From Acidobacteriota bacterium (GTDB taxonomy: Bacteria > Acidobacteriota > Thermoanaerobaculia > UBA5066): a DNA stretch of 64,000 nt. A program made the position numbers and the translations under genes. The notes under the pieces were generated by a model that was not told the origin of the DNA, ran no database searches, and saw nothing but the letters and a program-made list of their open reading frames with translations. Numbering within the stretch: the stretch's first letter is position 1; each line of letters opens with the position of its first letter. Below, piece by piece: positions 1-64,000 of this stretch. The DNA lies in contig JAKOVQ010000005.1 in NCBI GenBank assembly GCA_029781975.1, positions 186,001-250,000 of the forward strand, written 5' to 3'.

Positions 1-1337
1 GCGGCAGCCGCCGCCACGTCCCCCACCTTCAGGAAGAGCGGAGCGGCCCGGTCGGGCTTGCCGGCCTGGAGCCAGGCGGCGGCGGCCCGGTCGGACTGTC
101 CGCGCCGCTCGAAGAGCGTGGCGGCCCGGTCGGCCTTCCCCGCCCTCAGCCACGCCTCGCCCGCGCCGACGAGGTCCCCCTTCGCCTCCTTGTCGCGCGC
201 CGCGTGCTCGGCGGCGACCTGCTCCTGCCCGGCCGCCGCGGCCGCCTCGGCCGCCCGCGCCAGGTCCCCCGTCTTCTCGAACTCGCGCAGGGCGTCGACG
301 GGCCGCCCGCACTCCATGAAGAGAGGTCCCGCGACGGCCGCGTCTCCCGCCGACCTGTAGCACTCCGCCGCGTCGAGCTTCCGGCCCGCCGCGAGGGCGG
401 TCTCGGCCGCGCGCTTCCAGGCCCCCGCGCGCCCGACCCCGTGCGGCACGCCCTCCGCGAGCTTGCGCGTCGCGTCGGCGAGGGCGTCCGCGTCCCTCAC
501 GACCTCGGCCACCTCCGCGAGCCGGTCGAAGCGACCCGACGAGCGCGCCTCGACGAGGGCACGGAGAGCCGCCTCGCGGGCCTGGGCGGGGTCGCCCGCG
601 GCCTCCCAGGCCTTCGAGGCCTCCCACGCGAAGGCGTCGCCCGCCTTCTCGTAGAGCTCGGCCGCGCCCCGCGGGTTCCCGGTCCTGAGCTCCAGCGGCG
701 CGACGCGCTGGGGGAGCCCCGCCTTCCGGAAGGCCTTCTTCGCGGCTTCCACGTCGCCGGCCTTCAGGTAGAGCTCTCCCGCGCGGGTGTTGTCGCCCGC
801 CTTCTGCGCCTCCCGCGCCGCGACGCGGTCGGGGTTCGGGGGGCTCTTCCTCCGGAACGCCAGGAAGGCCACCGCGACCGCGACGACGTCGAGGGCGAGG
901 CGCGCCATCGAGGCGCGGGAGAGGAAGACGTAGAGCTCCGCCTTGGCGAGCTGGTCCCGGGCGGTCCCGAGACCCTTCCCCACCTCCTGGCCGGCGAGGA
1001 GACGCGCCAGGAGCGCGACCACCTGGTCGAGGTGCGCCGCGAGGGCGACGACGACGCCGAGGAAGAGGAAGACGACGGAGGACCTCAGGAACTCCCCGAC
1101 CCGGATCCCGCTCTCGGCGAGGAACGTCCGGAAGACGCGCAGGAGGAGGACGAGGATGACGAGGCCGATCAGCTCCGGCGCCAGGAAGAACCGGTTGTCG
1201 ACGAGGGTCCTGGCCAGCGGCTGGCTCTCCACGTTGCCGCGGGCCCAGTCGACCCCCCTCAGGACGACGAACTGGACGAGCGTCGCGACGAAGAGCGGGA
1301 CGAGGTCGTCCTTCCATGTCCTGCGCCGAGACACCAC
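1..1337 (-). CDS. TPR-like repeat membrane protein (C-terminal part outside window)
   Basis: The reading frame is open on the minus strand to base 1, so the 3' end lies outside the window. The N-terminal third has about four hydrophobic segments (LVPLFVATLVQFVVL, LIGLVILVLLL, VVFLFLGVVVALAA, LDVVAVAVAFLAF). After it come degenerate 30-40-residue helical repeats of the type AGDxxRAAxLYxKAGD, typical of TPR/Sel1-like scaffolds. A membrane-anchored protein-interaction role is inferred; no enzyme motif was seen. The start is uncertain: tandem GTG codons at 1337 and 1334 fit, but the SD-like GGAGG is about 20 nt away. It is divergent from the barrel gene at 1406. Confidence 0.7.
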   Translation of the reverse strand, partial: MVSRRRTWKDDLVPLFVATLVQFVVLRGVDWARGNVESQPLARTLVDNRFFLAPELIGLVILVLLLRVFRTFLAESGIRVGEFLRSSVVFLFLGVVVALAAHLDQVVALLARLLAGQEVGKGLGTARDQLAKAELYVFLSRASMARLALDVVAVAVAFLAFRRKSPPNPDRVAAREAQKAGDNTRAGELYLKAGDVEAAKKAFRKAGLPQRVAPLELRTGNPRGAAELYEKAGDAFAWEASKAWEAAGDPAQAREAALRALVEARSSGRFDRLAEVAEVVRDADALADATRKLAEGVPHGVGRAGAWKRAAETALAAGRKLDAAECYRSAGDAAVAGPLFMECGRPVDALREFEKTGDLARAAEAAAAAGQEQVAAEHAARDKEAKGDLVGAGEAWLRAGKADRAATLFERRGQSDRAAAAWLQAGKPDRAAPLFLKVGDVAAAA

Positions 1338-1405
1338 GAGCCGGATTATGTCGCGAACGCCTCCCGCGCGCCCTTCGTTCGAACCGGATACGATCGCGGG
1401 CGCCC

Positions 1406-1999
1406 ATGCGCGATCGCGGCGTCCCCCTCGCGGTCCTCCTCCTCGCGTCGGCCTGCCTGGCCCCCCGCGTCCGGGCGCAGGCATGGTCCGACCCGGGGCT
1501 CCAGGCGGGGGTCTTCGTCGCAGCCGGGAGCGCCCCGGACTCCGGGAAGGCGAGGCCCTGGGCCGGAGCGACCCTTCGTTACCGCCTCACGGGAGGGGTG
1601 GCGCTCGAGGGCTCGGCCGGCTACCGGCAGGACGTCCTCGTGGCGCGAGGGGTCGAGGTCGTGCGGCTGAGCATGGTCCCGGTGACGGGCTCCGTCGACG
1701 TCTACGTCCTGTCCCGCGGACGGGTCCAGCCCTTCCTCGAGGGCGGGGCCGGCTATTACTACGTCCGCGTGACCGGGGTCGGCGCCGGGGAGGCGCTCGG
1801 GTCGTCGTCGCAGCACCTCTTCGGCTTCCACGCCGGCGCCGCCGCCGACCTCCGTCTCACCCGCCGCAGCTCCCTCGTCCTCGGGGGGCGGTACACCTGG
1901 CTCGACGTCGCCGGTCTCACCCCGCTCGAGCCAGAGGTCGGCGAGATCCCGTCGGGCAGCTACTGGGAGGCTCGCGCCTCGTTCGCCCTGTCGTTCTGA
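1406..1999 (+). CDS. outer-membrane beta-barrel protein
   Basis: A protein of 197 residues starting at ATG 1406. An in-frame extension to 1316 is open but would precede the signal peptide (MRDRGVPLAVLLLASACLAP...RAQA, cleavage near residue 24). The mature part alternates amphipathic beta-strands rich in Gly, Tyr and Ser and ends in ASFALSF, a C-terminal Phe as expected for BAM-recognised barrels. The size fits an 8-strand OmpA/OmpX-like barrel. A TACGAT box at 1389-1394 could serve as -10. Its 3' end overlaps the convergent dehydratase gene by 40 bases. Ligand and function are unknown. Confidence 0.7.
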   Translation: MRDRGVPLAVLLLASACLAPRVRAQAWSDPGLQAGVFVAAGSAPDSGKARPWAGATLRYRLTGGVALEGSAGYRQDVLVARGVEVVRLSMVPVTGSVDVYVLSRGRVQPFLEGGAGYYYVRVTGVGAGEALGSSSQHLFGFHAGAAADLRLTRRSSLVLGGRYTWLDVAGLTPLEPEVGEIPSGSYWEARASFALSF

Positions 2000-2994
2000 G
2001 ACGCGAGGATGGCGGCGAGCCGCTCCGGGTCGACGTTGCCGCCGGAGAGGACGACTCCCACCCGCCGGCCCGCCGTCCCCGGGACCTTCCCCGCCAGGAG
2101 GGCGGCCAGCCCCGCCGCCCCGCCGGGCTCGATCACCACCTTCATCCGCATCGCCGCGAACGCGACGGCGAAGGCGAGCTCGTCGTCCGTCGCCGTCACC
2201 ACCCCCGCGGCCCGCGCCGTCAGGATGGCGAACGGGATCTCCCCGACGCACGTCGTCTGGAGGGAGTCGGCGATCGTCCTCGGCACCGGGATCGTCACGC
2301 GCCGTCCCGCGAGGAGCGACCGGCGGACGTCGTCTCCCGCTTCCGGCTCGACGCCCCAGGCGGCGATCGCCGGCCGCAGCTCCGTCGCCGCCACCGTGCA
2401 GCCGGAGAGGAGCCCCGCCCCGCCGCAGGGGGTGACCAGGACGTCGAGGTCCGGGACCTCCTCGAGGAGCTCGAGGGCGCAGGTCCCCTGGCCGGCCACC
2501 ACGCACGGGTCGTCGAACGGGGGGACGAGCACGGCCCCCTCCTCGCCGACGATTCGCGCCGCGACCGCCTCCCGGTCCTCGCCGGCGAGCCGGTCGTAGA
2601 GGACGACTCGCGCGCCGTAGCCGCGGGTGGCCGCCAGCTTCCCGGCCGGGGCGTCGGCCGGCATGACGATCGTGGCCGGGACGCCGAGCTCCCGCGCGGC
2701 GAGGGCGACGGCCTGCGCGTGGTTCCCCGACGAGAAGGCGACGACGCCCCTCCGCCTCTCGTCCCCCGACAGGAGCGTGAGCCGCGAGAACGCGCCGCGC
2801 ACCTTGAACGCGCCGGTCCTCTGGTAGACCTCGGCCTTCAGGAAGAGCCTCGCCCCGGCCCGCCCGTCGGCCGTCCGGGACGTCAGGACCGGGGTCCGGT
2901 GGACGTGCGGGGCGATCCGCGCCCGCGCCGCCTCGACGTCGGCGAGCGAGACCGGGAGGAGGTGCCCGCCGCTCCCGCCGTTCACGCCACTCAT
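1960..2994 (-). CDS. PLP-dependent threonine/serine dehydratase
   Basis: 344 residues of fold-type II PLP enzyme. The Schiff-base lysine lies in TGAFKVRGA, the substrate loop is SSGNHAQAVA, the phosphate-binding Gly-rich loop is PCGGAGLLSG, and the C-terminal cofactor motif is SGGNVD. There is no C-terminal ACT regulatory domain, so it resembles catabolic (TdcB-like) threonine dehydratase or serine racemase rather than IlvA. The expected reaction is L-threonine to 2-oxobutanoate plus ammonia in the cytosol. Start ATG 2994 overlaps the stop of the upstream acyltransferase (ATGA), implying translational coupling. Substrate preference (Thr, Ser or hydroxyaspartate) cannot be read from sequence. 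Confidence 0.85.
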   Translation of the reverse strand: MSGVNGGSGGHLLPVSLADVEAARARIAPHVHRTPVLTSRTADGRAGARLFLKAEVYQRTGAFKVRGAFSRLTLLSGDERRRGVVAFSSGNHAQAVALAARELGVPATIVMPADAPAGKLAATRGYGARVVLYDRLAGEDREAVAARIVGEEGAVLVPPFDDPCVVAGQGTCALELLEEVPDLDVLVTPCGGAGLLSGCTVAATELRPAIAAWGVEPEAGDDVRRSLLAGRRVTIPVPRTIADSLQTTCVGEIPFAILTARAAGVVTATDDELAFAVAFAAMRMKVVIEPGGAAGLAALLAGKVPGTAGRRVGVVLSGGNVDPERLAAILASQNDRANEARASQ

Positions 2995-3683
2995 GCAACT
3001 CCCCCTTCCGCCGGGACCGTCACCCGGGGGGCGCGCTCGCGAGGGGCGCCGACGACGCCGCAGATCCGGTCGGCCTCCTCCGTCATCACGTCGATCGCGG
3101 CGTCGACCCGCGCGAGGAACTCGGCCTCGCCCTCGCCGGGCCCCCGCCAGATCGGCGCGCCGAAGACGACCGCGCAGCGCGAGAACGGCATCGGGAGGAG
3201 GTACCGGTCCCACGAGCGGAGGAAGCGGGGCCGCGCCGACGAGGTCCCGACCGGCATCACGGGCGCGTCGAGGACCTCGGCCAGCCGGGCGAGGCCCGGC
3301 TTGCAGCGCCGGGCGGGGCCGCGCGGCCCGTCCGGGGTGAGGGCCGCCCAGCGCGTCGTCCCCTTCAGCGCGTCGACCATCTCCATCAGCGCCTCGGCGC
3401 CCCCGCGCGACGACGACCCGCGGACGGCCCGGAACCCCCAGTACCAGAGGAAGCCGGCGATGACGTCGCCATCGGAGCTGCGCGAGGCCATCGTCACCGT
3501 CCCCGACCACGGGAACCGGAGGATCCCGGCCACCATCCGCTGGTGCCAGATGGCGTGGAGGACCGGCCGGCCGGCCCTCTCGATCTCCTCGCGGTTCTCG
3601 CGCCCGACGAGACGGATTCGCAACGTGAGCCGCCAGAGCCCGATCGCCAGGAAGAGGAGGAACCCGAGGAGACGCCCCCGCAC
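2991..3683 (-). CDS. DUF374-type lysophospholipid acyltransferase
   Basis: 230 residues, GTG start, one N-terminal hydrophobic helix (LLGFLLFLAIGLWRL), then the LPLAT core. The HxxxxM motif HAIWHQRM and the TPDGPRGPARR block are hallmarks of the DUF374 branch related to LpxL/MsbB acyltransferases. A role in lipid A or phospholipid acylation at the inner membrane is likely; the acceptor is unknown. It is translationally coupled to the dehydratase downstream, an unusual functional pairing, and divergent from ccmA, with 38 bases between the two starts. Confidence 0.8.
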   Translation of the reverse strand: MRGRLLGFLLFLAIGLWRLTLRIRLVGRENREEIERAGRPVLHAIWHQRMVAGILRFPWSGTVTMASRSSDGDVIAGFLWYWGFRAVRGSSSRGGAEALMEMVDALKGTTRWAALTPDGPRGPARRCKPGLARLAEVLDAPVMPVGTSSARPRFLRSWDRYLLPMPFSRCAVVFGAPIWRGPGEGEAEFLARVDAAIDVMTEEADRICGVVGAPRERAPRVTVPAEGGVA

Positions 3684-3721
3684 CCCCTGATTCTCTCTCG
3701 GTCGCGTATCCTCACGCGCTC

Positions 3722-4345
3722 ATGCGGCTCGTCGCCGACCGTCTCGTCCGCGCCTACGGCCCCCGGCGGATCTTCGGCCCCCTCTCCTTCCGTGTGGAGC
3801 CGGGCACCGTCTTCGGGGTCTCCGGACAGAACGGGTCGGGCAAGACGACGCTCGTCAAGGTCCTCACCGGGCTTGTCCGCCCCTCGTCCGGCGGCGTCTA
3901 CCTCGAGCCGGCGAGCGGCGGCGGACCTCGGACGACGCCGCGCGACGGGACCGGGCGGCTCGGGTGGTGCGCCCCGGACCTCGCCCTCTACGGCGAGCTG
4001 ACCCCCGCCGAGAACCTCGAGTTCTTCGCCCGGGTCGCCGGGCGCCCCGTGGCGGCCCCCGAAGCCGATCGCCGCCTCGCAGAGGTCGGCCTCGACCCGG
4101 TCCGGGGGAGGACGGTGAGGACCCGGTTCCTCTCCACCGGGCAGCGCCAGCGGGTGAAGCTGGCCTTCTCGACCCTCCTCGACCCCGCGGTCCTCTTCCT
4201 CGACGAGCCGGGCTCGAACCTCGACGACGCGGGGCGGGCGGTCGTCGAGGCGGTCGTCGCGCGCCAGAAGGCGCGCGGGGCCGTGGTCCTCGCCTCGAAC
4301 GACCCGCGCGAGCTGGCCCTCGCGACCGAGGGGGTGTCGCTCTGA
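3722..4345 (+). CDS. ccmA: cytochrome c maturation ABC ATPase CcmA
   Basis: 207-residue ABC ATPase: Walker A GQNGSGKTT, degenerate signature STGQRQR, Walker B LFLDEPGSNLD and switch region VVLASND. It powers the CcmABCD complex that releases heme-loaded CcmE during cytochrome c biogenesis at the inner membrane. The short length and position ahead of a CcmB-like permease and the CcmC, CcmE and CcmF genes support CcmA over other ABC families. ATG at 3722 lies 9 nt after a TATCCT box (3707-3712) with no clear SD. Confidence 0.88.
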   Translation: MRLVADRLVRAYGPRRIFGPLSFRVEPGTVFGVSGQNGSGKTTLVKVLTGLVRPSSGGVYLEPASGGGPRTTPRDGTGRLGWCAPDLALYGELTPAENLEFFARVAGRPVAAPEADRRLAEVGLDPVRGRTVRTRFLSTGQRQRVKLAFSTLLDPAVLFLDEPGSNLDDAGRAVVEAVVARQKARGAVVLASNDPRELALATEGVSL

Positions 4346-5019
4346 CGCTCCTCGCCGCCCGCGCCGTCTTCCTCAAGGACCTGAGGACCGAGTGGCGGAC
4401 CCGGGTCGCGGTCAACTCGCTCCTCCTCTTCGCCTTCTCGGTCCTCGTCCTCGTCGGCTACGCGGTCGGGCCCACGCGCCTCCTCCCCGAGGACCGCCCC
4501 GTCGTCAACTCGGTCCTCCTCTGGATCGTCCTCTTCTTCTCGGCCATGACCGGCCTCTCGCGCTCCTTCGTCTCCGAGGAGGAAGGGGGGACCGCCGCGC
4601 CGCTCCGGCTGACGGCGCCTCCCGCGGCGGTCCTCCTCGGGAAGGTCCTCTCGAACCTCGTCCTCCTGGGGGTGGTCTCGGCCTTCGTCGTCCCCCTCTT
4701 CCTCGCCCTGATGTCGTTCGAGATCGCCGGGGTCCCCCTCTTCCTCGCCGTCCTCCTCTTCGGAGGGATCGGTCTCGGCGCCGCCTCGACCTTCGTCGCC
4801 GCGATCGTCGCGAAGACGGCCGCCAAGGGGGCCCTCTTCGCCGTCCTCGCGACCCCGCTCCTCCTCCCCCCGCTCGTGGCGGCCGTGACGGGCACGAGGA
4901 TTGCTGCGACGGACCCGGCGCTCTCTGCAGGTGCCGATGTGATCCGGCTCCTCGTCGCCTACGACGGCGTCATGCTGACGGCGGCGTTCCTCCTCTTCGA
5001 CGCGGTCTGGCGGGAGTGA
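4342..5019 (+). CDS. ccmB: heme exporter permease CcmB, probable CTG start
   Basis: About 225 residues with six hydrophobic segments and the CcmB-like N-terminus AARAVFLKDLRTEWRTR. It is the membrane partner of CcmA in the CcmABCD complex. No ATG, GTG or TTG is available near the expected start in this frame. The frame aligns with CcmB immediately after CTG at 4342, which overlaps the ccmA stop (CTGA), mirroring the ATGA overlaps elsewhere in the operon. I therefore infer a CTG start with translational coupling. A sequencing error at the junction is the alternative. Confidence 0.82.
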   Translation: MTLLAARAVFLKDLRTEWRTRVAVNSLLLFAFSVLVLVGYAVGPTRLLPEDRPVVNSVLLWIVLFFSAMTGLSRSFVSEEEGGTAAPLRLTAPPAAVLLGKVLSNLVLLGVVSAFVVPLFLALMSFEIAGVPLFLAVLLFGGIGLGAASTFVAAIVAKTAAKGALFAVLATPLLLPPLVAAVTGTRIAATDPALSAGADVIRLLVAYDGVMLTAAFLLFDAVWRE

Positions 5020-5039
5020 TCCACGTGACGGACGGAACG

Positions 5040-5750
5040 ATGAGACGAAGTATCATGGGACCCATGGGGGTCCTCTCCCGGGTCGCTCAGGGAATCCTCG
5101 CGCTCGCGATGCTGGCGGTGATCTGGGGGTCGTTCCTCTACGCCAAGCCCGCGGCCAACTTCATCGGCGAGTCGTCCCGGATCGTCTTCTACCACGTGCC
5201 GATGGCGTGGATCGCCTCCCTGGCGTTCCTCCTGGCGGCCGGCTACTCGGCGCTCTACCTGAAGAGGCGGAGGGTCGAGGACGACGAGGCGGCGGCGGGG
5301 GCGGCCCGGCTCGGGATCCTCTTCTGCCTCCTCGCCACCGTGACGGGGTCCATCTTCGCCCGCGTCATGTGGAACTCGTACTGGAACTGGGACCCCCGGG
5401 AGACGTCGATCGTCCTCCTCCTCCTCGTCTACGGCGCCTATCTCGGGCTGCGGGGGGCCGTGGAGGACCCCGAGCGGAAGGCGACCCTCTCGGCGGCCTA
5501 CGCCCTGATCGCGTTCGTCACCGTCCCGTTCCTGATGTTCGCCGTCCCGCGGATGTACGCCTCCCTCCACCCGGACACCGTCATCAACTCGAGCGGGAAG
5601 ATCCAGATGTCGTCCGACATCAAGCTGGTCTTCTTCTCCTCCCTGGCGGTCTTCACGGCCGTCTTCGCCTGGATGTACGCCCTCGACCGGAAGGTCTCCC
5701 GGATCGTCCGGGAAGCCGCGCTCGCCGAGGAAGGAGCCGTCGCCCGATGA
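5040..5750 (+). CDS. ccmC: heme-handling protein CcmC
   Basis: Six-TM protein of 236 residues with the periplasmic tryptophan-rich WWD signature (MWNSYWNWDPRETS) and conserved His in FYHVPMAW, as in CcmC. It presents heme to CcmE on the periplasmic face. Three in-frame ATGs lie close together (5040, 5055, 5064). I chose 5040, but the SD is weak and a shorter N-terminus is possible. It lies 20 nt after ccmB and overlaps the ccmD-like gene by ATGA. Confidence 0.9.
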   Translation: MRRSIMGPMGVLSRVAQGILALAMLAVIWGSFLYAKPAANFIGESSRIVFYHVPMAWIASLAFLLAAGYSALYLKRRRVEDDEAAAGAARLGILFCLLATVTGSIFARVMWNSYWNWDPRETSIVLLLLVYGAYLGLRGAVEDPERKATLSAAYALIAFVTVPFLMFAVPRMYASLHPDTVINSSGKIQMSSDIKLVFFSSLAVFTAVFAWMYALDRKVSRIVREAALAEEGAVAR

Positions 5751-5911
5751 CCCCCGACGCCCCCGTGGCCGCCGTCCCTTCGCACGGCGCCCTCTTCTAC
5801 GTGGCAGCCGTGAACCTCATCATCTGGGTGGGCCTCTTCGCCTACCTCGTCTACCTCGACCGAAAGGTCAAGGGCGCCCTGTCGCGCCGCACCCCGGAGG
5901 ACCCGCGATGA
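5747..5911 (+). CDS. ccmD: CcmD-like small membrane protein
   Basis: 54 residues with one TM helix (LFYVAAVNLIIWVGLFAYLVYL) followed by a basic DRKVKG segment, the usual CcmD layout. CcmD helps release holo-CcmE from CcmABC. It overlaps both ccmC and ccmE by ATGA, so it sits in a strictly coupled operon. Identification rests on size, topology and position; the family has little sequence conservation. Confidence 0.75.
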   Translation: MTPDAPVAAVPSHGALFYVAAVNLIIWVGLFAYLVYLDRKVKGALSRRTPEDPR

Positions 5912-6315
5912 AGAAAGCCTATCTGGTCGGAGCCGGACTGCTCCTCGTGTTCCTCGTCCTCGGCCTGACGACGTTCTCGAAGTCGATGACGCCCTACGTC
6001 ACGTTCCGGGAGGCGCAGGCGTCCTCGGGGACGGTCCAGGTGATGGGAGGCCTCGAGAAGGGGACCTCGAGCTACGACACCGCCACCAAGACGCTCCGCT
6101 TCAAGCTGATCGACCCGAAGACGAACGAGGTCCTCCCGGTCTCCTACAGCGACGTCAAGCCCGCGAACTTCGAGGACGCCGTCTCCATCGTGGCCATCGG
6201 CCGCTACCGGGGCGACGCGTTCCACGCGGAGAAGCTCCTGGTCAAGTGCCCCTCGAAGTACCAGGGACAGGAGACCGAGAAGCACTACGGCGCCAAGGTC
6301 ACCGTGAAGTCGTGA
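5908..6315 (+). CDS. ccmE: CxxxY-type heme chaperone CcmE
   Basis: 135 residues: an N-terminal membrane anchor (LVGAGLLLVFLVLGL) and an OB-fold periplasmic domain. Canonical CcmE binds heme through His in HxxxY. Here the site reads CPSKY, with Cys114 and Tyr118. Cys in this position is known from Desulfovibrio and archaeal CcmE and defines System I*, in which CcmH is absent. The protein carries heme from CcmC to CcmF. It starts at ATG 5908, overlapping the ccmD stop. Confidence 0.9.
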   Translation: MKKAYLVGAGLLLVFLVLGLTTFSKSMTPYVTFREAQASSGTVQVMGGLEKGTSSYDTATKTLRFKLIDPKTNEVLPVSYSDVKPANFEDAVSIVAIGRYRGDAFHAEKLLVKCPSKYQGQETEKHYGAKVTVKS

Positions 6316-6322
6316 GGGGCCT

Positions 6323-8707
6323 GTGACCGCGACCTTCGGCTTCGCCCCCGGGACGGTGGCGATGTGGTTCGCCCTCGTCGCCGGGATCGCAACCATCGCC
6401 GTCTACCTCCGCGCGATGCGCCTCGAGCCGGCCGCGGGCGCCGCGCCGTCCGGGGCCTTCCTCGAGACCATCGGCTTCGCGCGGCGGCTCTACGCCGCCT
6501 TCGCGGGGTCGATCCTCCTGGCGTCGGCGCTCCTCTTCCTCCTCCTCCTCCGACACGACTTCCGCCTCGCGTACGTCACGTCGTACTCTGGGCGCGACCT
6601 GCCGGTCTACTACCTCGTCTCGACCTTCTGGGCGGGGCAGGAGGGGTCGTTCCTCCTCTGGCTCCTCTGGGGCTCCATCATCGGCTTCTTCGTCCTCCGC
6701 TCCGCCAAGGAGCAGGAGCCGCCGGTGATGATCGTCTACACCCTCACCTTCCTCGGGATCGTCGCGATCCTGGTGAAGCAGTCCCCCTTCCGCTTCCTCG
6801 CCGAGGTCCCTCCCGACGGCTCCGGCCTGAACCCGCTCCTTCAGGACCCGTGGATGGTCATCCACCCGCCCGTCATGTTCGCCGGGTTCGCCTCGCTGTC
6901 GGTGCCGTTCGCCTTTGCCATCGCCGCCCTCTGGCGCAAGCGGTGGGACGGGTGGGTCGTCCGGGCCATGCCCTGGGCCCTCTTCACCTTCGTGACGCTC
7001 GGGACGGCGATCCTGATGGGGGGCTACTGGGCCTACAAGACCCTCGGCTGGGGCGGCTACTGGGCGTGGGACCCGGTGGAGAACACCTCGCTCGTCCCCT
7101 GGCTCGCCACCGCGGCCCTCGTCCACGGGATGTTCCTGCAGCGGGCCCGCGAGAAGCACCGGAAGATCAACCTGATCCTGGCCATCCTCGCCTTCTGCTG
7201 CATCCTCTACGGCACGTTCCTGACCCGCTCCGGCGTCCTGGCCGACTTCTCGGTCCACTCCTTCGTCGACCTCGGCATCACGAGCTGGCTCGTCGGGATC
7301 ATCGTCGTCTTCCTCGGCGGGGGTCTCGCGCTCCTGGCGTGGCGGTGGAAGGAGATCCCGGTCGTGGCGGAGGTCGACGCCGTGACCGGCAAGGAGAAGG
7401 AGGAGCCGTTCCTCTCGCGCTCCGTCCTCTTCATCCTGGCGGTCACCCTCTTCTGCGCCTCGTCGGTGGTCATCCTCCTCGGGACCTCGGCGCCCCTCCT
7501 GACGCGGATCACGGGCAAGCCGTCGCAGGTCGCGACCAGCTTCTACAACGTCACGCACGCCCCGGTCGCCATGCTGATGGCGCTCCTCGTCGCCCTGGTC
7601 CCGTTCGTCTCGTGGCGGGGCGAGAGCTGGGGGCGCGTCGCCCGGAAGGCGCTCGTCCCGGCGGCGCTCGGCGTCCTGGGCGCCCTCCTCTTCTTCCTCC
7701 TCGGCGTCCACGCCGTCCGCGACCTCCTCATCCTCGGTCTCTCCGTGTTCGGCCTGGCCGCGAGCCTGCAGGTGGTGGTCCTCTACGTCAGGCGGAAGGC
7801 GATCTCCACGATGGGCGGCTACCTCGCGCACGTCGGGATGGCCATCATGCTCGCGGGGATCCTCGTCTCCGGCGCGTACGAGACGAAGACGCAGGTCACG
7901 CTCGAGCGGGGGAAGCCGGTCTCCCTGGAGAAGAACGGCCGGAAGCTCCAGCTCGCCTTTACCGGCCTCTACTTCGTCACGGACGACGGCACCGTGAAGC
8001 GGGCCGACCAGCTCGACATGTCGAGCCTCTCCGACCGGCGCGCCAAGCAGGCGATGGAGGTGACCGTCACCCAGGGGAAGAAGGTCTGGAAGGCCTACCC
8101 CAAGATGTACGTCAACCCCCGGACGAACCAGCTGATGGCGAACCCGGACGTCGAGAGCACCCCGCTCGGCGACCTCTACATCTCGCCCCAGTCCTACGAC
8201 CCGGGCCAGGCCCCGAAGGCCGAGGGGACGGTCGTCCAGCTCAGGAAGGGGGAGGAGACCGACGTCCACGGCGTCAAGATCAGGTTCCTCGACTTCGACG
8301 TCGACATGTCCCAGATGAGCGGCGAGGCCAAGACGGTGAAGGTGACGGGGAAGTTCACGGTCACCGGGCCCAAGGGGGCGGCCGACCAGACGGCCACCTA
8401 CACCATGCACCTCGGCGGCGCGGCCGGGATGCAGGACTCGGAGCACCCCGACACCGCCATCGCCGGGACGGCCGGCCGGTTCCACATCCACAAGGTCTCG
8501 GCCTCCGACGGGACCGTCGAGCTCGAGGTCCTCGGCCTCGACCCTTCGGGCGACGTGAAGGCCGCGACGCCCGAGACCTTCTCGATCGACGTCACCTCCA
8601 AGCCGCTCATCTCCCTCGTCTGGGGCGGCTTCTACGTCCTGATGGCCGGGGGGATCCTGGCCCTCGTGCGCCGCTCGCGCGAGGCGCACAAGGCCTCGCT
8701 GGCGTAG
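6323..8707 (+). CDS. ccmF: cytochrome c heme lyase subunit CcmF
   Basis: 794-residue polytopic protein with the WWD heme-handling motif (GWGGYWAWDPVENTS), the HPPVMF region and GTFLTRSGVL, all typical of CcmF. It also has a long soluble periplasmic segment near the C-terminus (about residues 520-755) before the last TM helix. It ligates heme to apocytochromes c. GTG start at 6323 with SD GAGGGG just upstream, 7 nt after ccmE. No ccmG, ccmH or ccmI follows; the next gene is on the other strand. Confidence 0.92.
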   Translation: MTATFGFAPGTVAMWFALVAGIATIAVYLRAMRLEPAAGAAPSGAFLETIGFARRLYAAFAGSILLASALLFLLLLRHDFRLAYVTSYSGRDLPVYYLVSTFWAGQEGSFLLWLLWGSIIGFFVLRSAKEQEPPVMIVYTLTFLGIVAILVKQSPFRFLAEVPPDGSGLNPLLQDPWMVIHPPVMFAGFASLSVPFAFAIAALWRKRWDGWVVRAMPWALFTFVTLGTAILMGGYWAYKTLGWGGYWAWDPVENTSLVPWLATAALVHGMFLQRAREKHRKINLILAILAFCCILYGTFLTRSGVLADFSVHSFVDLGITSWLVGIIVVFLGGGLALLAWRWKEIPVVAEVDAVTGKEKEEPFLSRSVLFILAVTLFCASSVVILLGTSAPLLTRITGKPSQVATSFYNVTHAPVAMLMALLVALVPFVSWRGESWGRVARKALVPAALGVLGALLFFLLGVHAVRDLLILGLSVFGLAASLQVVVLYVRRKAISTMGGYLAHVGMAIMLAGILVSGAYETKTQVTLERGKPVSLEKNGRKLQLAFTGLYFVTDDGTVKRADQLDMSSLSDRRAKQAMEVTVTQGKKVWKAYPKMYVNPRTNQLMANPDVESTPLGDLYISPQSYDPGQAPKAEGTVVQLRKGEETDVHGVKIRFLDFDVDMSQMSGEAKTVKVTGKFTVTGPKGAADQTATYTMHLGGAAGMQDSEHPDTAIAGTAGRFHIHKVSASDGTVELEVLGLDPSGDVKAATPETFSIDVTSKPLISLVWGGFYVLMAGGILALVRRSREAHKASLA

Positions 8708-8718
8708 CGGGAGGACCG

Positions 8719-8747
8719 CGGCGGCGGGCGCCCCGCGCCCGCCGCCG
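8719..8747. terminator. hairpin between convergent ccmF and mrp
   Basis: A perfect 12-bp GC stem (8719-8730 paired with 8736-8747) with a 5-base loop sits between two convergent genes. There is no U-tract on either side, so it could be a bidirectional or Rho-assisted terminator. Confidence 0.6.
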
Positions 8748-8753
8748 TGCCGC

Positions 8754-9809
8754 TCAGGCCCCGACCGCCTTCGCCACCGCCTCGGCCACGGCCAGGAGCG
8801 CCCGGGCCGACGGGGCGTCGGGCTCGGCCGCCACGATCGGCATCCCGGCGTCGCCCGCCAGCGCGACCCGCGGGTCGATCGGGATCTCGCCGAGGAACGG
8901 GAGGCCCAGCGCCTCGGCCGTCCTCTTCCCGCCGCCGCTCTTGAAGATCGCCTCGCGGTGGCCGCACTTCGGGCACTCGTAGGAGCTCATGTTCTCGACC
9001 AGCCCGAGGACGGGGACGTTCACCTTCTGGAACATCGCCAGCCCCTTGCGCGCGTCGATGAGCGCCACGTCCTGCGGCGTCGTCACGATGACCGCCCCGG
9101 AGAGGGCGACCTTCTGCGTCAGCGTCAGCTGCGCGTCACCGGTCCCGGGCGGCAGGTCGACGACCAGGAAATCCTGCTTCCCCCAGGCCACGTCGCCGAG
9201 GAACTGCTCGACAGCCTTGTAGATCATCGGGCCGCGCCAGATCACCGGCGTGTCGACGTCCATGAGGAAGCCGATCGACATCACGCGGACGCCGAAGCGC
9301 TCGATCGGGACGATCTTCTCCTCCTCGTTGAGGAAGGGCTTCTCGTCGATCCCCATCATCATCTGCTGCGACGGGCCGTAGATGTCGCAGTCAAGGAGGC
9401 CGACGGTGTAGCCGAGCTTCCGGAGCGAGATGGCGAGGTTCGCGGCGACGGTCGACTTCCCGACGCCCCCCTTCCCCGACGCCACCGCCACGGTGAACCG
9501 GGTCCCCGGAAGGGCCGCCTGGACGGCCTGCGGCGCCCCGATGCCGGCCGGCTGCTGGCCCACCTCCACGCGGATCGTCACCGCCTTCACCCCGGGCAGG
9601 GCCCTCAGGGCCGCCTCGCAGTCGCGGCGAAGCTGCTCGCCCGTCTCGCCGGAGGCGGTGGTCAGGGCGAGGCGGAACGAGACGTTCCCCCCCCCGACCG
9701 CGAGGTCCTTGACGAACCCGAACGACACGACGTCCCGGGAGAACCCGGGGTACTTCACCTTCTTCAGGGCCTCGAGGACGGACGCCTCGGTGAGCGGGGC
9801 GGCGGACAC
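8754..9809 (-). CDS. mrp: Mrp/ApbC-type Fe-S cluster carrier ATPase
   Basis: 351 residues: an N-terminal DUF59/MIP18 domain (about 1-90) then a deviant Walker A P-loop NTPase (ASGKGGVGKSTV), switch motifs DCDIYGPSQ and DLPPGTGD, and the CPKCGH cysteine pair that binds a bridging 4Fe-4S cluster in dimers. It delivers Fe-S clusters to apoproteins in the cytosol. GTG start at 9809 has an excellent SD (AAGGAGG). Likely clients nearby include the ferredoxin-type oxidoreductase at 18124. Confidence 0.92.
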   Translation of the reverse strand: MSAAPLTEASVLEALKKVKYPGFSRDVVSFGFVKDLAVGGGNVSFRLALTTASGETGEQLRRDCEAALRALPGVKAVTIRVEVGQQPAGIGAPQAVQAALPGTRFTVAVASGKGGVGKSTVAANLAISLRKLGYTVGLLDCDIYGPSQQMMMGIDEKPFLNEEEKIVPIERFGVRVMSIGFLMDVDTPVIWRGPMIYKAVEQFLGDVAWGKQDFLVVDLPPGTGDAQLTLTQKVALSGAVIVTTPQDVALIDARKGLAMFQKVNVPVLGLVENMSSYECPKCGHREAIFKSGGGKRTAEALGLPFLGEIPIDPRVALAGDAGMPIVAAEPDAPSARALLAVAEAVAKAVGA

Positions 9810-9907
9810 GGAACCTCCTTCTCCGGGCTGGGCCGGCCCCGGGGAGCGGGGCCGGGGGCCGGCGAGAGGACCGCGGCGTCGGCCGCCGCCCTTCCGGCCC
9901 GAGGAGT

Positions 9908-10618
9908 TTACGTCGAGTCCCCCAGGCGGAGGATCTCCCCCCGCACCCGCTCGATCAGCTCGGCGCGGCGCTCGAAGCCGTACTCGGACGGCTGGACCGG
10001 GTCCCCGATCCGGACCACGATCTCCCCCCGGACCACCCGGAGGCCGTCGGCGCCCAGGACCTGCCGGGCCCCGGAGATCCCGACCGGGACGATCGGGAGG
10101 CCGGTCCGGAGCGCCAGGAGGAAGCCCGCCTTCTTGAACGGGCCGAGCCGGCCGTTGCGCGAGCGGGTCCCCTCCGGGAAGACGAGGACCGAGACCCCCT
10201 CCTTCAGGTAGCGCCCGATCCTCCCGAAGGCCTCCATCGCCTTCTCCTTGTGCTTGCGGTCGATCGGGACGAACCCGGCGAGCCACATCGACCAGCCGAG
10301 GAACGGCACCCAGAAGAGCTCCCGCTTGGCGGCGAACCGGACGTCCCGCGCGAGGGCGACGAAGAGGACCGGGATGTCGGCCGCCGAGGTGTGGTTCGGC
10401 ATGAAGACGGCGTCCGGGGTGGCGAGCGCCCCCTCGGACGCCTCGACCCGAAGGGTGATCCCGGCGAGGTAGAGGAGCGAGGCCGACCACCAGCGCGCCC
10501 AGTACTGGTAGAGGAGCCCCCGGGGCGGGACCCAGGACGTCAGGATCGCCAGCGACCCGAAGATCGGCGTCAGGACCAGGACGAAGAGCCAGCACCAGGC
10601 GTTGTAGAGGAGGCTCAT
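9908..10618 (-). CDS. plsC: 1-acylglycerol-3-phosphate acyltransferase PlsC
   Basis: 236 residues with an N-terminal membrane segment, the catalytic NHTSAAD (HX4D) motif, and FPEGTRSRNG plus PVGISGAR, the acceptor-binding and later LPLAT blocks. It converts lysophosphatidic acid to phosphatidic acid at the inner membrane. The gene is divergent from the MCE permease gene at 10662, with 43 bases between start codons. Confidence 0.88.
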   Translation of the reverse strand: MSLLYNAWCWLFVLVLTPIFGSLAILTSWVPPRGLLYQYWARWWSASLLYLAGITLRVEASEGALATPDAVFMPNHTSAADIPVLFVALARDVRFAAKRELFWVPFLGWSMWLAGFVPIDRKHKEKAMEAFGRIGRYLKEGVSVLVFPEGTRSRNGRLGPFKKAGFLLALRTGLPIVPVGISGARQVLGADGLRVVRGEIVVRIGDPVQPSEYGFERRAELIERVRGEILRLGDST

Positions 10619-10649
10619 CCGCGGCGGAGTCTACAGAGAAGCGGCCCCT

Positions 10650-10655
10650 TAGAAT
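10650..10655 (+). promoter_or_regulatory. -10-like box for a possibly leaderless mlaE mRNA
   Basis: TAGAAT ends 6 bases before GTG 10662. With the usual 6-8 nt between -10 and +1, transcription would start at or next to the start codon. No SD is visible. Confidence 0.45.
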
Positions 10656-10661
10656 CGGGCC

Positions 10662-11480
10662 GTGGGACTCGCCCCCCCCGCGGCCGCAGACCCGTTCTGG
10701 ACCCTCCCGCGCCTGAGGCGGTGGTTCCGGCGCGCGCTCCTTCACATGGGGGGCCTCGGCCTGATGGTGAAGGACCTCGTCCGGGAGGCGCGCAAGCCCT
10801 GGGACGTCGGCGAGATCCTCCGGCAGATGGACACCCTCGGCGTCCAGTCGATCACCATCACCAATCTCACCGCCCTCTCGACGGGGCTCGTCTTCGCCCT
10901 CCAGACCGCGTACTCCCTCTCCGAGTTCGGCGGCAAGCTCGTCATCGGCCGGGCGGTGGTCCTCGCCCTGGCGCGCGAGCTGGGGCCCACCCTCACGGCG
11001 CTGATGGTGGCGGCCCGGTGCGGGGCCGGGATGACCGCCGAGATCGGGTCGATGGCCGTCACCGAGCAGGTCGACGCCCTGCGCGCGCTCGGCGCCTCCC
11101 CCATCCGCAAGCTCGTCCTCCCGCGCGTGGTGGCCGTGACCGCGATGATGCCGATCCTCACCCTGATCGCGGTCTTCCACGGCGTCCTCGGAGGTCTGAT
11201 CGTGGCCGTCTTCGACATCAAGATCGGCGCCACCTTCTACCTCTCCACGACGCTCCAGGCGCTGAAGTTCAACGACCTCATGCACGGACTGTGCAAGACC
11301 CCGTTCTTCGGCCTGGAGATCGCGCTCATCGGCTGCTACAACGGGCTGACGGCCCACGGCGGCGCCGACGGCGTGGGCCGGGCGACGACGACGGCGGTCG
11401 TCGTCGCCTCGATCACCGTCCTGATCACCGACTACTTCCTGTCGAAGCTCTTCCTCGTCCTGCCGTTCGGGCTCCACTGA
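10662..11480 (+). CDS. mlaE: MlaE-type lipid ABC permease
   Basis: 272 residues, about five TM helices, with the MlaE-family signature LARELGPTLTALMVAARCGAGMTAEIG split across the coupling helix and the EQVDALRALG block. It forms the membrane channel of an MCE lipid transporter that moves phospholipid between the membranes. GTG start without SD, preceded by a TAGAAT box. The stop overlaps the ATG of mlaF by one base (TGATG). Confidence 0.9.
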   Translation: MGLAPPAAADPFWTLPRLRRWFRRALLHMGGLGLMVKDLVREARKPWDVGEILRQMDTLGVQSITITNLTALSTGLVFALQTAYSLSEFGGKLVIGRAVVLALARELGPTLTALMVAARCGAGMTAEIGSMAVTEQVDALRALGASPIRKLVLPRVVAVTAMMPILTLIAVFHGVLGGLIVAVFDIKIGATFYLSTTLQALKFNDLMHGLCKTPFFGLEIALIGCYNGLTAHGGADGVGRATTTAVVVASITVLITDYFLSKLFLVLPFGLH

Positions 11481-12235
11481 TGGCGACCGCCCCGCCGCCC
11501 GTCATCGAGCTCCGGGGGGTCTCCAAGTCGTACGGCGGCACGGTCGTCCTCGACGCCGTCGACCTCGCCGTCCGGCGCGGCGAGGTGCTCGTCATCCTGG
11601 GCGGCTCGGGGACGGGGAAGTCGGTCTCGCTCCGGCACATGAACGGCCTCGAGCACCCCGACTCGGGCGAGGTCGTCGTCGACGGGACGGCGATCTCGCA
11701 CCTCTCCGAGGACGAGCTCGTGCCGGTCCGCCGGAAGGTCGGGATGCTCTTCCAGATGGGGGCCCTCTTCGACTCGATGACGGTCTTCGAGAACGTCGCC
11801 TTCGCGCTCTGGGAGCACACGAGGATGACGGAGGACGAGGTGGCGGCCCGGGTCCGGGAGGTCCTCGGCTACGTCGATCTCGGCCCGGAGGTCCTGCCGC
11901 TCCTCCCCTCCTCGCTCTCGGGCGGCATGAAGAAGCGGGTCTCGCTGGCCCGGACCGTGGCGCTCAAGCCCGACGTCCTCCTCTACGACGAGCCGACGAC
12001 CGGCCTCGACCCGGTCACGGCGATGACGATCAACCGCCTGATCGTCGACCTCAACACGCGCCTCGCGACCACGTCGGTCGTCGTCACGCACGACATCGCC
12101 TCGACGCTCTTTGTCGCCGACCGGATCGCCTTCCTCGAGCGCGGGCGCTTCGCCTTCGTTGGGACCGCCGCCGAGGCGCGCCGCTCCGACGTCCCGGGCC
12201 TCCGGGCTTTCCTGAGCGCGGGGGAGGTCGCATGA
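11480..12235 (+). CDS. mlaF: MlaF-type lipid ABC ATPase
   Basis: 251 residues: Walker A GGSGTGKSV, Q-loop FQMGALFDS, signature LSGGMKKRV, Walker B LLYDEPTTGLD, switch His VVVTHD. The MGALFDSMTV motif after the Q-loop is characteristic of MlaF/Mkl ATPases. It energises the MlaE permease from the cytosolic side. Followed 25 nt later by the MCE-domain gene. Confidence 0.9.
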   Translation: MATAPPPVIELRGVSKSYGGTVVLDAVDLAVRRGEVLVILGGSGTGKSVSLRHMNGLEHPDSGEVVVDGTAISHLSEDELVPVRRKVGMLFQMGALFDSMTVFENVAFALWEHTRMTEDEVAARVREVLGYVDLGPEVLPLLPSSLSGGMKKRVSLARTVALKPDVLLYDEPTTGLDPVTAMTINRLIVDLNTRLATTSVVVTHDIASTLFVADRIAFLERGRFAFVGTAAEARRSDVPGLRAFLSAGEVA

Positions 12236-12260
12236 TGGTTCCGAAGGAGGGGCCCGCCGC

Positions 12261-13517
12261 GTGAGAGCCGACAGCCGCACGAAGTCCCGCGTCGGGGTCA
12301 TCGTCTTCTCGTCGCTCCTCCTCTTCGCGGTGGCGGTGGTCGTCATCGGGGGCCGCACGGGGTTCTTCCTCTCGCGGACCTCGTACTTCGCGCGCTTCCC
12401 CAACTCCCAGGGGCTCATCGGCGGCAACCAGGTCCGCCTCGCCGGGGTCACCGTGGGGGCGGTCCAGAAGATCGAGGTCCCGAAGGAGCCGGGACAGGAC
12501 CTCCTCGTCAGCTTCGACATCGAGAAGCGGTACCAGCACCTCGTCAGGACCGACAGCCGCGTCGAGATCAAGACGATCGGCCTCCTCGGCGACAAGTACC
12601 TCGAGGTGACGCCGGGCTCGCCGACCAAGCCCGTCCTCCCGCCGGACTCCGAGATCGCGGCGTTCCGGGGAGCCGAGATCGACAAGATCCTGGCGGGGTC
12701 GGGCGACCTCGTGGACAACGTCAGCGCCGTCGCCAAGTCGCTCAAGACGATTCTCGGCCGGGTGGAGAAGGGGGAGGGGCTCGTGGGCGAGGTGACGACG
12801 GACAGCCCGAACGGCCGTGCCCTCTCCTCGTCGCTCCGCCAGACGCTCGCGAGCGTCAACCGCCTCGTCGACGACGTCCGCGAGGGGCATGGCGTCCTCG
12901 GCGTCCTGATCCACGACCAGGCGCTCGCCTCGAAGGTCTCGAGCGACCTCGAAGGGTCGCTCGCCTCGCTCCACAGGATCCTCGGCGCCGTGGAGAAGGG
13001 GACGAAGGAGGGGGACGGCCTCGTCCCCGCCCTCCTCGGCGACCCCGAGGGGAAGCGCCGCTTCTTCGAGATGGTCGACTCGCTCAAGGGGGCCGCCGAC
13101 GGGCTGGCCGGCTTCTCGAAGGACCTCGAGAAGGGGAACGGCCTCCTCCCGAAGCTGGTGAGCGACGAGGCGTTCGCGAAGCAGCTGACGGAAGACCTCC
13201 ACTCCCTCACCAGCCACCTCGCCAGCGTCGCGGCGAAGCTCGACGGCGGCCAGGGGACCGCCGGACGGCTGGTGAACGACCCGAGCCTCTACGAGGCGAT
13301 GAACGACATCGTCGTCGGCATCGACGAGTCCAAGCCCCTGAAGTGGCTCCTCCGCAACCGCCAGCGCTCCGGGATCCAGGTCCGCTACGAGGCGGAGCAG
13401 GCGAAGCTGAAGGCCCAAGGAGCGGGCGCGGCGCCCGGCGAGCACCCCGCCCCGCCGCCCTCCCCGACGCCGGCACCGACCCCGACCCCTCCCCCGCCGG
13501 CCCCCTCCGCGCCGTGA
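12261..13517 (+). CDS. mlaD: MCE-domain substrate-binding protein MlaD
   Basis: 418 residues, GTG start with SD AAGGAGG about 10 nt upstream. An N-terminal TM helix (VIVFSSLLLFAVAVVVIGG) anchors a periplasmic MCE domain (about 40-120; FPNSQGLIGGNQVRLAGV, TIGLLGDKYLEV). The rest is helical and carries at least five spaced blocks of the form GxGLLxxLxxD (GEGLVGEVTTD, GHGVLGVLIHD, GDGLVPALLGD, GNGLLPKLVSD, GQGTAGRLVND), probably the extended helical needle of MCE proteins. It ends in a Pro/Ala-rich tail. Overlaps the SDR gene by GTGA. Confidence 0.88.
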   Translation: MRADSRTKSRVGVIVFSSLLLFAVAVVVIGGRTGFFLSRTSYFARFPNSQGLIGGNQVRLAGVTVGAVQKIEVPKEPGQDLLVSFDIEKRYQHLVRTDSRVEIKTIGLLGDKYLEVTPGSPTKPVLPPDSEIAAFRGAEIDKILAGSGDLVDNVSAVAKSLKTILGRVEKGEGLVGEVTTDSPNGRALSSSLRQTLASVNRLVDDVREGHGVLGVLIHDQALASKVSSDLEGSLASLHRILGAVEKGTKEGDGLVPALLGDPEGKRRFFEMVDSLKGAADGLAGFSKDLEKGNGLLPKLVSDEAFAKQLTEDLHSLTSHLASVAAKLDGGQGTAGRLVNDPSLYEAMNDIVVGIDESKPLKWLLRNRQRSGIQVRYEAEQAKLKAQGAGAAPGEHPAPPPSPTPAPTPTPPPPAPSAP

Positions 13518-14560
13518 GCGGGAGGTTCCGGGTCCTCGTCGCCGGCGGGGCGGGCCTCGTCGGGGCCGCCGTCGCCGAGCAGCTCCTCTCCGAGAGCGCC
13601 GAGGTGATCGTGGCCGACGTCCTCGGCGACTGGGGCGACGGCCGGACCGTGCGGGAGGCGCGCGTCGCCCGGCTCCAGCGGCTCCCCGGCGCCACGGTCG
13701 CGCGCGTCGACCTCACGGCCGGCGGGGCGGCCGCGGCGCTCCTCGGCCGCCACGAGCCCGCCGCGATCGTCAACGCGGCGGTCTTCCCGCCGGACGGCCC
13801 CGGCGCCGCCCCGCTCCTGGCGGCGGCCCGGACCCTTTCGGAGCCCCCCTTTTTCCTCCACCTCTCCGACGGCTCCCTCCACGGCCCGCCGGCGGTCCCG
13901 GACGCGCCCGCCCGCGAGGACGAGCCGCTCGAGCCCGGCGACGACCCGGCCGCGCGCCTCCACGCGAGGGAGGAGGAGCTCGTCCGCGAGTCGGGCCTCC
14001 CCTTCACGGTCCTCCGCCTCTTCGAGCTCCTCGCGCCGGGCCTCCCCGCGGGGCGGTTCCCCACGGCCGCCCTCGAGGCCGTCCTCGCGGGGAGCGAGGC
14101 CGTCCTCCCCGACGACGCGCCGCGCGATTACCTCGCCCTCGAGGACGCCGTGGCCGGGATCCTCGCGGCGCTCGCGCGGCGGGCCGCCGGCGAGACGTTC
14201 AACCTGGCGAGCGGCCGCGCCGTCCGCCCCTCCGACGTCGTCCGCCTCCTCGGCGAGAAGGCGTTCCGCCCGGTCCGCGTCCGCGCCGCGGGTCCCCCCG
14301 CGCGCGTGCCGCGGATCGCCGACGTCGAGAAGGCGTGGGAGGGGCTGCGGTTCCGGCCCCGGCGGACCCTCGACTTCGTCGTGCAGGCGATCGTCGCGGA
14401 CCGCCTCGGCAGCCGGGAGGCCGCCACGACGAAGAGGCGCCCCGGCGGCCTCCCGGCCCCGCCGCCCGAGCCCGACCCCGAGCCGCCGAGGAACGTCTCC
14501 CGGAGGGAGCTCTTCGGCCTCTTCCGGGGCCCGATCGACCGGGCGCGACGCGGGAAGTAG
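13514..14560 (+). CDS. atypical extended SDR (NAD-dependent epimerase-like)
   Basis: 348 residues, GTG start overlapping the mlaD stop. A Rossmann nucleotide-binding motif (VAGGAGLVGAAV) and the C-terminal FNLASGRAVRPSDVV block place it among extended SDR epimerases. The catalytic YxxxK is not visible: the expected position reads ARLHAREEEL. The last 50 residues are Pro/Arg-rich and end in a basic tail. It may be a non-catalytic NAD(P)-binding protein or use other chemistry. Coupling to the MCE operon suggests an envelope role, which is inference. Confidence 0.7.
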   Translation: MSGRFRVLVAGGAGLVGAAVAEQLLSESAEVIVADVLGDWGDGRTVREARVARLQRLPGATVARVDLTAGGAAAALLGRHEPAAIVNAAVFPPDGPGAAPLLAAARTLSEPPFFLHLSDGSLHGPPAVPDAPAREDEPLEPGDDPAARLHAREEELVRESGLPFTVLRLFELLAPGLPAGRFPTAALEAVLAGSEAVLPDDAPRDYLALEDAVAGILAALARRAAGETFNLASGRAVRPSDVVRLLGEKAFRPVRVRAAGPPARVPRIADVEKAWEGLRFRPRRTLDFVVQAIVADRLGSREAATTKRRPGGLPAPPPEPDPEPPRNVSRRELFGLFRGPIDRARRGK

Positions 14561-14614
14561 ACTCCGCGGGTTCGGCCGGCCGCCAGAGGCCGGCCCGCTC
14601 GGAGGAGTCCGCTC

Positions 14615-15913
14615 ATGAACATCTGCATGGTCGGGACCGGCTACGTCGGCCTGGTGACCGGCGCCTGCCTCTCCGACTTCGGGATGGACGTCACCTGCGT
14701 CGACAAGGACGAAGCGAAGATCGCGATGCTCAAGAAGGGGGTCTCCCCCATCTACGAGCCCGGCCTCGAGGAGCTGATCCACAAGAACGCCCAGGCCAAG
14801 CGCCTCCACTTCTCGACCGACGTGAAGGAGGCCGTCCAGCGCGCGCTCGTCGTCTTCATCGCCGTCGGCACCCCGCCGCGCGAGGACGGCTCGCCCGACC
14901 TCTCGTTCATCTTCCAGGTGGCCGAGGCGATCGCCGAGCACATGGACGGCTACAAGGTGGTGGTCACCAAGTCGACGGTGCCGACCGGCACCGGCGCCCA
15001 GATCGAGGAGATCCTCCGCAAGAACCCGGGGGGGCACAAGTTCTCGGTCGTCTCGAACCCCGAGTTCCTCCGCGAGGGGTCGGCCATCGAGGACTTCATG
15101 CGGCCCGACCGGGTCGTCATCGGCTCGCGGGACGCGGAGGCGATCGCGATCACGAAGGACGTCTACTCCCCGCTCTGGACGGCGGGGGTCCCGTTCGTCG
15201 TCACCGACGTCGAGTCGGCCGAGCTGATCAAGTACGCCTCCAACGGCTTCCTCGCCCTGAAGATCTCCTTCATCAACGAGATCGCCGCCATGTGCGAGCG
15301 GATGGGGGCCGACGTGAAGGACGTGGCCCGCGGGATGGGGCTCGACAAGCGGATCTCTCCCCACTTCCTCCTCCCCGGCCCCGGCTACGGCGGCTCCTGC
15401 TTCCCGAAGGACGTCTCCGGCGTCGTCGACGTGGCGCGCAAGGTCGGCTACCGGTTCGAGATCATGGAGACGGTCCTGAAGGTCAACGAGGACGTCAAGG
15501 CGAGGATGGTCGAGAAGGTCGTCCAGCTCACCGGCGACCTCGCCGGGAAGAAGGTCGCCGTCCTCGGCCTCGCCTTCAAGCCCGACACGGACGACATCCG
15601 CGAGAGCTCGTCGCTGAAGCTCATCCGCGACCTCCAGGCCAGGGGAGCCTCGGTCGTCGCCTACGACCCGGCCGCCGTGGAGAACGCCAGCGCCGTCCTC
15701 TCGGACGTCACCTTCGTCGACGACGTCTACGCCTGCGCCGAGGGGGCCGACGCCCTCGTCCTGGCGACCGACTGGAACCAGTTCCGCAAGCTCGACCTCC
15801 CCCGCCTCGAGGCGACGATGAAGGCCAAGCGCTTCGTCGACCTGAGGAACCTCTACGAGCCGAAGGAGATGAAGCGGCTCGGCTGGAGCTACGTCGGGAT
15901 CGGGAGGAGCTGA
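14615..15913 (+). CDS. ugd: UDP-glucose 6-dehydrogenase
   Basis: 432 residues, the usual length for the TuaD/Ugd family. N-terminal NAD-binding motif MVGTGYVGLVTGACL, SNPEFLREG, the substrate-binding KYASNGFLALKISFINE, catalytic Cys in PGYGGSCFPKD, and the C-terminal LAFKPDTDDIRESSS. It oxidises UDP-glucose to UDP-glucuronate. SD GGAGGAG at about -12 from ATG 14615. UDP-glucuronate would feed the decarboxylase homologue at 16503. Confidence 0.95.
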   Translation: MNICMVGTGYVGLVTGACLSDFGMDVTCVDKDEAKIAMLKKGVSPIYEPGLEELIHKNAQAKRLHFSTDVKEAVQRALVVFIAVGTPPREDGSPDLSFIFQVAEAIAEHMDGYKVVVTKSTVPTGTGAQIEEILRKNPGGHKFSVVSNPEFLREGSAIEDFMRPDRVVIGSRDAEAIAITKDVYSPLWTAGVPFVVTDVESAELIKYASNGFLALKISFINEIAAMCERMGADVKDVARGMGLDKRISPHFLLPGPGYGGSCFPKDVSGVVDVARKVGYRFEIMETVLKVNEDVKARMVEKVVQLTGDLAGKKVAVLGLAFKPDTDDIRESSSLKLIRDLQARGASVVAYDPAAVENASAVLSDVTFVDDVYACAEGADALVLATDWNQFRKLDLPRLEATMKAKRFVDLRNLYEPKEMKRLGWSYVGIGRS

Positions 15914-15920
15914 GGCCCCG

Positions 15921-16403
15921 TCACTCGGTCTTGCGCCGGTAGACCATCATCCGGTCGGTCGTCTCCCCGCCCTGCACCAGGGTCTGGGCCCTCTTGAGGG
16001 TGTTGCCGTCGGGGGAGACCTCCATCACCGTCGTCTGGACCGCGAGGGTCAGGCTGCCGGGGGTCGGCATCTTGATCACCTGCTGGACCGTCGTGCCCCG
16101 AATCAGCCACCGCGCCTCCACCGCGGCCCTCTGGCCCCCGCCGACGTCCATCTGGCGGGTCACGCCGTCGAGCGTGTAGAGGAGCGGGGTGCCGATCGTC
16201 TTCCCGGACACCTCGCGCAGGATCGTCAGCTCGTTCCCCCGGACCATCACCTTGAGGTCGACCCCCTTCTGCGCGTCGGGGACGTTCTGGCTCGCCTTCA
16301 GGTCCAGCACCCAGGTCCCCTGCAGGGACTGGGCGGCGGCGACCGGGGCGGCCGCGAGGATCGCTGCGGACAGGAGACGAGAAAGGCGCCGGGCCAGGGC
16401 CAT
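15921..16403 (-). CDS. secreted lipocalin-like small protein
   Basis: 160 residues with a signal peptide (LLSAAILAAAPVAAAQS, cleavage after AAA-Q) and a mature domain starting LQGTWVLDLKASQN, the opening of lipocalin-like or DUF beta-barrel proteins in soil bacteria. SD GGGAGG 5 nt before ATG 16403 fixes the start. Periplasmic location is expected; function unknown. Convergent with ugd (7-base gap) and divergent from the gene at 16503. Confidence 0.7.
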   Translation of the reverse strand: MALARRLSRLLSAAILAAAPVAAAQSLQGTWVLDLKASQNVPDAQKGVDLKVMVRGNELTILREVSGKTIGTPLLYTLDGVTRQMDVGGGQRAAVEARWLIRGTTVQQVIKMPTPGSLTLAVQTTVMEVSPDGNTLKRAQTLVQGGETTDRMMVYRRKTE

Positions 16404-16440
16404 CACGACCTCCCGAGCCCCTTCGGGGCTCCCATTCATC

Positions 16441-16453
16441 GTGCATTGTGCAC
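16441..16453. promoter_or_regulatory. inverted repeat in divergent intergenic region
   Basis: GTGCA-TTG-TGCAC is a perfect 5-bp inverted repeat with a 3-base centre. It lies between divergent starts at 16403 and 16503, about 35 bases upstream of the TAGAAT box (16488-16493). A repressor operator is possible but unproven. Confidence 0.3.
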
Positions 16454-16502
16454 CCGGACCGGACGATCCGCTCCCGTCCTCGTGCCCTAGAATGGAAGGT
16501 CT

Positions 16503-17447
16503 ATGCGCGTCGTCGTCACCGGAGCAGCCGGCTTCCTCGGAAGCCACCTCGCGGACCGTCTCCTGGCCGACGGTCACCAGGTGGTCGGCATCGACAACCT
16601 GATCACGGGGGACGTCCGGAACATCGCCCACCTCGCGGGAAGCCGGGACTTCCGGTTCCTCTTCCACGACGTCACCGAGTACATCTACCTCGACGGCCCG
16701 GTCGACGCCATCCTCCACTTCGCCTCGCCCGCCTCGCCGATCGACTACCTCCAGATCCCGATCCAGACGCTCAAGGTGGGCGCGCTCGGGACGCACAAGG
16801 CGCTCGGGCTCGCCCGCGCGAAGAAGGCGCGGTTCCTCCTCGCCTCGACCTCCGAGGTCTACGGCGACCCGCTCGTCCACCCCCAGCCCGAGAGCTACTG
16901 GGGGAACGTCAACCCCGTCGGGCCGCGCGGCTGCAACGACGAGGCGAAGCGCTTCGCCGAGGCGATGACCGTCGCCTACAGGAACTTCCACGGCGTGGAG
17001 ACCCGCATCGTCCGCATCTTCAACACGTACGGGCCACGGATGCGGGCGAACGACGGCCGCATCGTCCCGTCCCTCATCACGCAGGCGCTCCGGGGCGAGC
17101 CGCTCACGGTGTTCGGGGACGGGTCGCAGACCCGCTCGTTCTGCTACGTCTCCGACCTGATCGACGGGATCTACCGGCTCCTCCTCTCCGACCTCGCCGA
17201 CCCGTGCAACGTCGGGAACCCCGCCGAGATGACCGTGATGCAGTTCGCCGAGACGATCAAGAGGCTGACCGGCAGCAGCTCGACGATCGTCCACAAGCCC
17301 CTGCCGGTGGACGACCCGAAGCAGCGGCGTCCCGACATCACGCTCGCCCGCGCTCGGCTGGGGTGGGAGCCGAAGGTCGCCCTCGAGGAAGGGCTCCGCG
17401 AGACCGTCTCCTACTTCCGGGGCCTCGCGGGGGGAAAGGAGCCGTAA
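16503..17447 (+). CDS. UDP-glucuronate decarboxylase-like SDR, catalytic Tyr replaced
   Basis: 314 residues, highly similar in layout to bacterial UDP-glucuronate decarboxylase / dTDP-glucose dehydratase proteins: [65 protein letters not shown] enzymes make UDP-xylose from UDP-glucuronate, fitting ugd just upstream. The usual catalytic tetrad Tyr in YDExKR is Asn145 here (CNDEAKR, codon AAC), while Lys149 remains. That is one base away from TAC. Activity is therefore doubtful unless this is a sequence error or a divergent enzyme. Confidence 0.85.
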
Positions 17448-17935
17448 TGGCCAGCGAAGCGCACCGGGAGGCGGCCCGGATCGTCCTGTCGGAGCGGTGG
17501 GCGGCCCTCTCGACCCTCTCGGAGAAGGGCCCGCTCGGGGCGATGGTGGCCTACGCTCCCGACCCCGACCTGACGGCCCTCACCCTCCACCTCTCCCAGC
17601 TCGCCCTCCACACCCGCAACCTCCTCGCCGACCCGCGGGCGTCGATCGTCGTCACCCGGCCGGACCCCGGCACCGGGGATCCCCAGCTCCTCCCGCGCGT
17701 GAGCCTGCAGGGCCACGTCTCGGCGCTCGAGGAGGGGGAGCCGGGCTACGACGAGGCGAAGGCGGCCTACCTCTCCCGCTTCCCGGACGCCGCGGAGCGG
17801 TTCGACCTGGGGGACTTCGTCCTCTTCCGGTTCGTCCCGGAGGAGGCGCGGTACGTCGGGGGGTTCGGCCGCGCCCTGAGGACGGAGGCGGCGCACCTCG
17901 CCGAGGCGGCCCGGGAGCTCGGCGCCCCCGGCTGA
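17447..17935 (+). CDS. pyridoxamine-5-phosphate-oxidase-like FMN-binding protein (HugZ-type)
   Basis: 162 residues of split-barrel flavin-reductase/PNPOx fold: ALSTLSEKGPLGAMVAYAPD, LHLSQLALHTRNLLADPRAS, VSLQGHV and RYVGGFGRA. The last motif matches heme-utilisation HugZ-like proteins, which bind or degrade heme. ATG 17447 overlaps the UXS-like gene stop (TAATG). Whether it binds heme or FMN is not decidable from sequence alone. Confidence 0.75.
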   Translation: MASEAHREAARIVLSERWAALSTLSEKGPLGAMVAYAPDPDLTALTLHLSQLALHTRNLLADPRASIVVTRPDPGTGDPQLLPRVSLQGHVSALEEGEPGYDEAKAAYLSRFPDAAERFDLGDFVLFRFVPEEARYVGGFGRALRTEAAHLAEAARELGAPG

Positions 17936-18070
17936 CCCCACCGGCACCGCCGCCCGCACGCGAGCCGCGGGCGCGCCCGAAAGCGGGGAGAAGGGTTCTC
18001 AGGACCGGGGCATTGCGGGGCGACGACCCGCGCAGCATGCGGGCTCATCACGTCGCCGTCTCGGCAAATT

Positions 18071-18103
18071 GGTGAAATCACATCACCTCCCGAGCGGTAA
18101 AAT
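18071..18103 (+). promoter_or_regulatory. possible operator and -10 upstream of oxoacid oxidoreductase
   Basis: GGTGA (18071-18075) and TCACC (18083-18087) form an inverted repeat with a 7-base centre, in a relatively AT-rich patch. TAAAAT at 18098-18103 resembles a -10. The gene start at 18124 has a strong SD GGAGGAGG, so a short leader is expected. The 188-base gap otherwise holds nothing recognised. Confidence 0.35.
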
Positions 18104-18123
18104 CGACGGCCGGAGGAGGCCCG

Positions 18124-19521
18124 ATGCCCGCCACCAAGGAACGACCCAAACCGTTCGTCCTCCCCGAGTTCTGCAAGGGCTGCGGCCGCTGCATCAGCGC
18201 CTGCCCCAAGCACTGCATCTCGGAGGGAACCGAAATCAACCCCCGGACCGGGCTCGTGCCCGTGGTCCTCAACCTCGAGCACTGCAACGGCTGCGGCCTC
18301 TGCATCGACGCCTGCCCGGAGCCCTACGGCCTCCGGGAGACCCCCGTCGACCAGGACTACGAGCTGCTGGACCCCGAGAAGCTCTTCGGCTCCCGGATGA
18401 CCGACGCCCCCGAGCCCGTCGACCACCCCGACGAGGCGGTCCCGCTCGCGCAGATGGAGCCCCTCGTCCTCAAGGGCAACTACGCCTCGGCGGTCGGCGC
18501 GCTCCTGGCCGGCTGCCGCCACTTCTTCGGCTACCCGATCACCCCCTCGACGGAGGGCGCCGAGCTGATGGCCAAGCTCCTGCCGAAGCTCGACGGGGTC
18601 TTCCTCCAGGCCGTCTCCGAGGTCGCCGCGGTGAACATGATGTACGGCTGCGGCGGCGCCGGGATGCGGTGCATGACGTTCACCTCGTCCCCGGGCTTCA
18701 GCTTGATGCTCGAGGGGATCTCCTACATGATCGGCTCCGAGGTGCCGGGCGTCTTCGTCGACGTCATGCGCGGGGGGCCGGGCCTCGGGAACATCGCCCC
18801 CGAGCAGGCCGACATCAAGCTCGCCTGCCGCGGCCTCGGCCACGGCAACACGCACGCCATCGTCCTCGTGCCGTCGACGCCCCAGGAGATGCTCGACCTG
18901 ACGATGCTGGCGTTCGACCTCGCCTTCAAGTACAGGAACCCCGTCGTCGTCCTCTCCGACGGCTACCTCGGCCAGATGACCGGAAAGGTCACCCTCCCCG
19001 CGCAGATGGTGAAGCCCGGGATCCCGGCGTGGGCCGTCTGGGGAGACCGCGAGCACCGGCGGAACCTGATGTCGTCGATCTACCTCTCCGAGCCCGACCT
19101 CGAGGCGTGGAACGTCCACCTGAACGAGAAGTACGAGGCGATGAAGGTCGAGCAGCGCGCCGACCTCTTCCTCTGCGACGACGCCGAGGTGGTCCTCGTC
19201 GCCTGCAACACGCCGTCGCGGATGGCCAAGGGGGCCGTCGAGGCCCTCCGCGCCCAGGGGATCAAGGCGGGGCTCTTCCGCCCGATGACCCTCTTCCCCT
19301 TCCCGATCGACTCCCTGAAGCCCGTCTTGTCCCACGCCCGCCGCCTCGTCGTCGTCGAGGCCTCGAACGGGCAGCTCGAGGACGAGGTGAAGCTCGCCCT
19401 CGCCAACGCCGGGGTCCGCGACTACCCCGAGATCGAGCACGTTCGCCACTTCGGCGGCGTCCTCCCCCAGCTGGAGGAGATCGTCGTGAAGGTCGCCGCG
19501 GGCGAAGAGGTGACCGTATGA
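18124..19521 (+). CDS. 2-oxoacid:ferredoxin oxidoreductase, ferredoxin-alpha fusion
   Basis: 465 residues. Residues about 17-65 hold two 4Fe-4S motifs (FCKGCGRCISACP and HCNGCGLCIDACP), equivalent to the delta subunit. They are followed by the alpha-subunit pyrimidine-binding domain (GYPITPSTEGAE, SEVAAVNMMYG) and domain II. The Kor/Vor family oxidatively decarboxylates 2-oxoacids (2-oxoglutarate or branched-chain) to acyl-CoA with ferredoxin reduction, or the reverse. It works with the TPP-binding fusion encoded downstream (ATGA overlap). Substrate class is not resolved. Confidence 0.88.
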   Translation: MPATKERPKPFVLPEFCKGCGRCISACPKHCISEGTEINPRTGLVPVVLNLEHCNGCGLCIDACPEPYGLRETPVDQDYELLDPEKLFGSRMTDAPEPVDHPDEAVPLAQMEPLVLKGNYASAVGALLAGCRHFFGYPITPSTEGAELMAKLLPKLDGVFLQAVSEVAAVNMMYGCGGAGMRCMTFTSSPGFSLMLEGISYMIGSEVPGVFVDVMRGGPGLGNIAPEQADIKLACRGLGHGNTHAIVLVPSTPQEMLDLTMLAFDLAFKYRNPVVVLSDGYLGQMTGKVTLPAQMVKPGIPAWAVWGDREHRRNLMSSIYLSEPDLEAWNVHLNEKYEAMKVEQRADLFLCDDAEVVLVACNTPSRMAKGAVEALRAQGIKAGLFRPMTLFPFPIDSLKPVLSHARRLVVVEASNGQLEDEVKLALANAGVRDYPEIEHVRHFGGVLPQLEEIVVKVAAGEEVTV

Positions 19522-20948
19522 CGACCTCGTCCTTCTACTCCAGGTTCGAGCGGCACTCGCACGGCGAGGGCCTGAAGGGGCACGCCACCCACTACTGCCC
19601 GGGCTGCGGCCACGGCCTCGCCCACAAGTACCTCGCCGAGGCGATCGACGAGCTGGGGATCCAGGACCGGACGGTCGCCGTCTCGCCGGTCGGCTGCTCG
19701 GTCTTCCTCTACTACTACTTCGACGTGGGGAACACCCAGGCGGCCCACGGCCGCGCCCCGGCCGTCGCCATCGGTCACAAGCTCGCCAACCCCGAGTCGA
19801 TCGTCGTCTCCTACCAGGGCGACGGCGACCTCGCCTCGATCGGCCTGGCCGAGATCGTCTCCACCGCCCAGCTCGGGATCCCGATCAGCGTGGTCTTCGT
19901 CAACAACGCGATCTACGGGATGACGGGCGGCCAGATGGCCCCGACGACCCTCATGGGCCAGAGGACCGCCACGAGCCCGGACGGCCGGTCGGCCTTCATG
20001 GGCCAGCCGACGAAGATGGCCGAGCTGATCTCCGGCCTCGACGGCCCCGTCTACGTCGAGCGGGTCGCCCTCTTCAACGCCAAGCAGCGCAACCGCGCGA
20101 AGAAGGCGATCAGGAAGGCGCTCCAGATCCAGGTCGAGGGGCGCGGCTTCGCGTTCGTCGAGGTCCTGGCCGAGTGCCCCACCCACCTGAAGGCCACCCC
20201 CGAGGAGGCCGAGAAGTGGGTCGAGGAGCAGATGCTCCCGGTCTTCCCCCTCGGCGTGAAGAAGGACGAGGTCCGCGAGCCCTGGTGGCCGACGCACCGC
20301 CCGACGTACGACCGGGAGACGGTCCTGAAGACCATCGGCGGCGGCGAGGAGCACGCCCCCCGAGCCTGCAAGGGCTTCCCGTCGCACGTCGCCAGGCACG
20401 ACATCTCCCTCAAGCTCGCCGGCTCCGGCGGAGACGGCGCCCAGACGGCGGCGATGCTCATCGTCCGCGCGGGGATCAACGAGGGGTTCGACGCCACCCA
20501 CATCCCGGCCTACGGCCCCGAGTCGCGCGGCGGCACGTCGTACGCCGACGTCCACGTCGCCGACACCGAGGTCCTCTCCCCGGCGTCCCCCAAGCCCAAC
20601 GTCCTCATCGCCTTCAACGCGCCGAGCCTCGTGAAGTTCGGGCCGGACGTCCTCCCCGGCGGGACGATCATCTACGACAGCTCCGTCATCCACGAGCTCC
20701 AGCCGTTCCGCGCCGGAGTGAAGGTCGTCGGGGTGCCGATGGCCGAGATCGCCGTCGGGCTCGGCAAGGCGATGGTGAAGAACATCGTCGCGCTCGGCGC
20801 GCTCCAGGCCGTCACCGAGATCTTCCCGAAGGAGACCTTCCTCACCGCCATCCGCCAGGCGCTCAAGGACAAGTGCGCCCTGATCCCCTTGAACGAGGAG
20901 GCTTTCGCCTGGGGGATCAAGGCCGTCCAGCAGGTGGAGGTCGCATGA
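19518..20948 (+). CDS. 2-oxoacid:ferredoxin oxidoreductase, beta-gamma fusion
   Basis: 476 residues. N-terminal beta domain: YCPGCGHGLAHKYL, VGCSVF, TPP/Mg motif GDGDLASIGLAE with NNAIYGMTGGQ. The C-terminal about 180 residues are a gamma subunit (ISLKLAGSGGDGAQTAAMLI, YGPESRGGTS). With the upstream ferredoxin-alpha fusion the whole alpha-beta-gamma-delta enzyme is encoded by two polypeptides. It catalyses CoA-dependent oxidative decarboxylation of a 2-oxoacid in the cytosol. ATG 19518 overlaps the upstream stop. Confidence 0.88.
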   Translation: MTTSSFYSRFERHSHGEGLKGHATHYCPGCGHGLAHKYLAEAIDELGIQDRTVAVSPVGCSVFLYYYFDVGNTQAAHGRAPAVAIGHKLANPESIVVSYQGDGDLASIGLAEIVSTAQLGIPISVVFVNNAIYGMTGGQMAPTTLMGQRTATSPDGRSAFMGQPTKMAELISGLDGPVYVERVALFNAKQRNRAKKAIRKALQIQVEGRGFAFVEVLAECPTHLKATPEEAEKWVEEQMLPVFPLGVKKDEVREPWWPTHRPTYDRETVLKTIGGGEEHAPRACKGFPSHVARHDISLKLAGSGGDGAQTAAMLIVRAGINEGFDATHIPAYGPESRGGTSYADVHVADTEVLSPASPKPNVLIAFNAPSLVKFGPDVLPGGTIIYDSSVIHELQPFRAGVKVVGVPMAEIAVGLGKAMVKNIVALGALQAVTEIFPKETFLTAIRQALKDKCALIPLNEEAFAWGIKAVQQVEVA

Positions 20949-21214
20949 GCGCCGACCCGGGCGCCGGGGTCCGCGTCGCGCTGACGGCCGCCGAGTGGGA
21001 GCTCGTCTCGGCCCTCAGGGACGTCCCCGGGAGCCCGCTGAAGCAGCGGATCGACGAGCTCCTCGCGGAGCTCGTCCGGTTCGCGCGCGACCCGCGCTGC
21101 ACCGAGATCCAGGCGGACGGGGTCCCCTGCACGGCGACGACGCCCGACTGCGAGTCGTGCCGCAAGGTGACGGACCTGATCGACACGCTCAAGGGGCGTC
21201 TCGCCGCCCGCTGA
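20945..21214 (+). CDS. small Cys-containing protein coupled to oxoacid oxidoreductase
   Basis: 89 residues, ATG 20945 overlapping the upstream stop by ATGA. The C-terminal half contains four Cys (RCTE, VPCTA, DCESC) arranged C-x9-C-x6-C-x2-C, which could bind a metal or Fe-S cluster. The N-terminus is helical. I do not recognise the family. Strict coupling to the oxidoreductase implies an accessory or assembly role. Confidence 0.65.
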   Translation: MSADPGAGVRVALTAAEWELVSALRDVPGSPLKQRIDELLAELVRFARDPRCTEIQADGVPCTATTPDCESCRKVTDLIDTLKGRLAAR

Positions 21215-21253
21215 CCGGACCCTCCCGCCCCTTCCGCCCCACCCCTTCGACCG

Positions 21254-21291
21254 CTCCCGCCCGCGGGCCCTCCCGGCTCCGCGGGCGGGAG
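21254..21291 (+). terminator. hairpin after the oxoacid oxidoreductase operon
   Basis: A perfect 13-bp stem (21254-21266 with 21279-21291) and 12-base loop lie 40 bases after the last stop of the operon. There is no T-tract. The rest of the 130-base gap before thrC shows nothing else. Confidence 0.5.
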
Positions 21292-21344
21292 TCCGCCGAA
21301 GGGGGCGGCCGCTTCCTCCGGCCGGACGGTGGTAGGTTCGGGCC

Positions 21345-22502
21345 ATGCGGTTCTCGACCCTCTCCCACCTCGCCTGCACGAAGTGCCCCGCCACGTTCGA
21401 GGCGACGCGCCTCCTCGACGTCTGCCGCCAGGCGGGGTGCGGCGGATCCCTCTTCGCCGTCTACGACCTCCCCGCCCTCTCCCGCGACGACATCGCGGGC
21501 CGCGACCGGTCCATCTGGCGCTGGCACGAGGTGATGCCGGCCCGTTCGGCGGACGAGATCGTGACGCTGGGAGAGGGAGGGACCCCCCTCCTCCGGGCCG
21601 ACCGCCTCGGCGCGCGGCTCGGGATGCCGAACGTCTGGGTGAAGGAGGAGGCCGGGAACCCGACCGGGTCGTTCAAGGCGCGGGGTCTCTCCGCCGCGGT
21701 GACGATGGCGCGAGCGCTCGGCGCCCGGGCGATCGCCCTCCCCACGGCCGGGAACGCCGGCGGCGCCGCCGCGGCCTACGCGGCGAAGGCCGGCCTCGCC
21801 TGCCACGTCTTCATGCCGCGGGACACGCCGAAGGTCTTCGCGATCGAGTGCGAGGCCTACGGCGCGCGCGTCACGCTCGTCGACGGCCTCATCGACGACT
21901 GCGGGCGGATCGTCGCGCAGCGCAAGGACGCCGAGGGGTGGTTCGACGTCTCCACGCTGAAGGAGCCCTACCGCGTCGAGGGGAAGAAGACGATGGGGTA
22001 CGAGCTCGCCGAGCAGCTCGGGTGGACGCTCCCCGACGTCGTCGTCTACCCCACGGGGGGCGGGACGGGCCTGATCGGAATGTGGAAGGCGTGGGACGAG
22101 ATGGAGCGAATGGGATGGATCGGGCCCGCGCGACCCCGGATGGTCTCCGTCCAGGCCGAGGGGTGCGCGCCGATCCCGCTCGCCTTCGCCTCGGGCGCGA
22201 CGGTCTCCGCCCGCGCCGAGGACGCGCGGACCTACGCGAGCGGCCTGCGGGTCCCGAAGGCCTACGCCGACTACCTGATCCTCTCGATCCTCCGCGAATC
22301 GAAGGGGGACGCGGTGGCCGTGACCGACGACGAGATGCGGCGCGGCGTCTCGGAGATGGCCTCGAGCGAGGGACTCTTCGCCGCGCCCGAGGGGGGAGCG
22401 GCGTGGATCGCCGTCGAGAAGCTCCTCGCGGCCGGCCGGGTCGACCGCGGCGAGCGCGTCGTCGTCTTCGACACGGGGACCGGCTACAAGTACGTCGCGT
22501 AG
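21345..22502 (+). CDS. thrC: threonine synthase
   Basis: 385 residues of PLP fold-type II. N-terminal zinc-ribbon-like cysteines (CTKC ... CRQAGCGG), then LGEGGTPLLRADRL, PLP lysine in NPTGSFKARGL, TAGNAGGAAAAYAAKAG and PTGGGTGLIGM. It converts O-phosphohomoserine to threonine. TAGGTT at 21333-21338 lies 6 nt before the ATG, without SD, suggesting a leaderless mRNA. It stands alone, not with hom or thrB. Confidence 0.9.
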   Translation: MRFSTLSHLACTKCPATFEATRLLDVCRQAGCGGSLFAVYDLPALSRDDIAGRDRSIWRWHEVMPARSADEIVTLGEGGTPLLRADRLGARLGMPNVWVKEEAGNPTGSFKARGLSAAVTMARALGARAIALPTAGNAGGAAAAYAAKAGLACHVFMPRDTPKVFAIECEAYGARVTLVDGLIDDCGRIVAQRKDAEGWFDVSTLKEPYRVEGKKTMGYELAEQLGWTLPDVVVYPTGGGTGLIGMWKAWDEMERMGWIGPARPRMVSVQAEGCAPIPLAFASGATVSARAEDARTYASGLRVPKAYADYLILSILRESKGDAVAVTDDEMRRGVSEMASSEGLFAAPEGGAAWIAVEKLLAAGRVDRGERVVVFDTGTGYKYVA

Positions 22503-22609
22503 CGCCTCCGGGGCGCCGGGAGCCCCGCCCCCGGGACCGCCGGGGCGCCGGATCGATCCCGGGCCGGAGCCGGCCTGCCGCGACCGAGGGCGGATCGAGG
22601 CCGCCCCGT

Positions 22610-23371
22610 TCAGCTCCCGCCCTGCAGCCTCTTGAGCGCCGCCTGCTTCAGCGCCATGCTCGTCGCGGCCCCTCGCGAGATCGTCCGCACCTCCGACTCC
22701 GGGAGCGTCGGGAGGATCCGCAGGGCGAACGCGGGGGGCGTCTTCGCGTTGTGGACCAGCGCGACCCGCACGTCGAGGTTCGCGAACCAGGGGCCGCTCT
22801 TCATGATCAGCTCGGCCACCTGGTAGGTGAGGAAGGCCGACTTGGCGACCCGGATCACCTCGTCCACCGTGAGCCGGGGGTTCTTCAGGAGCGCGTACAG
22901 GACCTGCGGGTCGCTGTCGGCGAGGAGGAGCGCCCGCTCCGTCCTCTCGGCCTTCGCCGCCAGCAGGATCTTCTCCATCCGCGAGAGCCCGCGGAGACGG
23001 TCCCAGACGGTCCGGTCCCGTCCCGCTCCCTCCTCCGCCTCTTCGGCCTCTTCGGCCTCTTCTGCCTCTTCGGCCTCGCCGACCTCGTCGACGGCCGGCG
23101 CGAGGAGCGCCTCGAGGAGGCCGGCGGTGCTCCCCTCCACCGCCAGGGCGAAGCCTCCCGGCAGGGGCGCGACGACGGTGGCGCGGACGTTCACCACCGC
23201 CCCCGCCGGGCCCCGGAGGACGACGGCGACCGGGGTGAAGAGGGCGAGCTTCTCGGACGTGGCGAGCGGGAGGCCGCCGGCCGACAGGTTCGTCCGGAAC
23301 TCCTCCTTCAGCTCCTCCTCGGACGCGAACTCGACGGTGAACGCCTGCGCGCCGGTCCGCGTCGCCCTCAT
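22610..23371 (-). CDS. PilZ-like/DUF2336-like protein with acidic repeat linker
   Basis: 253 residues. The N-terminal half (FTVEFASEEELKEEFRTNLSAGGLPL ... LFTPVAVVLRGP) resembles the PilZ-type domain of myxobacterial and acidobacterial proteins that bind c-di-GMP, though the RxxxR motif is not clear. Then comes a pure acidic run of EEA units encoded by 9-bp repeats. The C-terminal half is helical (LLLADSDPQVLYALLKNPRLT) with a HEAT-like/DUF2336 look. ATG 23371 overlaps the MFS gene stop. Function not assigned. Confidence 0.65.
   Translation of the reverse strand: MRATRTGAQAFTVEFASEEELKEEFRTNLSAGGLPLATSEKLALFTPVAVVLRGPAGAVVNVRATVVAPLPGGFALAVEGSTAGLLEALLAPAVDEVGEAEEAEEAEEAEEAEEGAGRDRTVWDRLRGLSRMEKILLAAKAERTERALLLADSDPQVLYALLKNPRLTVDEVIRVAKSAFLTYQVAELIMKSGPWFANLDVRVALVHNAKTPPAFALRILPTLPESEVRTISRGAATSMALKQAALKRLQGGS
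23038..23076 (-). repeat. 9-bp tandem repeat coding EEA units
   Basis: Four copies of the 9-base unit CCTCTTCGG (one with a G to T change) run through 23038-23073 and continue in part. On the coding strand they encode alternating Glu-Glu-Ala in the linker of the PilZ-like protein. Copy number could vary by slippage without breaking the frame. Confidence 0.8.
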
Positions 23372-24555
23372 CCCCGAGCCCTCGCCGCGGCTCCCGCGCG
23401 GAGCCCCGCGCCCCGGACCCGGTCGTCGGGCAGGGTGACGGCCGTCGCGATCGCCAGGAGCGGGAGCGCCGCCACGAGGACGAGGGGGGCGGCGACGCCG
23501 TGCCGGTCCGCGACCGCGCCGAGGAGGGGCGCCGCGAGGCCCCCGATGGTCACCGCGAGCCCGACCGTCAGGCCCGACGCGGTGCCGATCCGGTTCGGCA
23601 GGTACTCCTGCGCCATCACGACGAGGACGCTGAACGGCGCGAAGAGGGCGAAGCCGACCGGGACGAGGAGGAGCGCCGCCAGCCGGACGTCGGGCGCCAG
23701 CGCCAGGCCGAGCTCGAGCGGCGCCAGCGCCGCGAGCGAGAGGAGGACGACGATCCGGCGCCCGTGGCGGTCGGCGAGCCGGCCGCCCACGAGGGTCCCG
23801 ACGACGCCGCTCCCGAGGAGGAGCGCCAGGGCCGAGGCGGCGTCCGCCTTCGAGGTGCCGTGGGTGGCCGAGAGGTGGAGCGGCAGGAAGGTGACGATCC
23901 CGACGAAGACGACCGACCGGCTCGCGATGGTGACGGTCAGCCGCGCGAAGGCCCCCCAGCGGTCCGGCGCGGCCGGAGCGGCCCCGCCCCCCCGCGCGTC
24001 GGGCTGAAGCGCCGAGAGGCGCGGCAGCTGCGTCACGAGGAAGGCCGCCGTCAGGAGCATCGGGACGAGGAGGACGAGCGACGCCTTCAGGCCGAACCCG
24101 AGGACGAGCGGCGTCACGACGAGAGGGCCCGTCGCCACGCCGAGGTTCCCCCCCGTCGAGAAGATGCTCATCCCCCAGGCGCGCCTCTCGCCGGAGGCGA
24201 AGGCCGCCGCCCGCGCCCCTTCCGGGTGGTAGGCGGCGACGCCCAGCCCGCTCAGCGCCGCCGCGACGGCGATGAGCGTGTACGTCGGCGCGATTCCGGA
24301 GAGGGCGATCCCCGTCCCCGCCGCGGCCACCCCGGCCGGGATGAGCCACGGCGACGGCCGGCGGTCGGCCAGGAAGCCGAAGAGCGGCTGGACGACCGAC
24401 GAGGCGACGTTCGCCGCCAGGACCAGCCCGCCGGCCGCGGTGTAGCTGAGCCCCTTCTCGGCGACGAAGAACGGGAGGAGCGCCGGGAGCATCCCCTGGT
24501 TCAGGTCGGTCATCAGGTGGCCGAGGAGGAGCGTCCCGAGGAGCCGGCCCTTCAC
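23368..24555 (-). CDS. MFS exporter, fosmidomycin-resistance (Fsr) type
   Basis: 395 residues with 12 predicted TM helices. The first helix GHLMTDLNQGMLPALLPFF and GVAAYHPEGARAA in TM4-5 are hallmarks of the Fsr branch of MFS transporters. It probably exports small molecules by proton antiport; the substrate is unknown. Its stop overlaps the PilZ-like gene start (ATGA). Divergent from the PLP decarboxylase gene. Confidence 0.82.
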   Translation of the reverse strand: MKGRLLGTLLLGHLMTDLNQGMLPALLPFFVAEKGLSYTAAGGLVLAANVASSVVQPLFGFLADRRPSPWLIPAGVAAAGTGIALSGIAPTYTLIAVAAALSGLGVAAYHPEGARAAAFASGERRAWGMSIFSTGGNLGVATGPLVVTPLVLGFGLKASLVLLVPMLLTAAFLVTQLPRLSALQPDARGGGAAPAAPDRWGAFARLTVTIASRSVVFVGIVTFLPLHLSATHGTSKADAASALALLLGSGVVGTLVGGRLADRHGRRIVVLLSLAALAPLELGLALAPDVRLAALLLVPVGFALFAPFSVLVVMAQEYLPNRIGTASGLTVGLAVTIGGLAAPLLGAVADRHGVAAPLVLVAALPLLAIATAVTLPDDRVRGAGLRAGAAARARG

Positions 24556-24611
24556 GCCCCCTTTTCGGCCACGGCGGCGGTCCTGTCAACCTCGGCGGCC
24601 GGCCGCGCCCC

Positions 24612-24617
24612 TACAAT
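24612..24617 (+). promoter_or_regulatory. -10-like box before PLP decarboxylase
   Basis: TACAAT ends 8 bases before GTG 24626; no SD lies between. A good -35 at 16-18 bp was not found. Confidence 0.4.
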
Positions 24618-24625
24618 CGCGCTCC

Positions 24626-26089
24626 GTGCCGCTCCCCGACGCCCCGCCCCTTCCCGACCTCGCCGCCCTCGACCCTTCCCCCGGGGAGCTCCGCGCCCAG
24701 GCGGCGAGCGCCGTCGACCACGTCGTCTCGTTCCTCTCCTCCGTCTCCGAGCAGCCGGCGCAGGGCGACCTCGAGGACGTCGAGGCCTTCTGCCGGGGCC
24801 TGCGCGAGCCCCGACCCGAGGAAGGGAGCCCGCTCGACGACCTCCTCTCGTTCCTCTTCCGGGACGCGATCCCCCGCGCCTTCAACCCGGCCGGGCCGGG
24901 CTACATGGCCTTCATCCCGGGCGGGGGGCTCTTCCCCGCCGCCCTCGCCGACTTCGTCGCCGACGCGACGAACCGCTACACGGGGGTCTGGAACGCCGCC
25001 CCCGCGCTCGTCCAGCTCGAGGCGAACGCCCTCGACTGGCTCCGCGACTGGATGGGGTTCCCCGCCGGCACGCGAGGTCTCTTCACGACCGGCGGCTCGA
25101 TGGCCAACCTCAACGCCATCCTCTGCGCCCGCGAGCGGCACCTCGGCGCCGAGATCCGTCCCGGCGTCCTCTACGCCTCGCGCGAGGTCCACCACTCGGT
25201 CCTGAAGGCGGCGAAGCTCGCCGGGGTGATGGCCGACCGGGTCCGCGCCATCCCGGTCGACGGCTCCTACCGGATGCGCCCCGACGCCCTGCGCGAGGCG
25301 ATCGCGGCCGATCGCCGCGCGGGCCTCCGCCCCTTCCTCGTCGTCTCCACGGCCGGGACCACCAACACCGGCGCGGTCGACCCGCTCGAGGAGGTCGGCT
25401 CCCTCTGCGCGGCCGAGGGGCTCTGGCACCACGTCGACGGCGCCTACGGGGCCTTCTTCCACGCCTGCGGCGAGCTCCGCCCCCTCCTCCGCGGCCTCTC
25501 CCGCGCCGACTCCCTCACCCTGGACCCCCACAAGGGGCTCTTCCTCCCGTACGGCACCGGGGCGCTCCTCGTGGCGGACGGCGCGGCGCTGCGGGCCGCG
25601 CACGCGACCGGCGACCACCCGGCCTACCTCCCCCACCTGCCGGACGCCGACGAGTTCTACGACCCGGCGAGCCACGGGCCCGACCTCTCGCGCGGCTTCC
25701 CGGGGCTCCGCGTCTGGCTCACGGTGAAACTCCTCGGAGCGGCCCGGCTCGAGGCGGCGATCGCCGAGAAGCGGCGCCTCGCCGTGAAGGCGGCCGCGGA
25801 GGTCGCGGCGCTCCCGGGCGTCGTGATGGACGCGCCGCCGCAGCTCTCCCTCTTCGCCTTCCACCTCTCGTGGCCCGGCGCGACCGTCGAGGAGGAGGAC
25901 CGCGCCACCGAGGAGCTGATCCGGCGGGTCGTCGCCCGCGGGCGGGTGATGCTGTCCGGCTGCCGGACGGGCGGCCGCTTCCTCGCCCGCGTCTGCATCC
26001 TCAGCTTCCGGACCCGGCAGGACCGGGTGGACGAGGCCGTCCGGCACCTCGCCGGGGAGTCGGCCGGGATCCTCGCGGGGCGCATTTGA
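24626..26089 (+). CDS. PLP-dependent (aromatic) amino acid decarboxylase
   Basis: 487 residues of group II decarboxylase. The N-terminal FNPAGPGYMAFIPGGGL, TGGSMANLNAILCAR, HVDGAYGAFF, and the PLP lysine in LDPHKGLFLPYG are all present. The closest characterised types are aromatic-L-amino-acid and glutamate/tyrosine decarboxylases; the exact substrate is uncertain. GTG start without SD follows a TACAAT box by 8 nt. It is a cytosolic enzyme and no transporter is adjacent apart from the divergent Fsr-type exporter, which could export the amine (inference). Confidence 0.85.
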   Translation: MPLPDAPPLPDLAALDPSPGELRAQAASAVDHVVSFLSSVSEQPAQGDLEDVEAFCRGLREPRPEEGSPLDDLLSFLFRDAIPRAFNPAGPGYMAFIPGGGLFPAALADFVADATNRYTGVWNAAPALVQLEANALDWLRDWMGFPAGTRGLFTTGGSMANLNAILCARERHLGAEIRPGVLYASREVHHSVLKAAKLAGVMADRVRAIPVDGSYRMRPDALREAIAADRRAGLRPFLVVSTAGTTNTGAVDPLEEVGSLCAAEGLWHHVDGAYGAFFHACGELRPLLRGLSRADSLTLDPHKGLFLPYGTGALLVADGAALRAAHATGDHPAYLPHLPDADEFYDPASHGPDLSRGFPGLRVWLTVKLLGAARLEAAIAEKRRLAVKAAAEVAALPGVVMDAPPQLSLFAFHLSWPGATVEEEDRATEELIRRVVARGRVMLSGCRTGGRFLARVCILSFRTRQDRVDEAVRHLAGESAGILAGRI

Positions 26090-26172
26090 CACCGCCCCGG
26101 AGCGTCCCGAGAATCGCCCGTTGCACGCGCCACACCCGGGGAGTCCGGCCGCTGCGCCGGGGGGGGGACCGC

Positions 26173-26523
26173 ATGAAGAACGAGTCGCTCGTCGAGGAGC
26201 TCGCCGCCAGGACCCGCGTCCCGCAGAGGTCGGTCCAGGCCGTCCTCGACGCCCTGGCGGAGATGGTCCGGGAAGGCTCCGCGGACGCCCGCGCCTTCCT
26301 CCCCGCCTCCTTCTGCTGCCTCGTCGACCCTCCCGACCTCGGCGCCGACCCGCGCGACCCCGTCGTCGTGGACCACCTGGTCGAGCGGGCGAAGGCCCAC
26401 CCCCTCGGGCTCGAGTTCCTCGCGAAGGGACACCTCGGGAGCGTGGCCGCCACGTTCCAGGCCCACGCGTTCACGGTCCTGGCCGCGCGCGAGCAGATGA
26501 CGATGACGCAGGAGCGCGTGTGA
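26173..26523 (+). CDS. small helical protein of unknown function
   Basis: 116 residues from ATG 26173; a run of nine G at 26159-26167 may serve as a poor SD. The N-terminal 30 residues (LVEELAARTRVPQRSVQAVLDALAEMV) look like the first helices of HU/IHF-type DNA-binding proteins. The rest, with a Cys pair (FCCLV), does not continue that fold clearly. I do not assign a function. Its stop overlaps the next gene by GTGA, indicating coupling to the HMG-CoA-lyase-like enzyme. Confidence 0.6.
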   Translation: MKNESLVEELAARTRVPQRSVQAVLDALAEMVREGSADARAFLPASFCCLVDPPDLGADPRDPVVVDHLVERAKAHPLGLEFLAKGHLGSVAATFQAHAFTVLAAREQMTMTQERV

Positions 26524-27536
26524 GCCCGCTCCCCTGCCCGTCGCGCGTCGAGCTCGCCGACATCACCGTCCGCGACGGCTTCCAGCACGAGGAGAGGTGG
26601 ATCCCGACCTCCGCCAAGCTCTGGGTCCTCGAGGAGCTGATCCTCGCCGGCTACCGCCGGCTCGAGGTGACGAACCTCGGGAACCCGAAGGGGATGCCGC
26701 AGTTCGCCGACTCGGACGAGCTCCTGAAGGGGATCCGCTCGAGCAAGCGGGTCGAGAAGCAGATCGGCGGGGTCGAGCTGACGGCCGTGACCATCCGCGA
26801 GCGGGCCGTCGACCGGGCGATCGAGGCCCGCCTCGAGGGGTGGGGGCCGGACCGGATCCTGATGATGGTCTCGACCTCGGCGTCCCACATGAAGAAGAAC
26901 TCGGGGCTCGACCACGCGGGCTACTGGGCCGAGGCCGAGCGCTCCATCCGGAAGGCGCACGAGGCCGGGATCAAGGTCAACGGCACGGTCAGCACGATCT
27001 GGGGCTGCCCCATCGAGGGGCCGACGAGGCTCGAGGACGCCGTCGCCTTCACGAAGCGGTTCCTCGAGATCGGCGCCGACGACATCGAGCATGCCGACCA
27101 CGACGGCTCCGCCCCGCCGAACAAGGTCCACGACTACTACTCGATGGTCCTCGACGCCGTCCCCGACCCGCAGAAGCACGTGGCCCACTTCCACGTCACC
27201 CGCGGCTGGGGCCTCGCGAACGTCCTCGCCGCTCTCCAGGCCGGGATCGTGAGGTACGAGAGCACGCTGGGAGGGATCGGCGGGCAGCCCGCGAACTTCT
27301 TCGAGGGCTCGCCGGTCGCGGGGACCGGCAAGTACTACTACCAGGACCCGAACAACGTCGGCCTCGTCTGCACGGAGGACCTCGTCGTCATGCTCGACGA
27401 GATGGGGATCGAGACGGGACTGGACGTCGACCGCGTCCTCGCCACCGGCCGGATGGTGGAGCGGATCGTCGGCCGGCGGCTGCGGAGCGAGACCGTCAAG
27501 TCGGGCCGGATCCCGAAGAAGCCGACAGGGTTCTGA
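26520..27536 (+). CDS. HMG-CoA lyase-like / pyruvate carboxyltransferase-family enzyme
   Basis: 338 residues of DRE-TIM barrel family: DITVRDGFQHEE (metal Asp and Arg), HFHVTRGWGLANVLAALQAG (metal His) and ESTLGGIGGQP. In true HMG-CoA lyase the last motif contains a catalytic Cys (GGCP), which is Gln here. The expected chemistry is aldol or Claisen cleavage of a 3-hydroxy-3-methyl acyl-CoA or related compound, but substrate is open. GTG 26520 overlaps the upstream stop. Confidence 0.75.
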   Translation: MSPLPCPSRVELADITVRDGFQHEERWIPTSAKLWVLEELILAGYRRLEVTNLGNPKGMPQFADSDELLKGIRSSKRVEKQIGGVELTAVTIRERAVDRAIEARLEGWGPDRILMMVSTSASHMKKNSGLDHAGYWAEAERSIRKAHEAGIKVNGTVSTIWGCPIEGPTRLEDAVAFTKRFLEIGADDIEHADHDGSAPPNKVHDYYSMVLDAVPDPQKHVAHFHVTRGWGLANVLAALQAGIVRYESTLGGIGGQPANFFEGSPVAGTGKYYYQDPNNVGLVCTEDLVVMLDEMGIETGLDVDRVLATGRMVERIVGRRLRSETVKSGRIPKKPTGF

Positions 27537-27548
27537 GCCCGGGCGGGC

Positions 27549-28856
27549 CTACCGCGGCCCTCGGACGAGGACTCCCCTGACGACGACGGCCCTCACCGCG
27601 GAGAGGGCCTTCACGTCCTTCGTCGGGTCGCCCGAGACCGCGATCAGGTCGGCCTTGCAGCCGGGGGTGAGGCAGCCGAGCTTCCCTTCCTCGCCGAGGA
27701 GGCGCGCCGCTGTGGTGGTGGCGGAGCGGATCGCGTCCCAGGGGGTCATCCCCCAGGCGACCATGAAGCCGAGCTCGTCGGCCTCGCTCCGCTCGTCCCA
27801 CGCGAAGCCCCCGGCGTCGGTGCCGAAGGTGATCGGGACGCCCGCCGCCAGGGCCTTCCGGAACGACGTCTCCGCAGCCGCCCAGATCTCGTTCCAGATC
27901 GGGTTGGTCCTCGACCGCGGGCCTCGGACCGAGTCGAGCGCGGTGATCGTCGGGCAGTACGGGACCTTCCGCGCGGCCATCTCCTTCACCGTCTCGTCGT
28001 CCAGGACGTCGCCATGCTCCAGCGTGTCGACCCCGGCCGCGAGCGCCGCGCGGTGGCCCGTGGGGGTCATCGAGTGGGCCGCGACCTTCCTCCGCAACCG
28101 GTGCGCCTCGTCGACGATCGCCGCGAGCTCGGCCGGGGTGAAGTTGGCGATCGAGGCCCAGCCCCCGTCGGGCGTCCGGTCGTACGAGCGGTCGGCATAG
28201 ACCTTGATCCAGTCGACGCCGTTCTGCACCTGCCAGCGGACGGCCTTGCGGCAGTCGTCGGCGCCGTCGCACTTCAGGACGCCGTCGGGCATCTTCCGCT
28301 CCCACGAGTAGCCGAGGAGCGGGTACCCCCCCGTGACGCTCATCGCGGGACCGGACGTGAAGACGCGCGGCCCCTCCACGATCCCCTTCTCGAACGCCTT
28401 CTTCAGGTCGACGTCCGTGAAGCCCGCGCCTTCGGTCCCCATGTCGCGGACGGTCGTGAACCCGTGGTCGAGGGCGATCCGCGCGGCCGCCACCGCCCGG
28501 AGCGCCCGGTACGGCGTCGACTCCTTCAGGACCTGCTCGTCGTACTCGACCTCGGTCGGGTCGCCCTGCAGGAGGAGGTGGGTGTGGGCGTCGATCAGCC
28601 CGGGGAGGCAGGCGTACGCGGAAAGGTCGAGGACCCTCGCGCCCGCGGGGGCCTTCTCCACGACGACGCCGTCGGCCAGGTAGACCGTGACGTCCCGCTT
28701 CGCGGTGCGCGTGGCGGGATCGAGGAGCGTCCCGCACCTCACGGCCAGCGGCCCTCCGGCTGAAGCGGCGCGGGCGGGGAAGGCTCCTGCGGCGAGGAGA
28801 CCGCCAGCCAGGACCGGGGCGAGCGGAAGAGTCGAGGCCCTCGGCCGACGGGTCAT
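27549..28856 (-). CDS. secreted imidazolonepropionase-like amidohydrolase
   Basis: 435 residues with a signal peptide (LPLAPVLAGGLLAAGAFPARAAS). The metallo-amidohydrolase residues are in order: DAHTHLLLQGD, IKVYAD (candidate carbamylated Lys), VAAHSMT, LEHGD and FGTDAGG. This branch includes Xaa-Pro dipeptidases and related periplasmic hydrolases. ATG 28856 follows SD AGGAGG by 7 nt. Periplasmic peptide or lactone hydrolysis is inferred. Confidence 0.85.
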   Translation of the reverse strand: MTRRPRASTLPLAPVLAGGLLAAGAFPARAASAGGPLAVRCGTLLDPATRTAKRDVTVYLADGVVVEKAPAGARVLDLSAYACLPGLIDAHTHLLLQGDPTEVEYDEQVLKESTPYRALRAVAAARIALDHGFTTVRDMGTEGAGFTDVDLKKAFEKGIVEGPRVFTSGPAMSVTGGYPLLGYSWERKMPDGVLKCDGADDCRKAVRWQVQNGVDWIKVYADRSYDRTPDGGWASIANFTPAELAAIVDEAHRLRRKVAAHSMTPTGHRAALAAGVDTLEHGDVLDDETVKEMAARKVPYCPTITALDSVRGPRSRTNPIWNEIWAAAETSFRKALAAGVPITFGTDAGGFAWDERSEADELGFMVAWGMTPWDAIRSATTTAARLLGEEGKLGCLTPGCKADLIAVSGDPTKDVKALSAVRAVVVRGVLVRGPR

Positions 28857-28932
28857 CGGGCACCTCCTGAAGGTGCCTCGATTATGACGAACGGGGCCCC
28901 GGACGACGGGACCTCGAGGGCCGAGCGGCGCC

Positions 28933-30588
28933 TCAGCGCCCGGACGCCGCCCCCGGGCGCCGCCCGGGGGCGGGTCCGGCCGCCGGCGGCGCGGTCGCCG
29001 CGCCGCCGGCGGCCACGCGGGCCCTCTGCTCCTCGAGCCACGCCACGTCGCCCGGCTCGAGACCGGCAGGGTTCCCATCCCGGTAGGCCCTGAGCGCCCG
29101 GTCGATCCGGAGCCTCGCGCGCAGGGGCTCGCCGCGCGAAAGGTCGCTCTCCACCCGGTCGCGCGTCTCCTCCCTCACGATCTCGCGGACCTTCCCGTCG
29201 AGAGACGAGACGTCGAGGGCCGCGAGCGCCAGCGCCAGCGCGCGGACGTGCTCGCGCCGGTCGCGCCGCAGCCCGGACAGCTCCTCGATCCGGCCCTCGA
29301 GGGCGGCCCGCGCCGCCGATCCGGACGGCTCCCGGGCCCGGTCGGCCCGGAGCGTCGCGAGCTCGGCATCCAGGCGCCCGATCTCCCTCCTCTCGACGTC
29401 GATGCTCGCGTGGACGCTCGCCACCACGCGGCGCGCGGCGGCCGCGTGGTAGGCCGCGGCCGCCCCCGCCACGAGGGCGAGCGCCACGAGCGTGGCGAGC
29501 GACGAGGAGAGGGCGGGGCGCCAGCGCGCCGCGATCGCGAGGCGCTCGAGGAGCGTCGGCGGCGCGGCGAGGACCGGGCGGAGCTCGCGGAACCGCTGGA
29601 CGTCGTCGGCGAGGGCGCGCGCCGTCTCGTACCTGGCGGACGGCTCCTTGCAGAGCGCCTTCCTGCAGATCGCCGCAAGCGGGCGGGGGACGGAGCGGTT
29701 GACGTGACGGGGGTCCGGGGGAGTCCTGTCGAGGACGGCCTTCATCGCCTCCTGCCCGTCGGACGCGGCGAACGGGCCGACGCCCGTCAGCATCTCGTAG
29801 AGGACGGCGCCCAGCGAGAAGACGTCCGACCGCGGCCCGACCTCCGCCGAGGCGCCGCGGACCTGCTCGGGCGACATGTAGGCCGGCGTCCCGGCGATCT
29901 CCCCCGGCGCGGGGCTGGCGGCGCCCGCGCCCGGGGAGACGTCCCTCAGGCGGATCGCCAGCCCCCAGTCCACCACGTAGACCGCGCCGAGGTCGTCGAC
30001 CATGACGTTCTCGGGCTTGAGGTCCCGGTGGACGACGCCCCGGCCGTGGGCCGCGGCCACCGCCTGGCAGACCTTCTCGAAGAGATCGGCCATCCGGGCG
30101 ATCCCCTGCCGGCTCCGGACCTCGGCCGCGGGCCGCGCCGCCAGGAGCGCCCGCAGCGTCTGACCCTTCACCCTCTTCATCACGCAGAAGGGGGAGCCGT
30201 CCGGGAGGGTCCCCGCGTCGAAGACGGGGACCGTCCCGGGGTGGTCGAGGCTCGCCAGGACGACCGCCTCCTCGAGGAAGCGCTGGCGCGCCGCAGGGTC
30301 GGCGCGGAGGTCGGGCCGGAGGACCTTCAGCGCCACCTCGCGGGAGAGCCGCCGGTCGTGCGCCAGCGACGTGACGCCCATCCCTCCCTTCCCGAGCGGC
30401 CCCACGACCTCGTACCGCGTCTCGCGCCGGCGCTCCACCCGGATGGCGGCGGTGTGGCCGGACTTCTCCGGGCCGTAGTCGACCGTCTCCGGCTCCGGCC
30501 CCTCGCCGGGGGCGGTGCCTTCGGCCGTCCTTTCGGTCTTGACGACGGTCTCGCCTTCGAGGTCGACGTCCGGCTTCTCGTTTCCCAT
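28933..30588 (-). CDS. Hanks-type Ser/Thr protein kinase with TM and coiled-coil tail
   Basis: 551 residues. Kinase domain about 60-330: LGKGGMGV, ALKVLRPD (VAIK Lys), VVHRDLKPENV catalytic loop, VDWGLA (DFG replaced by DWG, as in many Pkn kinases), GTPAYMSPEQ. One TM helix near 360 (SSLATLVALALVAGAAAAYHAAA), then about 170 residues of coiled-coil outside the kinase. No PASTA or WD40 sensor. It is divergent from the TPP-riboswitch operon. ATG 30588 begins MGNEKPDV; upstream in-frame extension to 30786 is unlikely. Confidence 0.9.
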   Translation of the reverse strand: MGNEKPDVDLEGETVVKTERTAEGTAPGEGPEPETVDYGPEKSGHTAAIRVERRRETRYEVVGPLGKGGMGVTSLAHDRRLSREVALKVLRPDLRADPAARQRFLEEAVVLASLDHPGTVPVFDAGTLPDGSPFCVMKRVKGQTLRALLAARPAAEVRSRQGIARMADLFEKVCQAVAAAHGRGVVHRDLKPENVMVDDLGAVYVVDWGLAIRLRDVSPGAGAASPAPGEIAGTPAYMSPEQVRGASAEVGPRSDVFSLGAVLYEMLTGVGPFAASDGQEAMKAVLDRTPPDPRHVNRSVPRPLAAICRKALCKEPSARYETARALADDVQRFRELRPVLAAPPTLLERLAIAARWRPALSSSLATLVALALVAGAAAAYHAAAARRVVASVHASIDVERREIGRLDAELATLRADRAREPSGSAARAALEGRIEELSGLRRDRREHVRALALALAALDVSSLDGKVREIVREETRDRVESDLSRGEPLRARLRIDRALRAYRDGNPAGLEPGDVAWLEEQRARVAAGGAATAPPAAGPAPGRRPGAASGR

Positions 30589-30721
30589 CGAAACCCCCCG
30601 GTCGCGCGGGCGCGGGGCGCTCCGATTGTGACCGAAGCGGGCTTCCGCCCGCACCTCATCCGACGCGGCAGGAGGGGGCCCCGTTGACAAGACGGCCCCT
30701 CGGGGCCCAAATTCCCCGCGA

Positions 30722-30810
30722 CCGGAGCCTAGGGGTGGCCGGCAGGGCCGGCCTGAGATCACACCCTCGAACCTGATCCGGGTCATACCGGCGAAGGGAA
30801 AGGCAACCGG
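30722..30810 (+). ncRNA. TPP riboswitch aptamer (THI element)
   Basis: The conserved THI-box parts are in order: AGGGGTG (30731-30737), a P3 stem of 7 bp (30737-30743 with 30747-30753), CTGAGAT with ACCC, GAACCTGATC, and TACCGGCGAAGGGA at 30787-30800. P1 is GCCT (30727-30730) with AGGC (30801-30804), extended by CCGG (30722-30725) with CCGG (30807-30810). It binds thiamine pyrophosphate. It precedes the TonB receptor, permease and kinase genes. Confidence 0.95.
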
Positions 30811-30890
30811 GAGGACGGTCCTCCCGGATCCATCTCAGCTCCCAGGGTCCGCTTCAACGAGCCCGGACGACGCGCGTCCGGGCCGGGAGG
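30807..30890 (+). promoter_or_regulatory. TPP riboswitch expression platform, SD sequestration
   Basis: CCGGGAGGA (30807-30815) can pair with TCCTCCCGG (30819-30827). The same anti-SD segment, CCTCCCGG, is also complementary to CCGGGAGG at 30883-30890, which is the SD of the receptor gene. Since 30807-30810 also belongs to extended P1, TPP binding would free the anti-SD to hide the SD. A second hairpin (30862-30869 with 30875-30882) abuts the SD. No U-tract, so translational control is favoured. Confidence 0.75.
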
Positions 30891-30896
30891 CGAACG

Positions 30897-33290
30897 ATGT
30901 CCCGAACCACCGGACCCGGCAGTCCCGGAGCGGCCGCAGCCGCTCTCCTCCTCGCGGCGCTTGCGCTCTCCCCCGGCGCCGACGCGTTCCCCGCCGGCGC
31001 GGCCGGCCCCGCCGCCGTCGCGAGCCCTCCGGCCGCCGCGGACGCCGCCGTCGTCACGGGGACGGTGACCGACCCGGCCGGCAAGCCCGTGGCCGGCGCG
31101 GTCGTGGCGGCCTCCGGCGGGGCGGAGGCGGTCACCGGCCCCGACGGCCGCTACCGGCTGCCGGTCGCGGCGGGGAGCGTGACGCTCACCGCCGTCGCCG
31201 CCGGGCGCCTCGCGGCGACGCGGACGCTGGCGGCCGGTCGGGGCGAGACCCGCGTCGACTTCGTCCTCGCGGCGCCTCCGCGCCGGACCGAGGAGATCGT
31301 CGTCCAGGCGGTCCGCGCCGACCCGGAGACCCCGATCACGAAGACCGACATCTCCCGCCAGGAGCTCGAGCGGCGGAACACGGGCCCCGAGATGCCGACC
31401 CTCCTCGAGGACGTCCCCTCCGTCACGCAGTACTCCGAGACCGGCTCGGGATCGGGCTACAACTACCTCTCCCTTCGCGGCATCGGGACGACGCGCATCA
31501 ACTACACGCTCGACGGCGTCCCGCTCGCCGAGCCGGAGGACAGCAACCTCTACTTCGTCGACTTCGCCGACCTCGCGAGCTCGCTCGACAGCGTCCAGGT
31601 GCAGCGCGGCGTCGGGACCTCTTCGGCCGGGCCCGCCAGCTTCGCCGGCTCGGTCAACTTCGCCAGCCTCCCCCTCACCGACACGCGCGAGATCTCGGCT
31701 CGCCTCGGCCTCGGCTCGTTCGGCACGGGGCGGGCGAGCGTCGGCGTCCAGACCGGGCGGATCGGTCCCGGCATCAAGCTCTACGTCCGCGGCTCCTGGC
31801 AGGAGACCGACGGCTTCCGCGACCACTCGGGCGTCGCCCAGAGGAGCCTCTTCTTCGGGGCCGAGCACGAGAGCGAGGGGAGCTTCTTCAAGCTCTTCGG
31901 CTTCGTCGGGCGCGAGAGGACAGAGGAGGCGTTCCTCGCGGCCGACGCGGCGACGCTCGAGACGAACCTCCGCGCGAACCCGCTCTCCCCCGAGGAGCGC
32001 GACGCGTTCGGCCAGCAGTTCGTCCAGGCCCAGTTCACCCGCTTCCTCGGGACCTCGAGCGTCACGCTGCAGGGCTTCTACAACGGCGCCGGAGGCTGGT
32101 ACCGCCTCTGGGACTCGCCCGAAAAGGCGCAGCTCTGGCAGTACGGCCTCGACTGGACGAACCTCGGGGGCGCCCTCACGTTCAAGGGGCGGTGGGACCG
32201 CTTCTCGCTCACCGCGAACGCAAACGTGGCCGACTTCTCCTCGCGCCACGTCCGCGACGTGGTGGACGGGCCGCGCTCCTACGAGAACCACGGCTACAAG
32301 AACGAGGTCAACGCCTTCGCCAAGCTCGGCTGGGACTCCGGCCGCTGGCACCTCTACGGCGACGCGCAGGTGCGCTGGGCGCGCTTCCGCTACGCGGGCG
32401 ACATCGACATCGGCTCGGTCTCCTGGACCTTCTTCAACCCCAAGGTGGGCGTCCGCTGGGACCTCTCGAAGGCGACGGCGCTCTACGCCTCCGTCGGCCG
32501 GACGACGCGCGAGCCGGCGCGGGGCGACCTCTTCTCGGGCGAGGACAACCCGTCGGTGAGGTACGACCTGACGGCCGTGAAGCCGGAGAAGGTGACGGCG
32601 GTCGAGCTCGGCGTCGAGGCCCGCGCCGGGGCCGTCAAGGCTCACGTCAACCTCTTCGCGATGGAGTTCCGGGACGAGATCGCCCTCACCGGCGAGCTCT
32701 CCGACATCGGCCTCCCCCTCCGCCGCAACGCCCCGCGGAGCTTCCGCCGCGGCCTCGAGTGGGACGTCGCGTACGCCCCCGCCCCCGCGCTCCGCCTGAG
32801 GACCACCGGGAGCCTCAACTGGAGCCGGATCTCCGACTGGACGCAGTACCTCGACGTCTACGACGCCGCGGGGAGCTGGGTCGACAGCGTCCCGAGGGAG
32901 TACCACGACGTCGAGCCGCTCCTGACGCCTCCCGTCGTCGTCAACCTCGAGGCGGGGTGGAGCGCCACGCCGTGGCTCGACCTCGGGGCGACGGGGCGGT
33001 GGGTCTCGCGCGCCTGGCTCGACAACACCGACACGGCGGGCCTCGAGACCCCCTCGTGGTTCCGGCTCGACGCCGAGGCGACGGCCGACCTCTCGGGGTG
33101 GATCGCCGTCGGCCACCCGCGGCTGAAGGTGGTCGTCGACAACGTCCTCGACTCGAGGCGCCTCTTCGCCAGCGGCTACTCGTACCTCTACCTGACGCGC
33201 GACGCCGGCGGCGAGAGCGAGACCGGCATCCCCTACTACTACCCGCTCGCCACCCGGAGCGTGAGGGCGCTCCTCGACCTCTCGTTCTGA
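30897..33290 (+). CDS. TonB-dependent receptor, probable thiamine uptake
   Basis: 797 residues: signal peptide (to about residue 30), a carboxypeptidase-regulatory-like beta domain (about 45-125), TonB-box region EEIVVQAVRA, plug domain with LSLRGIGTTRINYTLDGVPL, then a 22-strand barrel ending in LLDLSF. It would import a ligand across the outer membrane with TonB energy. The TPP riboswitch directly upstream identifies thiamine or a phosphorylated form as the probable ligand. SD GGGAGG 6 nt before ATG 30897 is the riboswitch target. Confidence 0.9.
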   Translation: MSRTTGPGSPGAAAAALLLAALALSPGADAFPAGAAGPAAVASPPAAADAAVVTGTVTDPAGKPVAGAVVAASGGAEAVTGPDGRYRLPVAAGSVTLTAVAAGRLAATRTLAAGRGETRVDFVLAAPPRRTEEIVVQAVRADPETPITKTDISRQELERRNTGPEMPTLLEDVPSVTQYSETGSGSGYNYLSLRGIGTTRINYTLDGVPLAEPEDSNLYFVDFADLASSLDSVQVQRGVGTSSAGPASFAGSVNFASLPLTDTREISARLGLGSFGTGRASVGVQTGRIGPGIKLYVRGSWQETDGFRDHSGVAQRSLFFGAEHESEGSFFKLFGFVGRERTEEAFLAADAATLETNLRANPLSPEERDAFGQQFVQAQFTRFLGTSSVTLQGFYNGAGGWYRLWDSPEKAQLWQYGLDWTNLGGALTFKGRWDRFSLTANANVADFSSRHVRDVVDGPRSYENHGYKNEVNAFAKLGWDSGRWHLYGDAQVRWARFRYAGDIDIGSVSWTFFNPKVGVRWDLSKATALYASVGRTTREPARGDLFSGEDNPSVRYDLTAVKPEKVTAVELGVEARAGAVKAHVNLFAMEFRDEIALTGELSDIGLPLRRNAPRSFRRGLEWDVAYAPAPALRLRTTGSLNWSRISDWTQYLDVYDAAGSWVDSVPREYHDVEPLLTPPVVVNLEAGWSATPWLDLGATGRWVSRAWLDNTDTAGLETPSWFRLDAEATADLSGWIAVGHPRLKVVVDNVLDSRRLFASGYSYLYLTRDAGGESETGIPYYYPLATRSVRALLDLSF

Positions 33291-33306
33291 GGAGGGCGGA
33301 CGGAGC

Positions 33307-33906
33307 GTGAACCCCTACGAGATCGCCGGCTTCGTCTTCGGCGTCCTCGCCGTCTGGCTCACGGCGCGCGAGAGCGTCTGGTGCTGGCCGACCGGGCTCG
33401 TCAACGTCAGCCTCTACATCGTCGTCTTCTTCCAGTCGAAGCTCTACGCCGACATGGGGCTCCAGGTCGTCTACGTCGCCGTCTGCCTCTACGGCTGGTG
33501 GGAGTGGCTGCACGGCGGCGAGGGGGGCGGGAAGCTCGCGGTCTCGCGGACTCCGCGGAGGTGGATGGTCTCCCTCGCCGCCCTCGGGGCCGCCGGCGCC
33601 CTCGCGCTCGGCTTCCTCCTCCGGCGGCACACCGACGCCGCCCTCCCCTTCTGGGACGCGACGACGACCGCCTACAGCCTGGTCGCCCAGTTCCTCCAGA
33701 CGCGGAAGTGGATCGAGACCTGGTGGTTCTGGATCGCGGTCGACGTCGTCTACGTCGGGGTCTACGTCGTCAAGGGCCTCTGGCTCACGGCGCTCCTCTA
33801 CGCGATCTTCCTCGCGCTCTGCCTCGTCGGCCTGAGGGACTGGGGCCGGTCGCTGGCCGAGGGCCGGCGGCAGGCGGCGGCTTCGGCCGAGGCGCCGGCC
33901 GCGTGA
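33307..33906 (+). CDS. PnuC/PnuT-family vitamin permease
   Basis: 199 residues, seven TM helices, with PnuC-family motifs WPTGLVNVSLY, YGWWEWL and the repeat-related KWIETWWFWIAVDVVYVGVY. PnuC members facilitate diffusion of nicotinamide riboside; PnuT members do the same for thiamine. The TPP riboswitch operon makes PnuT the better call. GTG 33307 follows the receptor stop by 16 nt. Its stop overlaps the kinase gene (GTGA), consistent with transport followed by metabolic trapping. Confidence 0.85.
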   Translation: MNPYEIAGFVFGVLAVWLTARESVWCWPTGLVNVSLYIVVFFQSKLYADMGLQVVYVAVCLYGWWEWLHGGEGGGKLAVSRTPRRWMVSLAALGAAGALALGFLLRRHTDAALPFWDATTTAYSLVAQFLQTRKWIETWWFWIAVDVVYVGVYVVKGLWLTALLYAIFLALCLVGLRDWGRSLAEGRRQAAASAEAPAA

Positions 33907-34454
33907 GCGACGGCGCTCCCCTTCGCGTCGTCGTCACCGGCTCGGAGTGCACGGGCAAGACGACCCTCGCCTCGCGGCTCGGCGCGCGCTTCGGAGCGGT
34001 CTGGGTGCCCGAGTTCGCCCGGAGCTACGCGGACGCGAAGGGGGCGCCGCTCGACGCCGCCGACGTCGAGCCGATCGCCCGGGGCCAGCGTGCCGCCGAG
34101 GACGAAGGGGAGACGCGGGCGGCGGCCCTCCTCGTCCTCGACACCGACCTCCTCTCCACGGCGGTCTACGCCCGCCACTATTACGGCGCCTGCCCGGCGT
34201 GGATCGAGGATGCGGCCCGCTCCCGGCGGGCGGCCCTGTATCTCCTCTGCCACCCCGACGTCCCCTGGGCGCCGGACGGCGTCCGGGACCGGGGCGAGGC
34301 GCGCGAGGAGATGCACGCCCTCTTCCGCGAGGCCGTCGCCGCGCTCGTCCCGCTCGGCTCGAGGGTCGTGGACGTCCGCGGGAGCCGGCGCGAGCGCGAG
34401 GAGACGGCGGCCCGGGCGATCCGCGAGACGCTCGCCGCGCGATCGACCCGCTAG
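33903..34454 (+). CDS. NadR-like P-loop kinase, candidate thiamine kinase
   Basis: 183 residues: P-loop TGSECTGKTTL, then FARSYADAKG, LVLDTDLLSTAVYARHYYG and DVPWAPDGVRDRG. These match the C-terminal ribosylnicotinamide-kinase domain of NadR, without the N-terminal adenylyltransferase. NadR kinases phosphorylate nicotinamide riboside imported by PnuC. Here a TPP riboswitch controls the operon, so it may phosphorylate thiamine instead. GTG 33903 overlaps the permease stop. Enzyme specificity is inferred only. Confidence 0.8.
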   Translation: MSDGAPLRVVVTGSECTGKTTLASRLGARFGAVWVPEFARSYADAKGAPLDAADVEPIARGQRAAEDEGETRAAALLVLDTDLLSTAVYARHYYGACPAWIEDAARSRRAALYLLCHPDVPWAPDGVRDRGEAREEMHALFREAVAALVPLGSRVVDVRGSRREREETAARAIRETLAARSTR

Positions 34455-34599
34455 CGCGGCCCCGCTCGACCTCCCTCGGCGCCGCCCGGCGAACCTCCTC
34501 CCCGTCCGCAAGACGACCGGCGGCCTCTCCGACGCCCCTGCGGGGCCGAGTGGAGGCGCCGGGCGCGAACCCTCTCCGGCGCCGCGCGTATCAGGGGTC

Positions 34600-37500
34600 A
34601 TGGGGACTCGCGCCGCCCTCGGGGCCGTCGCGGCGGCATTCCTCCTCGGCGCGCCCGTCCGGGGTGCCCCGCCGGAATTCGAGCGCCTCTCGCTCGAGCA
34701 GGGGCTCTCGCAGAGCATCATCGAGGGGATCATCCAGGACCGGTCGGGATTCCTCTGGTTCGTCACCGAGGACGGGCTCAACCGGTACGACGGCACCCGT
34801 TTCACTGTCCGTCGAAACGACGCGAACGACCCGAACAGCCTCTCCTACAACGACCTCAAGACCGTCTTCGAGGACCGCGACGGGGTCCTCTGGGTCGGGA
34901 CGTTCGAGGGGGGGCTGAATCGATACGACCCGCGGGCGGGCCGGGTCACGCGCTACCGGCACGACCCGGCCGACCCGTCGAGCCTCGCCGCCAACACCGT
35001 CCGCGCCATCCTCGAGGACCGGACGGGGACGCTCTGGGTCGGGACGCAGGGGGGCGGGCTCGACCGCCTCGACAGGAAGAGCGGCCGCTTCGAGCACCTC
35101 CTCCCCGACCCGGCGAACGACGGAGCGCTCGCCGACGGCGACGTCCGCGCCCTTTGCGAGGACCGGGCCGGGACGCTCTGGGTGGGGACCGCGGCGGGGG
35201 GGCTCCACCGCTGGGACCGCGCCCGGCAAAGGTTCGTCCGCTACCCCGTGGACAGCGGGAACTCCTCGGCGCTTCCCCACGCGTGGGTCCAGGCCCTCTT
35301 CGAGGACCGCGAGGGGGCCCTCTGGGTCGGGACGCTCGGCGGGGGCCTCGCGCGGCTCGACCGGTCGACCGGCAGCTTCACCCGTTTCCGCGCCGACCCG
35401 TCCGACGCCTCGGCGCTCCCGTCGGACCGGGTCATGGCGGTCGCCGAGGACCACGAGGGACGTCTCTGGATCGCGACCGACGGAGGCGGCCTGGCCCGCC
35501 TCGACGCCTCGCGCCGCCGTTTCGAGACCTTCCGGAACCAGCCGGCGGACCCGCGAAGCCTCGCCACCGACCGGGTCTTCGCGCTGTTCGAGGACCGCTC
35601 GCGCGTCCTCTGGGTCGGCACCTACGGAGGGGGTCTCTGCAAGCTCGACCTCGGCCGGAAGAAGTTCGTGACCGTGAGGCACGAGCCGGACGACCCGCGG
35701 TCGCTGAGCCACGACATCGTCTGGTCGATCCTCGAGGACGAGAAGGGGATCCTCTGGGTCGGCACCGACAGCGGCGGGCTCAACCGGATCGACCGCGCGA
35801 GGGGAGAGTTCCGCGCGTACCGGCACGACCCGCGCGACCCGACGAGCCTCGCGCACGACACCGTCCGCCACGTCTCCCTCGACCGGCAGGGGAACCTCTG
35901 GGTCGCCACGCACGGGGGCGGCCTCGACCTCCTCGACCGCGCCACGGGGCGGTTCGTCCACCACCGGCACGACCCCGCGGACCCGGGCTCGATCGCCCAC
36001 GACGAGCTCCGGACTGTCTACGAGGACAGTCGCGGTACGCTCTGGGTCGCCACCTACGGGGGCGGCCTCGACCGCCTCGACCGGGCGACCGGCCGGTTCC
36101 TCCACCTCCGGCACGACCCGCGCGACCCCTCGAGCCTGCCGAACGACTACCTTCGGACCGTCTTCGAGGATTCGCGGGGCGCGCTCTGGGTCGGGACGAA
36201 CGGAGGGGGCCTGGCGCGCCTCGACCGCGACACGGGCCGCTTCGCGGTCTACCGGGCCGACCCGAGGGACACGACGACGCTCGGCAGCGACTACGTCTTC
36301 GCCCTCCTCGAGGCCCCCGGCGGGGGGCTCTGGATCGGGACGTACGGTGGCGGGATCGCCCGCTTCGACCGGGCCACCGGCCGCTTCCGCCGGTACACCG
36401 TCTCCGACGGCCTCCCGAGCGACTCGGTCTACGGCATCCTCCAGGACGCCCGCGGCCGGCTCTGGATGAGCACGAACCGGGGCCTCTGCCGCATCGACCC
36501 GAAGAGCGGCTCCTTCCACACCTTCGGGGTGAGCGACGGGCTGCAGGGCGAGGAGTTCAACGGCGGCGCCTACTTCCAGAGCGTGCGCGGGGAGATGTTC
36601 TTCGGCGGGATCCACGGGTTCAACTCGTTCTTCCCCGACGACATCGTCCTGAACGAGGTGCCGCCTCCGGTCGTCATCACGGACCTCCGGCTCTTCAACC
36701 GCTCGATTGCGCCCGGCGAGCTCTCCCAGGGGCGGGTGGTCCTGTCCCAGCCGGTCGAGTACGTCGACGCGATCGAGCTCGCCTGGGGGCAGGACGTCGT
36801 CACCCTCGAGTTCGCCGCCCTCCACTTCTCCGCGCCCGGGCGGAACCGCTACCGGTACCGCCTGGAGGGGTTCTCCGACGACTGGATCGAGGCCGACGCC
36901 GGGCGGCGGGCAGCCACCTTCACCCGCCTCTCGCCCGGCTCCTACGTCTTCCACGTCCAGGCTGCCAACCCGGACGGCGCCTGGAACCAGGAGGGCGCAC
37001 GCCTGGCGATCCGCGTCCTCCCCCCCTTCTGGGCGACCTGGTGGTTCCGCCTTCTCGCCCTCGCCGTCGGTGCCGGCCTGGTGGCGTTCGCCTGGGTCCG
37101 GCACGCGAGGACGATCCGCCTGAGCGCCGAGCTGCGCGCCGCCCACGACGCGCAGATGGCGATCATGCCGAGGTCCGACCCGACCCTCGACGGCTTCGAG
37201 GTCTCCGGGGCCTGCGTCTTCGCGAAAGACGTCGGCGGCGACTTCTTCGACTACGTCTCCCTCGAAGGAGACCCGCCGCGGCTCTGCGTCGTCGTCGGCG
37301 ACGTCGCCGGCAAGGGGATGACCTCCGCGATGGCCTCGGCCCTCTCGAGCGGGATGGTCCACGCGGAACTGAGGGCCGGCACCCCGATCGCGGAGGCGAT
37401 GACGCGTGTGAACCGCCTGGTCTACGCCAAGGCCGAGCGGCACATGTTCACCGCGCTCTGCCTGGCGACTCTCGACCCGGCCCGGCGGACCCTCGAGCTC

Positions 37501-37857
37501 GTGAACGCCGGCGTCTGCCCCCCGCTCCTCAAGCGCGGCGACGAGGTCGCCGAGCTCGAGTCGGCGGGCCCGTCGCTCCCGCTGGGCGCCCTGCCGTCCA
37601 CGGCCTACGAGAGCCGCGAGGTCGGGCTCCAGGCGGGCGACGTGGTCCTCCTCTACACCGACGGCGCGCCGGAGGCGGCCGACCGGTCGGGGGCGCAGTA
37701 CGGATACGAGGCCGTGCGCTCGTTCCTCGCCTCGCTTCCGACCTCCCGCCTCTCCGCGCGCGAGATCCGGCAGGCCCTCGTCCGAGAGCTCGCCCGCTTC
37801 GCGAGAGGCTCGCACCGCGCCGACGACACGACGCTCGTGGTGGTCAAGGCGCTCTGA
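34600..37857 (+). CDS. two-component-propeller sensor fused to PP2C (SpoIIE) phosphatase
   Basis: 1085 residues. Signal peptide, then 14 Reg_prop blades (core LWVGTxGGGLxRLD) spanning about 40-690, enough for two 7-blade propellers. A Y_Y_Y beta-sandwich follows (about 700-800; RYRLEGFSDDWIEA), one TM helix (LLALAVGAGLVAFAWV), then a SpoIIE-type PP2C domain (about 850-1085) with metal Asp in VGGDFFDY, VGDVAGKGMTSA, LLYTDGAPEA and ADDTTLVVV. Periplasmic ligand sensing coupled to dephosphorylation of a cytosolic anti-sigma antagonist is inferred. ATG 34600 has a nearby TATCAG box and no SD. Confidence 0.9.
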   Translation: MGTRAALGAVAAAFLLGAPVRGAPPEFERLSLEQGLSQSIIEGIIQDRSGFLWFVTEDGLNRYDGTRFTVRRNDANDPNSLSYNDLKTVFEDRDGVLWVGTFEGGLNRYDPRAGRVTRYRHDPADPSSLAANTVRAILEDRTGTLWVGTQGGGLDRLDRKSGRFEHLLPDPANDGALADGDVRALCEDRAGTLWVGTAAGGLHRWDRARQRFVRYPVDSGNSSALPHAWVQALFEDREGALWVGTLGGGLARLDRSTGSFTRFRADPSDASALPSDRVMAVAEDHEGRLWIATDGGGLARLDASRRRFETFRNQPADPRSLATDRVFALFEDRSRVLWVGTYGGGLCKLDLGRKKFVTVRHEPDDPRSLSHDIVWSILEDEKGILWVGTDSGGLNRIDRARGEFRAYRHDPRDPTSLAHDTVRHVSLDRQGNLWVATHGGGLDLLDRATGRFVHHRHDPADPGSIAHDELRTVYEDSRGTLWVATYGGGLDRLDRATGRFLHLRHDPRDPSSLPNDYLRTVFEDSRGALWVGTNGGGLARLDRDTGRFAVYRADPRDTTTLGSDYVFALLEAPGGGLWIGTYGGGIARFDRATGRFRRYTVSDGLPSDSVYGILQDARGRLWMSTNRGLCRIDPKSGSFHTFGVSDGLQGEEFNGGAYFQSVRGEMFFGGIHGFNSFFPDDIVLNEVPPPVVITDLRLFNRSIAPGELSQGRVVLSQPVEYVDAIELAWGQDVVTLEFAALHFSAPGRNRYRYRLEGFSDDWIEADAGRRAATFTRLSPGSYVFHVQAANPDGAWNQEGARLAIRVLPPFWATWWFRLLALAVGAGLVAFAWVRHARTIRLSAELRAAHDAQMAIMPRSDPTLDGFEVSGACVFAKDVGGDFFDYVSLEGDPPRLCVVVGDVAGKGMTSAMASALSSGMVHAELRAGTPIAEAMTRVNRLVYAKAERHMFTALCLATLDPARRTLELVNAGVCPPLLKRGDEVAELESAGPSLPLGALPSTAYESREVGLQAGDVVLLYTDGAPEAADRSGAQYGYEAVRSFLASLPTSRLSAREIRQALVRELARFARGSHRADDTTLVVVKAL

Positions 37858-37945
37858 CGGCCCCGGCACGAGATCGGGCGAAAATGGGAGGCCGGCATCG
37901 AGGTGTCGACACGGCGGGAGCCTGCACGCTCCGGACGGAGGGTCG

Positions 37946-40447
37946 ATGCGAAACGCAGGAGCTCGAATTCTTCCGGCCCTCGTCTTCTGGGGCTGCCTGG
38001 CAGCCACGGCAGAAGCGAGCCTCACCTGGGAGAAGGTACCGGGCGCGCCGGAAGGCGAATACCTGGGTCTGGCCGCGCACGGCGACGACCTCGCCGTCGT
38101 CTTCCGGGAGCATCGGTCCGGAGGCGAGCTGGTGCCCGGAGCGGCCCTGCGAAGCGCCGGGTCGTGGGAGCGCCTCCAGGTCCCCACGGGGGACGGCTCT
38201 CCACCCGCGACGCTCTTCCGCGCGGTGGCGCTCTCCGAGTTCCGGCTGGCGGTCGCCGGGCAGGTCGGGGACCCGGGCAGACCGAGCATCCGGATCTGGA
38301 TCTGGGACCGCGCGGCAAGGACCTGGACCACCCTGCCGGAGGTCCCGGCTTCCGGCGACTGGGAAGTCGCCGTCGACCTGGATATCGAGGGAGACGGCGT
38401 CCTCCTCCTGTCGTCGCGCTGCCGGCTCCTGCGGTGGACCGGGTCGGCGTGGGTCACGCCCGAAGGGTGGCCGGCAGAAGCGTTCGGGAACGCGAGCTGT
38501 AGCGAGCCGTTCGTCCGTGATTCGGGCCGCCTCTTCGTCGTGGCCGGAGCGATCTTCGAGTATCGCCAGGGGAGGATCGTCTACCCCCTCCAGCCGGAGG
38601 GGGCCGAACGGAGAGGGGTCGCGGTCCTCCCGGAGGGGCTCGCGTTCCTCCAGAACGGCCCATCGGGCTATCCGAACCGGCTCTTTCTGCCGGGGCGCCC
38701 GGGGCCGCTCGGAATGCCGCTGTTTGCGACGGGGAGGCTCTTTCGCCACGGGGAGGCGCTCTATGCGGCGACGGAGGCCGGGCCGGTGCGGCTGGGAGAG
38801 GGGCTCTGGACCTATACCCGGCCGGCGGGACTGCAAGGCCAATCCGACTCCGGCTCCGCCCAGGGGCCCGAGGGGCCGTTCGTCCGGGCGGGGGGTGTGG
38901 TGTACGGAGCGTCCCGGACCGGGCTCTTCGTCGGCCGTCCGTCCGTTCGCCGCCTCCTGCCCGTTTTCACGAGCGGCTCTGGGCTGCGAGGCGAGACCTA
39001 CCGGACGGAGCTCGTCCTCTCGAACTTTGGCGACGTCGCGGTCACGGCGCGAGTGGAGCTCCGAGCCCCCGCGGGAATCGCTGCAGGGCGGTGGACGGCG
39101 AGCGTGGAGCTGCCGCCCGGAGCCGGGAAGCGGATCGAGGACCTCCTCGTGCTCTACTCGCCGTCCCCTGGCCTCCCGGCCACGGGGAGCCTCGCGATCG
39201 AATTCGAGGGCGCGGCTCGGGACGAGGACGTGTGGGCCGGCGCCGACGTCGTCGCCTCCCGCGCCGGCCGCCTGACGAGGACCACGGTTCCGGCCCCGCG
39301 TTGGGGGAGCGGGCCGGGGTACTACATCGAGAGCGCGGTCGGCCCGATTCCACGCGTCGACCCCGCGATCCGGACGAACGTCGGATGGGCGGACGCGGGC
39401 GACTCGGGGCCCGCCGGGCCGCTCGGGAGCGAGTTCCTTCTCGAGGAGTGGGCGACGCCGAAGCCGGGGCCGTTTCGGTTCTTCGCCGACCGGGGCCAGT
39501 GGGAGCAGCGGCCCCTTTTCGCGCTCCAGCCGGGCCTCCAGGAGGGGACGGTCCTCGGCCTCTCGGGACCGGCGTACTACGGCGGCCCGAACTGCTGTCA
39601 GGGGAACGAGTCGATCGCCTCGCGCGACCTGGTGGCCTACGCCGTCGAAGTCGACGACGAGAGCGGCGACGGGTCGATGACGCTCTTCGAGACCCTCAGC
39701 CTCGACCTGGACCGGTCCTCCCTCTTCTTCCCGGCCGTCGTCCGGACGGCGGGTCGCGACGGCACGACGTGGTCGACCGAGCTCCGGCTCGGGCGGCGCC
39801 CAGGGTCCGTCGGCGAGGGAACCGTCCGCCTCCGATTCCGCGGAGAGATCGGAGGAGAACCGCTCGAGACCGAGTGGACGATGAGCCTCTCCGAAGGCCG
39901 CACCGCCCGCTTCGACGCCGCGGCGGAGGCGATCCGGCAGACGGGCCTCGCGGACACCGGGCAGCCCGTCGTCGGGACCCTCGTCGTCGCGCTCGAAGAG
40001 ACGGGGTGGGGCCTGCTCTTCGGAGAAGCGCACGTCTCAGGTCGGCGGGACGGCGTGCCCGGGGCCTTCGGCGTCTTGCTGCCCGGGATCGCCGCGGGCC
40101 GTCTCGCCGCGGAGCGCGCGATCGTCCCGGGCCTTTCGAACGACGCTCACCTCCGCTCGAACCTCGCCGTCGCGAACGCGGCGCCGGAGGGGGCGGCATC
40201 GCTGACGCTCGGCGTCGCGCTCCACCGCTGCACCGACGGGGCCCTCGTCGGCTCCTGGGAGACGACGCTCGGGCCGGGGGAGCGGGCGCAGTGGAACGAC
40301 GTCGGGGGCGCGATCGCGGGGGCGGGCGGCGACCTCTATGCCGTCATTCGAAGGGTCGCCGGCGAGGGACGCTTCGCGGCCTACGGCGTCGTCCACGACC
40401 GCGCGAGCGGAGACGGCGCGTCCCGACCGATGACCGGCGTCGAGTAG
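37946..40447 (+). CDS. large secreted beta-rich protein of unknown function
   Basis: 833 residues with a signal peptide (ILPALVFWGCLAATAEAS). The first 330 residues look like irregular beta-propeller blades (LFRHGEALYAATEAG). The rest contains at least three related beta-sandwich units beginning YRTELVLSNFGDVAVTARVELR-like, TTWSTELRLGRR and LRSNLAVANAAPEG. No catalytic motif seen. Third codon positions are visibly less GC-biased than in neighbours. A surface or periplasmic structural role is possible. Confidence 0.7.
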   Translation: MRNAGARILPALVFWGCLAATAEASLTWEKVPGAPEGEYLGLAAHGDDLAVVFREHRSGGELVPGAALRSAGSWERLQVPTGDGSPPATLFRAVALSEFRLAVAGQVGDPGRPSIRIWIWDRAARTWTTLPEVPASGDWEVAVDLDIEGDGVLLLSSRCRLLRWTGSAWVTPEGWPAEAFGNASCSEPFVRDSGRLFVVAGAIFEYRQGRIVYPLQPEGAERRGVAVLPEGLAFLQNGPSGYPNRLFLPGRPGPLGMPLFATGRLFRHGEALYAATEAGPVRLGEGLWTYTRPAGLQGQSDSGSAQGPEGPFVRAGGVVYGASRTGLFVGRPSVRRLLPVFTSGSGLRGETYRTELVLSNFGDVAVTARVELRAPAGIAAGRWTASVELPPGAGKRIEDLLVLYSPSPGLPATGSLAIEFEGAARDEDVWAGADVVASRAGRLTRTTVPAPRWGSGPGYYIESAVGPIPRVDPAIRTNVGWADAGDSGPAGPLGSEFLLEEWATPKPGPFRFFADRGQWEQRPLFALQPGLQEGTVLGLSGPAYYGGPNCCQGNESIASRDLVAYAVEVDDESGDGSMTLFETLSLDLDRSSLFFPAVVRTAGRDGTTWSTELRLGRRPGSVGEGTVRLRFRGEIGGEPLETEWTMSLSEGRTARFDAAAEAIRQTGLADTGQPVVGTLVVALEETGWGLLFGEAHVSGRRDGVPGAFGVLLPGIAAGRLAAERAIVPGLSNDAHLRSNLAVANAAPEGAASLTLGVALHRCTDGALVGSWETTLGPGERAQWNDVGGAIAGAGGDLYAVIRRVAGEGRFAAYGVVHDRASGDGASRPMTGVE

Positions 40448-40590
40448 GAGCCGGCGGCCGACCCTCCCCGGCGGCTCCTCGTCGTCGAGGCGATCCCCCC
40501 GGGAAGCGGGCAGGGTGGCCGCCCCCGCACCCCCTCGAGGGAGCCCGGCGTGAGGCGGACCCCGGGTGCTACCCTTCCCGGCCGACCGGC

Positions 40591-41724
40591 ATGACGCGCG
40601 AGGGACGAGGGGGCGGCTCCGGGGAAGAGACGACGGTCGAGCTCGGCAGCGCGCCGGACGCCGGCCCCGTCCTGACCCTGGCGGGTCCCCTCGACATGGC
40701 GACGGTCGCACGCGCCTGGCGCGACGCGGACCGGCTCCTCGGCTCGGCCCCGGGGGCCGCCCTCGACGCCCGCGGCGTCACCTCCTGCGACGCCGCGGGC
40801 CTCGCGCTCCTCGACCACCTCGTCACGCGCCACGGCGCGCGCCCCGACGGGCTGCCGGCGCCCCTCGCCGACCGGCTCTCGCGCTTCCGCGACGAGAGGG
40901 AGGCGGCCGCGAGGTCGCGCCGAAGACCGGAGGCTTCCTTCGTCGAGGGGCTGGGGGCCGGAGCGCGAGGGTTCGGCCGCGACGTCGCCGAGCAGGTCGC
41001 CTTCCTGGGCGCCGTCGTCCGGGCCCTCGGCGCGGCGCTCCGCTCGCCGCGCCTCTGGCGCGCGAGCGAGACGCTCGGCCTCGCCCACCGCGCCGGGGTC
41101 GAGGCGCTCGGCATCGTGGGCCTCATCAACTTCCTCCTCGGGCTGATCATCGCGTTCGTCGGGGGCGACATCCTCGCGCGCTTCGGCGCGCAGGTCTTCG
41201 TCGCCGACGCGATCGGAATCGTCATGGTGCGCGAGCTCGGCCCGATCATGACCGCGATCGTCGTGGCCGGCCGCTCCGGGTCGGCGTTCGCCGCCGAGCT
41301 CGGGACGATGCGGGTGAACGAGGAGGTCGACGCCCTGGAGACGATGGGGCTCGCGCCGGTCCCGCTCCTCGTCCTCCCCCGCGTCGTGGCCGGAACCGTC
41401 GCCACACCCCTCCTCGCCCTCTACGGCATGCTCGCCGGCGTCTCGGCGGGTCTCCTCCAGATGTCCCTCTCCGGCTTCCCGCTCGCGGTCAGCGGCGGCC
41501 GCCTCCTCGAGGCGATGACGATCGGCCACCTCGTGATCGGGGTCGCGAAGTCGGTCGTCTTCGGCGCGCTCGTCTCCGCCGTCGGCTGCCTCCGCGGTCT
41601 CCAGGCCGGGCGGGGACCGAGCGCCGTCGGCCTCGCCGCCACGCGGGCCGTCGTGGCCGGAATCGTCCTCGTCATCGTGGCCGACGCGGTCTTCGCCGTC
41701 GTCACGACGGTCCTCGGCGTATGA
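40591..41724 (+). CDS. STAS-MlaE fusion permease
   Basis: 377 residues. The N-terminal about 90 residues form a STAS domain (VTSCDAAGLALLDHLV), the fold of MlaB. The rest is an MlaE permease with VRELGPIMTAIVVAGRSGSAFAAELGTM split over the coupling helix and NEEVDALETMGL. In E. coli MlaB is a separate subunit; here it is fused. First gene of a second MCE lipid transport operon, coupled to the ATPase by ATGA. Start ATG 40591 is the first in frame; SD is weak. Confidence 0.88.
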   Translation: MTREGRGGGSGEETTVELGSAPDAGPVLTLAGPLDMATVARAWRDADRLLGSAPGAALDARGVTSCDAAGLALLDHLVTRHGARPDGLPAPLADRLSRFRDEREAAARSRRRPEASFVEGLGAGARGFGRDVAEQVAFLGAVVRALGAALRSPRLWRASETLGLAHRAGVEALGIVGLINFLLGLIIAFVGGDILARFGAQVFVADAIGIVMVRELGPIMTAIVVAGRSGSAFAAELGTMRVNEEVDALETMGLAPVPLLVLPRVVAGTVATPLLALYGMLAGVSAGLLQMSLSGFPLAVSGGRLLEAMTIGHLVIGVAKSVVFGALVSAVGCLRGLQAGRGPSAVGLAATRAVVAGIVLVIVADAVFAVVTTVLGV

Positions 41725-42497
41725 GCGAGGCGGCCGTCTCCGTCCGGGACGTCAGCGTCTCCTACGGGGAGTCGGTGGTCCTCTCGGGCGTCGCCTTCGA
41801 CGTTCCGCGCGGCGAGGTCTTCGGCATCCTCGGCGGCTCCGGATCGGGGAAGACGTCGCTCCTGCGGTGCCTCGTGGGCCTCCGGAAGCCGAGCGCGGGC
41901 GACATCCTCCTGGGCGGCGCGAGCATCGTCCACGCCGAGGGGGACGAGAGGCTCCGGCTCCTCCGGAGCTTCGGGATGGCGTTCCAGGGGGGAGCGCTCC
42001 TCGGGAACCGGACGGTCCTCGAGAACGCGCGTCTCCCCCTGGACGAGCTGACCGACCTCCCCTCCGAGGCCCGCGACGCGGCGGCCCGGGAGAAGCTCGC
42101 CCTCGTGGGCCTGACGCACGCGGCCGACAGGCTCCCCTCGGAGATCTCGGGAGGGATGGTCAAGAGGGCCGCCCTCGCTCGGGCGCTGGCCCTCACGCCC
42201 GGGCTCCTCTTTCTCGACGAGCCGTCGGCGGGGCTCGACCCGATCACCGCGGCCGAGCTCGACGCCCTGATCCGCCGCCTCTCCGGCGAGCTGGGCGTCA
42301 CCACCGTGATCGTCACCCACGAGCTGGCGAGCGTCTTCGCCATCGTCGACCGGGCGGTCGTCCTCCGGGCGGAGGCGAAGGGGATCGTGGCGACCGGGGA
42401 CCCGCGCGAGCTCCGGCGCTCCGCCTCGAGCGAATGGGTACGATCCTTCCTGAACCGGGGAGCCGGGTTCGCGGGGCCCGGGGGAGGAGACGGGTGA
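41721..42497 (+). CDS. MCE-system ABC ATPase
   Basis: 258 residues: Walker A GGSGSGKTS, Q-loop FQGGALLGN, signature ISGGMVKRA, Walker B LLFLDEPSAGLD, switch VIVTHE. The FQGGALLGNRTV block marks MlaF-like ATPases. It is paired with the STAS-MlaE fusion and shares ATGA and GTGA overlaps with both neighbours. Confidence 0.88.
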   Translation: MSEAAVSVRDVSVSYGESVVLSGVAFDVPRGEVFGILGGSGSGKTSLLRCLVGLRKPSAGDILLGGASIVHAEGDERLRLLRSFGMAFQGGALLGNRTVLENARLPLDELTDLPSEARDAAAREKLALVGLTHAADRLPSEISGGMVKRAALARALALTPGLLFLDEPSAGLDPITAAELDALIRRLSGELGVTTVIVTHELASVFAIVDRAVVLRAEAKGIVATGDPRELRRSASSEWVRSFLNRGAGFAGPGGGDG

Positions 42498-43498
42498 GCG
42501 AGCGGTCGCGGAACGTGAGGGTCGGCCTCTTCGTCCTGGGGGCGGTCGGCCTCCTCCTCGCCGGCCTCTTCGCCTTCGGCCTGAGGGAGGCGCTCGAGCC
42601 GCGGCTCCACGCGGAGACCGCGATCGCGGGCGACGTCCAGGGGCTGGCGGTCGGCTCGGCCGTGGAGATCCGGGGGATCCGGGTCGGGAAGGTCAGCTCG
42701 ATCGGCTTCACCTGGAACGACTACCCCGGGACCCGGACCGACCTCGCGGTCGTCCGCTTCGAGATCAAGCGGTCGATCCTCCCCGTCCGGCGCGGCGCCG
42801 AGGTCGCGGCGAAGCTGAAGGAGCAGGTCGACCGGGGCTTCCGCGTCCGCGTGAGGAGCCAGGCCCTCACCGGCACGGCCGTCCTCGCGCTCGAGCGCGT
42901 GGACCCGGCGAAGAACCCGCCCCCCGTCATCGACTACCAGCCGCGCGACCTCTACATCCCCTCGGCCTCCTCGCAGCTCACGCGGATGCTCGACGCGATC
43001 GAGCGGACGCTCGACACGCTGAAGGAGATCCGGGTCCAGCCGATCCTCGACCGCGCCGAGAAGCTCGTCGCGTCGCTCGAGACGCTGGCGGGCAAGGTCA
43101 ACGGCGTGAGGATCGACCGGATCGAGGCGAAGGCGAACGTCGCCGCCGACGAGGTCGTCCTCGCGGCGCGGGACCTCCACGCCGGGGTCGCCTCGGCGCG
43201 GGAGCAGGTCGAGGCGCTGAAGCTGGGCGAGGCGGGGGACCGGCTGAACGCCGTCCTGGCCGACCTCCAGGACGCCGCCAGGCAGCTCAGGGGGACCCTC
43301 GAGAAGGTCGACGGGATCGACGTCGACGGCCTGAACGACGCCGTCACGAGCCTCCGCCGGGCGAGCGACCAGCTGGACCAGACCCTCCAGGAGATCCGCG
43401 ACTACCCCGCCGGGTCGATCCTGGGGAAGCCCCCTGCCCGCCCCGCCGGCGTGGAGGGCGGAGGGGCCGCAGAGGGCCGAAAGGAGAAGGAGAGATGA
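42494..43498 (+). CDS. MCE-domain periplasmic protein
   Basis: 334 residues, GTG start overlapping the ATPase stop. N-terminal TM anchor (VGLFVLGAVGLLLAGLFAFGL), MCE domain about 40-150 (VQGLAVGSAVEIRGIRVGKV), then a long helical region with coiled-coil heptads (about 170-300) and a Pro-rich tail. It resembles PqiB/YebT or MlaD-type lipid-binding proteins. No repeated GxGLL blocks as in the MlaD at 12261. Confidence 0.85.
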   Translation: MSERSRNVRVGLFVLGAVGLLLAGLFAFGLREALEPRLHAETAIAGDVQGLAVGSAVEIRGIRVGKVSSIGFTWNDYPGTRTDLAVVRFEIKRSILPVRRGAEVAAKLKEQVDRGFRVRVRSQALTGTAVLALERVDPAKNPPPVIDYQPRDLYIPSASSQLTRMLDAIERTLDTLKEIRVQPILDRAEKLVASLETLAGKVNGVRIDRIEAKANVAADEVVLAARDLHAGVASAREQVEALKLGEAGDRLNAVLADLQDAARQLRGTLEKVDGIDVDGLNDAVTSLRRASDQLDQTLQEIRDYPAGSILGKPPARPAGVEGGGAAEGRKEKER

Positions 43499-44133
43499 CG
43501 GCAGCCCCGTCCCGTCGCCGGCCGCTCCTCGCGGGCCCCGCGTCCCTGGCGCTCCTCGCCGCCCTCCTGGCGGCCGGGTGCCTCTCGCGCCCCTCCCTCG
43601 TCCGCGAGCGGTACGGGCTCCTCGTCCCCCCTCCCGGGACGCCGCCGCCCGAAGCCACCAAGGTCCTCGCCCTCCCTTCGGTGGAGGTCCCCGCGGCGTT
43701 CGACCGGATCGGCTTCGTCTACCGGACGGGCGAGACGAGGTACGAGACCGACCCCTACACGCAGTGGCTCTCGGCGCCGCGCGAGCAGCTCGCCGAGGCG
43801 CTCCGCGCGAATCTCCGGACGACCGGCCTCTTCCGCGACGTGGGCCGCGTGAGCCGCGGGGCGGACCTCGTCGCGCGCGTGACGGTCACCGAGGTCTACG
43901 GCGACTTCCGCAGGCCCGACGCCCCCGCAGCCCGGGTCGCCCTGGAGGTAACGATCGCCGGGCGGGCGGAGCCCGGCAGGCCCGCGGAGGCGCCGCTGAC
44001 GCGCGCCTACGCGTTGAGCCTGCCGATCCCGGCCCGGACGCCGGAGGCGGTGGCCGAAGGGATCGGCCGCGCGGTGGCGCAGGCGGCGTCCGAGATCGCC
44101 ATAGACGTGAGGCGGGCCGGCCTCGCCCCGTGA
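43495..44133 (+). CDS. ABC-transport auxiliary lipoprotein, PqiC-like
   Basis: 212 residues with lipobox LLAAGC (Cys near residue 27), then the DUF330/ABC-type auxiliary domain (ERYGLLVPPPG, VLALPSVEVPAAFDRIGFVYR, WLSAPREQLAEALRANL). PqiC-type lipoproteins sit on the inner face of the outer membrane and receive the MCE bridge. ATG 43495 overlaps the MCE gene stop. It completes the second MCE operon. Confidence 0.85.
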   Translation: MTAAPSRRRPLLAGPASLALLAALLAAGCLSRPSLVRERYGLLVPPPGTPPPEATKVLALPSVEVPAAFDRIGFVYRTGETRYETDPYTQWLSAPREQLAEALRANLRTTGLFRDVGRVSRGADLVARVTVTEVYGDFRRPDAPAARVALEVTIAGRAEPGRPAEAPLTRAYALSLPIPARTPEAVAEGIGRAVAQAASEIAIDVRRAGLAP

Positions 44134-44269
44134 GCGGGGACGCACCCGCGCAGCGCCTTCTCCCGTAAACCGCGACGCCGGCTCGGACGTCCTCCCTCCA
44201 GCGGGACGGCGAGGCCCGGTCCCTCCGCCCCGCGACCGTTCCGCGCCGACCGCGCGGAGGAGGACGTCC

Positions 44270-44881
44270 ATGGAACCCGCAGCAGACCCGGCTTCGCTCC
44301 CCGTCCCCGGACCCGCACCCCGCCGCACGCGGGCGCCCGGGCGCGGCGCCGCCCTCGGCGTCGGCCTCGCCCTCGCGGCCTTCGCGGCCGGCTGCTCGAC
44401 GCTCGAGATCCACGCCGACTATGACCGGGAGACCGACTTCTCGAGGTACCGCACGTTCGAGATCCGCGACGGGGCGCGGCCGCGCGACCCCTTCACCCAG
44501 CGGCGGGTCGAGCGGGCGCTCGAGACGGCGCTGACGGCACGTGGCCTGACGCCGGCCGAGGGGCGCGACGCCGACCTGCGCGTCTTCACCCACTTCGTGA
44601 CGCACAAGGAGACCCGGATCGACACCTACGGCTACGGGATGGGCGGCTGGTACGACTGGCGCTGGAGGGGCGGCGTGAGGACCACGCGGGTCACGAAGAT
44701 CCCGATCGGGACGATCGTCGTCGACGTCGTCGACGCCCGCCGGAAGGAGCTCGTCTGGCGCGGCACCGCGACCGACGAGATCTCGCGGGACGAGACGCCC
44801 CGGGAGCGTGACGCGAAGGTGAAGGAGACCGTGGAGAAGCTCCTCGCCGACTTCCCGCCGGGACGGGCGACCGGCAGCTAG
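44270..44881 (+). CDS. DUF4136 lipoprotein
   Basis: 203 residues, lipobox FAAGC (Cys near 43) after an unusually long basic N-region, and a DUF4136 domain: DRETDFSRYRTFEI, VERALETALTARGL, GTIVVDVVDARRKELVWRGTA. Outer-membrane lipoprotein of unknown role. SD GGAGGAGG before ATG 44270. The 136-base gap upstream shows no other feature. Confidence 0.82.
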   Translation: MEPAADPASLPVPGPAPRRTRAPGRGAALGVGLALAAFAAGCSTLEIHADYDRETDFSRYRTFEIRDGARPRDPFTQRRVERALETALTARGLTPAEGRDADLRVFTHFVTHKETRIDTYGYGMGGWYDWRWRGGVRTTRVTKIPIGTIVVDVVDARRKELVWRGTATDEISRDETPRERDAKVKETVEKLLADFPPGRATGS

Positions 44882-44906
44882 GCCCGGGCGTCCAGGCCCG
44901 CTCGCC

Positions 44907-45599
44907 TCAGAGCCTCTCCCAGAACTCCTCGTCTGCCTCGAGGGAGGCGAGGAGCTTGCGCTCGTCCCGCGAGCCCGTCCCGCTGGCCCCGATCGGGGAG
45001 AAGCGCTTCCCGTCCGCGTCGAGCCCCTTCACCGTCCCGCTCGCGATGTCGTAGACCCAGCCGTGGAGCTCGAGCTCCCCCTTCTCGACGAGCGCGCTGA
45101 CGAAGCCGTGAGTGAGGACGTTCCTGAGCTGCGCGACGACGTTGAGCTCCACCAGCGCGTCCAGGACCTCGTCCCCGTCGCCTTCAGGGAACCGCTCCCT
45201 CACGGCGCGGAGCGCCGGCTCCGCGTGCCTCACCCAAGAACGGACCGCGGGCATCGACTCGACGCTCTCGGGATGGAGGATCCCGCTCATGGCGCCGCAG
45301 TTCGAGTGACCGCAGAGGACGACGTCGCGGATCCCCAGGGCGCGGACGGCGTACTCGAGGGAAGCGATCGTCCCGCCCGGAGCGACGGTCGCGGGCGGGA
45401 TGACGTTCCCCGCGTTCCGGAGGATGAAGAGGTCCCCCGGCTCGGCCTGGACGAGGAGGTTCGGGACGATCCGCGAGTCGGAGCAGGTGATGAAGACGGC
45501 CTGGGGAGACTGGTTCTTCGCCAGCCTCTCGAAGAGCGCCTTGTGCGCCGGGTACGCCATCCGCTGGAAGAGGTTCAGGCCCTCGTAGAGCTTCTTCAT
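44907..45599 (-). CDS. beta-class carbonic anhydrase
   Basis: 230 residues. Zinc ligands are Cys39 and Asp41 in CSDSR, His98 and Cys101 in GHSNCG, with the dyad Asp41/Arg43. It interconverts CO2 and bicarbonate in the cytosol. I start it at ATG 45599 after the SD GGGGAGGGG, rather than the TTG two codons upstream. Convergent with the DUF4136 gene and divergent from ppk2. Confidence 0.92.
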   Translation of the reverse strand: MKKLYEGLNLFQRMAYPAHKALFERLAKNQSPQAVFITCSDSRIVPNLLVQAEPGDLFILRNAGNVIPPATVAPGGTIASLEYAVRALGIRDVVLCGHSNCGAMSGILHPESVESMPAVRSWVRHAEPALRAVRERFPEGDGDEVLDALVELNVVAQLRNVLTHGFVSALVEKGELELHGWVYDIASGTVKGLDADGKRFSPIGASGTGSRDERKLLASLEADEEFWERL

Positions 45600-45721
45600 C
45601 CGCAACCCCTCCCCCGCATCCTACCGGGGAACGGGGGCGCCCGGGCGGCGGCCGCCGCCCTCCCGGCCCATCCTCCGTACAATGGGGCCCGACCCGCCCG
45701 ACCGCGCCGAGAGGAGGCTCC

Positions 45722-46603
45722 ATGAGCAAGGCCGCGAAGCTGTCCCGCCCGTACCGAGTCGAGAACGGCCGGAAGTTCCGCCTGAAGGACGTCGACCCGG
45801 GCGACACCGCCGGGATGAAGCTCGACAAGAGCAAGGCCGCCGACGCCCTCGAGAAGGGCGTGAAGCTCCTCGCCGACCTTCAGGACAAGCTCTACGCCCA
45901 GGACAAGCGGGCGCTCCTCCTCGTCTTCCAGGCGATGGACGCCGCCGGGAAGGACGGCACGATCAAGCACGTGATGTCGGGCGTGAACCCCCAGGGGTGC
46001 CAGGTCTTCTCGTTCAAGGCGCCCTCCGCGGAGGAGCTGGACCACGACTTCCTCTGGCGGACCATGAAGTGCCTCCCGGAGCGGGGCCGCATCGGCATCT
46101 TCAACCGCTCGTACTACGAGGAGGTCCTCGTCGTCCGCGTCCACCAGGAGATCCTCCGCGCGCAGAAGCTCCCGCCGTCCCTCGTGACGAAGAAGATCTG
46201 GAAGGAGCGGTACGAGGACATCTCTTCGTTCGAGCGGTACCTCTCGCGCAACGGGGTCGCCATCGTGAAGTTCTTCCTCCACGTCTCGCACGCCGAGCAG
46301 CGCAAGCGGTTCCTCGAGCGCCTGGAGCGGCCGGAGAAGAACTGGAAGTTCTCGCTCGCCGACGCCCAGGAGCGGAAGCGCTGGGACGACTACATGGAGG
46401 CCTACGAGGACGCCATCCGCGCCACGGCGACGCCGTACGCGCCGTGGTACGTGGTCCCGGCCGACGAGAAGCCGTTCACCCGCCTCGTCGTCGCCTCGGC
46501 CGTCATCGACGCGCTGGAGGGGATGGACCTCGCCTACCCGAAGGTGGACGAGGCCAAGAAGGCCGAGCTCGAGAAGGCCCGGCAGGCGCTCGAGGCCGAG
46601 TAG
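45722..46603 (+). CDS. ppk2: polyphosphate kinase 2 family
   Basis: 293 residues of single-domain PPK2: Walker A QAMDAAGKDG, NPQGCQVFSFKAPSAEE, Walker B region GRIGIFNRSYYEEVLV and the lid RWDDYMEAYEDAI. The family moves phosphate between polyphosphate and nucleotides; class (AMP or ADP acceptor) is not certain but the layout fits class III. SD GAGGAGG before ATG 45722, with TACAAT at 45678-45683 as likely -10. Confidence 0.9.
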   Translation: MSKAAKLSRPYRVENGRKFRLKDVDPGDTAGMKLDKSKAADALEKGVKLLADLQDKLYAQDKRALLLVFQAMDAAGKDGTIKHVMSGVNPQGCQVFSFKAPSAEELDHDFLWRTMKCLPERGRIGIFNRSYYEEVLVVRVHQEILRAQKLPPSLVTKKIWKERYEDISSFERYLSRNGVAIVKFFLHVSHAEQRKRFLERLERPEKNWKFSLADAQERKRWDDYMEAYEDAIRATATPYAPWYVVPADEKPFTRLVVASAVIDALEGMDLAYPKVDEAKKAELEKARQALEAE

Positions 46604-46674
46604 GGGCCGTCCCCGAAGGACCAGGTACAGCCGCCCGACCGTATGATGGCGGATGGCCCTCCGGGCCGTCCGCC

Positions 46675-48771
46675 ATGAGAACGACAGCCGCCGCCCTCGC
46701 CTGTATCCTCCTCCTCGCCGCCTTGCCCGCACGCTCGCAGAAAGCCCGCCCGCCCGTCGCCCGGAAGGTCCCGAGGACGACGTCCCTCCACGGCGACACG
46801 TGGACCGACGACTACTTCTGGCTGAGGGAGCGGAAGGACCCCGCGGTCCGCGCCTACCTGGAGGCCGAGAACGCCTACGCCGACGCGGTCCTGAAGCCGA
46901 CCGGGGCGCTCCGGAAGAGCCTGTACGACGAGATGCTCGGCCGGATCCAGGAGACCGACCTCTCGGTCCCCTACCTGAAGAAGGGCTTCTGGTACTACTC
47001 GCGGACGGAGAAGGGGAAGCAGTACCCGATCTTCTGCCGGAGGAAGGGATCCCTCGAGGCGGCCGAGGAGGTGACCCTCGACCAGAACGAGCTGGCGAAG
47101 GGGCACCCGTTCCTCGACATCGACGAGTACGAGGTCTCGGACGACGGGCGCCGCCTCGCCTACTCGACCGACGTCACCGGATTCCGCGAGTACACCCTCC
47201 ACGTCAAGGACCTGGTGACGGGGCGGACTCTCCCGGACCTCGCCGAGAAGGTCTCGTCGGCCGCGTGGGCCGCGGACGGCGAGACCCTCTTCTTCGTCAC
47301 CGACGACGCCGCCAAGCGCCCCTGGCGCCTCTTCCGCCTGGCGCTCGGGGGCTCCCCCGAGCTCGTCCTCGAGGAGCCGGACGAGAGCTTCACCCTCGGG
47401 GTCTCCCGGTCGCGCGACGGGGCCTGGGTCCTCCTCGAGGCGTCGAGCCACACGACGAGCGAGTGGCGGCTCATCCCGGCGGCCGACCCGAAGGCCGCTC
47501 CGCGCGTCCTCCTCCCCCGCGAGGACGGGCACGAGTACGACGTCGAGCCGGCCGGCGACGTCCTCTACCTGAGGACGAACAGGGGCTGCCGCAACTTCCG
47601 CGTCGTCTCCGTCCCGCTCGGCGCCACCGACCTCTCCTCGGCCCGCGAGGTCCTCCCCTGCCGCGAGGACGTGATGGCGGCCGGGATCGACGCCTTCGCC
47701 ACCCACCTCGTCGTCTTCGAGCGAGAGGACGCGGTCCCGCACCTGCGGGTCGTCGACCGCGCGAGCGGGGCCTCGCACCGGGTCGGCCTCCCCGACACCG
47801 TCCGGGCGGTCTTCCCCGAGGCGAACCCCGAGTACGGGAGCCGCCTCCTCCGCTTCTCGTACGAGTCCCTCGTCGCGCCGCGCGCCGTCTACGACTACGA
47901 CGTGGCGACCCGGGAGCGGACGCTCCTGAAGGAGACGCCGGTCCTCGGCGGCTACGACAAGGGCGCCTACGCCTCGGAGCGGATCCGCGCCCGCGCGCCC
48001 GACGGGACGCTCGTCCCGGTCTCGATCGTCTACCGCAAGGGGATGGAGCGGAACGGGAGGAACCCCGTCCTGATGACGGGGTACGGGGCCTACGGCATCT
48101 CGATGCCGGCCACCTTCAGCTCGAACCGGGTGAGCCTCCTCGACCGCGGCGTCGTCTACGCCATCGCCCACGTCCGGGGCGGCGGCGACCTGGGGAAGCG
48201 CTGGCACGACCAGGGCCGGATGATGTCGAAGTGGAACACCTTCACCGACTTCGTCGCCTGCGCCGAGGCCCTGGTGAAGGAGCGGATCACCTCGCCCGAG
48301 CGGCTCGCCATCGAGGGGGGGAGCGCCGGCGGCCTCCTGATGGGCGCCGTCACCAACCTCCGCCCCGACCTCTTCCGGGCGGTCGTCTCCCGGGTGCCGT
48401 TCGTCGACGTGGTCAACACGATGCTCGACGAGTCGCTCCCGCTCACCGTCGGCGAGTTCGAGGAGTGGGGGAACCCCAAGAAGCGCGAGGAGTACCTCTA
48501 CCTCCGCTCGTACAGCCCCTACGAGAACCTCCGGAAGGGCGCCTACCCGGCCATCCTCGTGAAGACGTCGTTCGAGGACAGCCAGGTGATGTACTGGGAG
48601 CCCGCGAAGTACGTCGCGCGCCTGAGGACCCTGAAGGCCGACGGGACGCCTCTCCTCCTCGAGACCAACATGGCCGGCGGCCACGGCGGCTCCTCGGGCC
48701 GCTACGACCGGCTCCACGAGACGGCGTTCGACTACGCGTTCGTCCTCTGGCAGCTCGGGCTGACGAAGTAG
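46675..48771 (+). CDS. S9A oligopeptidase B / prolyl oligopeptidase, secreted
   Basis: 698 residues with a signal peptide (ALACILLLAALPARSQ). The N-terminal beta-propeller (about 90-430) is followed by an alpha/beta-hydrolase domain with Ser550 in GGSAGG, the acid residue in SFEDSQVMYWEP and His in NMAGGHGGSS. Acidic pairs near the active site fit oligopeptidase B, which cleaves after basic residues. Export to the periplasm is unusual compared with cytosolic PtrB of E. coli but common in this kind of genome. Confidence 0.9.
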   Translation: MRTTAAALACILLLAALPARSQKARPPVARKVPRTTSLHGDTWTDDYFWLRERKDPAVRAYLEAENAYADAVLKPTGALRKSLYDEMLGRIQETDLSVPYLKKGFWYYSRTEKGKQYPIFCRRKGSLEAAEEVTLDQNELAKGHPFLDIDEYEVSDDGRRLAYSTDVTGFREYTLHVKDLVTGRTLPDLAEKVSSAAWAADGETLFFVTDDAAKRPWRLFRLALGGSPELVLEEPDESFTLGVSRSRDGAWVLLEASSHTTSEWRLIPAADPKAAPRVLLPREDGHEYDVEPAGDVLYLRTNRGCRNFRVVSVPLGATDLSSAREVLPCREDVMAAGIDAFATHLVVFEREDAVPHLRVVDRASGASHRVGLPDTVRAVFPEANPEYGSRLLRFSYESLVAPRAVYDYDVATRERTLLKETPVLGGYDKGAYASERIRARAPDGTLVPVSIVYRKGMERNGRNPVLMTGYGAYGISMPATFSSNRVSLLDRGVVYAIAHVRGGGDLGKRWHDQGRMMSKWNTFTDFVACAEALVKERITSPERLAIEGGSAGGLLMGAVTNLRPDLFRAVVSRVPFVDVVNTMLDESLPLTVGEFEEWGNPKKREEYLYLRSYSPYENLRKGAYPAILVKTSFEDSQVMYWEPAKYVARLRTLKADGTPLLLETNMAGGHGGSSGRYDRLHETAFDYAFVLWQLGLTK

Positions 48772-48783
48772 CCGCGCTCCCCG

Positions 48784-48804
48784 AGGGCGCCTCTCAGGCG
48801 CCCT
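48784..48804. terminator. hairpin between convergent genes, loop contains mscS stop
   Basis: AGGGCGCC (48784-48791) and GGCGCCCT (48797-48804) pair perfectly with a 5-base loop. The loop includes the stop codon of the MscS gene (complement of 48794-48796). It lies 13 bases after the peptidase stop. Probably a bidirectional terminator without U-tract. Confidence 0.55.
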
Positions 48805-49612
48805 GCCGGACCAGGTGCCGGGTCTCCGGGGCCGCCCAGCCGGCCGCGGCACCCGTCTCCTGGATGGTCCGGTTGGTGTCGAAATAGACCTGCCAGTAGT
48901 CGTCGTTGTGGCAGAAGGGACGGACCGCCAGGACCGTCCCCATCGGGTTGAACTCGAGGATCTCGACGACCGGTGCGGGCTCCGTCAGGACGTTCGGCAC
49001 CTTCGCGACGCTCTCCCTCAGCCGCCGCATCGCGTCCTTCGGGTCGACGGAGTGGGCGAGCTGCGCCTTCAGGTCGACGCGGCGATAGGCGTTGGTCGTG
49101 TAGTTGGAGACGACGTCGGAGAAGATCTTGGCGTTGCCGACGTGGACCCGGACGTTGTCGAGGGTGTCGATCGCGGTGACGAAGAGGCCCAGCTCCTTCA
49201 CGTCGCCCAGGACCCCCGCGGCGCTGATCATGTCGCCCACCTTGAACGGGCGCAGGACCATCAGGAAGACCCCGGCCGCGAAGTTCGAGAGGAGGCCGGC
49301 CCACGCGGCGCCGATCGCGATGCCGACGGCCGCGAGGAGGGCGGCGAACGAGGTCGTCTCGATCCCCATCACGCCGAAGATGGCGATCAGGACGAGGACC
49401 TTCATCAGGACGTTGGCGCTCGCGTCGACGTAGCTCGCGAGCGTGCGGTCCACCTGGCGCGTCGTCAGGACGCGGCCGAGGCCGACCCGCAGCAGCCGGA
49501 TGATCCAGCCGCCGACGACCCAGACCGCGAGCGCCCCGAGCAGCTTCCAGCCCAGGGGGACGAGGTAGGTCTGCACGAGGGTCCCTGCCTGCTTGACGAG
49601 ATCCTGCTCCAT
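48794..49612 (-). CDS. MscS-family small mechanosensitive channel
   Basis: 272 residues: three TM helices, the pore-lining TM3 with Gly/Ala pattern (VGIAIGAAWAGLLSNFAAGVFL), then RPFKVGDMISAAGVLGDV and the beta domain. It releases solutes on hypo-osmotic shock at the inner membrane. ATG 49612 follows SD AAAGGAGG by 5-6 nt; the longer in-frame start at 49642 is less likely. Confidence 0.92.
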   Translation of the reverse strand: MEQDLVKQAGTLVQTYLVPLGWKLLGALAVWVVGGWIIRLLRVGLGRVLTTRQVDRTLASYVDASANVLMKVLVLIAIFGVMGIETTSFAALLAAVGIAIGAAWAGLLSNFAAGVFLMVLRPFKVGDMISAAGVLGDVKELGLFVTAIDTLDNVRVHVGNAKIFSDVVSNYTTNAYRRVDLKAQLAHSVDPKDAMRRLRESVAKVPNVLTEPAPVVEILEFNPMGTVLAVRPFCHNDDYWQVYFDTNRTIQETGAAAGWAAPETRHLVRQGA

Positions 49613-49702
49613 CGCGTCCTCCTTTGCCCGGACTCCCGCCATTCTCCTCCAGGGCGGGGCCTTCGGCGCCTCGGGCGCCCGGAAAACGCGTCGCGTCGCG
49701 GG

Positions 49703-50689
49703 CTACGCGTGCAGCTCGACCACGTCCCGGTCGGCGAGGACGTGATGGCGGTCGACCTGCTGGCCGTCGAACTTCGCGTGACCCCAGATCCGCGCGAAGC
49801 GGAGCGCGGCGGCGACGTCGTGGTGGACCCGCTCCGCCAGGTCGTGGACGGTGGCGCCGTCGGCGAGGACGAACGGCCGGCCGAGGTCGGGCTTGTGCCC
49901 CGGCTCCTTGGCGTAGACGCGGATCCGCCGGAGCTCGGAGAAGAGGACCGGCCGCAGGGCGTCGAGCCCGGCCCCGCGCGCCGCCGAGACGGGGAAGAAC
50001 GGGAGGTCCGGCGCGGCCGCCTCGCGCGCCAGCTCGGTGAAGGTCCCGTCGTCGAGGTCGCACTTGTTCGCCAGGACGAGGACCGGCCGGTGCGCGAGGA
50101 AGGGGGGCGCGTCCCGGGGGAGCGGCCGGGTCCGCGGCCAGACGCGGGCCCGCCCGAGGAGCTCGTCGAGGAGCGCCAGCGACGGGTCGACGTCGTCGGC
50201 CGTCACGTCGAGGACGAGGAGGACCCCGTCGGCGTTGTGCGCGAGGTTCGGCAGGTAGGGCTCGGTGTGCCCCGCCGCGACGGCCGGGGTGTCGACCAGC
50301 TGCACCTGGACGTCCTCGAACGGCATCATCCCGGGGAGCGGGACGCGGGTCGTGAAGGGGTACTCGCCGACCTCGGGGCGCGCGTGGGTCAGCGCGGCGA
50401 GGAGGGACGACTTCCCCGCGTTCGGCGGCCCCAGGAGGACCCACTGGCCGGCCCCCTCGCGCCGGACGTGGCCGGGATCGGCGCGGTGCGCGCCCCGGGC
50501 CGCGTGCTCGGTCTCCTCCTCCAGCTTCGCCAGGCGCTTCTTCAGGTCCGCGTAGAGCTTCTCCGTCCCCTTGTGCTTGGGGAGGAGGGCGATCATCTCC
50601 TTCAGCGCCTCGAGCTTCTCCCCGTGGGACGACGCCGCCTTGTACCGCTCCTCCGCGTCGTGGTACTGCGGCGTGAGGTTGGCGGTCAC
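49703..50689 (-). CDS. DRG/Obg-like GTPase with TGS domain
   Basis: 328 residues. Helical N-terminus (about 1-65; LPKHKGTEKLYADLKKRL), G domain with G1 GPPNAGKSS, G2 FTT, G3 DTPA, G4 NKCDL, then a C-terminal TGS domain (RIRVYAKEPGHKPDL ... VVELHA). Architecture is nearer to archaeal/eukaryotic DRG than to bacterial Obg, which lacks the internal arrangement. Ribosome-associated function is likely. GTG start follows a GATAAT box by 6 nt without SD. Confidence 0.85.
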   Translation of the reverse strand: MTANLTPQYHDAEERYKAASSHGEKLEALKEMIALLPKHKGTEKLYADLKKRLAKLEEETEHAARGAHRADPGHVRREGAGQWVLLGPPNAGKSSLLAALTHARPEVGEYPFTTRVPLPGMMPFEDVQVQLVDTPAVAAGHTEPYLPNLAHNADGVLLVLDVTADDVDPSLALLDELLGRARVWPRTRPLPRDAPPFLAHRPVLVLANKCDLDDGTFTELAREAAAPDLPFFPVSAARGAGLDALRPVLFSELRRIRVYAKEPGHKPDLGRPFVLADGATVHDLAERVHHDVAAALRFARIWGHAKFDGQQVDRHHVLADRDVVELHA

Positions 50690-50695
50690 GGAAGG

Positions 50696-50701
50696 ATTAT
50701 C
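50696..50701 (-). promoter_or_regulatory. -10-like box for TGS GTPase gene
   Basis: GATAAT on the minus strand ends 6 bases before the GTG at 50689; no SD intervenes. Fits a leaderless mRNA. The 193-base gap to 50882 shows nothing else recognised. Confidence 0.45.
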
Positions 50702-50882
50702 GGCCGGGCCGGACCCCTCGAGGCGGCTCCGGGCCGGATGCAGCAGACCCGGCGGCCCCTCGGGCAGCAGACCGTCACTCCGCGGCAGCTCCCTCCTCGA
50801 GCCGGAGCTCGTCGCGACGGACGACCGCTTCGCGGCCCGAGCGCCAGGGGGGAGGAGCGGGCCGCCGCCTCGTCGGGCGCCT

Positions 50883-52481
50883 TCAGCCGGCGTTCGAAGG
50901 GGCTTCGGGCTCTCCGAGGACGAACCAGAACGTCGCGCCGGAGCCAGGCGAGCCCTCCGCCCAGACCCGCCCTCCGTGGCGCTCGACGATCCGGCGGACG
51001 AGGGCGAGCCCGATCCCCGTCCCTTCGAAGTCTCGCGCGTTGTCGAGGCGGCTGAAGACGTCGAAGAGCGTCCTGCTGCACGCGGGATCGAACCCGACGC
51101 CGTCGTCCCGGACGAAGTACGCCGTCTCGGACCCGGCGGCCTGCGCCCCGACCTCGATGGCCCTTCTCGGCTTCTTCGAGCTGAACTTGACCGCGTTCCC
51201 GAGGAGGTTCGTCCAGACCTGCCGGACGAGGCCCTCGTCCCCTGCCGCCGGCGGCAGCGGGTGGATGGTGATCTCGGTCCTGGCGCGCTCGGACGCCGGC
51301 AGGACCTCCTCCAGCGCCGACTTCACGACGAGCTGCATGTCGATCGGGCCGACGTGGAGGTCGCGGCGGCCCGCCTTCGAGAGGGAGAGGAGGTCGTCGA
51401 TGAGGACGGCCAGGCGCCGCGCGCTCTGTCGGATGCTCGCGACGAGCCTCCGGGACTCCGCGTCGAGCCGGTCCGCAGCCTTCTCCTCCAGCAGCTGCGA
51501 GTAGCCCTCGACGGCGCGCAGCGGCGCCCGGAGGTCGTGCGAGACCGAGTAGGTGAAGGCCTCCAGCTCCCGATTGGCATGCTCGAGCTGGACCGTCCTC
51601 TCGGCCACGCGCCTCTCGAGGTCCTCGTTCGCGCGCCTCGCGGCCTCCTCGGCCCGAACCCGCTCGGTGACGTCCTCGCAGAAGGCGAGGACCTTCTCGT
51701 CGTCCAGCCGGATCGCGGTGACGGCGAGCTCCCTGGGAACGCCGTCCTTCCGGCGGAGGACGTACGGGGCGGGACGAAGCGGCGCGTCCCCGGGAGCCGC
51801 CGGGAGGCGCAACGGGGCCCCGGACGGCCCGGCTCCGAGGAGAATCGGAAGTTCCATCCCGCGGAGCTCCTCGGGGTCGTAACCGGAGAGTCGACACGCG
51901 GCTGGGTTGAAGTCGAGGACGCGGCCCGTGGCGTCGACGACGGCGATGGCGACCGGCGAGCCGAGGAAGTAGCTGCGGTACCTCCCCTCGCTCTGCTGCA
52001 GCTGCTCCTGCCTCTTCTCGAGCTTGCGCGCGAGCGCGCCGTCGTAGAGGGAGTGGAACTCGACGTCGGGCGCGGGGTCCGCCGCCTCCAGGGCCCCGGT
52101 CGCGGCCGCGCCCGCCGTGTCGAGGAGCCCGTGGATCCGGGCCAGGAGGGCCTCGGGCTCGGCGGGCTTCCTCAGGAAGAGATCGCAGCCGGCCTTCAGC
52201 GCGACGCGCTCGTCCTCCTCCTCCGTGTAGGTCGCCGTGTAGAACACGAACGGCACGCGCACGAGCGCGGGGTCGGCCTTCATCTCGCGACAGAGGAGGA
52301 AGCCGTCCATACCGGGCATGAGGATGTCGGAGACGACGAGGTCGGGACGCCGGCGACGAGCGGCGGCCAGCGCCTCCTTCCCGTTGGTCGCGGTCTCGAC
52401 GTCGAATCCGTCCGCGGAGAGGAGGACCTCGAGCAGGTAGCGGCTCTGGTCGTCGTCGTCGACGACGAGGGCGCGGCTCAC
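50883..52481 (-). CDS. hybrid sensor kinase: receiver-PAS-HisKA-HATPase
   Basis: 532 residues. N-terminal receiver (phospho-acceptor Asp52 in VVSDILMPGMDG), a linking helix, PAS domain (about 160-270), HisKA with SVSHDLRAPLRAVEGYS and HATPase with N box NLLGNAVKFSS, GVGFDPA and GTGIGLALV. No TM segment, so cytosolic. It resembles phytochrome-type kinases in its catalytic core. GTG 52481 overlaps the receiver gene stop (GTGA), making them translationally coupled. Confidence 0.88.
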   Translation of the reverse strand: MSRALVVDDDDQSRYLLEVLLSADGFDVETATNGKEALAAARRRRPDLVVSDILMPGMDGFLLCREMKADPALVRVPFVFYTATYTEEEDERVALKAGCDLFLRKPAEPEALLARIHGLLDTAGAAATGALEAADPAPDVEFHSLYDGALARKLEKRQEQLQQSEGRYRSYFLGSPVAIAVVDATGRVLDFNPAACRLSGYDPEELRGMELPILLGAGPSGAPLRLPAAPGDAPLRPAPYVLRRKDGVPRELAVTAIRLDDEKVLAFCEDVTERVRAEEAARRANEDLERRVAERTVQLEHANRELEAFTYSVSHDLRAPLRAVEGYSQLLEEKAADRLDAESRRLVASIRQSARRLAVLIDDLLSLSKAGRRDLHVGPIDMQLVVKSALEEVLPASERARTEITIHPLPPAAGDEGLVRQVWTNLLGNAVKFSSKKPRRAIEVGAQAAGSETAYFVRDDGVGFDPACSRTLFDVFSRLDNARDFEGTGIGLALVRRIVERHGGRVWAEGSPGSGATFWFVLGEPEAPSNAG

Positions 52482-52873
52482 GACCCGGCCCTCGCAGCCG
52501 GGCCGGAAGCGACGACGTACCGGGCCAGCTCGTCGACGAACGTGTCGGGGTCGATCGGCTTCTCCAGGTAGCCGGTGCACCCGGCCTCGAGGCACCGCTC
52601 GCGATCGCCCACCATGGCGTACGACGTGACGGCGACGATCGGCGTCCCTTCCAGGGCAGGGATCATCCGAAGCTCCCGGGCGACCGCGTAGCCGTCCATG
52701 CCGGGGAGCTGGATGTCGAGCAGGACGAGGGCGAGCCCCCCCCGCCGCGCCTCCGCGAGGGCACGGGGCCCGTCGACCGCCGCGACCACCTCCCACCCGT
52801 CCCTCTCCAGGAGGAACCGGACGAGGTAGAGGTTCTGCTCGTTGTCCTCGACGACCAGCACCTTCCCTTTCAT
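52478..52873 (-). CDS. single-domain response regulator
   Basis: 131 residues, only a receiver domain: acidic pocket VVEDN, phospho-acceptor Asp53 in LLDIQLPGMDG, Thr/Ser in AVTSYA, Lys in LEKPIDPDTF. No output domain, so it may shuttle phosphate like Spo0F/CheY or DivK. The LEKPIDPDTF ending is typical of receivers found with hybrid kinases. It sits between two histidine kinase genes on the same strand. Confidence 0.9.
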   Translation of the reverse strand: MKGKVLVVEDNEQNLYLVRFLLERDGWEVVAAVDGPRALAEARRGGLALVLLDIQLPGMDGYAVARELRMIPALEGTPIVAVTSYAMVGDRERCLEAGCTGYLEKPIDPDTFVDELARYVVASGPAARAGS

Positions 52874-52889
52874 CTCTCCTCCGTCCGCC

Positions 52890-54170
52890 TCAGCCGGCCG
52901 CGGGCGACACGGGCAGCCGGAAGGTGAAGTTGCTTCCCGCCCCGGGTGCGCTCTCGACGCGGATGTCGCCTCCGAGGAGGTCGAGGAGCCGGCGGCAGAC
53001 CGAGAGACCGAGGCCGGTCCCCTCGAATCGGCGGGTCAGGCCCGACTCGAGCTGCTGGAAGGGACGGAAGAGCAACGGGATCTCCTCCGCCCGGATGCCG
53101 ATCCCGGTGTCGCGGACGCTGGTGACGACGTGCGGCCCCTCGAGCCGGCAGACGACCGAGACCCCGCCGGCGTCGGTGAACTTCACCGCGTTACCGACGA
53201 GGTTCAGCAGGACCTGCTCGAAGCGGCGGCGGTCGCTGACGAGCGTCCCGACGCCGGGCGCGACCTCGACCTCGAGCGAGAGGCCCTTGCGCCGGGCGAG
53301 GGGCGCCAGCGCGTCCACGACCTGCTCCACCGACTCCTTCGCGTCGAACGGGGCGAGGGACACCTGGAGCTGGCCCGCCTCGATCTTGGAGAGGTCGAGG
53401 ACGTCGTTGATGAGCGCGAGGAGGTGGCGCGCGCTCGCCTTGACCATCCCGAGCTGCTTGATCTGCTCGTCGTTGAGGGGGCCGACGATCCCCTTCAGCA
53501 GGACCCCGGTGAACCCGATGATGGAGTTGAGCGGCGTCCGCAGCTCGTGGGACATCGTCGCGAGGAAAGCCGACTTCAGGCGGTCGGCCTCCTCGGCCCG
53601 CTCCTTGGCGACGGCCAGCTCGGCCGTGCGCGTCGCGACCAGGTCCTCGAGGCCTTCGCGGTAGCGTGCGAGCTCCTCCTCGGCCTTCCTCCTCAGCGTG
53701 ATGTCGCGGTCGATCCCCATCACGACCGGGTGGCCGTCCACCTCGAGGAGGCACATCGACGTCTCCATCGGGAAGAGCGAGCCGTCCTTGCGGCGGTGGA
53801 CCGACTCGACCGTCACCGGGCCCTCCCTCCGGAGCGTCTCGACGAACCTTGCGCGCTCCCGGGGGCCCTCCATGCGCGCTCGGACCTCGTCCGGGTGGAG
53901 AATGTTGATGCTCCGGCCGACGAGCTCCTCGCGCGAGTAGCCGTTCATCGAGCAGGCGGCGGCGTTGCAGTCGAGGATCTCGAGGGTCTCGGGCTCGGTC
54001 AGGAAGATCCCGTCCGGGCTGTTCTCGAAGAGGGTCCGGAAGCGCCTTTCGCTCTCCCTCAGGGCCTCCTCGGCCCTCTCCCTTCCGCTGCGGGCGGCCT
54101 CGAGCTCCTGGTCCGTCCGGAACCGCCACTTCCCGGTCTCCGTGAGCCCGGGCGGCTGCCCGTCGGTCAC
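52890..54170 (-). CDS. PAS histidine kinase
   Basis: 426 residues from GTG 54170, which has an SD (AAGGGGGA). An upstream ATG at 54272 is in frame but less likely. Coiled coil, PAS domain (about 45-165; NSPDGIFLTEPETLEILDCN), HisKA with MSHELRTPLNSIIGF (His near 207) and HATPase with NLVGNAVKFTD and GTGLGLSV. Cytosolic. Probably phosphorylates the receiver encoded 16 bases downstream. Confidence 0.88.
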   Translation of the reverse strand: MTDGQPPGLTETGKWRFRTDQELEAARSGRERAEEALRESERRFRTLFENSPDGIFLTEPETLEILDCNAAACSMNGYSREELVGRSINILHPDEVRARMEGPRERARFVETLRREGPVTVESVHRRKDGSLFPMETSMCLLEVDGHPVVMGIDRDITLRRKAEEELARYREGLEDLVATRTAELAVAKERAEEADRLKSAFLATMSHELRTPLNSIIGFTGVLLKGIVGPLNDEQIKQLGMVKASARHLLALINDVLDLSKIEAGQLQVSLAPFDAKESVEQVVDALAPLARRKGLSLEVEVAPGVGTLVSDRRRFEQVLLNLVGNAVKFTDAGGVSVVCRLEGPHVVTSVRDTGIGIRAEEIPLLFRPFQQLESGLTRRFEGTGLGLSVCRRLLDLLGGDIRVESAPGAGSNFTFRLPVSPAAG

Positions 54171-54355
54171 CGCGTCCCCCTTCGCGGGAGCTCGATCCCG
54201 AAGGAATCGGGTTCCACCATGGAAGGCTCCTCCTGCGCGGCCGAACGGGGCTCCGCTGCCTGGGGTCAGCATAGGAGCATCGACTCCGCGTCACAAGGCA
54301 GGACCGGGGGTCCCGGCCGATCCCCGGCCTCCGTCGGGACGGGAAGGCCGGGGCG

Positions 54356-57300
54356 TCACGCGTCGCCCGCGGCCGCGGCGCCAGGGAGCGACCGGAAGAA
54401 GGCGTCCAGGGCCTCGCCGAGCGCGCCGGCCTCCGTCGGCTTCTCGATGAGGGCGTCGGCGCCCGCGGCCCGCGCGTCCGCTTCGCGCCTCTCGTCGGTG
54501 AAGCCCGAGACGATCACGACCGTCGCGTCGCGGCGGAGCTCCCGGACGGCCCGGGCCAGCTCGAACCCCGACATTTCCGGCATGGAGACGTCGGTCACGA
54601 CCGCGTCGAAGCCCGCAGGGTCCCGCCGGACCTCCGCGAGCGCCTTCCCGGGGTCCGAGAACCCCCTCATGACGTAACCGGCCCTCTCGAGGGCGCGTCC
54701 CAGGAGCTCGACCAGAGGCTCCTCGTCGTCCACGTAGACGACCCGCTCGACGCGGGGACGTCCCTCGCCGGGTCCGGCGGCGCGAGGGTCGAGCACGGCC
54801 CTCACCTTCAGGGCGAGCTCGCGCTGGGTGAACGGCTTCTGGAGGAAGCTGACCCCTTCGTGCAGGACCCCGCGGTGAGCGATGACGTCGGCCGTGTAGC
54901 CCGAGATGAACAGGCACCTCAGGGCCGGCCTCAGCGGCTCGAGCCGTGCCGCGAGCTCCCGGCCGTTCATCTCGGGCATCACCACGTCGGTGATCAGGAC
55001 GTCGATCGGGCCCTCGTGCTCGCGGGCCATGTGGATCGCCTTCGACGGGGAGTCTGCGGCGAGGACGCGGTAGCCGAGGCGCTCGAGCATCTGGGTGCCG
55101 AGCCTCAGCATGGCCGGCTCGTCCTCGGCCAGCAGAACCACCTCGCCGTGACCCGCGGGGACGTCGGTCGCCTCCGAGGACGGGGCCTCGACGGGTGCCT
55201 CCGTCGAACGGGGCAGGTAGATGTCGAAGCCCGTCCCGCGCCCCGGCTCGCTCCTCACGTCGATGAAGCCGCCGTTCTGGCTGACGATCCCGTGGACGGT
55301 CGCCAGGCCGAGCCCGGTCCCCTTTCCGGGGCCCTTGGTCGTGAAGAAGGGCTCGAAGAGGTGGTCGAGGACCTCTTTGTCCATCCCGCAGCCGTCGTCG
55401 GCCACGGTCAGCCTCACGTATTCCCCTGGGAGGGCGCCGGCCCGGGAGCGGCAGAAGGGCTCGTCGACGAGGACGTTCCCGGTGGCGAGGGTCACGACGC
55501 CGACCCCCTCGATCGCGTCCCGTGCGTTGACGCAGAGATTGGCCAGGAGCTGGTCGACCTGCGACGGGTCGACCTTCACGCTCCAGAGGCCGTCCCCGGG
55601 GCGGAAGAGCACCTCGACCTCTTCCCCGATGAGGCGGCGGAGCATCGTGAGCATCCCCGCGACCGTCTCGTTCAGGTCGAGCGTCCGGGGCGCGGCCGCC
55701 TGCTGGCGCGCGAAGGCGAGGAGCTGCTTCGTGATCACGGCCGAGCGCTGCGCGGCCTTGCGGATCTCGTCGAGGTGGGCGTGGAGGGGGTGCCCGGGTC
55801 CCGCCTGCTCGAGCGCCAGGGCGACGTGCCCCTGGATCACCGAGAGCATGTTGTTGAAGTCGTGGGCGACGCCTCCCGCCAGGCGGCCCACCGACTCCAT
55901 CTTCTGGGCCTGGACGAGCTGCTCGGCGAGCTGCCGCCGCTCCCTCTCGGCGCGCACCCGGTCCGTGACGTCCTGGATGGAGCCCCGGACGCGGACGACC
56001 CTGCCGTCCTCGACGACCGGGACCCCGACGGTCCTCACCCACTTCCGGATCCCCCGGGCGGTGGTCAGCTCGAGCTCCAGGTCGTACGGCTTCCCCTCCT
56101 CGATCGCCGCCCGGACCGCCGCCTCGATCCGTTCCCGCGACTCTCCCGCGTAGAAGCCGAGCCCGAACTCGGCGGTCGGCGCCAGCTCGGGGTCGACCTC
56201 GTGGATCCGGGCGACCTCGTCCGTCCAGGCCCCCTTCCCCGTCGTCGCGTCGAAGTCCCAGGCCCCGATGTGGGCGGCGGCGCTCATCTCGCGCAGGAGC
56301 GCGTCCTTCCCGGAGAGCTCGGCCTCGGCCCGTTTGCGCTCGGTGATGTCGCGGGCGACTCCCTGGACCTGCGTCATCCGGCCCGCGTCGTCCTCGAGGA
56401 GGGTCGAGACGACCTCCGTCTCCGCGAGGGTCCCGTCCTTCCGGAGGAGGGTGATCTCGTTGGTCTCGGTCCTCGTCGATTCGTCGCCCGAGGCAAGGGC
56501 GCGCGGACGGTCCCTCAGGCGCTGCTCCACGAGGGGCCACGACCCGGGGGCCACGACGTCCCGCATGGACCTGTCCAGCAGCTCCTCGACCGTGAACCCG
56601 AGGACCTTCTCCACCGAGGGGCTGACCCACCTGAACCGTCCGGCTGCGAGGTCGTACAGCCAGACGACGTCGCGGGCGGTCTCGGTCACGAGGCGGTAGC
56701 GGGCCTCGCTGGCTCGCCGCTCGGCCTCGGCCAGGTAGAGGGCCTGGTAGTGGGACTTCTCGTTTCGCTGCCAGACGAAGACGGTCGCGGCCGCGGCGAG
56801 CGCGAAGAACGCCAGGACCAGGCCTCCCGCGAGGAGGGCCCCGCGCCGGACCCCGCGGATGACCTCGGACGAGTCGACCTTGGCGACGAGGAACCAGGAG
56901 GTCCCCGGGACGGGAAGGACGACGGCGAGGACGTCCACCCCGCCGAAGTCCTTCCCCTCCAGGACTCCCGTCTCCCCGAGGACGCCGCGGACCGAGGGGG
57001 CGTCGCGGCGGGTAAGGGGGATCCGGAGCGGAAGCGCGCTGCCGCCCGCGAGGCGGGGCTGGCTCAGGGTCACGACCGCGTCCCCCTCGCGGCGGACGAG
57101 GAACGCGTCGGCGCTCGAGCCCGCCATCACCCGCGAGCGGACGATCGGGTAGAGGGTCTTCGCGGCGTCGATCACGAGGAGGACCGCCCCCACCGGCCGG
57201 ACCGCCCCGCCGGTCGTGGAAAGGACGGGCACCACGACGCTGATGTCGGGAGGCAGCCCCGCGTCGGTGTGGACGTCGGTCAGAACCGGCCGCCGCAGCC

Positions 57301-57712
57301 GCATGGCCTCGGCTGCAGCCCGGAGGGCCACGAGGTGGGGAGCCGTCGACGCGGCCAGCCGGACGACCGTCCGGCCTTCGCCGTCGACCAGGAGGACGTC
57401 GGCGAATCGCTCGTGCCGCTGCAGGACGCGCAGCTCGGCCGTCGCTTCCTCCCGCGGGAGGGGGTCGTCCGTCGTCAGCGCACGACCGAGCACCGAGGCC
57501 AGGTGAGGACGCTCCATCACCTCGGCGCCCTTCTCCAGGCTCTCCTGACGCCAGGCCACGATCTCCCGGACCCGCAGCCGGGCGACGGCGGTCAGCTTGG
57601 TCTCGACGCTCCGGCGTTCCAGGTGGACCTGGTAGCGATAGAACCCGGCCCCTCCCGCCACCAGGGCGGCGAGAAGGACCGCGGCGGCGAGCCAGCGGGC
57701 GGTCGCGTTCAT
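54356..57712 (-). CDS. membrane hybrid histidine kinase with two receivers
   Basis: 1118 residues. TM1 (about 7-27), periplasmic Cache-like sensor, TM2 (about 295-318), two PAS domains (about 340-580), HisKA of the AHDFNNML type (His near 615), HATPase (DDGCGMD, GTGLGLATV), then two C-terminal receivers (ITDVVMPEMNG; VTDVSMPEMSG). The DFNN motif marks the NtrB-like HWE/HisKA class with intramolecular phosphorelay potential. ATG 57712 follows SD GGAGGG closely. It is the first gene of the minus-strand signalling cluster. Confidence 0.88.
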   Translation of the reverse strand: MNATARWLAAAVLLAALVAGGAGFYRYQVHLERRSVETKLTAVARLRVREIVAWRQESLEKGAEVMERPHLASVLGRALTTDDPLPREEATAELRVLQRHERFADVLLVDGEGRTVVRLAASTAPHLVALRAAAEAMRLRRPVLTDVHTDAGLPPDISVVVPVLSTTGGAVRPVGAVLLVIDAAKTLYPIVRSRVMAGSSADAFLVRREGDAVVTLSQPRLAGGSALPLRIPLTRRDAPSVRGVLGETGVLEGKDFGGVDVLAVVLPVPGTSWFLVAKVDSSEVIRGVRRGALLAGGLVLAFFALAAAATVFVWQRNEKSHYQALYLAEAERRASEARYRLVTETARDVVWLYDLAAGRFRWVSPSVEKVLGFTVEELLDRSMRDVVAPGSWPLVEQRLRDRPRALASGDESTRTETNEITLLRKDGTLAETEVVSTLLEDDAGRMTQVQGVARDITERKRAEAELSGKDALLREMSAAAHIGAWDFDATTGKGAWTDEVARIHEVDPELAPTAEFGLGFYAGESRERIEAAVRAAIEEGKPYDLELELTTARGIRKWVRTVGVPVVEDGRVVRVRGSIQDVTDRVRAERERRQLAEQLVQAQKMESVGRLAGGVAHDFNNMLSVIQGHVALALEQAGPGHPLHAHLDEIRKAAQRSAVITKQLLAFARQQAAAPRTLDLNETVAGMLTMLRRLIGEEVEVLFRPGDGLWSVKVDPSQVDQLLANLCVNARDAIEGVGVVTLATGNVLVDEPFCRSRAGALPGEYVRLTVADDGCGMDKEVLDHLFEPFFTTKGPGKGTGLGLATVHGIVSQNGGFIDVRSEPGRGTGFDIYLPRSTEAPVEAPSSEATDVPAGHGEVVLLAEDEPAMLRLGTQMLERLGYRVLAADSPSKAIHMAREHEGPIDVLITDVVMPEMNGRELAARLEPLRPALRCLFISGYTADVIAHRGVLHEGVSFLQKPFTQRELALKVRAVLDPRAAGPGEGRPRVERVVYVDDEEPLVELLGRALERAGYVMRGFSDPGKALAEVRRDPAGFDAVVTDVSMPEMSGFELARAVRELRRDATVVIVSGFTDERREADARAAGADALIEKPTEAGALGEALDAFFRSLPGAAAAGDA

Positions 57713-57724
57713 CGCCCTCCGATC

Positions 57725-57740
57725 CGGTGACGCGTCACCG
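57725..57740. promoter_or_regulatory. perfect 16-bp palindrome upstream of hybrid kinase
   Basis: CGGTGACGCGTCACCG is self-complementary over all 16 bases and lies 13 bases before the kinase start codon, overlapping the end of a small open frame. It may be an operator or an RNA hairpin near the SD. Confidence 0.4.
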
Positions 57741-57911
57741 ATCACCGCGCCCAGACCCGGGCGGCCGCGACCGCGGCGACGCAGGGGAGACGATCCCCTC
57801 GGCAGGAGCTCCCGGCCGGTCCCCGTCGAGGCCGACGCGCTGGCGCTCCGCCAGGCGGAGGCGCCGGACCTCCTCCCTCTGCTCGACCCGAGGATCGCGG
57901 TAGCGTCCCAT
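57735..57911 (-). CDS. possible 58-residue basic protein
   Basis: ATG 57911 with SD GGAAGG; the protein (MGRYRDPRVEQREEVRRLRL...) is highly charged and helical at the N-terminus and Pro/Arg/Ser-rich at the end. Its stop is 22 bases before the hybrid kinase gene. It follows one of the two mirrored promoter-like elements. In GC-rich DNA such short open frames also occur by chance, so this is tentative. Confidence 0.3.
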   Translation of the reverse strand: MGRYRDPRVEQREEVRRLRLAERQRVGLDGDRPGAPAEGIVSPASPRSRPPGSGRGDR

Positions 57912-57935
57912 CTGCCGCCTTCCGTCCCCGAGCAT

Positions 57936-58006
57936 TTATACGCCGGAGCCGCACGGGGGACCTGCTCCGCCGCCCCGGAGATCTCGTCGCCGCGCCCGGC
58001 GTATAA
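57936..58006. promoter_or_regulatory. mirrored promoter-like elements CCGGCGTATAA
   Basis: The 11-mer CCGGCGTATAA occurs once on each strand, facing outward: 57936-57946 (minus) and 57996-58006 (plus). TATAAA or TATAAG resembles a -10 hexamer. One copy would drive the minus-strand kinase cluster, the other the plus-strand gene at 58025. The 312-base gap holds only these elements, the palindrome and the small frame. Confidence 0.5.
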
Positions 58007-58024
58007 GGAATCCGGGAGGCGCCC

Positions 58025-59089
58025 ATGGGACAGGACCTCGACCCGCAGGCCGGCCTGGAGGAGGGGGTCCGGCGCCTCCAGGCGGCGCTGGGCCGGATGC
58101 AGAGGACCCATGGGCCCCTCGTCCAGGACGTCGTCGAGAGGACGGGCGCCCTCGTCCGGGCCAGCCTCGACGAGAAGCTCGACCGGCAGGCGGAGCGCCG
58201 CCGGAGGCGGGCCGAGCGCCGGCACCGCCTCGAGGCCGGCCGCTCCGGGAGCTGCGCCGAGGGGGTCGTGAACCTCTTCGCCGCGGCCGTCCTGACGGGC
58301 TTCGCCATCTTCCAGCCCCACCTCTGGTGGCTGGTCTTCCCCGCGCTCGGGTTCGCGTCGAACGGGGCGCGGCTCGTCGGCCGGGCGGGCCAGGCCCCGG
58401 CCGGGCTCCCCGAGGCGCCGCCGTCCCTCCCGGCCGAGGCCACCGGGGCCCGGCCGACGGCGGGGGCGAAGGCGCGCCAGGCCGTCGCCGCCGAGGGGCC
58501 CGACGACCCATCCTCCGCCGCGATCGACTCCCGGCTCGCCCGCGTGGACGCCACGTGCGAGAAGCTCCTCTCCGAGCTGAAGAGCGCGCCCGAGGGGGTC
58601 CGCGAGCTGATCGGCCGGCCGGAGGAGACGGTCGAGGCGCTCCGGACCGCCTCGCACGAGCTGGCCCGCCGCGAGAGCGAGCTCCGGTCCGCCGTCCGCG
58701 ACGAGGACGGCGAGCGGCTTCGGCGCGAGCGGTCGGGCCTCGAGGCCCGCATCGCGGCCGAGCGGGACGACGTCGTCCGCGGGCGCCTCACCGAGGCGAT
58801 CGAGGCGCTCGACTCCCAGCTGGCCGAGCGCGACGGCCTCTCCACCCTCGCCGCCCGGATCGAGGCAGAGGGGATGCGGCTCCTCTACTCCCTCGAGCGC
58901 CTCCGCGCCCAGCTCCTGAGGGCCCGGGCCGTCGGCGCCTCGGCGCCGGTGGCCGGGGACGACACCCTCCGGGACGGCCTCCAGCAGCTCAGCCGCGAGA
59001 TGACCTCGGCCGCCACGGCGCTGGAGGAGGTCCACGCGACCGAGCGGGGCCGCCGGCCCGTGCCCCTCGCCCAGCCAACCGGGCGGTGA
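58025..59089 (+). CDS. membrane protein with coiled-coil domain, unknown function
   Basis: 354 residues. A basic helical N-terminus (LDRQAERRRRRAERRHRLE), a hydrophobic hairpin around 82-115 (VVNLFAAAVLTGFAIF; WWLVFPALGFASN), an Ala/Pro linker, and a long helical C-terminal domain (about 160-330) rich in Glu, Arg and Leu that should form coiled coils. SD GGGAGG before ATG 58025. I do not recognise the family. Divergent from the kinase cluster and perhaps co-regulated through the shared element. Confidence 0.6.
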   Translation: MGQDLDPQAGLEEGVRRLQAALGRMQRTHGPLVQDVVERTGALVRASLDEKLDRQAERRRRRAERRHRLEAGRSGSCAEGVVNLFAAAVLTGFAIFQPHLWWLVFPALGFASNGARLVGRAGQAPAGLPEAPPSLPAEATGARPTAGAKARQAVAAEGPDDPSSAAIDSRLARVDATCEKLLSELKSAPEGVRELIGRPEETVEALRTASHELARRESELRSAVRDEDGERLRRERSGLEARIAAERDDVVRGRLTEAIEALDSQLAERDGLSTLAARIEAEGMRLLYSLERLRAQLLRARAVGASAPVAGDDTLRDGLQQLSREMTSAATALEEVHATERGRRPVPLAQPTGR

Positions 59090-59114
59090 CCTCGCCGGCC
59101 GGCGGACGGCCCCC

Positions 59115-59143
59115 TTGACAAACACGAACGATCGTCCTAAATT
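59115..59143 (+). promoter_or_regulatory. near-consensus promoter of the tetR gene, with inner palindrome
   Basis: TTGACA (59115-59120) and TAAATT (59138-59143) are spaced exactly 17 bases. The spacer contains ACGATCGT (59128-59135), an 8-bp palindrome that could be the TetR operator. ATG 59151 is 7 bases after the -10, so the mRNA would be essentially leaderless. Confidence 0.75.
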
Positions 59144-59150
59144 TCCCGGC

Positions 59151-59747
59151 ATGGGGAAGGGCGAGACCACCCGCCACGCCATCCTGGAGCACGCCGCCGC
59201 GCTCGCCAGCCAGGTGGGCCTCGGGGGACTCACCATCGGCCGCCTGGCCGACGAGCTCGAGCTCTCCAAGAGCGGCCTCTTCGCCCACTTCCGCTCGAAG
59301 GAGGCGCTGCAGGTGCAGGTCCTCGAGCACGCGGCCGAGCGGTTCGTCGAGCTCGTGATCAAGCCCGCCCTGAAGGCCCCGCGCGGCGAGCCGCGCCTCA
59401 GGGCCTTCTTCCAGCTCTGGCGCCAGTGGCCCCGGGCGAACCCGATGCCCGGGGGCTGCTTCTTCGTCGCGGCCGCGATCGAGCTGGACGACCAGCCCGG
59501 GCCGGCCCGCGACCTCCTCGTGAAGCAGCAGCGCGACTGGCTGGACCTGATCGCCACGACCGTGCGCGGAGCGATCGCCGAGGGGCACTTCCGCGAGGAG
59601 GTCGACCCCGACCAGTTCGCCCACGACCTCTACGCCGTCATGCTCGGCTACCACCACGCCTGGCGGCTCCTCCGCGACCCGAGGGCCGGAGCGCGCGCCG
59701 AGCGCGCCTTCGAGAACCTCGTCGCGGCCGCCCGCCGCCCCCGCTGA
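59151..59747 (+). CDS. TetR-family transcriptional regulator
   Basis: 198 residues. N-terminal HTH (RHAILEHAAALASQVGLGGLTIGRLADEL, with recognition LSKSGLFAHFRSKEAL) and a TetR_C_6-like ligand domain with GGCFFVAAA and HHAWRLLRDP. The in-frame TTG at 59115 is the -35 hexamer, so ATG 59151 is chosen. Likely autoregulated by a site in its own promoter and controlling the hydrolase gene 44 bases downstream. Confidence 0.88.
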   Translation: MGKGETTRHAILEHAAALASQVGLGGLTIGRLADELELSKSGLFAHFRSKEALQVQVLEHAAERFVELVIKPALKAPRGEPRLRAFFQLWRQWPRANPMPGGCFFVAAAIELDDQPGPARDLLVKQQRDWLDLIATTVRGAIAEGHFREEVDPDQFAHDLYAVMLGYHHAWRLLRDPRAGARAERAFENLVAAARRPR

Positions 59748-59791
59748 GGCCAGGTCCCCCCGACCGCCCGACCGAACCCGAGGAGAAGACC

Positions 59792-60787
59792 ATGACGATC
59801 GAAGCCGCCCCGCCCCCAAGAAAAAGCACGAACGATCGCGTTCACGCGCCCTCCCCGCTCCTCCGCGAAACCCTCTCGCTCCTTTCGCGGACGGCCCCGT
59901 CGCTCGCGGCCGAGGCGGCGTCCCGCCTCTTCCTCCTCGTCCCGGGGGTCCCTCCGCCCCGCGGCGAGGCGGCCGCGTTCCTGGCGTCGGGCGAGGCGTT
60001 CACGGTCCGCGGGGGCGGCCGCCGCCTCGCGGCCTGGCGCTGGGGCCACGGCCCGGCGATCGTCCTCGCCCACGGCTGGGGCGGGCGGGGGACGCAGCTC
60101 CGTGCGTTCGTCCCCGCGCTGGTGAACGTGGGCTACGCGGCCGTGGTTTTCGACGGCCCGGCCCACGGCGCGTCGACCGGCCTGACCACCTCCCTGCCCG
60201 CCTTCGGCGACGCCATCGCCGCGGTCGCCCGGGCGACCGGCGCGCGGGGCGTCGTCGCCCACTCGATGGGTGGTGCCTCGACGCTCGTCGCGATCTCGCG
60301 CGGGCTCCCCCTCGCCCGCGCCGTCCTCCTCGGCGCGCCCTCCGACGCGGAGGAGATCTGGCACGGCTTCGTCCGCGCCCTCGGGCTCGGGGCGCCCGTC
60401 GCCGCCGACGCCCGGAGGCGCGTGGAGGGGCGCGTCGGCGTCAGGCTCGCCGACGTGAACGCGTCCTCCCTCGCCCCGAGGGTGTCGACCCCGGTCCTCG
60501 TCGTCCACGACCGCGACGACGCCGAGGTGCCGTGGGCGGCCGGGGCGGCGAACGCCCGTTTCCTCGCCGGCGCCCGCCTGGTCACGACGTCGGGCCTCGG
60601 CCACCGCCGCATCCTGCGCGATCCCGGGGTCGTCGAGCAGGTGGTGCGGTTCCTCGAGGGGGGGATCCGCCCCGCGCGCTGCGGGGGCTGCGGACGCCCC
60701 GCCGGGTCCGAGGGCGCGGCCGGGCTCTGCGGCAGCTGCGTCGTCGAGCGGGAGCTGTTCGAGAGGGACGACCGGTTCGCGGCCTGA
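59792..60787 (+). CDS. alpha/beta hydrolase with C-terminal zinc-ribbon-like tail
   Basis: 331 residues, ATG 59792 after SD AGGAGAAG. Hydrolase core: oxyanion HGWGGRG, nucleophile elbow AHSMGG, acid in VVHDRDDAEVPW and His in GLGHRR. The last 45 residues add CGGCGRP ... LCGSCVV, a CxxC-x13-CxxC pattern that can bind zinc. The substrate is unknown. It follows tetR, suggesting induction by a ligand that it may hydrolyse. A 12-base match to the tetR promoter spacer lies at 59827-59838, inside the coding sequence. Confidence 0.82.
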   Translation: MTIEAAPPPRKSTNDRVHAPSPLLRETLSLLSRTAPSLAAEAASRLFLLVPGVPPPRGEAAAFLASGEAFTVRGGGRRLAAWRWGHGPAIVLAHGWGGRGTQLRAFVPALVNVGYAAVVFDGPAHGASTGLTTSLPAFGDAIAAVARATGARGVVAHSMGGASTLVAISRGLPLARAVLLGAPSDAEEIWHGFVRALGLGAPVAADARRRVEGRVGVRLADVNASSLAPRVSTPVLVVHDRDDAEVPWAAGAANARFLAGARLVTTSGLGHRRILRDPGVVEQVVRFLEGGIRPARCGGCGRPAGSEGAAGLCGSCVVERELFERDDRFAA

Positions 60788-60857
60788 GCTTCCGGGCGGG
60801 GCGGTCCGCCGCCCCGCCGCTTTCAGCGGCAGGGAGGGGACGGGCGAGAATCGCGGC

Positions 60858-61385
60858 ATGAAGCACGAGCGCCCCCGCCCCGACGAATGTGCGGAGAGCT
60901 TCGCGGGCTACGTCGCCCGAGTCCCCGAGAGCGACGTGATCGCGGTCCTCACGGCGCAGCGGCCCGCGGTCGCCGCCGTCCTTTCGGCCATCCCCGAGGA
61001 GCGCGCCGGGCACCGGTACGCCGAGGGGAAGTGGAGCATCCGGGAGGTCGTCGGCCACGTCGTCGACACCGAGCGCGTGATGGGATACCGCGCGCTCTGC
61101 GTCGCGCGCGGGGAGACGGCCTCGCTCCCAGGCTTCGACGAGAACCTCTACGCCGCGAAGGCGGGGCACGACGGCTGCCGCCTCGCGGACCTCGCGCTGG
61201 AGCTCGACGCCCTGAGGGCGAGCCACCTCCTCATGCTCCGGCACGTCCCGGAGGACGCGTGGGCCCGGTTCGGCACCGCGAATGCCCGCCCGGTCACGCC
61301 GCGCGCCCTTGCCTACGTGATCGCCGGGCACCTCCGCCACCACTTCGCGATCCTCGCCGAGAGGTACGGCACGGGCGTTCTCTGA
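60858..61385 (+). CDS. DinB-superfamily protein
   Basis: 175 residues, four-helix bundle with the metal-site His in VVGHVVDTERVMGYRA and HLRHHFAIL, as in DinB/YfiT-type proteins. These may act as thiol-dependent transferases or metal-dependent hydrolases. GAGAAT lies 6 bases before the ATG, without SD. Function of this member unknown. Confidence 0.78.
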   Translation: MKHERPRPDECAESFAGYVARVPESDVIAVLTAQRPAVAAVLSAIPEERAGHRYAEGKWSIREVVGHVVDTERVMGYRALCVARGETASLPGFDENLYAAKAGHDGCRLADLALELDALRASHLLMLRHVPEDAWARFGTANARPVTPRALAYVIAGHLRHHFAILAERYGTGVL

Positions 61386-61415
61386 CCGGGCGCGCCGTCA
61401 GCGTGCGGCTTCCGG

Positions 61416-61614
61416 CTACCTCAGCCGCCGGAGCTCGTCGAGCCAGCTGAGGACGACCCGCACGGAGGAGCGCGACTCGCCGGAGTCCGCGGACCGGACC
61501 TTCGGGAGCTGCCGCCCGTCCGGCTCGACGTCGACTCCTGCCAGCGGCCGTCCGGGGAGACGCTCGATCCGTCCTCGGCGAGGGCCGAGAGCCCGCCCGC
61601 GCCGAGCGCGCGGA
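61416..61614 (-). pseudogene. decayed 3' end of a TolB/PD40-type gene
   Basis: The frame ending at TAG (complement of 61416-61418) encodes a tail reading DVEPDGRQLPKV, then VRVVLSWLDELRRLR. This matches the usual C-terminal tail of acidobacterial TolB-like Ser/Thr kinase proteins (DVSPDG ... VVLNWFEELKRL). No start codon or intact propeller precedes it in any frame: it abuts the stop of the 61615 gene. A fragment VSPDGRW appears in another frame just upstream, implying a frameshift. Confidence 0.6.
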
Positions 61615-62715
61615 TCAGCCCGCGGGCGACTGCTGCCCCACCTCGATGACGAGGCGGCGGAGCTCGTGCTGGAGCCACTCGTGCTCGGACGGCTCGCAGA
61701 AGTCGGCGTCGATCACGAGGAGGCGCTCGTCGGAGACGAGCCGGGCGGCCCCGCCCGCGACGCGCTCGACCTCCTCGATCGACCGGAGGGGCAACCGGCG
61801 CCCGCGGAAGCGGACGCCGTCGGCCGAGACCCGGATCGACGGCGGGAACCGGACGCGGCGCCATGCCTTGCCGGCGACGACGAGGCCGGGCACGAAGGAG
61901 AGGACGACCGCACCCACGGCGCCCCAGAGGAAGGGCGTCGAGGGTCCCTCCCGGAAGGCGTCGAGCAACCGCCGCCCGAACGCCCACCCGAGGATGACGG
62001 GCGGCACCACGAACGTCGCGATCAGCGTCGCCCGGTCGAGCGGCGGCCGGTAGGACGTCGTCACCTCGTAGCCGCCCTCCCTCCACGCGACCGCCAGGCT
62101 CGAGCCCGGACGCTGCGGGAGCGTCGCCCTCGCCGCCTCGTCGGAGCCGAGCCTCTGGAAGAGCGGGACGTCCAGCTCCTCGGGATTCCGCACCTCTCCG
62201 GACGGCTTCACGTACGGGAGCCGCCAGGCCTTCGCCCTCGCCTCCAGCGCCCGCCTCGTCTCCAGCTCCTTCTCGGACTCGAAGAGGCGCAGCTCGTGGA
62301 AGGCGCCCGATCGGGCGACGTGGAAGACGGCGATCCGGTGGCTCTTCCCGCTCTTCACGCGCCGCCTCTCGACCACGTGCTCCAGCGGCCCGATCTCGGC
62401 GAGGGGGAGCTCCACCACGGCGGCGCCGCCCCGGACGAACGTCGCGGTCCCCGCGTCGGCGTCGACGGAGACGAAGTTGCGGGGCCGCAGCCTCAGGAAG
62501 AGACCGACGCCGAGGAGGACGAGGGGGATCGCGACGAGGGTTCCGACGACCCGGACCAGCTCGCCGGGAGGCGGGCCGGAGTCGTTGAGGCGCCAGGCCA
62601 CGACGGCCGCGATCACGACGAAGAGGCCGACGAAGGCGAGGGCGAGCGCGCAGCCGGCGCCGGTTCTCCGCCGCTCCTCCTCCTTCAGGAGGAACCGTTC
62701 CCGCGCTCTGCCCAC
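61615..62715 (-). CDS. four-TM membrane protein, unknown function
   Basis: 366 residues, GTG start. Two TM helices at about 22-75, a soluble beta-rich stretch (about 80-220), two more TM helices (about 235-290), and a second beta stretch with SIRVSADGVRFRGRRLPLRSIEEV that resembles a PH-like (bPH) domain. No catalytic motif. TAGAAT on the minus strand ends 7 bases before the GTG. It lies between the decayed tail and the propeller gene. Confidence 0.65.
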   Translation of the reverse strand: MGRARERFLLKEEERRRTGAGCALALAFVGLFVVIAAVVAWRLNDSGPPPGELVRVVGTLVAIPLVLLGVGLFLRLRPRNFVSVDADAGTATFVRGGAAVVELPLAEIGPLEHVVERRRVKSGKSHRIAVFHVARSGAFHELRLFESEKELETRRALEARAKAWRLPYVKPSGEVRNPEELDVPLFQRLGSDEAARATLPQRPGSSLAVAWREGGYEVTTSYRPPLDRATLIATFVVPPVILGWAFGRRLLDAFREGPSTPFLWGAVGAVVLSFVPGLVVAGKAWRRVRFPPSIRVSADGVRFRGRRLPLRSIEEVERVAGGAARLVSDERLLVIDADFCEPSEHEWLQHELRRLVIEVGQQSPAG

Positions 62716-62722
62716 GGGAGGA

Positions 62723-62728
62723 ATTCTA
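62723..62728 (-). promoter_or_regulatory. -10-like box before the four-TM protein
   Basis: TAGAAT on the minus strand is separated from GTG 62715 by 7 bases, which contain no purine-rich SD. Fits the same leaderless arrangement as at 10662 and 50689. Confidence 0.45.
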
Positions 62729-62739
62729 AGGGCGGGGCG

Positions 62740-64000
62740 TCACTTCCCTCCCCCGAACTCGGCCATCCAGACGTCCGACTCGTCGACCCGCTCGTGCCAG
62801 GCGAGGTGACGGCCGTCGCGCGAGAGGTCGGCCCAGAGGATCTCCCACCCCTCCGTCGCCGCGACCAGGGGCCGGACGCGGCCGCTTTCGAGGTCGAGGA
62901 TCCCCAGGCCGGCCGGGGCCACGACGAGGAGCCTCTTTCCGTCCGGCAGGAAGAGGAGGCGGGTCGAGCTCCCGGAGACGACCTTCCTGTAGCTGCGACT
63001 GGCGAAGTCGTAGACCGCCGCGCCCGTGCCGGAGCCGCCCTCCGAGCGAAGGGTCCCCGCGAGCAGCCGGCCGTCGGGAGAGAAGGACGACGGCCAGAAG
63101 GCGGTTCCGGCCGGCTCCGGCTGCGCGAGCGGCTCGGCCGCCCCGGCCGGCTTCCCGTCGGCCATCGGGAGGACGAACGGACCCTCGCTCGCGCTGCACG
63201 CCAGCCGCCGGCCGTCGGGGGACCAGGTCGGGTAGAAGGCGCTCGTGGTGCGGGTCCGCCCCGTCTCGAGCGGGCGCAGCCCGCCGCCGTCGGGCCGGAT
63301 CAGCGCGAGCTTCGTCGGCCAGCGATCGGTCTGGAACGCGATCCAGGCCCCATCTGGCGAGAAGGCTCCCTGCCGATCCCGGTGCGAGCCCTCGGTGAGC
63401 TGGCGGAGCCCACCTCCTTCGCCCTGGAGGAGGAGGTGCTGCGGAAGGCCCGCGTCGTCGAAGACCAGCGCTCCGCCGTCGGGCGAGAGCCCGACGGTCT
63501 CGTGGACCTCGAGGGTCCCGAGCGACGGCGACCGGACCGGCCCGTCGACCGCCGCACGGACCGGGTCGAAGGACGCTTCGTGGATCGCGCTCCGGATGTT
63601 CCGGTCGACGTAGGCGACGCGGCGTCCACCCGATGAGACCGAGAGGTACCCCGCCCAGCTGGACGGGACCGTCACCGGCCGCGGCGTTCCGAGCGGCCGG
63701 CCCGTCGCCGGGTCCACCTCGATCCTCCAGAGGTTCATCGTCCCGCCCCGGGTGCTGGCGACGAGGAGCGCACGGCCGCCCCCGATCCAGACCGGGCTCC
63801 AGTCGACCGGCGGGTCGTCGAGCACGCGGACGGCCGCATTCTCGCCGGACTGGGAGCCATCGGCCGCAACCGTGAAGAGGTCACGTGCCGCCGTCACCTC
63901 GTCGAGGCTCCAGAAGGCGACCCGGCGCCCGTCGGGCGACCAGCTCGGCTGGACGCCGTCGCGGCCGGCGAGGAGCCGTTTCTCGCCCGTCTCGATCCGC
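62740..64000 (-). CDS. TolB/PD40-type beta-propeller protein (N-terminus outside window)
   Basis: The open frame runs past base 64000; the visible 420 residues are the C-terminal part. Repeats of the PD40 type carry SPDGRRVAFW, SPDGAWIAFQ, SPDGRRLACS, SPDGRLLAG and LPDGKRLLVV, spaced about 45-50 residues. This is typical of TolB-like propellers fused to Ser/Thr kinases or CadC-type regulators, but the N-terminal domain cannot be seen. It ends DVWMAEFGGGK. Transcribed toward the 61615 gene with a 24-base gap. Confidence 0.8.
   Translation of the reverse strand, partial: RIETGEKRLLAGRDGVQPSWSPDGRRVAFWSLDEVTAARDLFTVAADGSQSGENAAVRVLDDPPVDWSPVWIGGGRALLVASTRGGTMNLWRIEVDPATGRPLGTPRPVTVPSSWAGYLSVSSGGRRVAYVDRNIRSAIHEASFDPVRAAVDGPVRSPSLGTLEVHETVGLSPDGGALVFDDAGLPQHLLLQGEGGGLRQLTEGSHRDRQGAFSPDGAWIAFQTDRWPTKLALIRPDGGGLRPLETGRTRTTSAFYPTWSPDGRRLACSASEGPFVLPMADGKPAGAAEPLAQPEPAGTAFWPSSFSPDGRLLAGTLRSEGGSGTGAAVYDFASRSYRKVVSGSSTRLLFLPDGKRLLVVAPAGLGILDLESGRVRPLVAATEGWEILWADLSRDGRHLAWHERVDESDVWMAEFGGGK

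Follow-up and report, generated by a model that had tools for sequence, protein, structure and literature searches.

A stand-alone NadR-type P-loop kinase in a TPP-riboswitch operon is very probably a thiamine kinase

Results

A riboswitch, a receptor, a permease and a kinase in one operon

The window analyzed here, a stretch of 64,000 nucleotides from an Acidobacteriota bacterium, contains a compact forward-strand operon consisting of a thiamine pyrophosphate (TPP) riboswitch, a TonB-dependent receptor, a PnuC-family permease and a small kinase (Table 1). The TPP riboswitch, the receptor and a PnuC/PnuT permease had been proposed as an operon by the original prediction, and each was identified again by its own model. 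The aptamer, which lies about 80 nt 5′ of the receptor gene, is the sole TPP riboswitch found in its own genome in an RF00059 search, and its core nucleotides are invariant in all 15 of the aligned riboswitch sequences, the window's counted. When positions 30818-30905 were folded with the aptamer 3′ strand left out, CCUCCC paired with GGGAGG, the Shine-Dalgarno sequence that precedes the ATG at 30897, and this pairing suggests that the leader is a translational OFF switch. A run of T belonging to an intrinsic terminator was looked for in the leader after the aptamer, and none was found.

Table 1. Features of the operon (positions in the window)
Feature	Position	Strand	Basis
TPP riboswitch aptamer	30721..30817	+	Rfam RF00059, 60.2 bits against a gathering cut-off of 54.3
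Probable expression platform	30818..30896	+	CCUCCC 30820-30825 can pair with Shine-Dalgarno GGGAGG 30885-30890
TonB-dependent outer-membrane receptor, probable thiamine receptor	30897..33290	+	PF00593, PF07715, PF13620
PnuT-type (PnuC-family) inner-membrane permease	33307..33906	+	PF04973, 200 bits; TIGR01528, 98 bits
Single-domain NadR-type P-loop kinase, proposed thiamine kinase	33903..34454	+	PF13521, 131 bits

Both plug and barrel are present in the receptor, orthologues of which sit 3′ of TPP riboswitches in relatives. The permease belongs to the PnuC family by its PF04973 match and by its match to the PnuC structure 4QTN (E 6e-12). Its presumed specificity for thiamine is read from context, with the riboswitch as the only guide, and sequence comparison yielded no residues that cleanly separate thiamine-linked from NadR-linked members. 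The kinase gene begins with a GTG (33903-33905) that runs into the permease stop codon, TGA (33904-33906), an arrangement implying translational coupling. About 145 bases 3′ of the kinase and on the same strand lies a further gene (34600-37857), outside the operon as counted here; going by its sequence, its product appears to be a sensor that combines beta-propeller repeats and a C-terminus resembling a phosphatase.

The kinase half of NadR on its own

The kinase is a stand-alone protein of 183 aa that matches Pfam AAA_28 (PF13521) with an E value of 7e-38. It covers only the kinase half of the NCBIfam model nadR_NMN_Atrans (TIGR01526; profile positions 164-308 of 325) with a score of 85 bits, far under the 341-bit cut-off, and the NMN adenylyltransferase (NMNAT) domain of NadR is absent. 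The AlphaFold2 model of the protein (pLDDT 95, pTM 0.91) was aligned by VIA-align with the kinase domain of five NadR structures over nearly the whole chain at Z 20-22, and thymidylate kinases rank behind these at Z ≤17. The protein therefore has the NadR kinase-domain fold by both PF13521 and structure, in agreement with its initial assignment to the ribosylnicotinamide kinase domain of NadR. Thiamine kinases are missing from the Foldseek and VIA-align matches listed for the model, a comparison that is not a test of function; ThiK models gave no match to the protein, and the TPK_catalytic domain PF04263 is absent from it.

These similarities invite the reading that the protein is an ordinary nicotinamide riboside kinase working with PnuC in NAD salvage, with its control by a TPP riboswitch being incidental. 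The fold and the nearest solved relatives are those of NadR, NCBI models call the permease PnuC, PnuC and NadR form the classical pair, and the permease lacks distinguishing residues. Against NAD salvage stand the loss of the NMNAT domain and the genomic distribution described below, as well as two positions in the kinase itself. Every one of the 49 thiamine-linked kinases in the alignment has both S85 and Y89, just past the DTD motif, and of the 18 NadR kinase domains none has this pair. Because the signature emerged post hoc, by looking, it is a lead and not a test, with S85 and Y89 as two candidate specificity residues. In a tree, the single-domain kinases also form a group that excludes the NadR domains; its support is modest (SH-aLRT 85 at the fork). 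Two rows of the tree that were first labeled NadR were later taken out of that class, L062 because an NMNAT match is lacking and L079 because its short ORF leaves no room for NMNAT. The former (L062:6432-7544, genome G176) is a second single-domain kinase in the genome of a same-family relative; it carries the NadR-like pair A85/W89, has no adjoining permease and is possibly a nicotinamide riboside kinase paralogue.

Recurrence within the phylum

Homologues of the kinase were found in 38 of the 396 genomes of the phylum. In 21 of these, the window's counted, a single-domain kinase occurs with PnuT, the TonB receptor and the riboswitch where the contig allows. A TPP riboswitch lies upstream in 15 of the 21 (in 14 the score exceeds the gathering cut-off of 54.3, and one falls just short at 54.2), and the remaining six comprise five loci that end at a contig edge and one (L047) with none nearby. 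Two genomes, G237 and G221, in which a single-domain kinase adjoins a permease and both receptor and riboswitch are lacking, were excluded from these counts. Because the arrangement recurs in many genomes, it is no chance product.

The two-domain NadR relatives differ from this set in several respects. In operon-type loci with a readable same-strand permease gene, the Walker A motif lies 3-39 nt past the permease stop, versus usually about 400-540 nt past the PnuC stop in the NadR-type set. All four NadR-type proteins that were scanned match the entire NadR model, the NMNAT part too, and no TPP riboswitch was found at the two-domain NadR loci of the phylum. A survey of NadR-like genes under TPP riboswitches had been proposed along with the original prediction, which named conserved NadR neighbors without thiamine regulation as the pattern that would speak against it. 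That pattern is seen in the two-domain NadR relatives and not in the single-domain proteins, which form a recurrent family.

A thiamine pathway with a missing first step

The window's own genome (a 54-contig assembly, 96% complete) encodes the thiamine monophosphate (TMP) kinase ThiL over cut-off at 276 bits, unlinked to the operon. A search of the genome for thiN, thiK and thiL, suggested at the outset, gave a clear pattern: ThiL is present and ThiN/TPK (PF04263) and ThiK are absent, with no match over cut-off elsewhere in the genome that could take the role. ThiC is likewise absent, and ThiE has no match over cut-off. The lone TMP-TENI match was rejected as a ThiE candidate, being a partial domain at 57.5 bits against a ThiE cut-off of 145.1. 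This TenI/ThiE-like domain aligns with no more than the later portion of the ThiE model and is fused to a shikimate kinase in one ORF adjoining accC (L081:5354-6496, C31 of the same genome). With ThiC absent and the TenI/ThiE-like domain incomplete, de novo thiamine synthesis that would make the kinase unnecessary was rejected. A separate NadR gene in this genome was also considered and set aside, as the second AAA_28 match looks like a different family.

The substrate of ThiL is TMP, and the known sources of TMP are ThiE and a thiamine kinase. Without TPK, ThiK, ThiC or a convincing ThiE, nothing known in this genome would supply ThiL with TMP. The same combination, ThiL kept without TPK, ThiK, ThiC and ThiE, is common to 15 near-complete operon genomes, the window's included. 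Across the operon set, ThiL is over cut-off in nearly all genomes, ThiE is mostly absent and ThiK is over cut-off in none. ThiC is present in 3 of 21 operon genomes versus 13 of 14 NadR-type genomes (p = 5e-6), or in 1 of 8 versus 12 of 12 when counted by family (p = 1e-4), a comparison limited by the non-independence of the genomes and the incompleteness of some; ThiE is distributed in parallel, with nearly all two-domain NadR genomes having both. The absence of TPK was not used as a statistical argument, as it is not significant alone: TPK occurs in only 23 of the 396 genomes of the phylum, and the chance probability of no overlap with the operon is 0.28.

The gap between thiamine and TMP in ThiL-bearing genomes argues against NAD salvage. 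It also bears on whether the kinase might instead be a thiamine pyrophosphokinase that converts thiamine to TPP directly. In favor of this, gut Bacteroidetes have tnr3 at the corresponding position of their OMthi-pnuT-tnr3 operons (PMC5613172). If it were a pyrophosphokinase, the ThiL retained in nearly all operon genomes, in which ThiE is mostly absent, would have no purpose, and NadR kinase domains transfer a single phosphate. Direct formation of TPP is very unlikely.

Thiamine transport genes beside the kinase in other phyla

A search of wider genome contigs returned at least 576 relatives. The 80 loci among the matches listed come mainly from Acidobacteriota, Gemmatimonadota, Gammaproteobacteria, relatives of Desulfovibrio, and Bacteroidota. 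PnuT is directly upstream of or fused to the kinase in 62 of these 80, and a TPP riboswitch was detected at E <1e-7 in 38 of the 80, using a riboswitch model built from the phylum set, with four loci repeating contigs used in building it. Several Gemmatimonadota have the receptor and its riboswitch on the opposite strand. No TPP riboswitch was found within 7 kb at many Gemmatimonadota and Desulfovibrio-type homologues, which counts against the thiamine-kinase reading.

Three further kinds of locus connect the kinase to thiamine. In L101, PnuT and the kinase form one ORF of 372 aa after a TPP riboswitch and a TonB receptor. In L145 (L145:4789-7537), a TPP riboswitch, a TonB receptor and the kinase occur with no Pnu permease gene between. 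At nine gammaproteobacterial loci, Pnu is absent and the kinase gene ends shortly before a TPP riboswitch that, where the operon could be read out, heads thiB, thiP and thiQ, the genes of the thiamine ABC transporter. All three are over their equivalog cut-offs in L120, and thiB is over its cut-off in L146 and L157. Because the riboswitch follows the kinase in the thiBPQ loci, the two are linked, and control of the kinase by the riboswitch is not implied. Together, the L101 fusion and the Pnu-free thiBPQ loci tie the kinase to thiamine transport independently of how the permease is read. In Ca. Thioglobus MED-G25 (L134:3637-4871), the kinase is retained and thiBPQ is absent at the same syntenic place; the neighborhood is otherwise similar, as if a segment between the kinase and a glutathione peroxidase-like gene had been deleted. 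This retention speaks against the thiamine-kinase reading.

With TPP riboswitches recurring at the kinase loci, thiBPQ linked to the kinase where Pnu is absent, and S85/Y89 fixed in these kinases and absent in NadR, we consider NAD salvage very improbable. The transporter genes also speak to a second alternative, in which the operon imports a precursor or breakdown product of thiamine (HMP, aminopyrimidine or hydroxyethylthiazole) that the kinase then phosphorylates. Substrates do vary among PnuC-family permeases (PMC7749635), and TPP riboswitches are known to control precursor salvage too (PMC3766115). However, precursors are useless for making thiamine without ThiE, which is not found over cut-off in most operon genomes, the window's own too, and the thiBPQ genes beside the kinase in Gammaproteobacteria fit models of thiamine transporters. 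A precursor as substrate is therefore very unlikely.

A group of single-domain homologues in Bacteroidota (L147, L156, L158, L159, L161, L162 and L163) was not counted among the proposed thiamine kinases. These have V or I at 85 and W at 89 in a VIKxW-type motif, in place of S85/Y89, and mostly follow a PnuC-family gene; an Rfam riboswitch check of five of the Bacteroidota single-domain loci found none.

Discussion

A thiamine-uptake operon in genomes with no known enzyme for the first step makes it very probable that this kinase is the missing one: an ATP-dependent thiamine kinase, derived from the NadR kinase domain, that would convert thiamine to thiamine monophosphate. The original prediction of a candidate non-orthologous thiamine kinase has thus been strengthened by recurrence, by the pathway gap, by the thiBPQ context and by the PnuT-kinase fusion, and comparative evidence strongly supports it. 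The kinase would have arisen from the ribosylnicotinamide-kinase domain of NadR by loss of the NMN adenylyltransferase domain. In the proposed pathway, the TonB receptor would bring scarce thiamine across the outer membrane and PnuT would let it equilibrate over the inner membrane, where the kinase would trap it as TMP, much as NadR does with nicotinamide riboside imported by PnuC. The unlinked ThiL would then convert TMP to TPP, which would turn the operon off via the riboswitch. We infer the substrate, the product, the trapping and this direction of regulation from the comparisons above.

More broadly, it is probable that stand-alone NadR-type P-loop kinases, as a widespread family, have switched substrate from nicotinamide riboside to thiamine, constituting a third, unrelated type of thiamine-phosphorylating enzyme beside ThiK and TPK that supplies ThiL in B1-auxotrophic Acidobacteriota and probably does likewise in Gemmatimonadota and some Gammaproteobacteria. 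No published NadR-type or candidate thiamine kinase of this sort was found in open-access full texts, a scope that omits older papers naming PnuT and Pnu reviews, so a prior suggestion is possible. If true, the assignment would fill a gap in vitamin B1 salvage in large groups of mostly uncultured bacteria in which ThiL is kept and no known enzyme makes its substrate. The permease and kinase genes, likely mis-annotated at present, would no longer be taken for nicotinamide riboside salvage, and they would provide a clear case of a transporter and kinase pair changing vitamin together.

Comparison with known systems

The closest structural comparison is the kinase domain of NadR (H. influenzae 1LW7, L. 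lactis 6GYE, and 8X7F), which shares the P-loop kinase fold over the whole chain as well as Walker A, the DTD motif, the conserved residues E37, R40 and R128, and a place after a PnuC-family permease. Unlike NadR, the window kinase has neither an NMNAT nor a DNA-binding domain, has S85/Y89 where NadR has mostly T/A/V and W/F, and has a TPP riboswitch and thiamine transporters for neighbors. In operon design, the nearest counterpart is the OMthi-PnuT-Tnr3 operon with which gut Bacteroidetes take up thiamine, in which a TPP riboswitch, a TonB receptor and PnuT are likewise followed by a kinase gene (PMC5613172). In the window, a NadR-type P-loop kinase replaces Tnr3, and with this replacement ThiL would be needed. 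The reaction proposed here, thiamine to TMP with ThiL completing the pathway, is that of E. coli ThiK (YcfN). ThiK is of the aminoglycoside-phosphotransferase/choline-kinase type, in contrast to the NadR-type P-loop kinase of the window, which has no match to the ThiK family TIGR02721. Finally, the strategy proposed here resembles that of PnuC-NadR salvage of nicotinamide riboside, in which facilitated uptake is followed by trapping through phosphorylation, applied by context to another vitamin and with no adenylyltransferase step.
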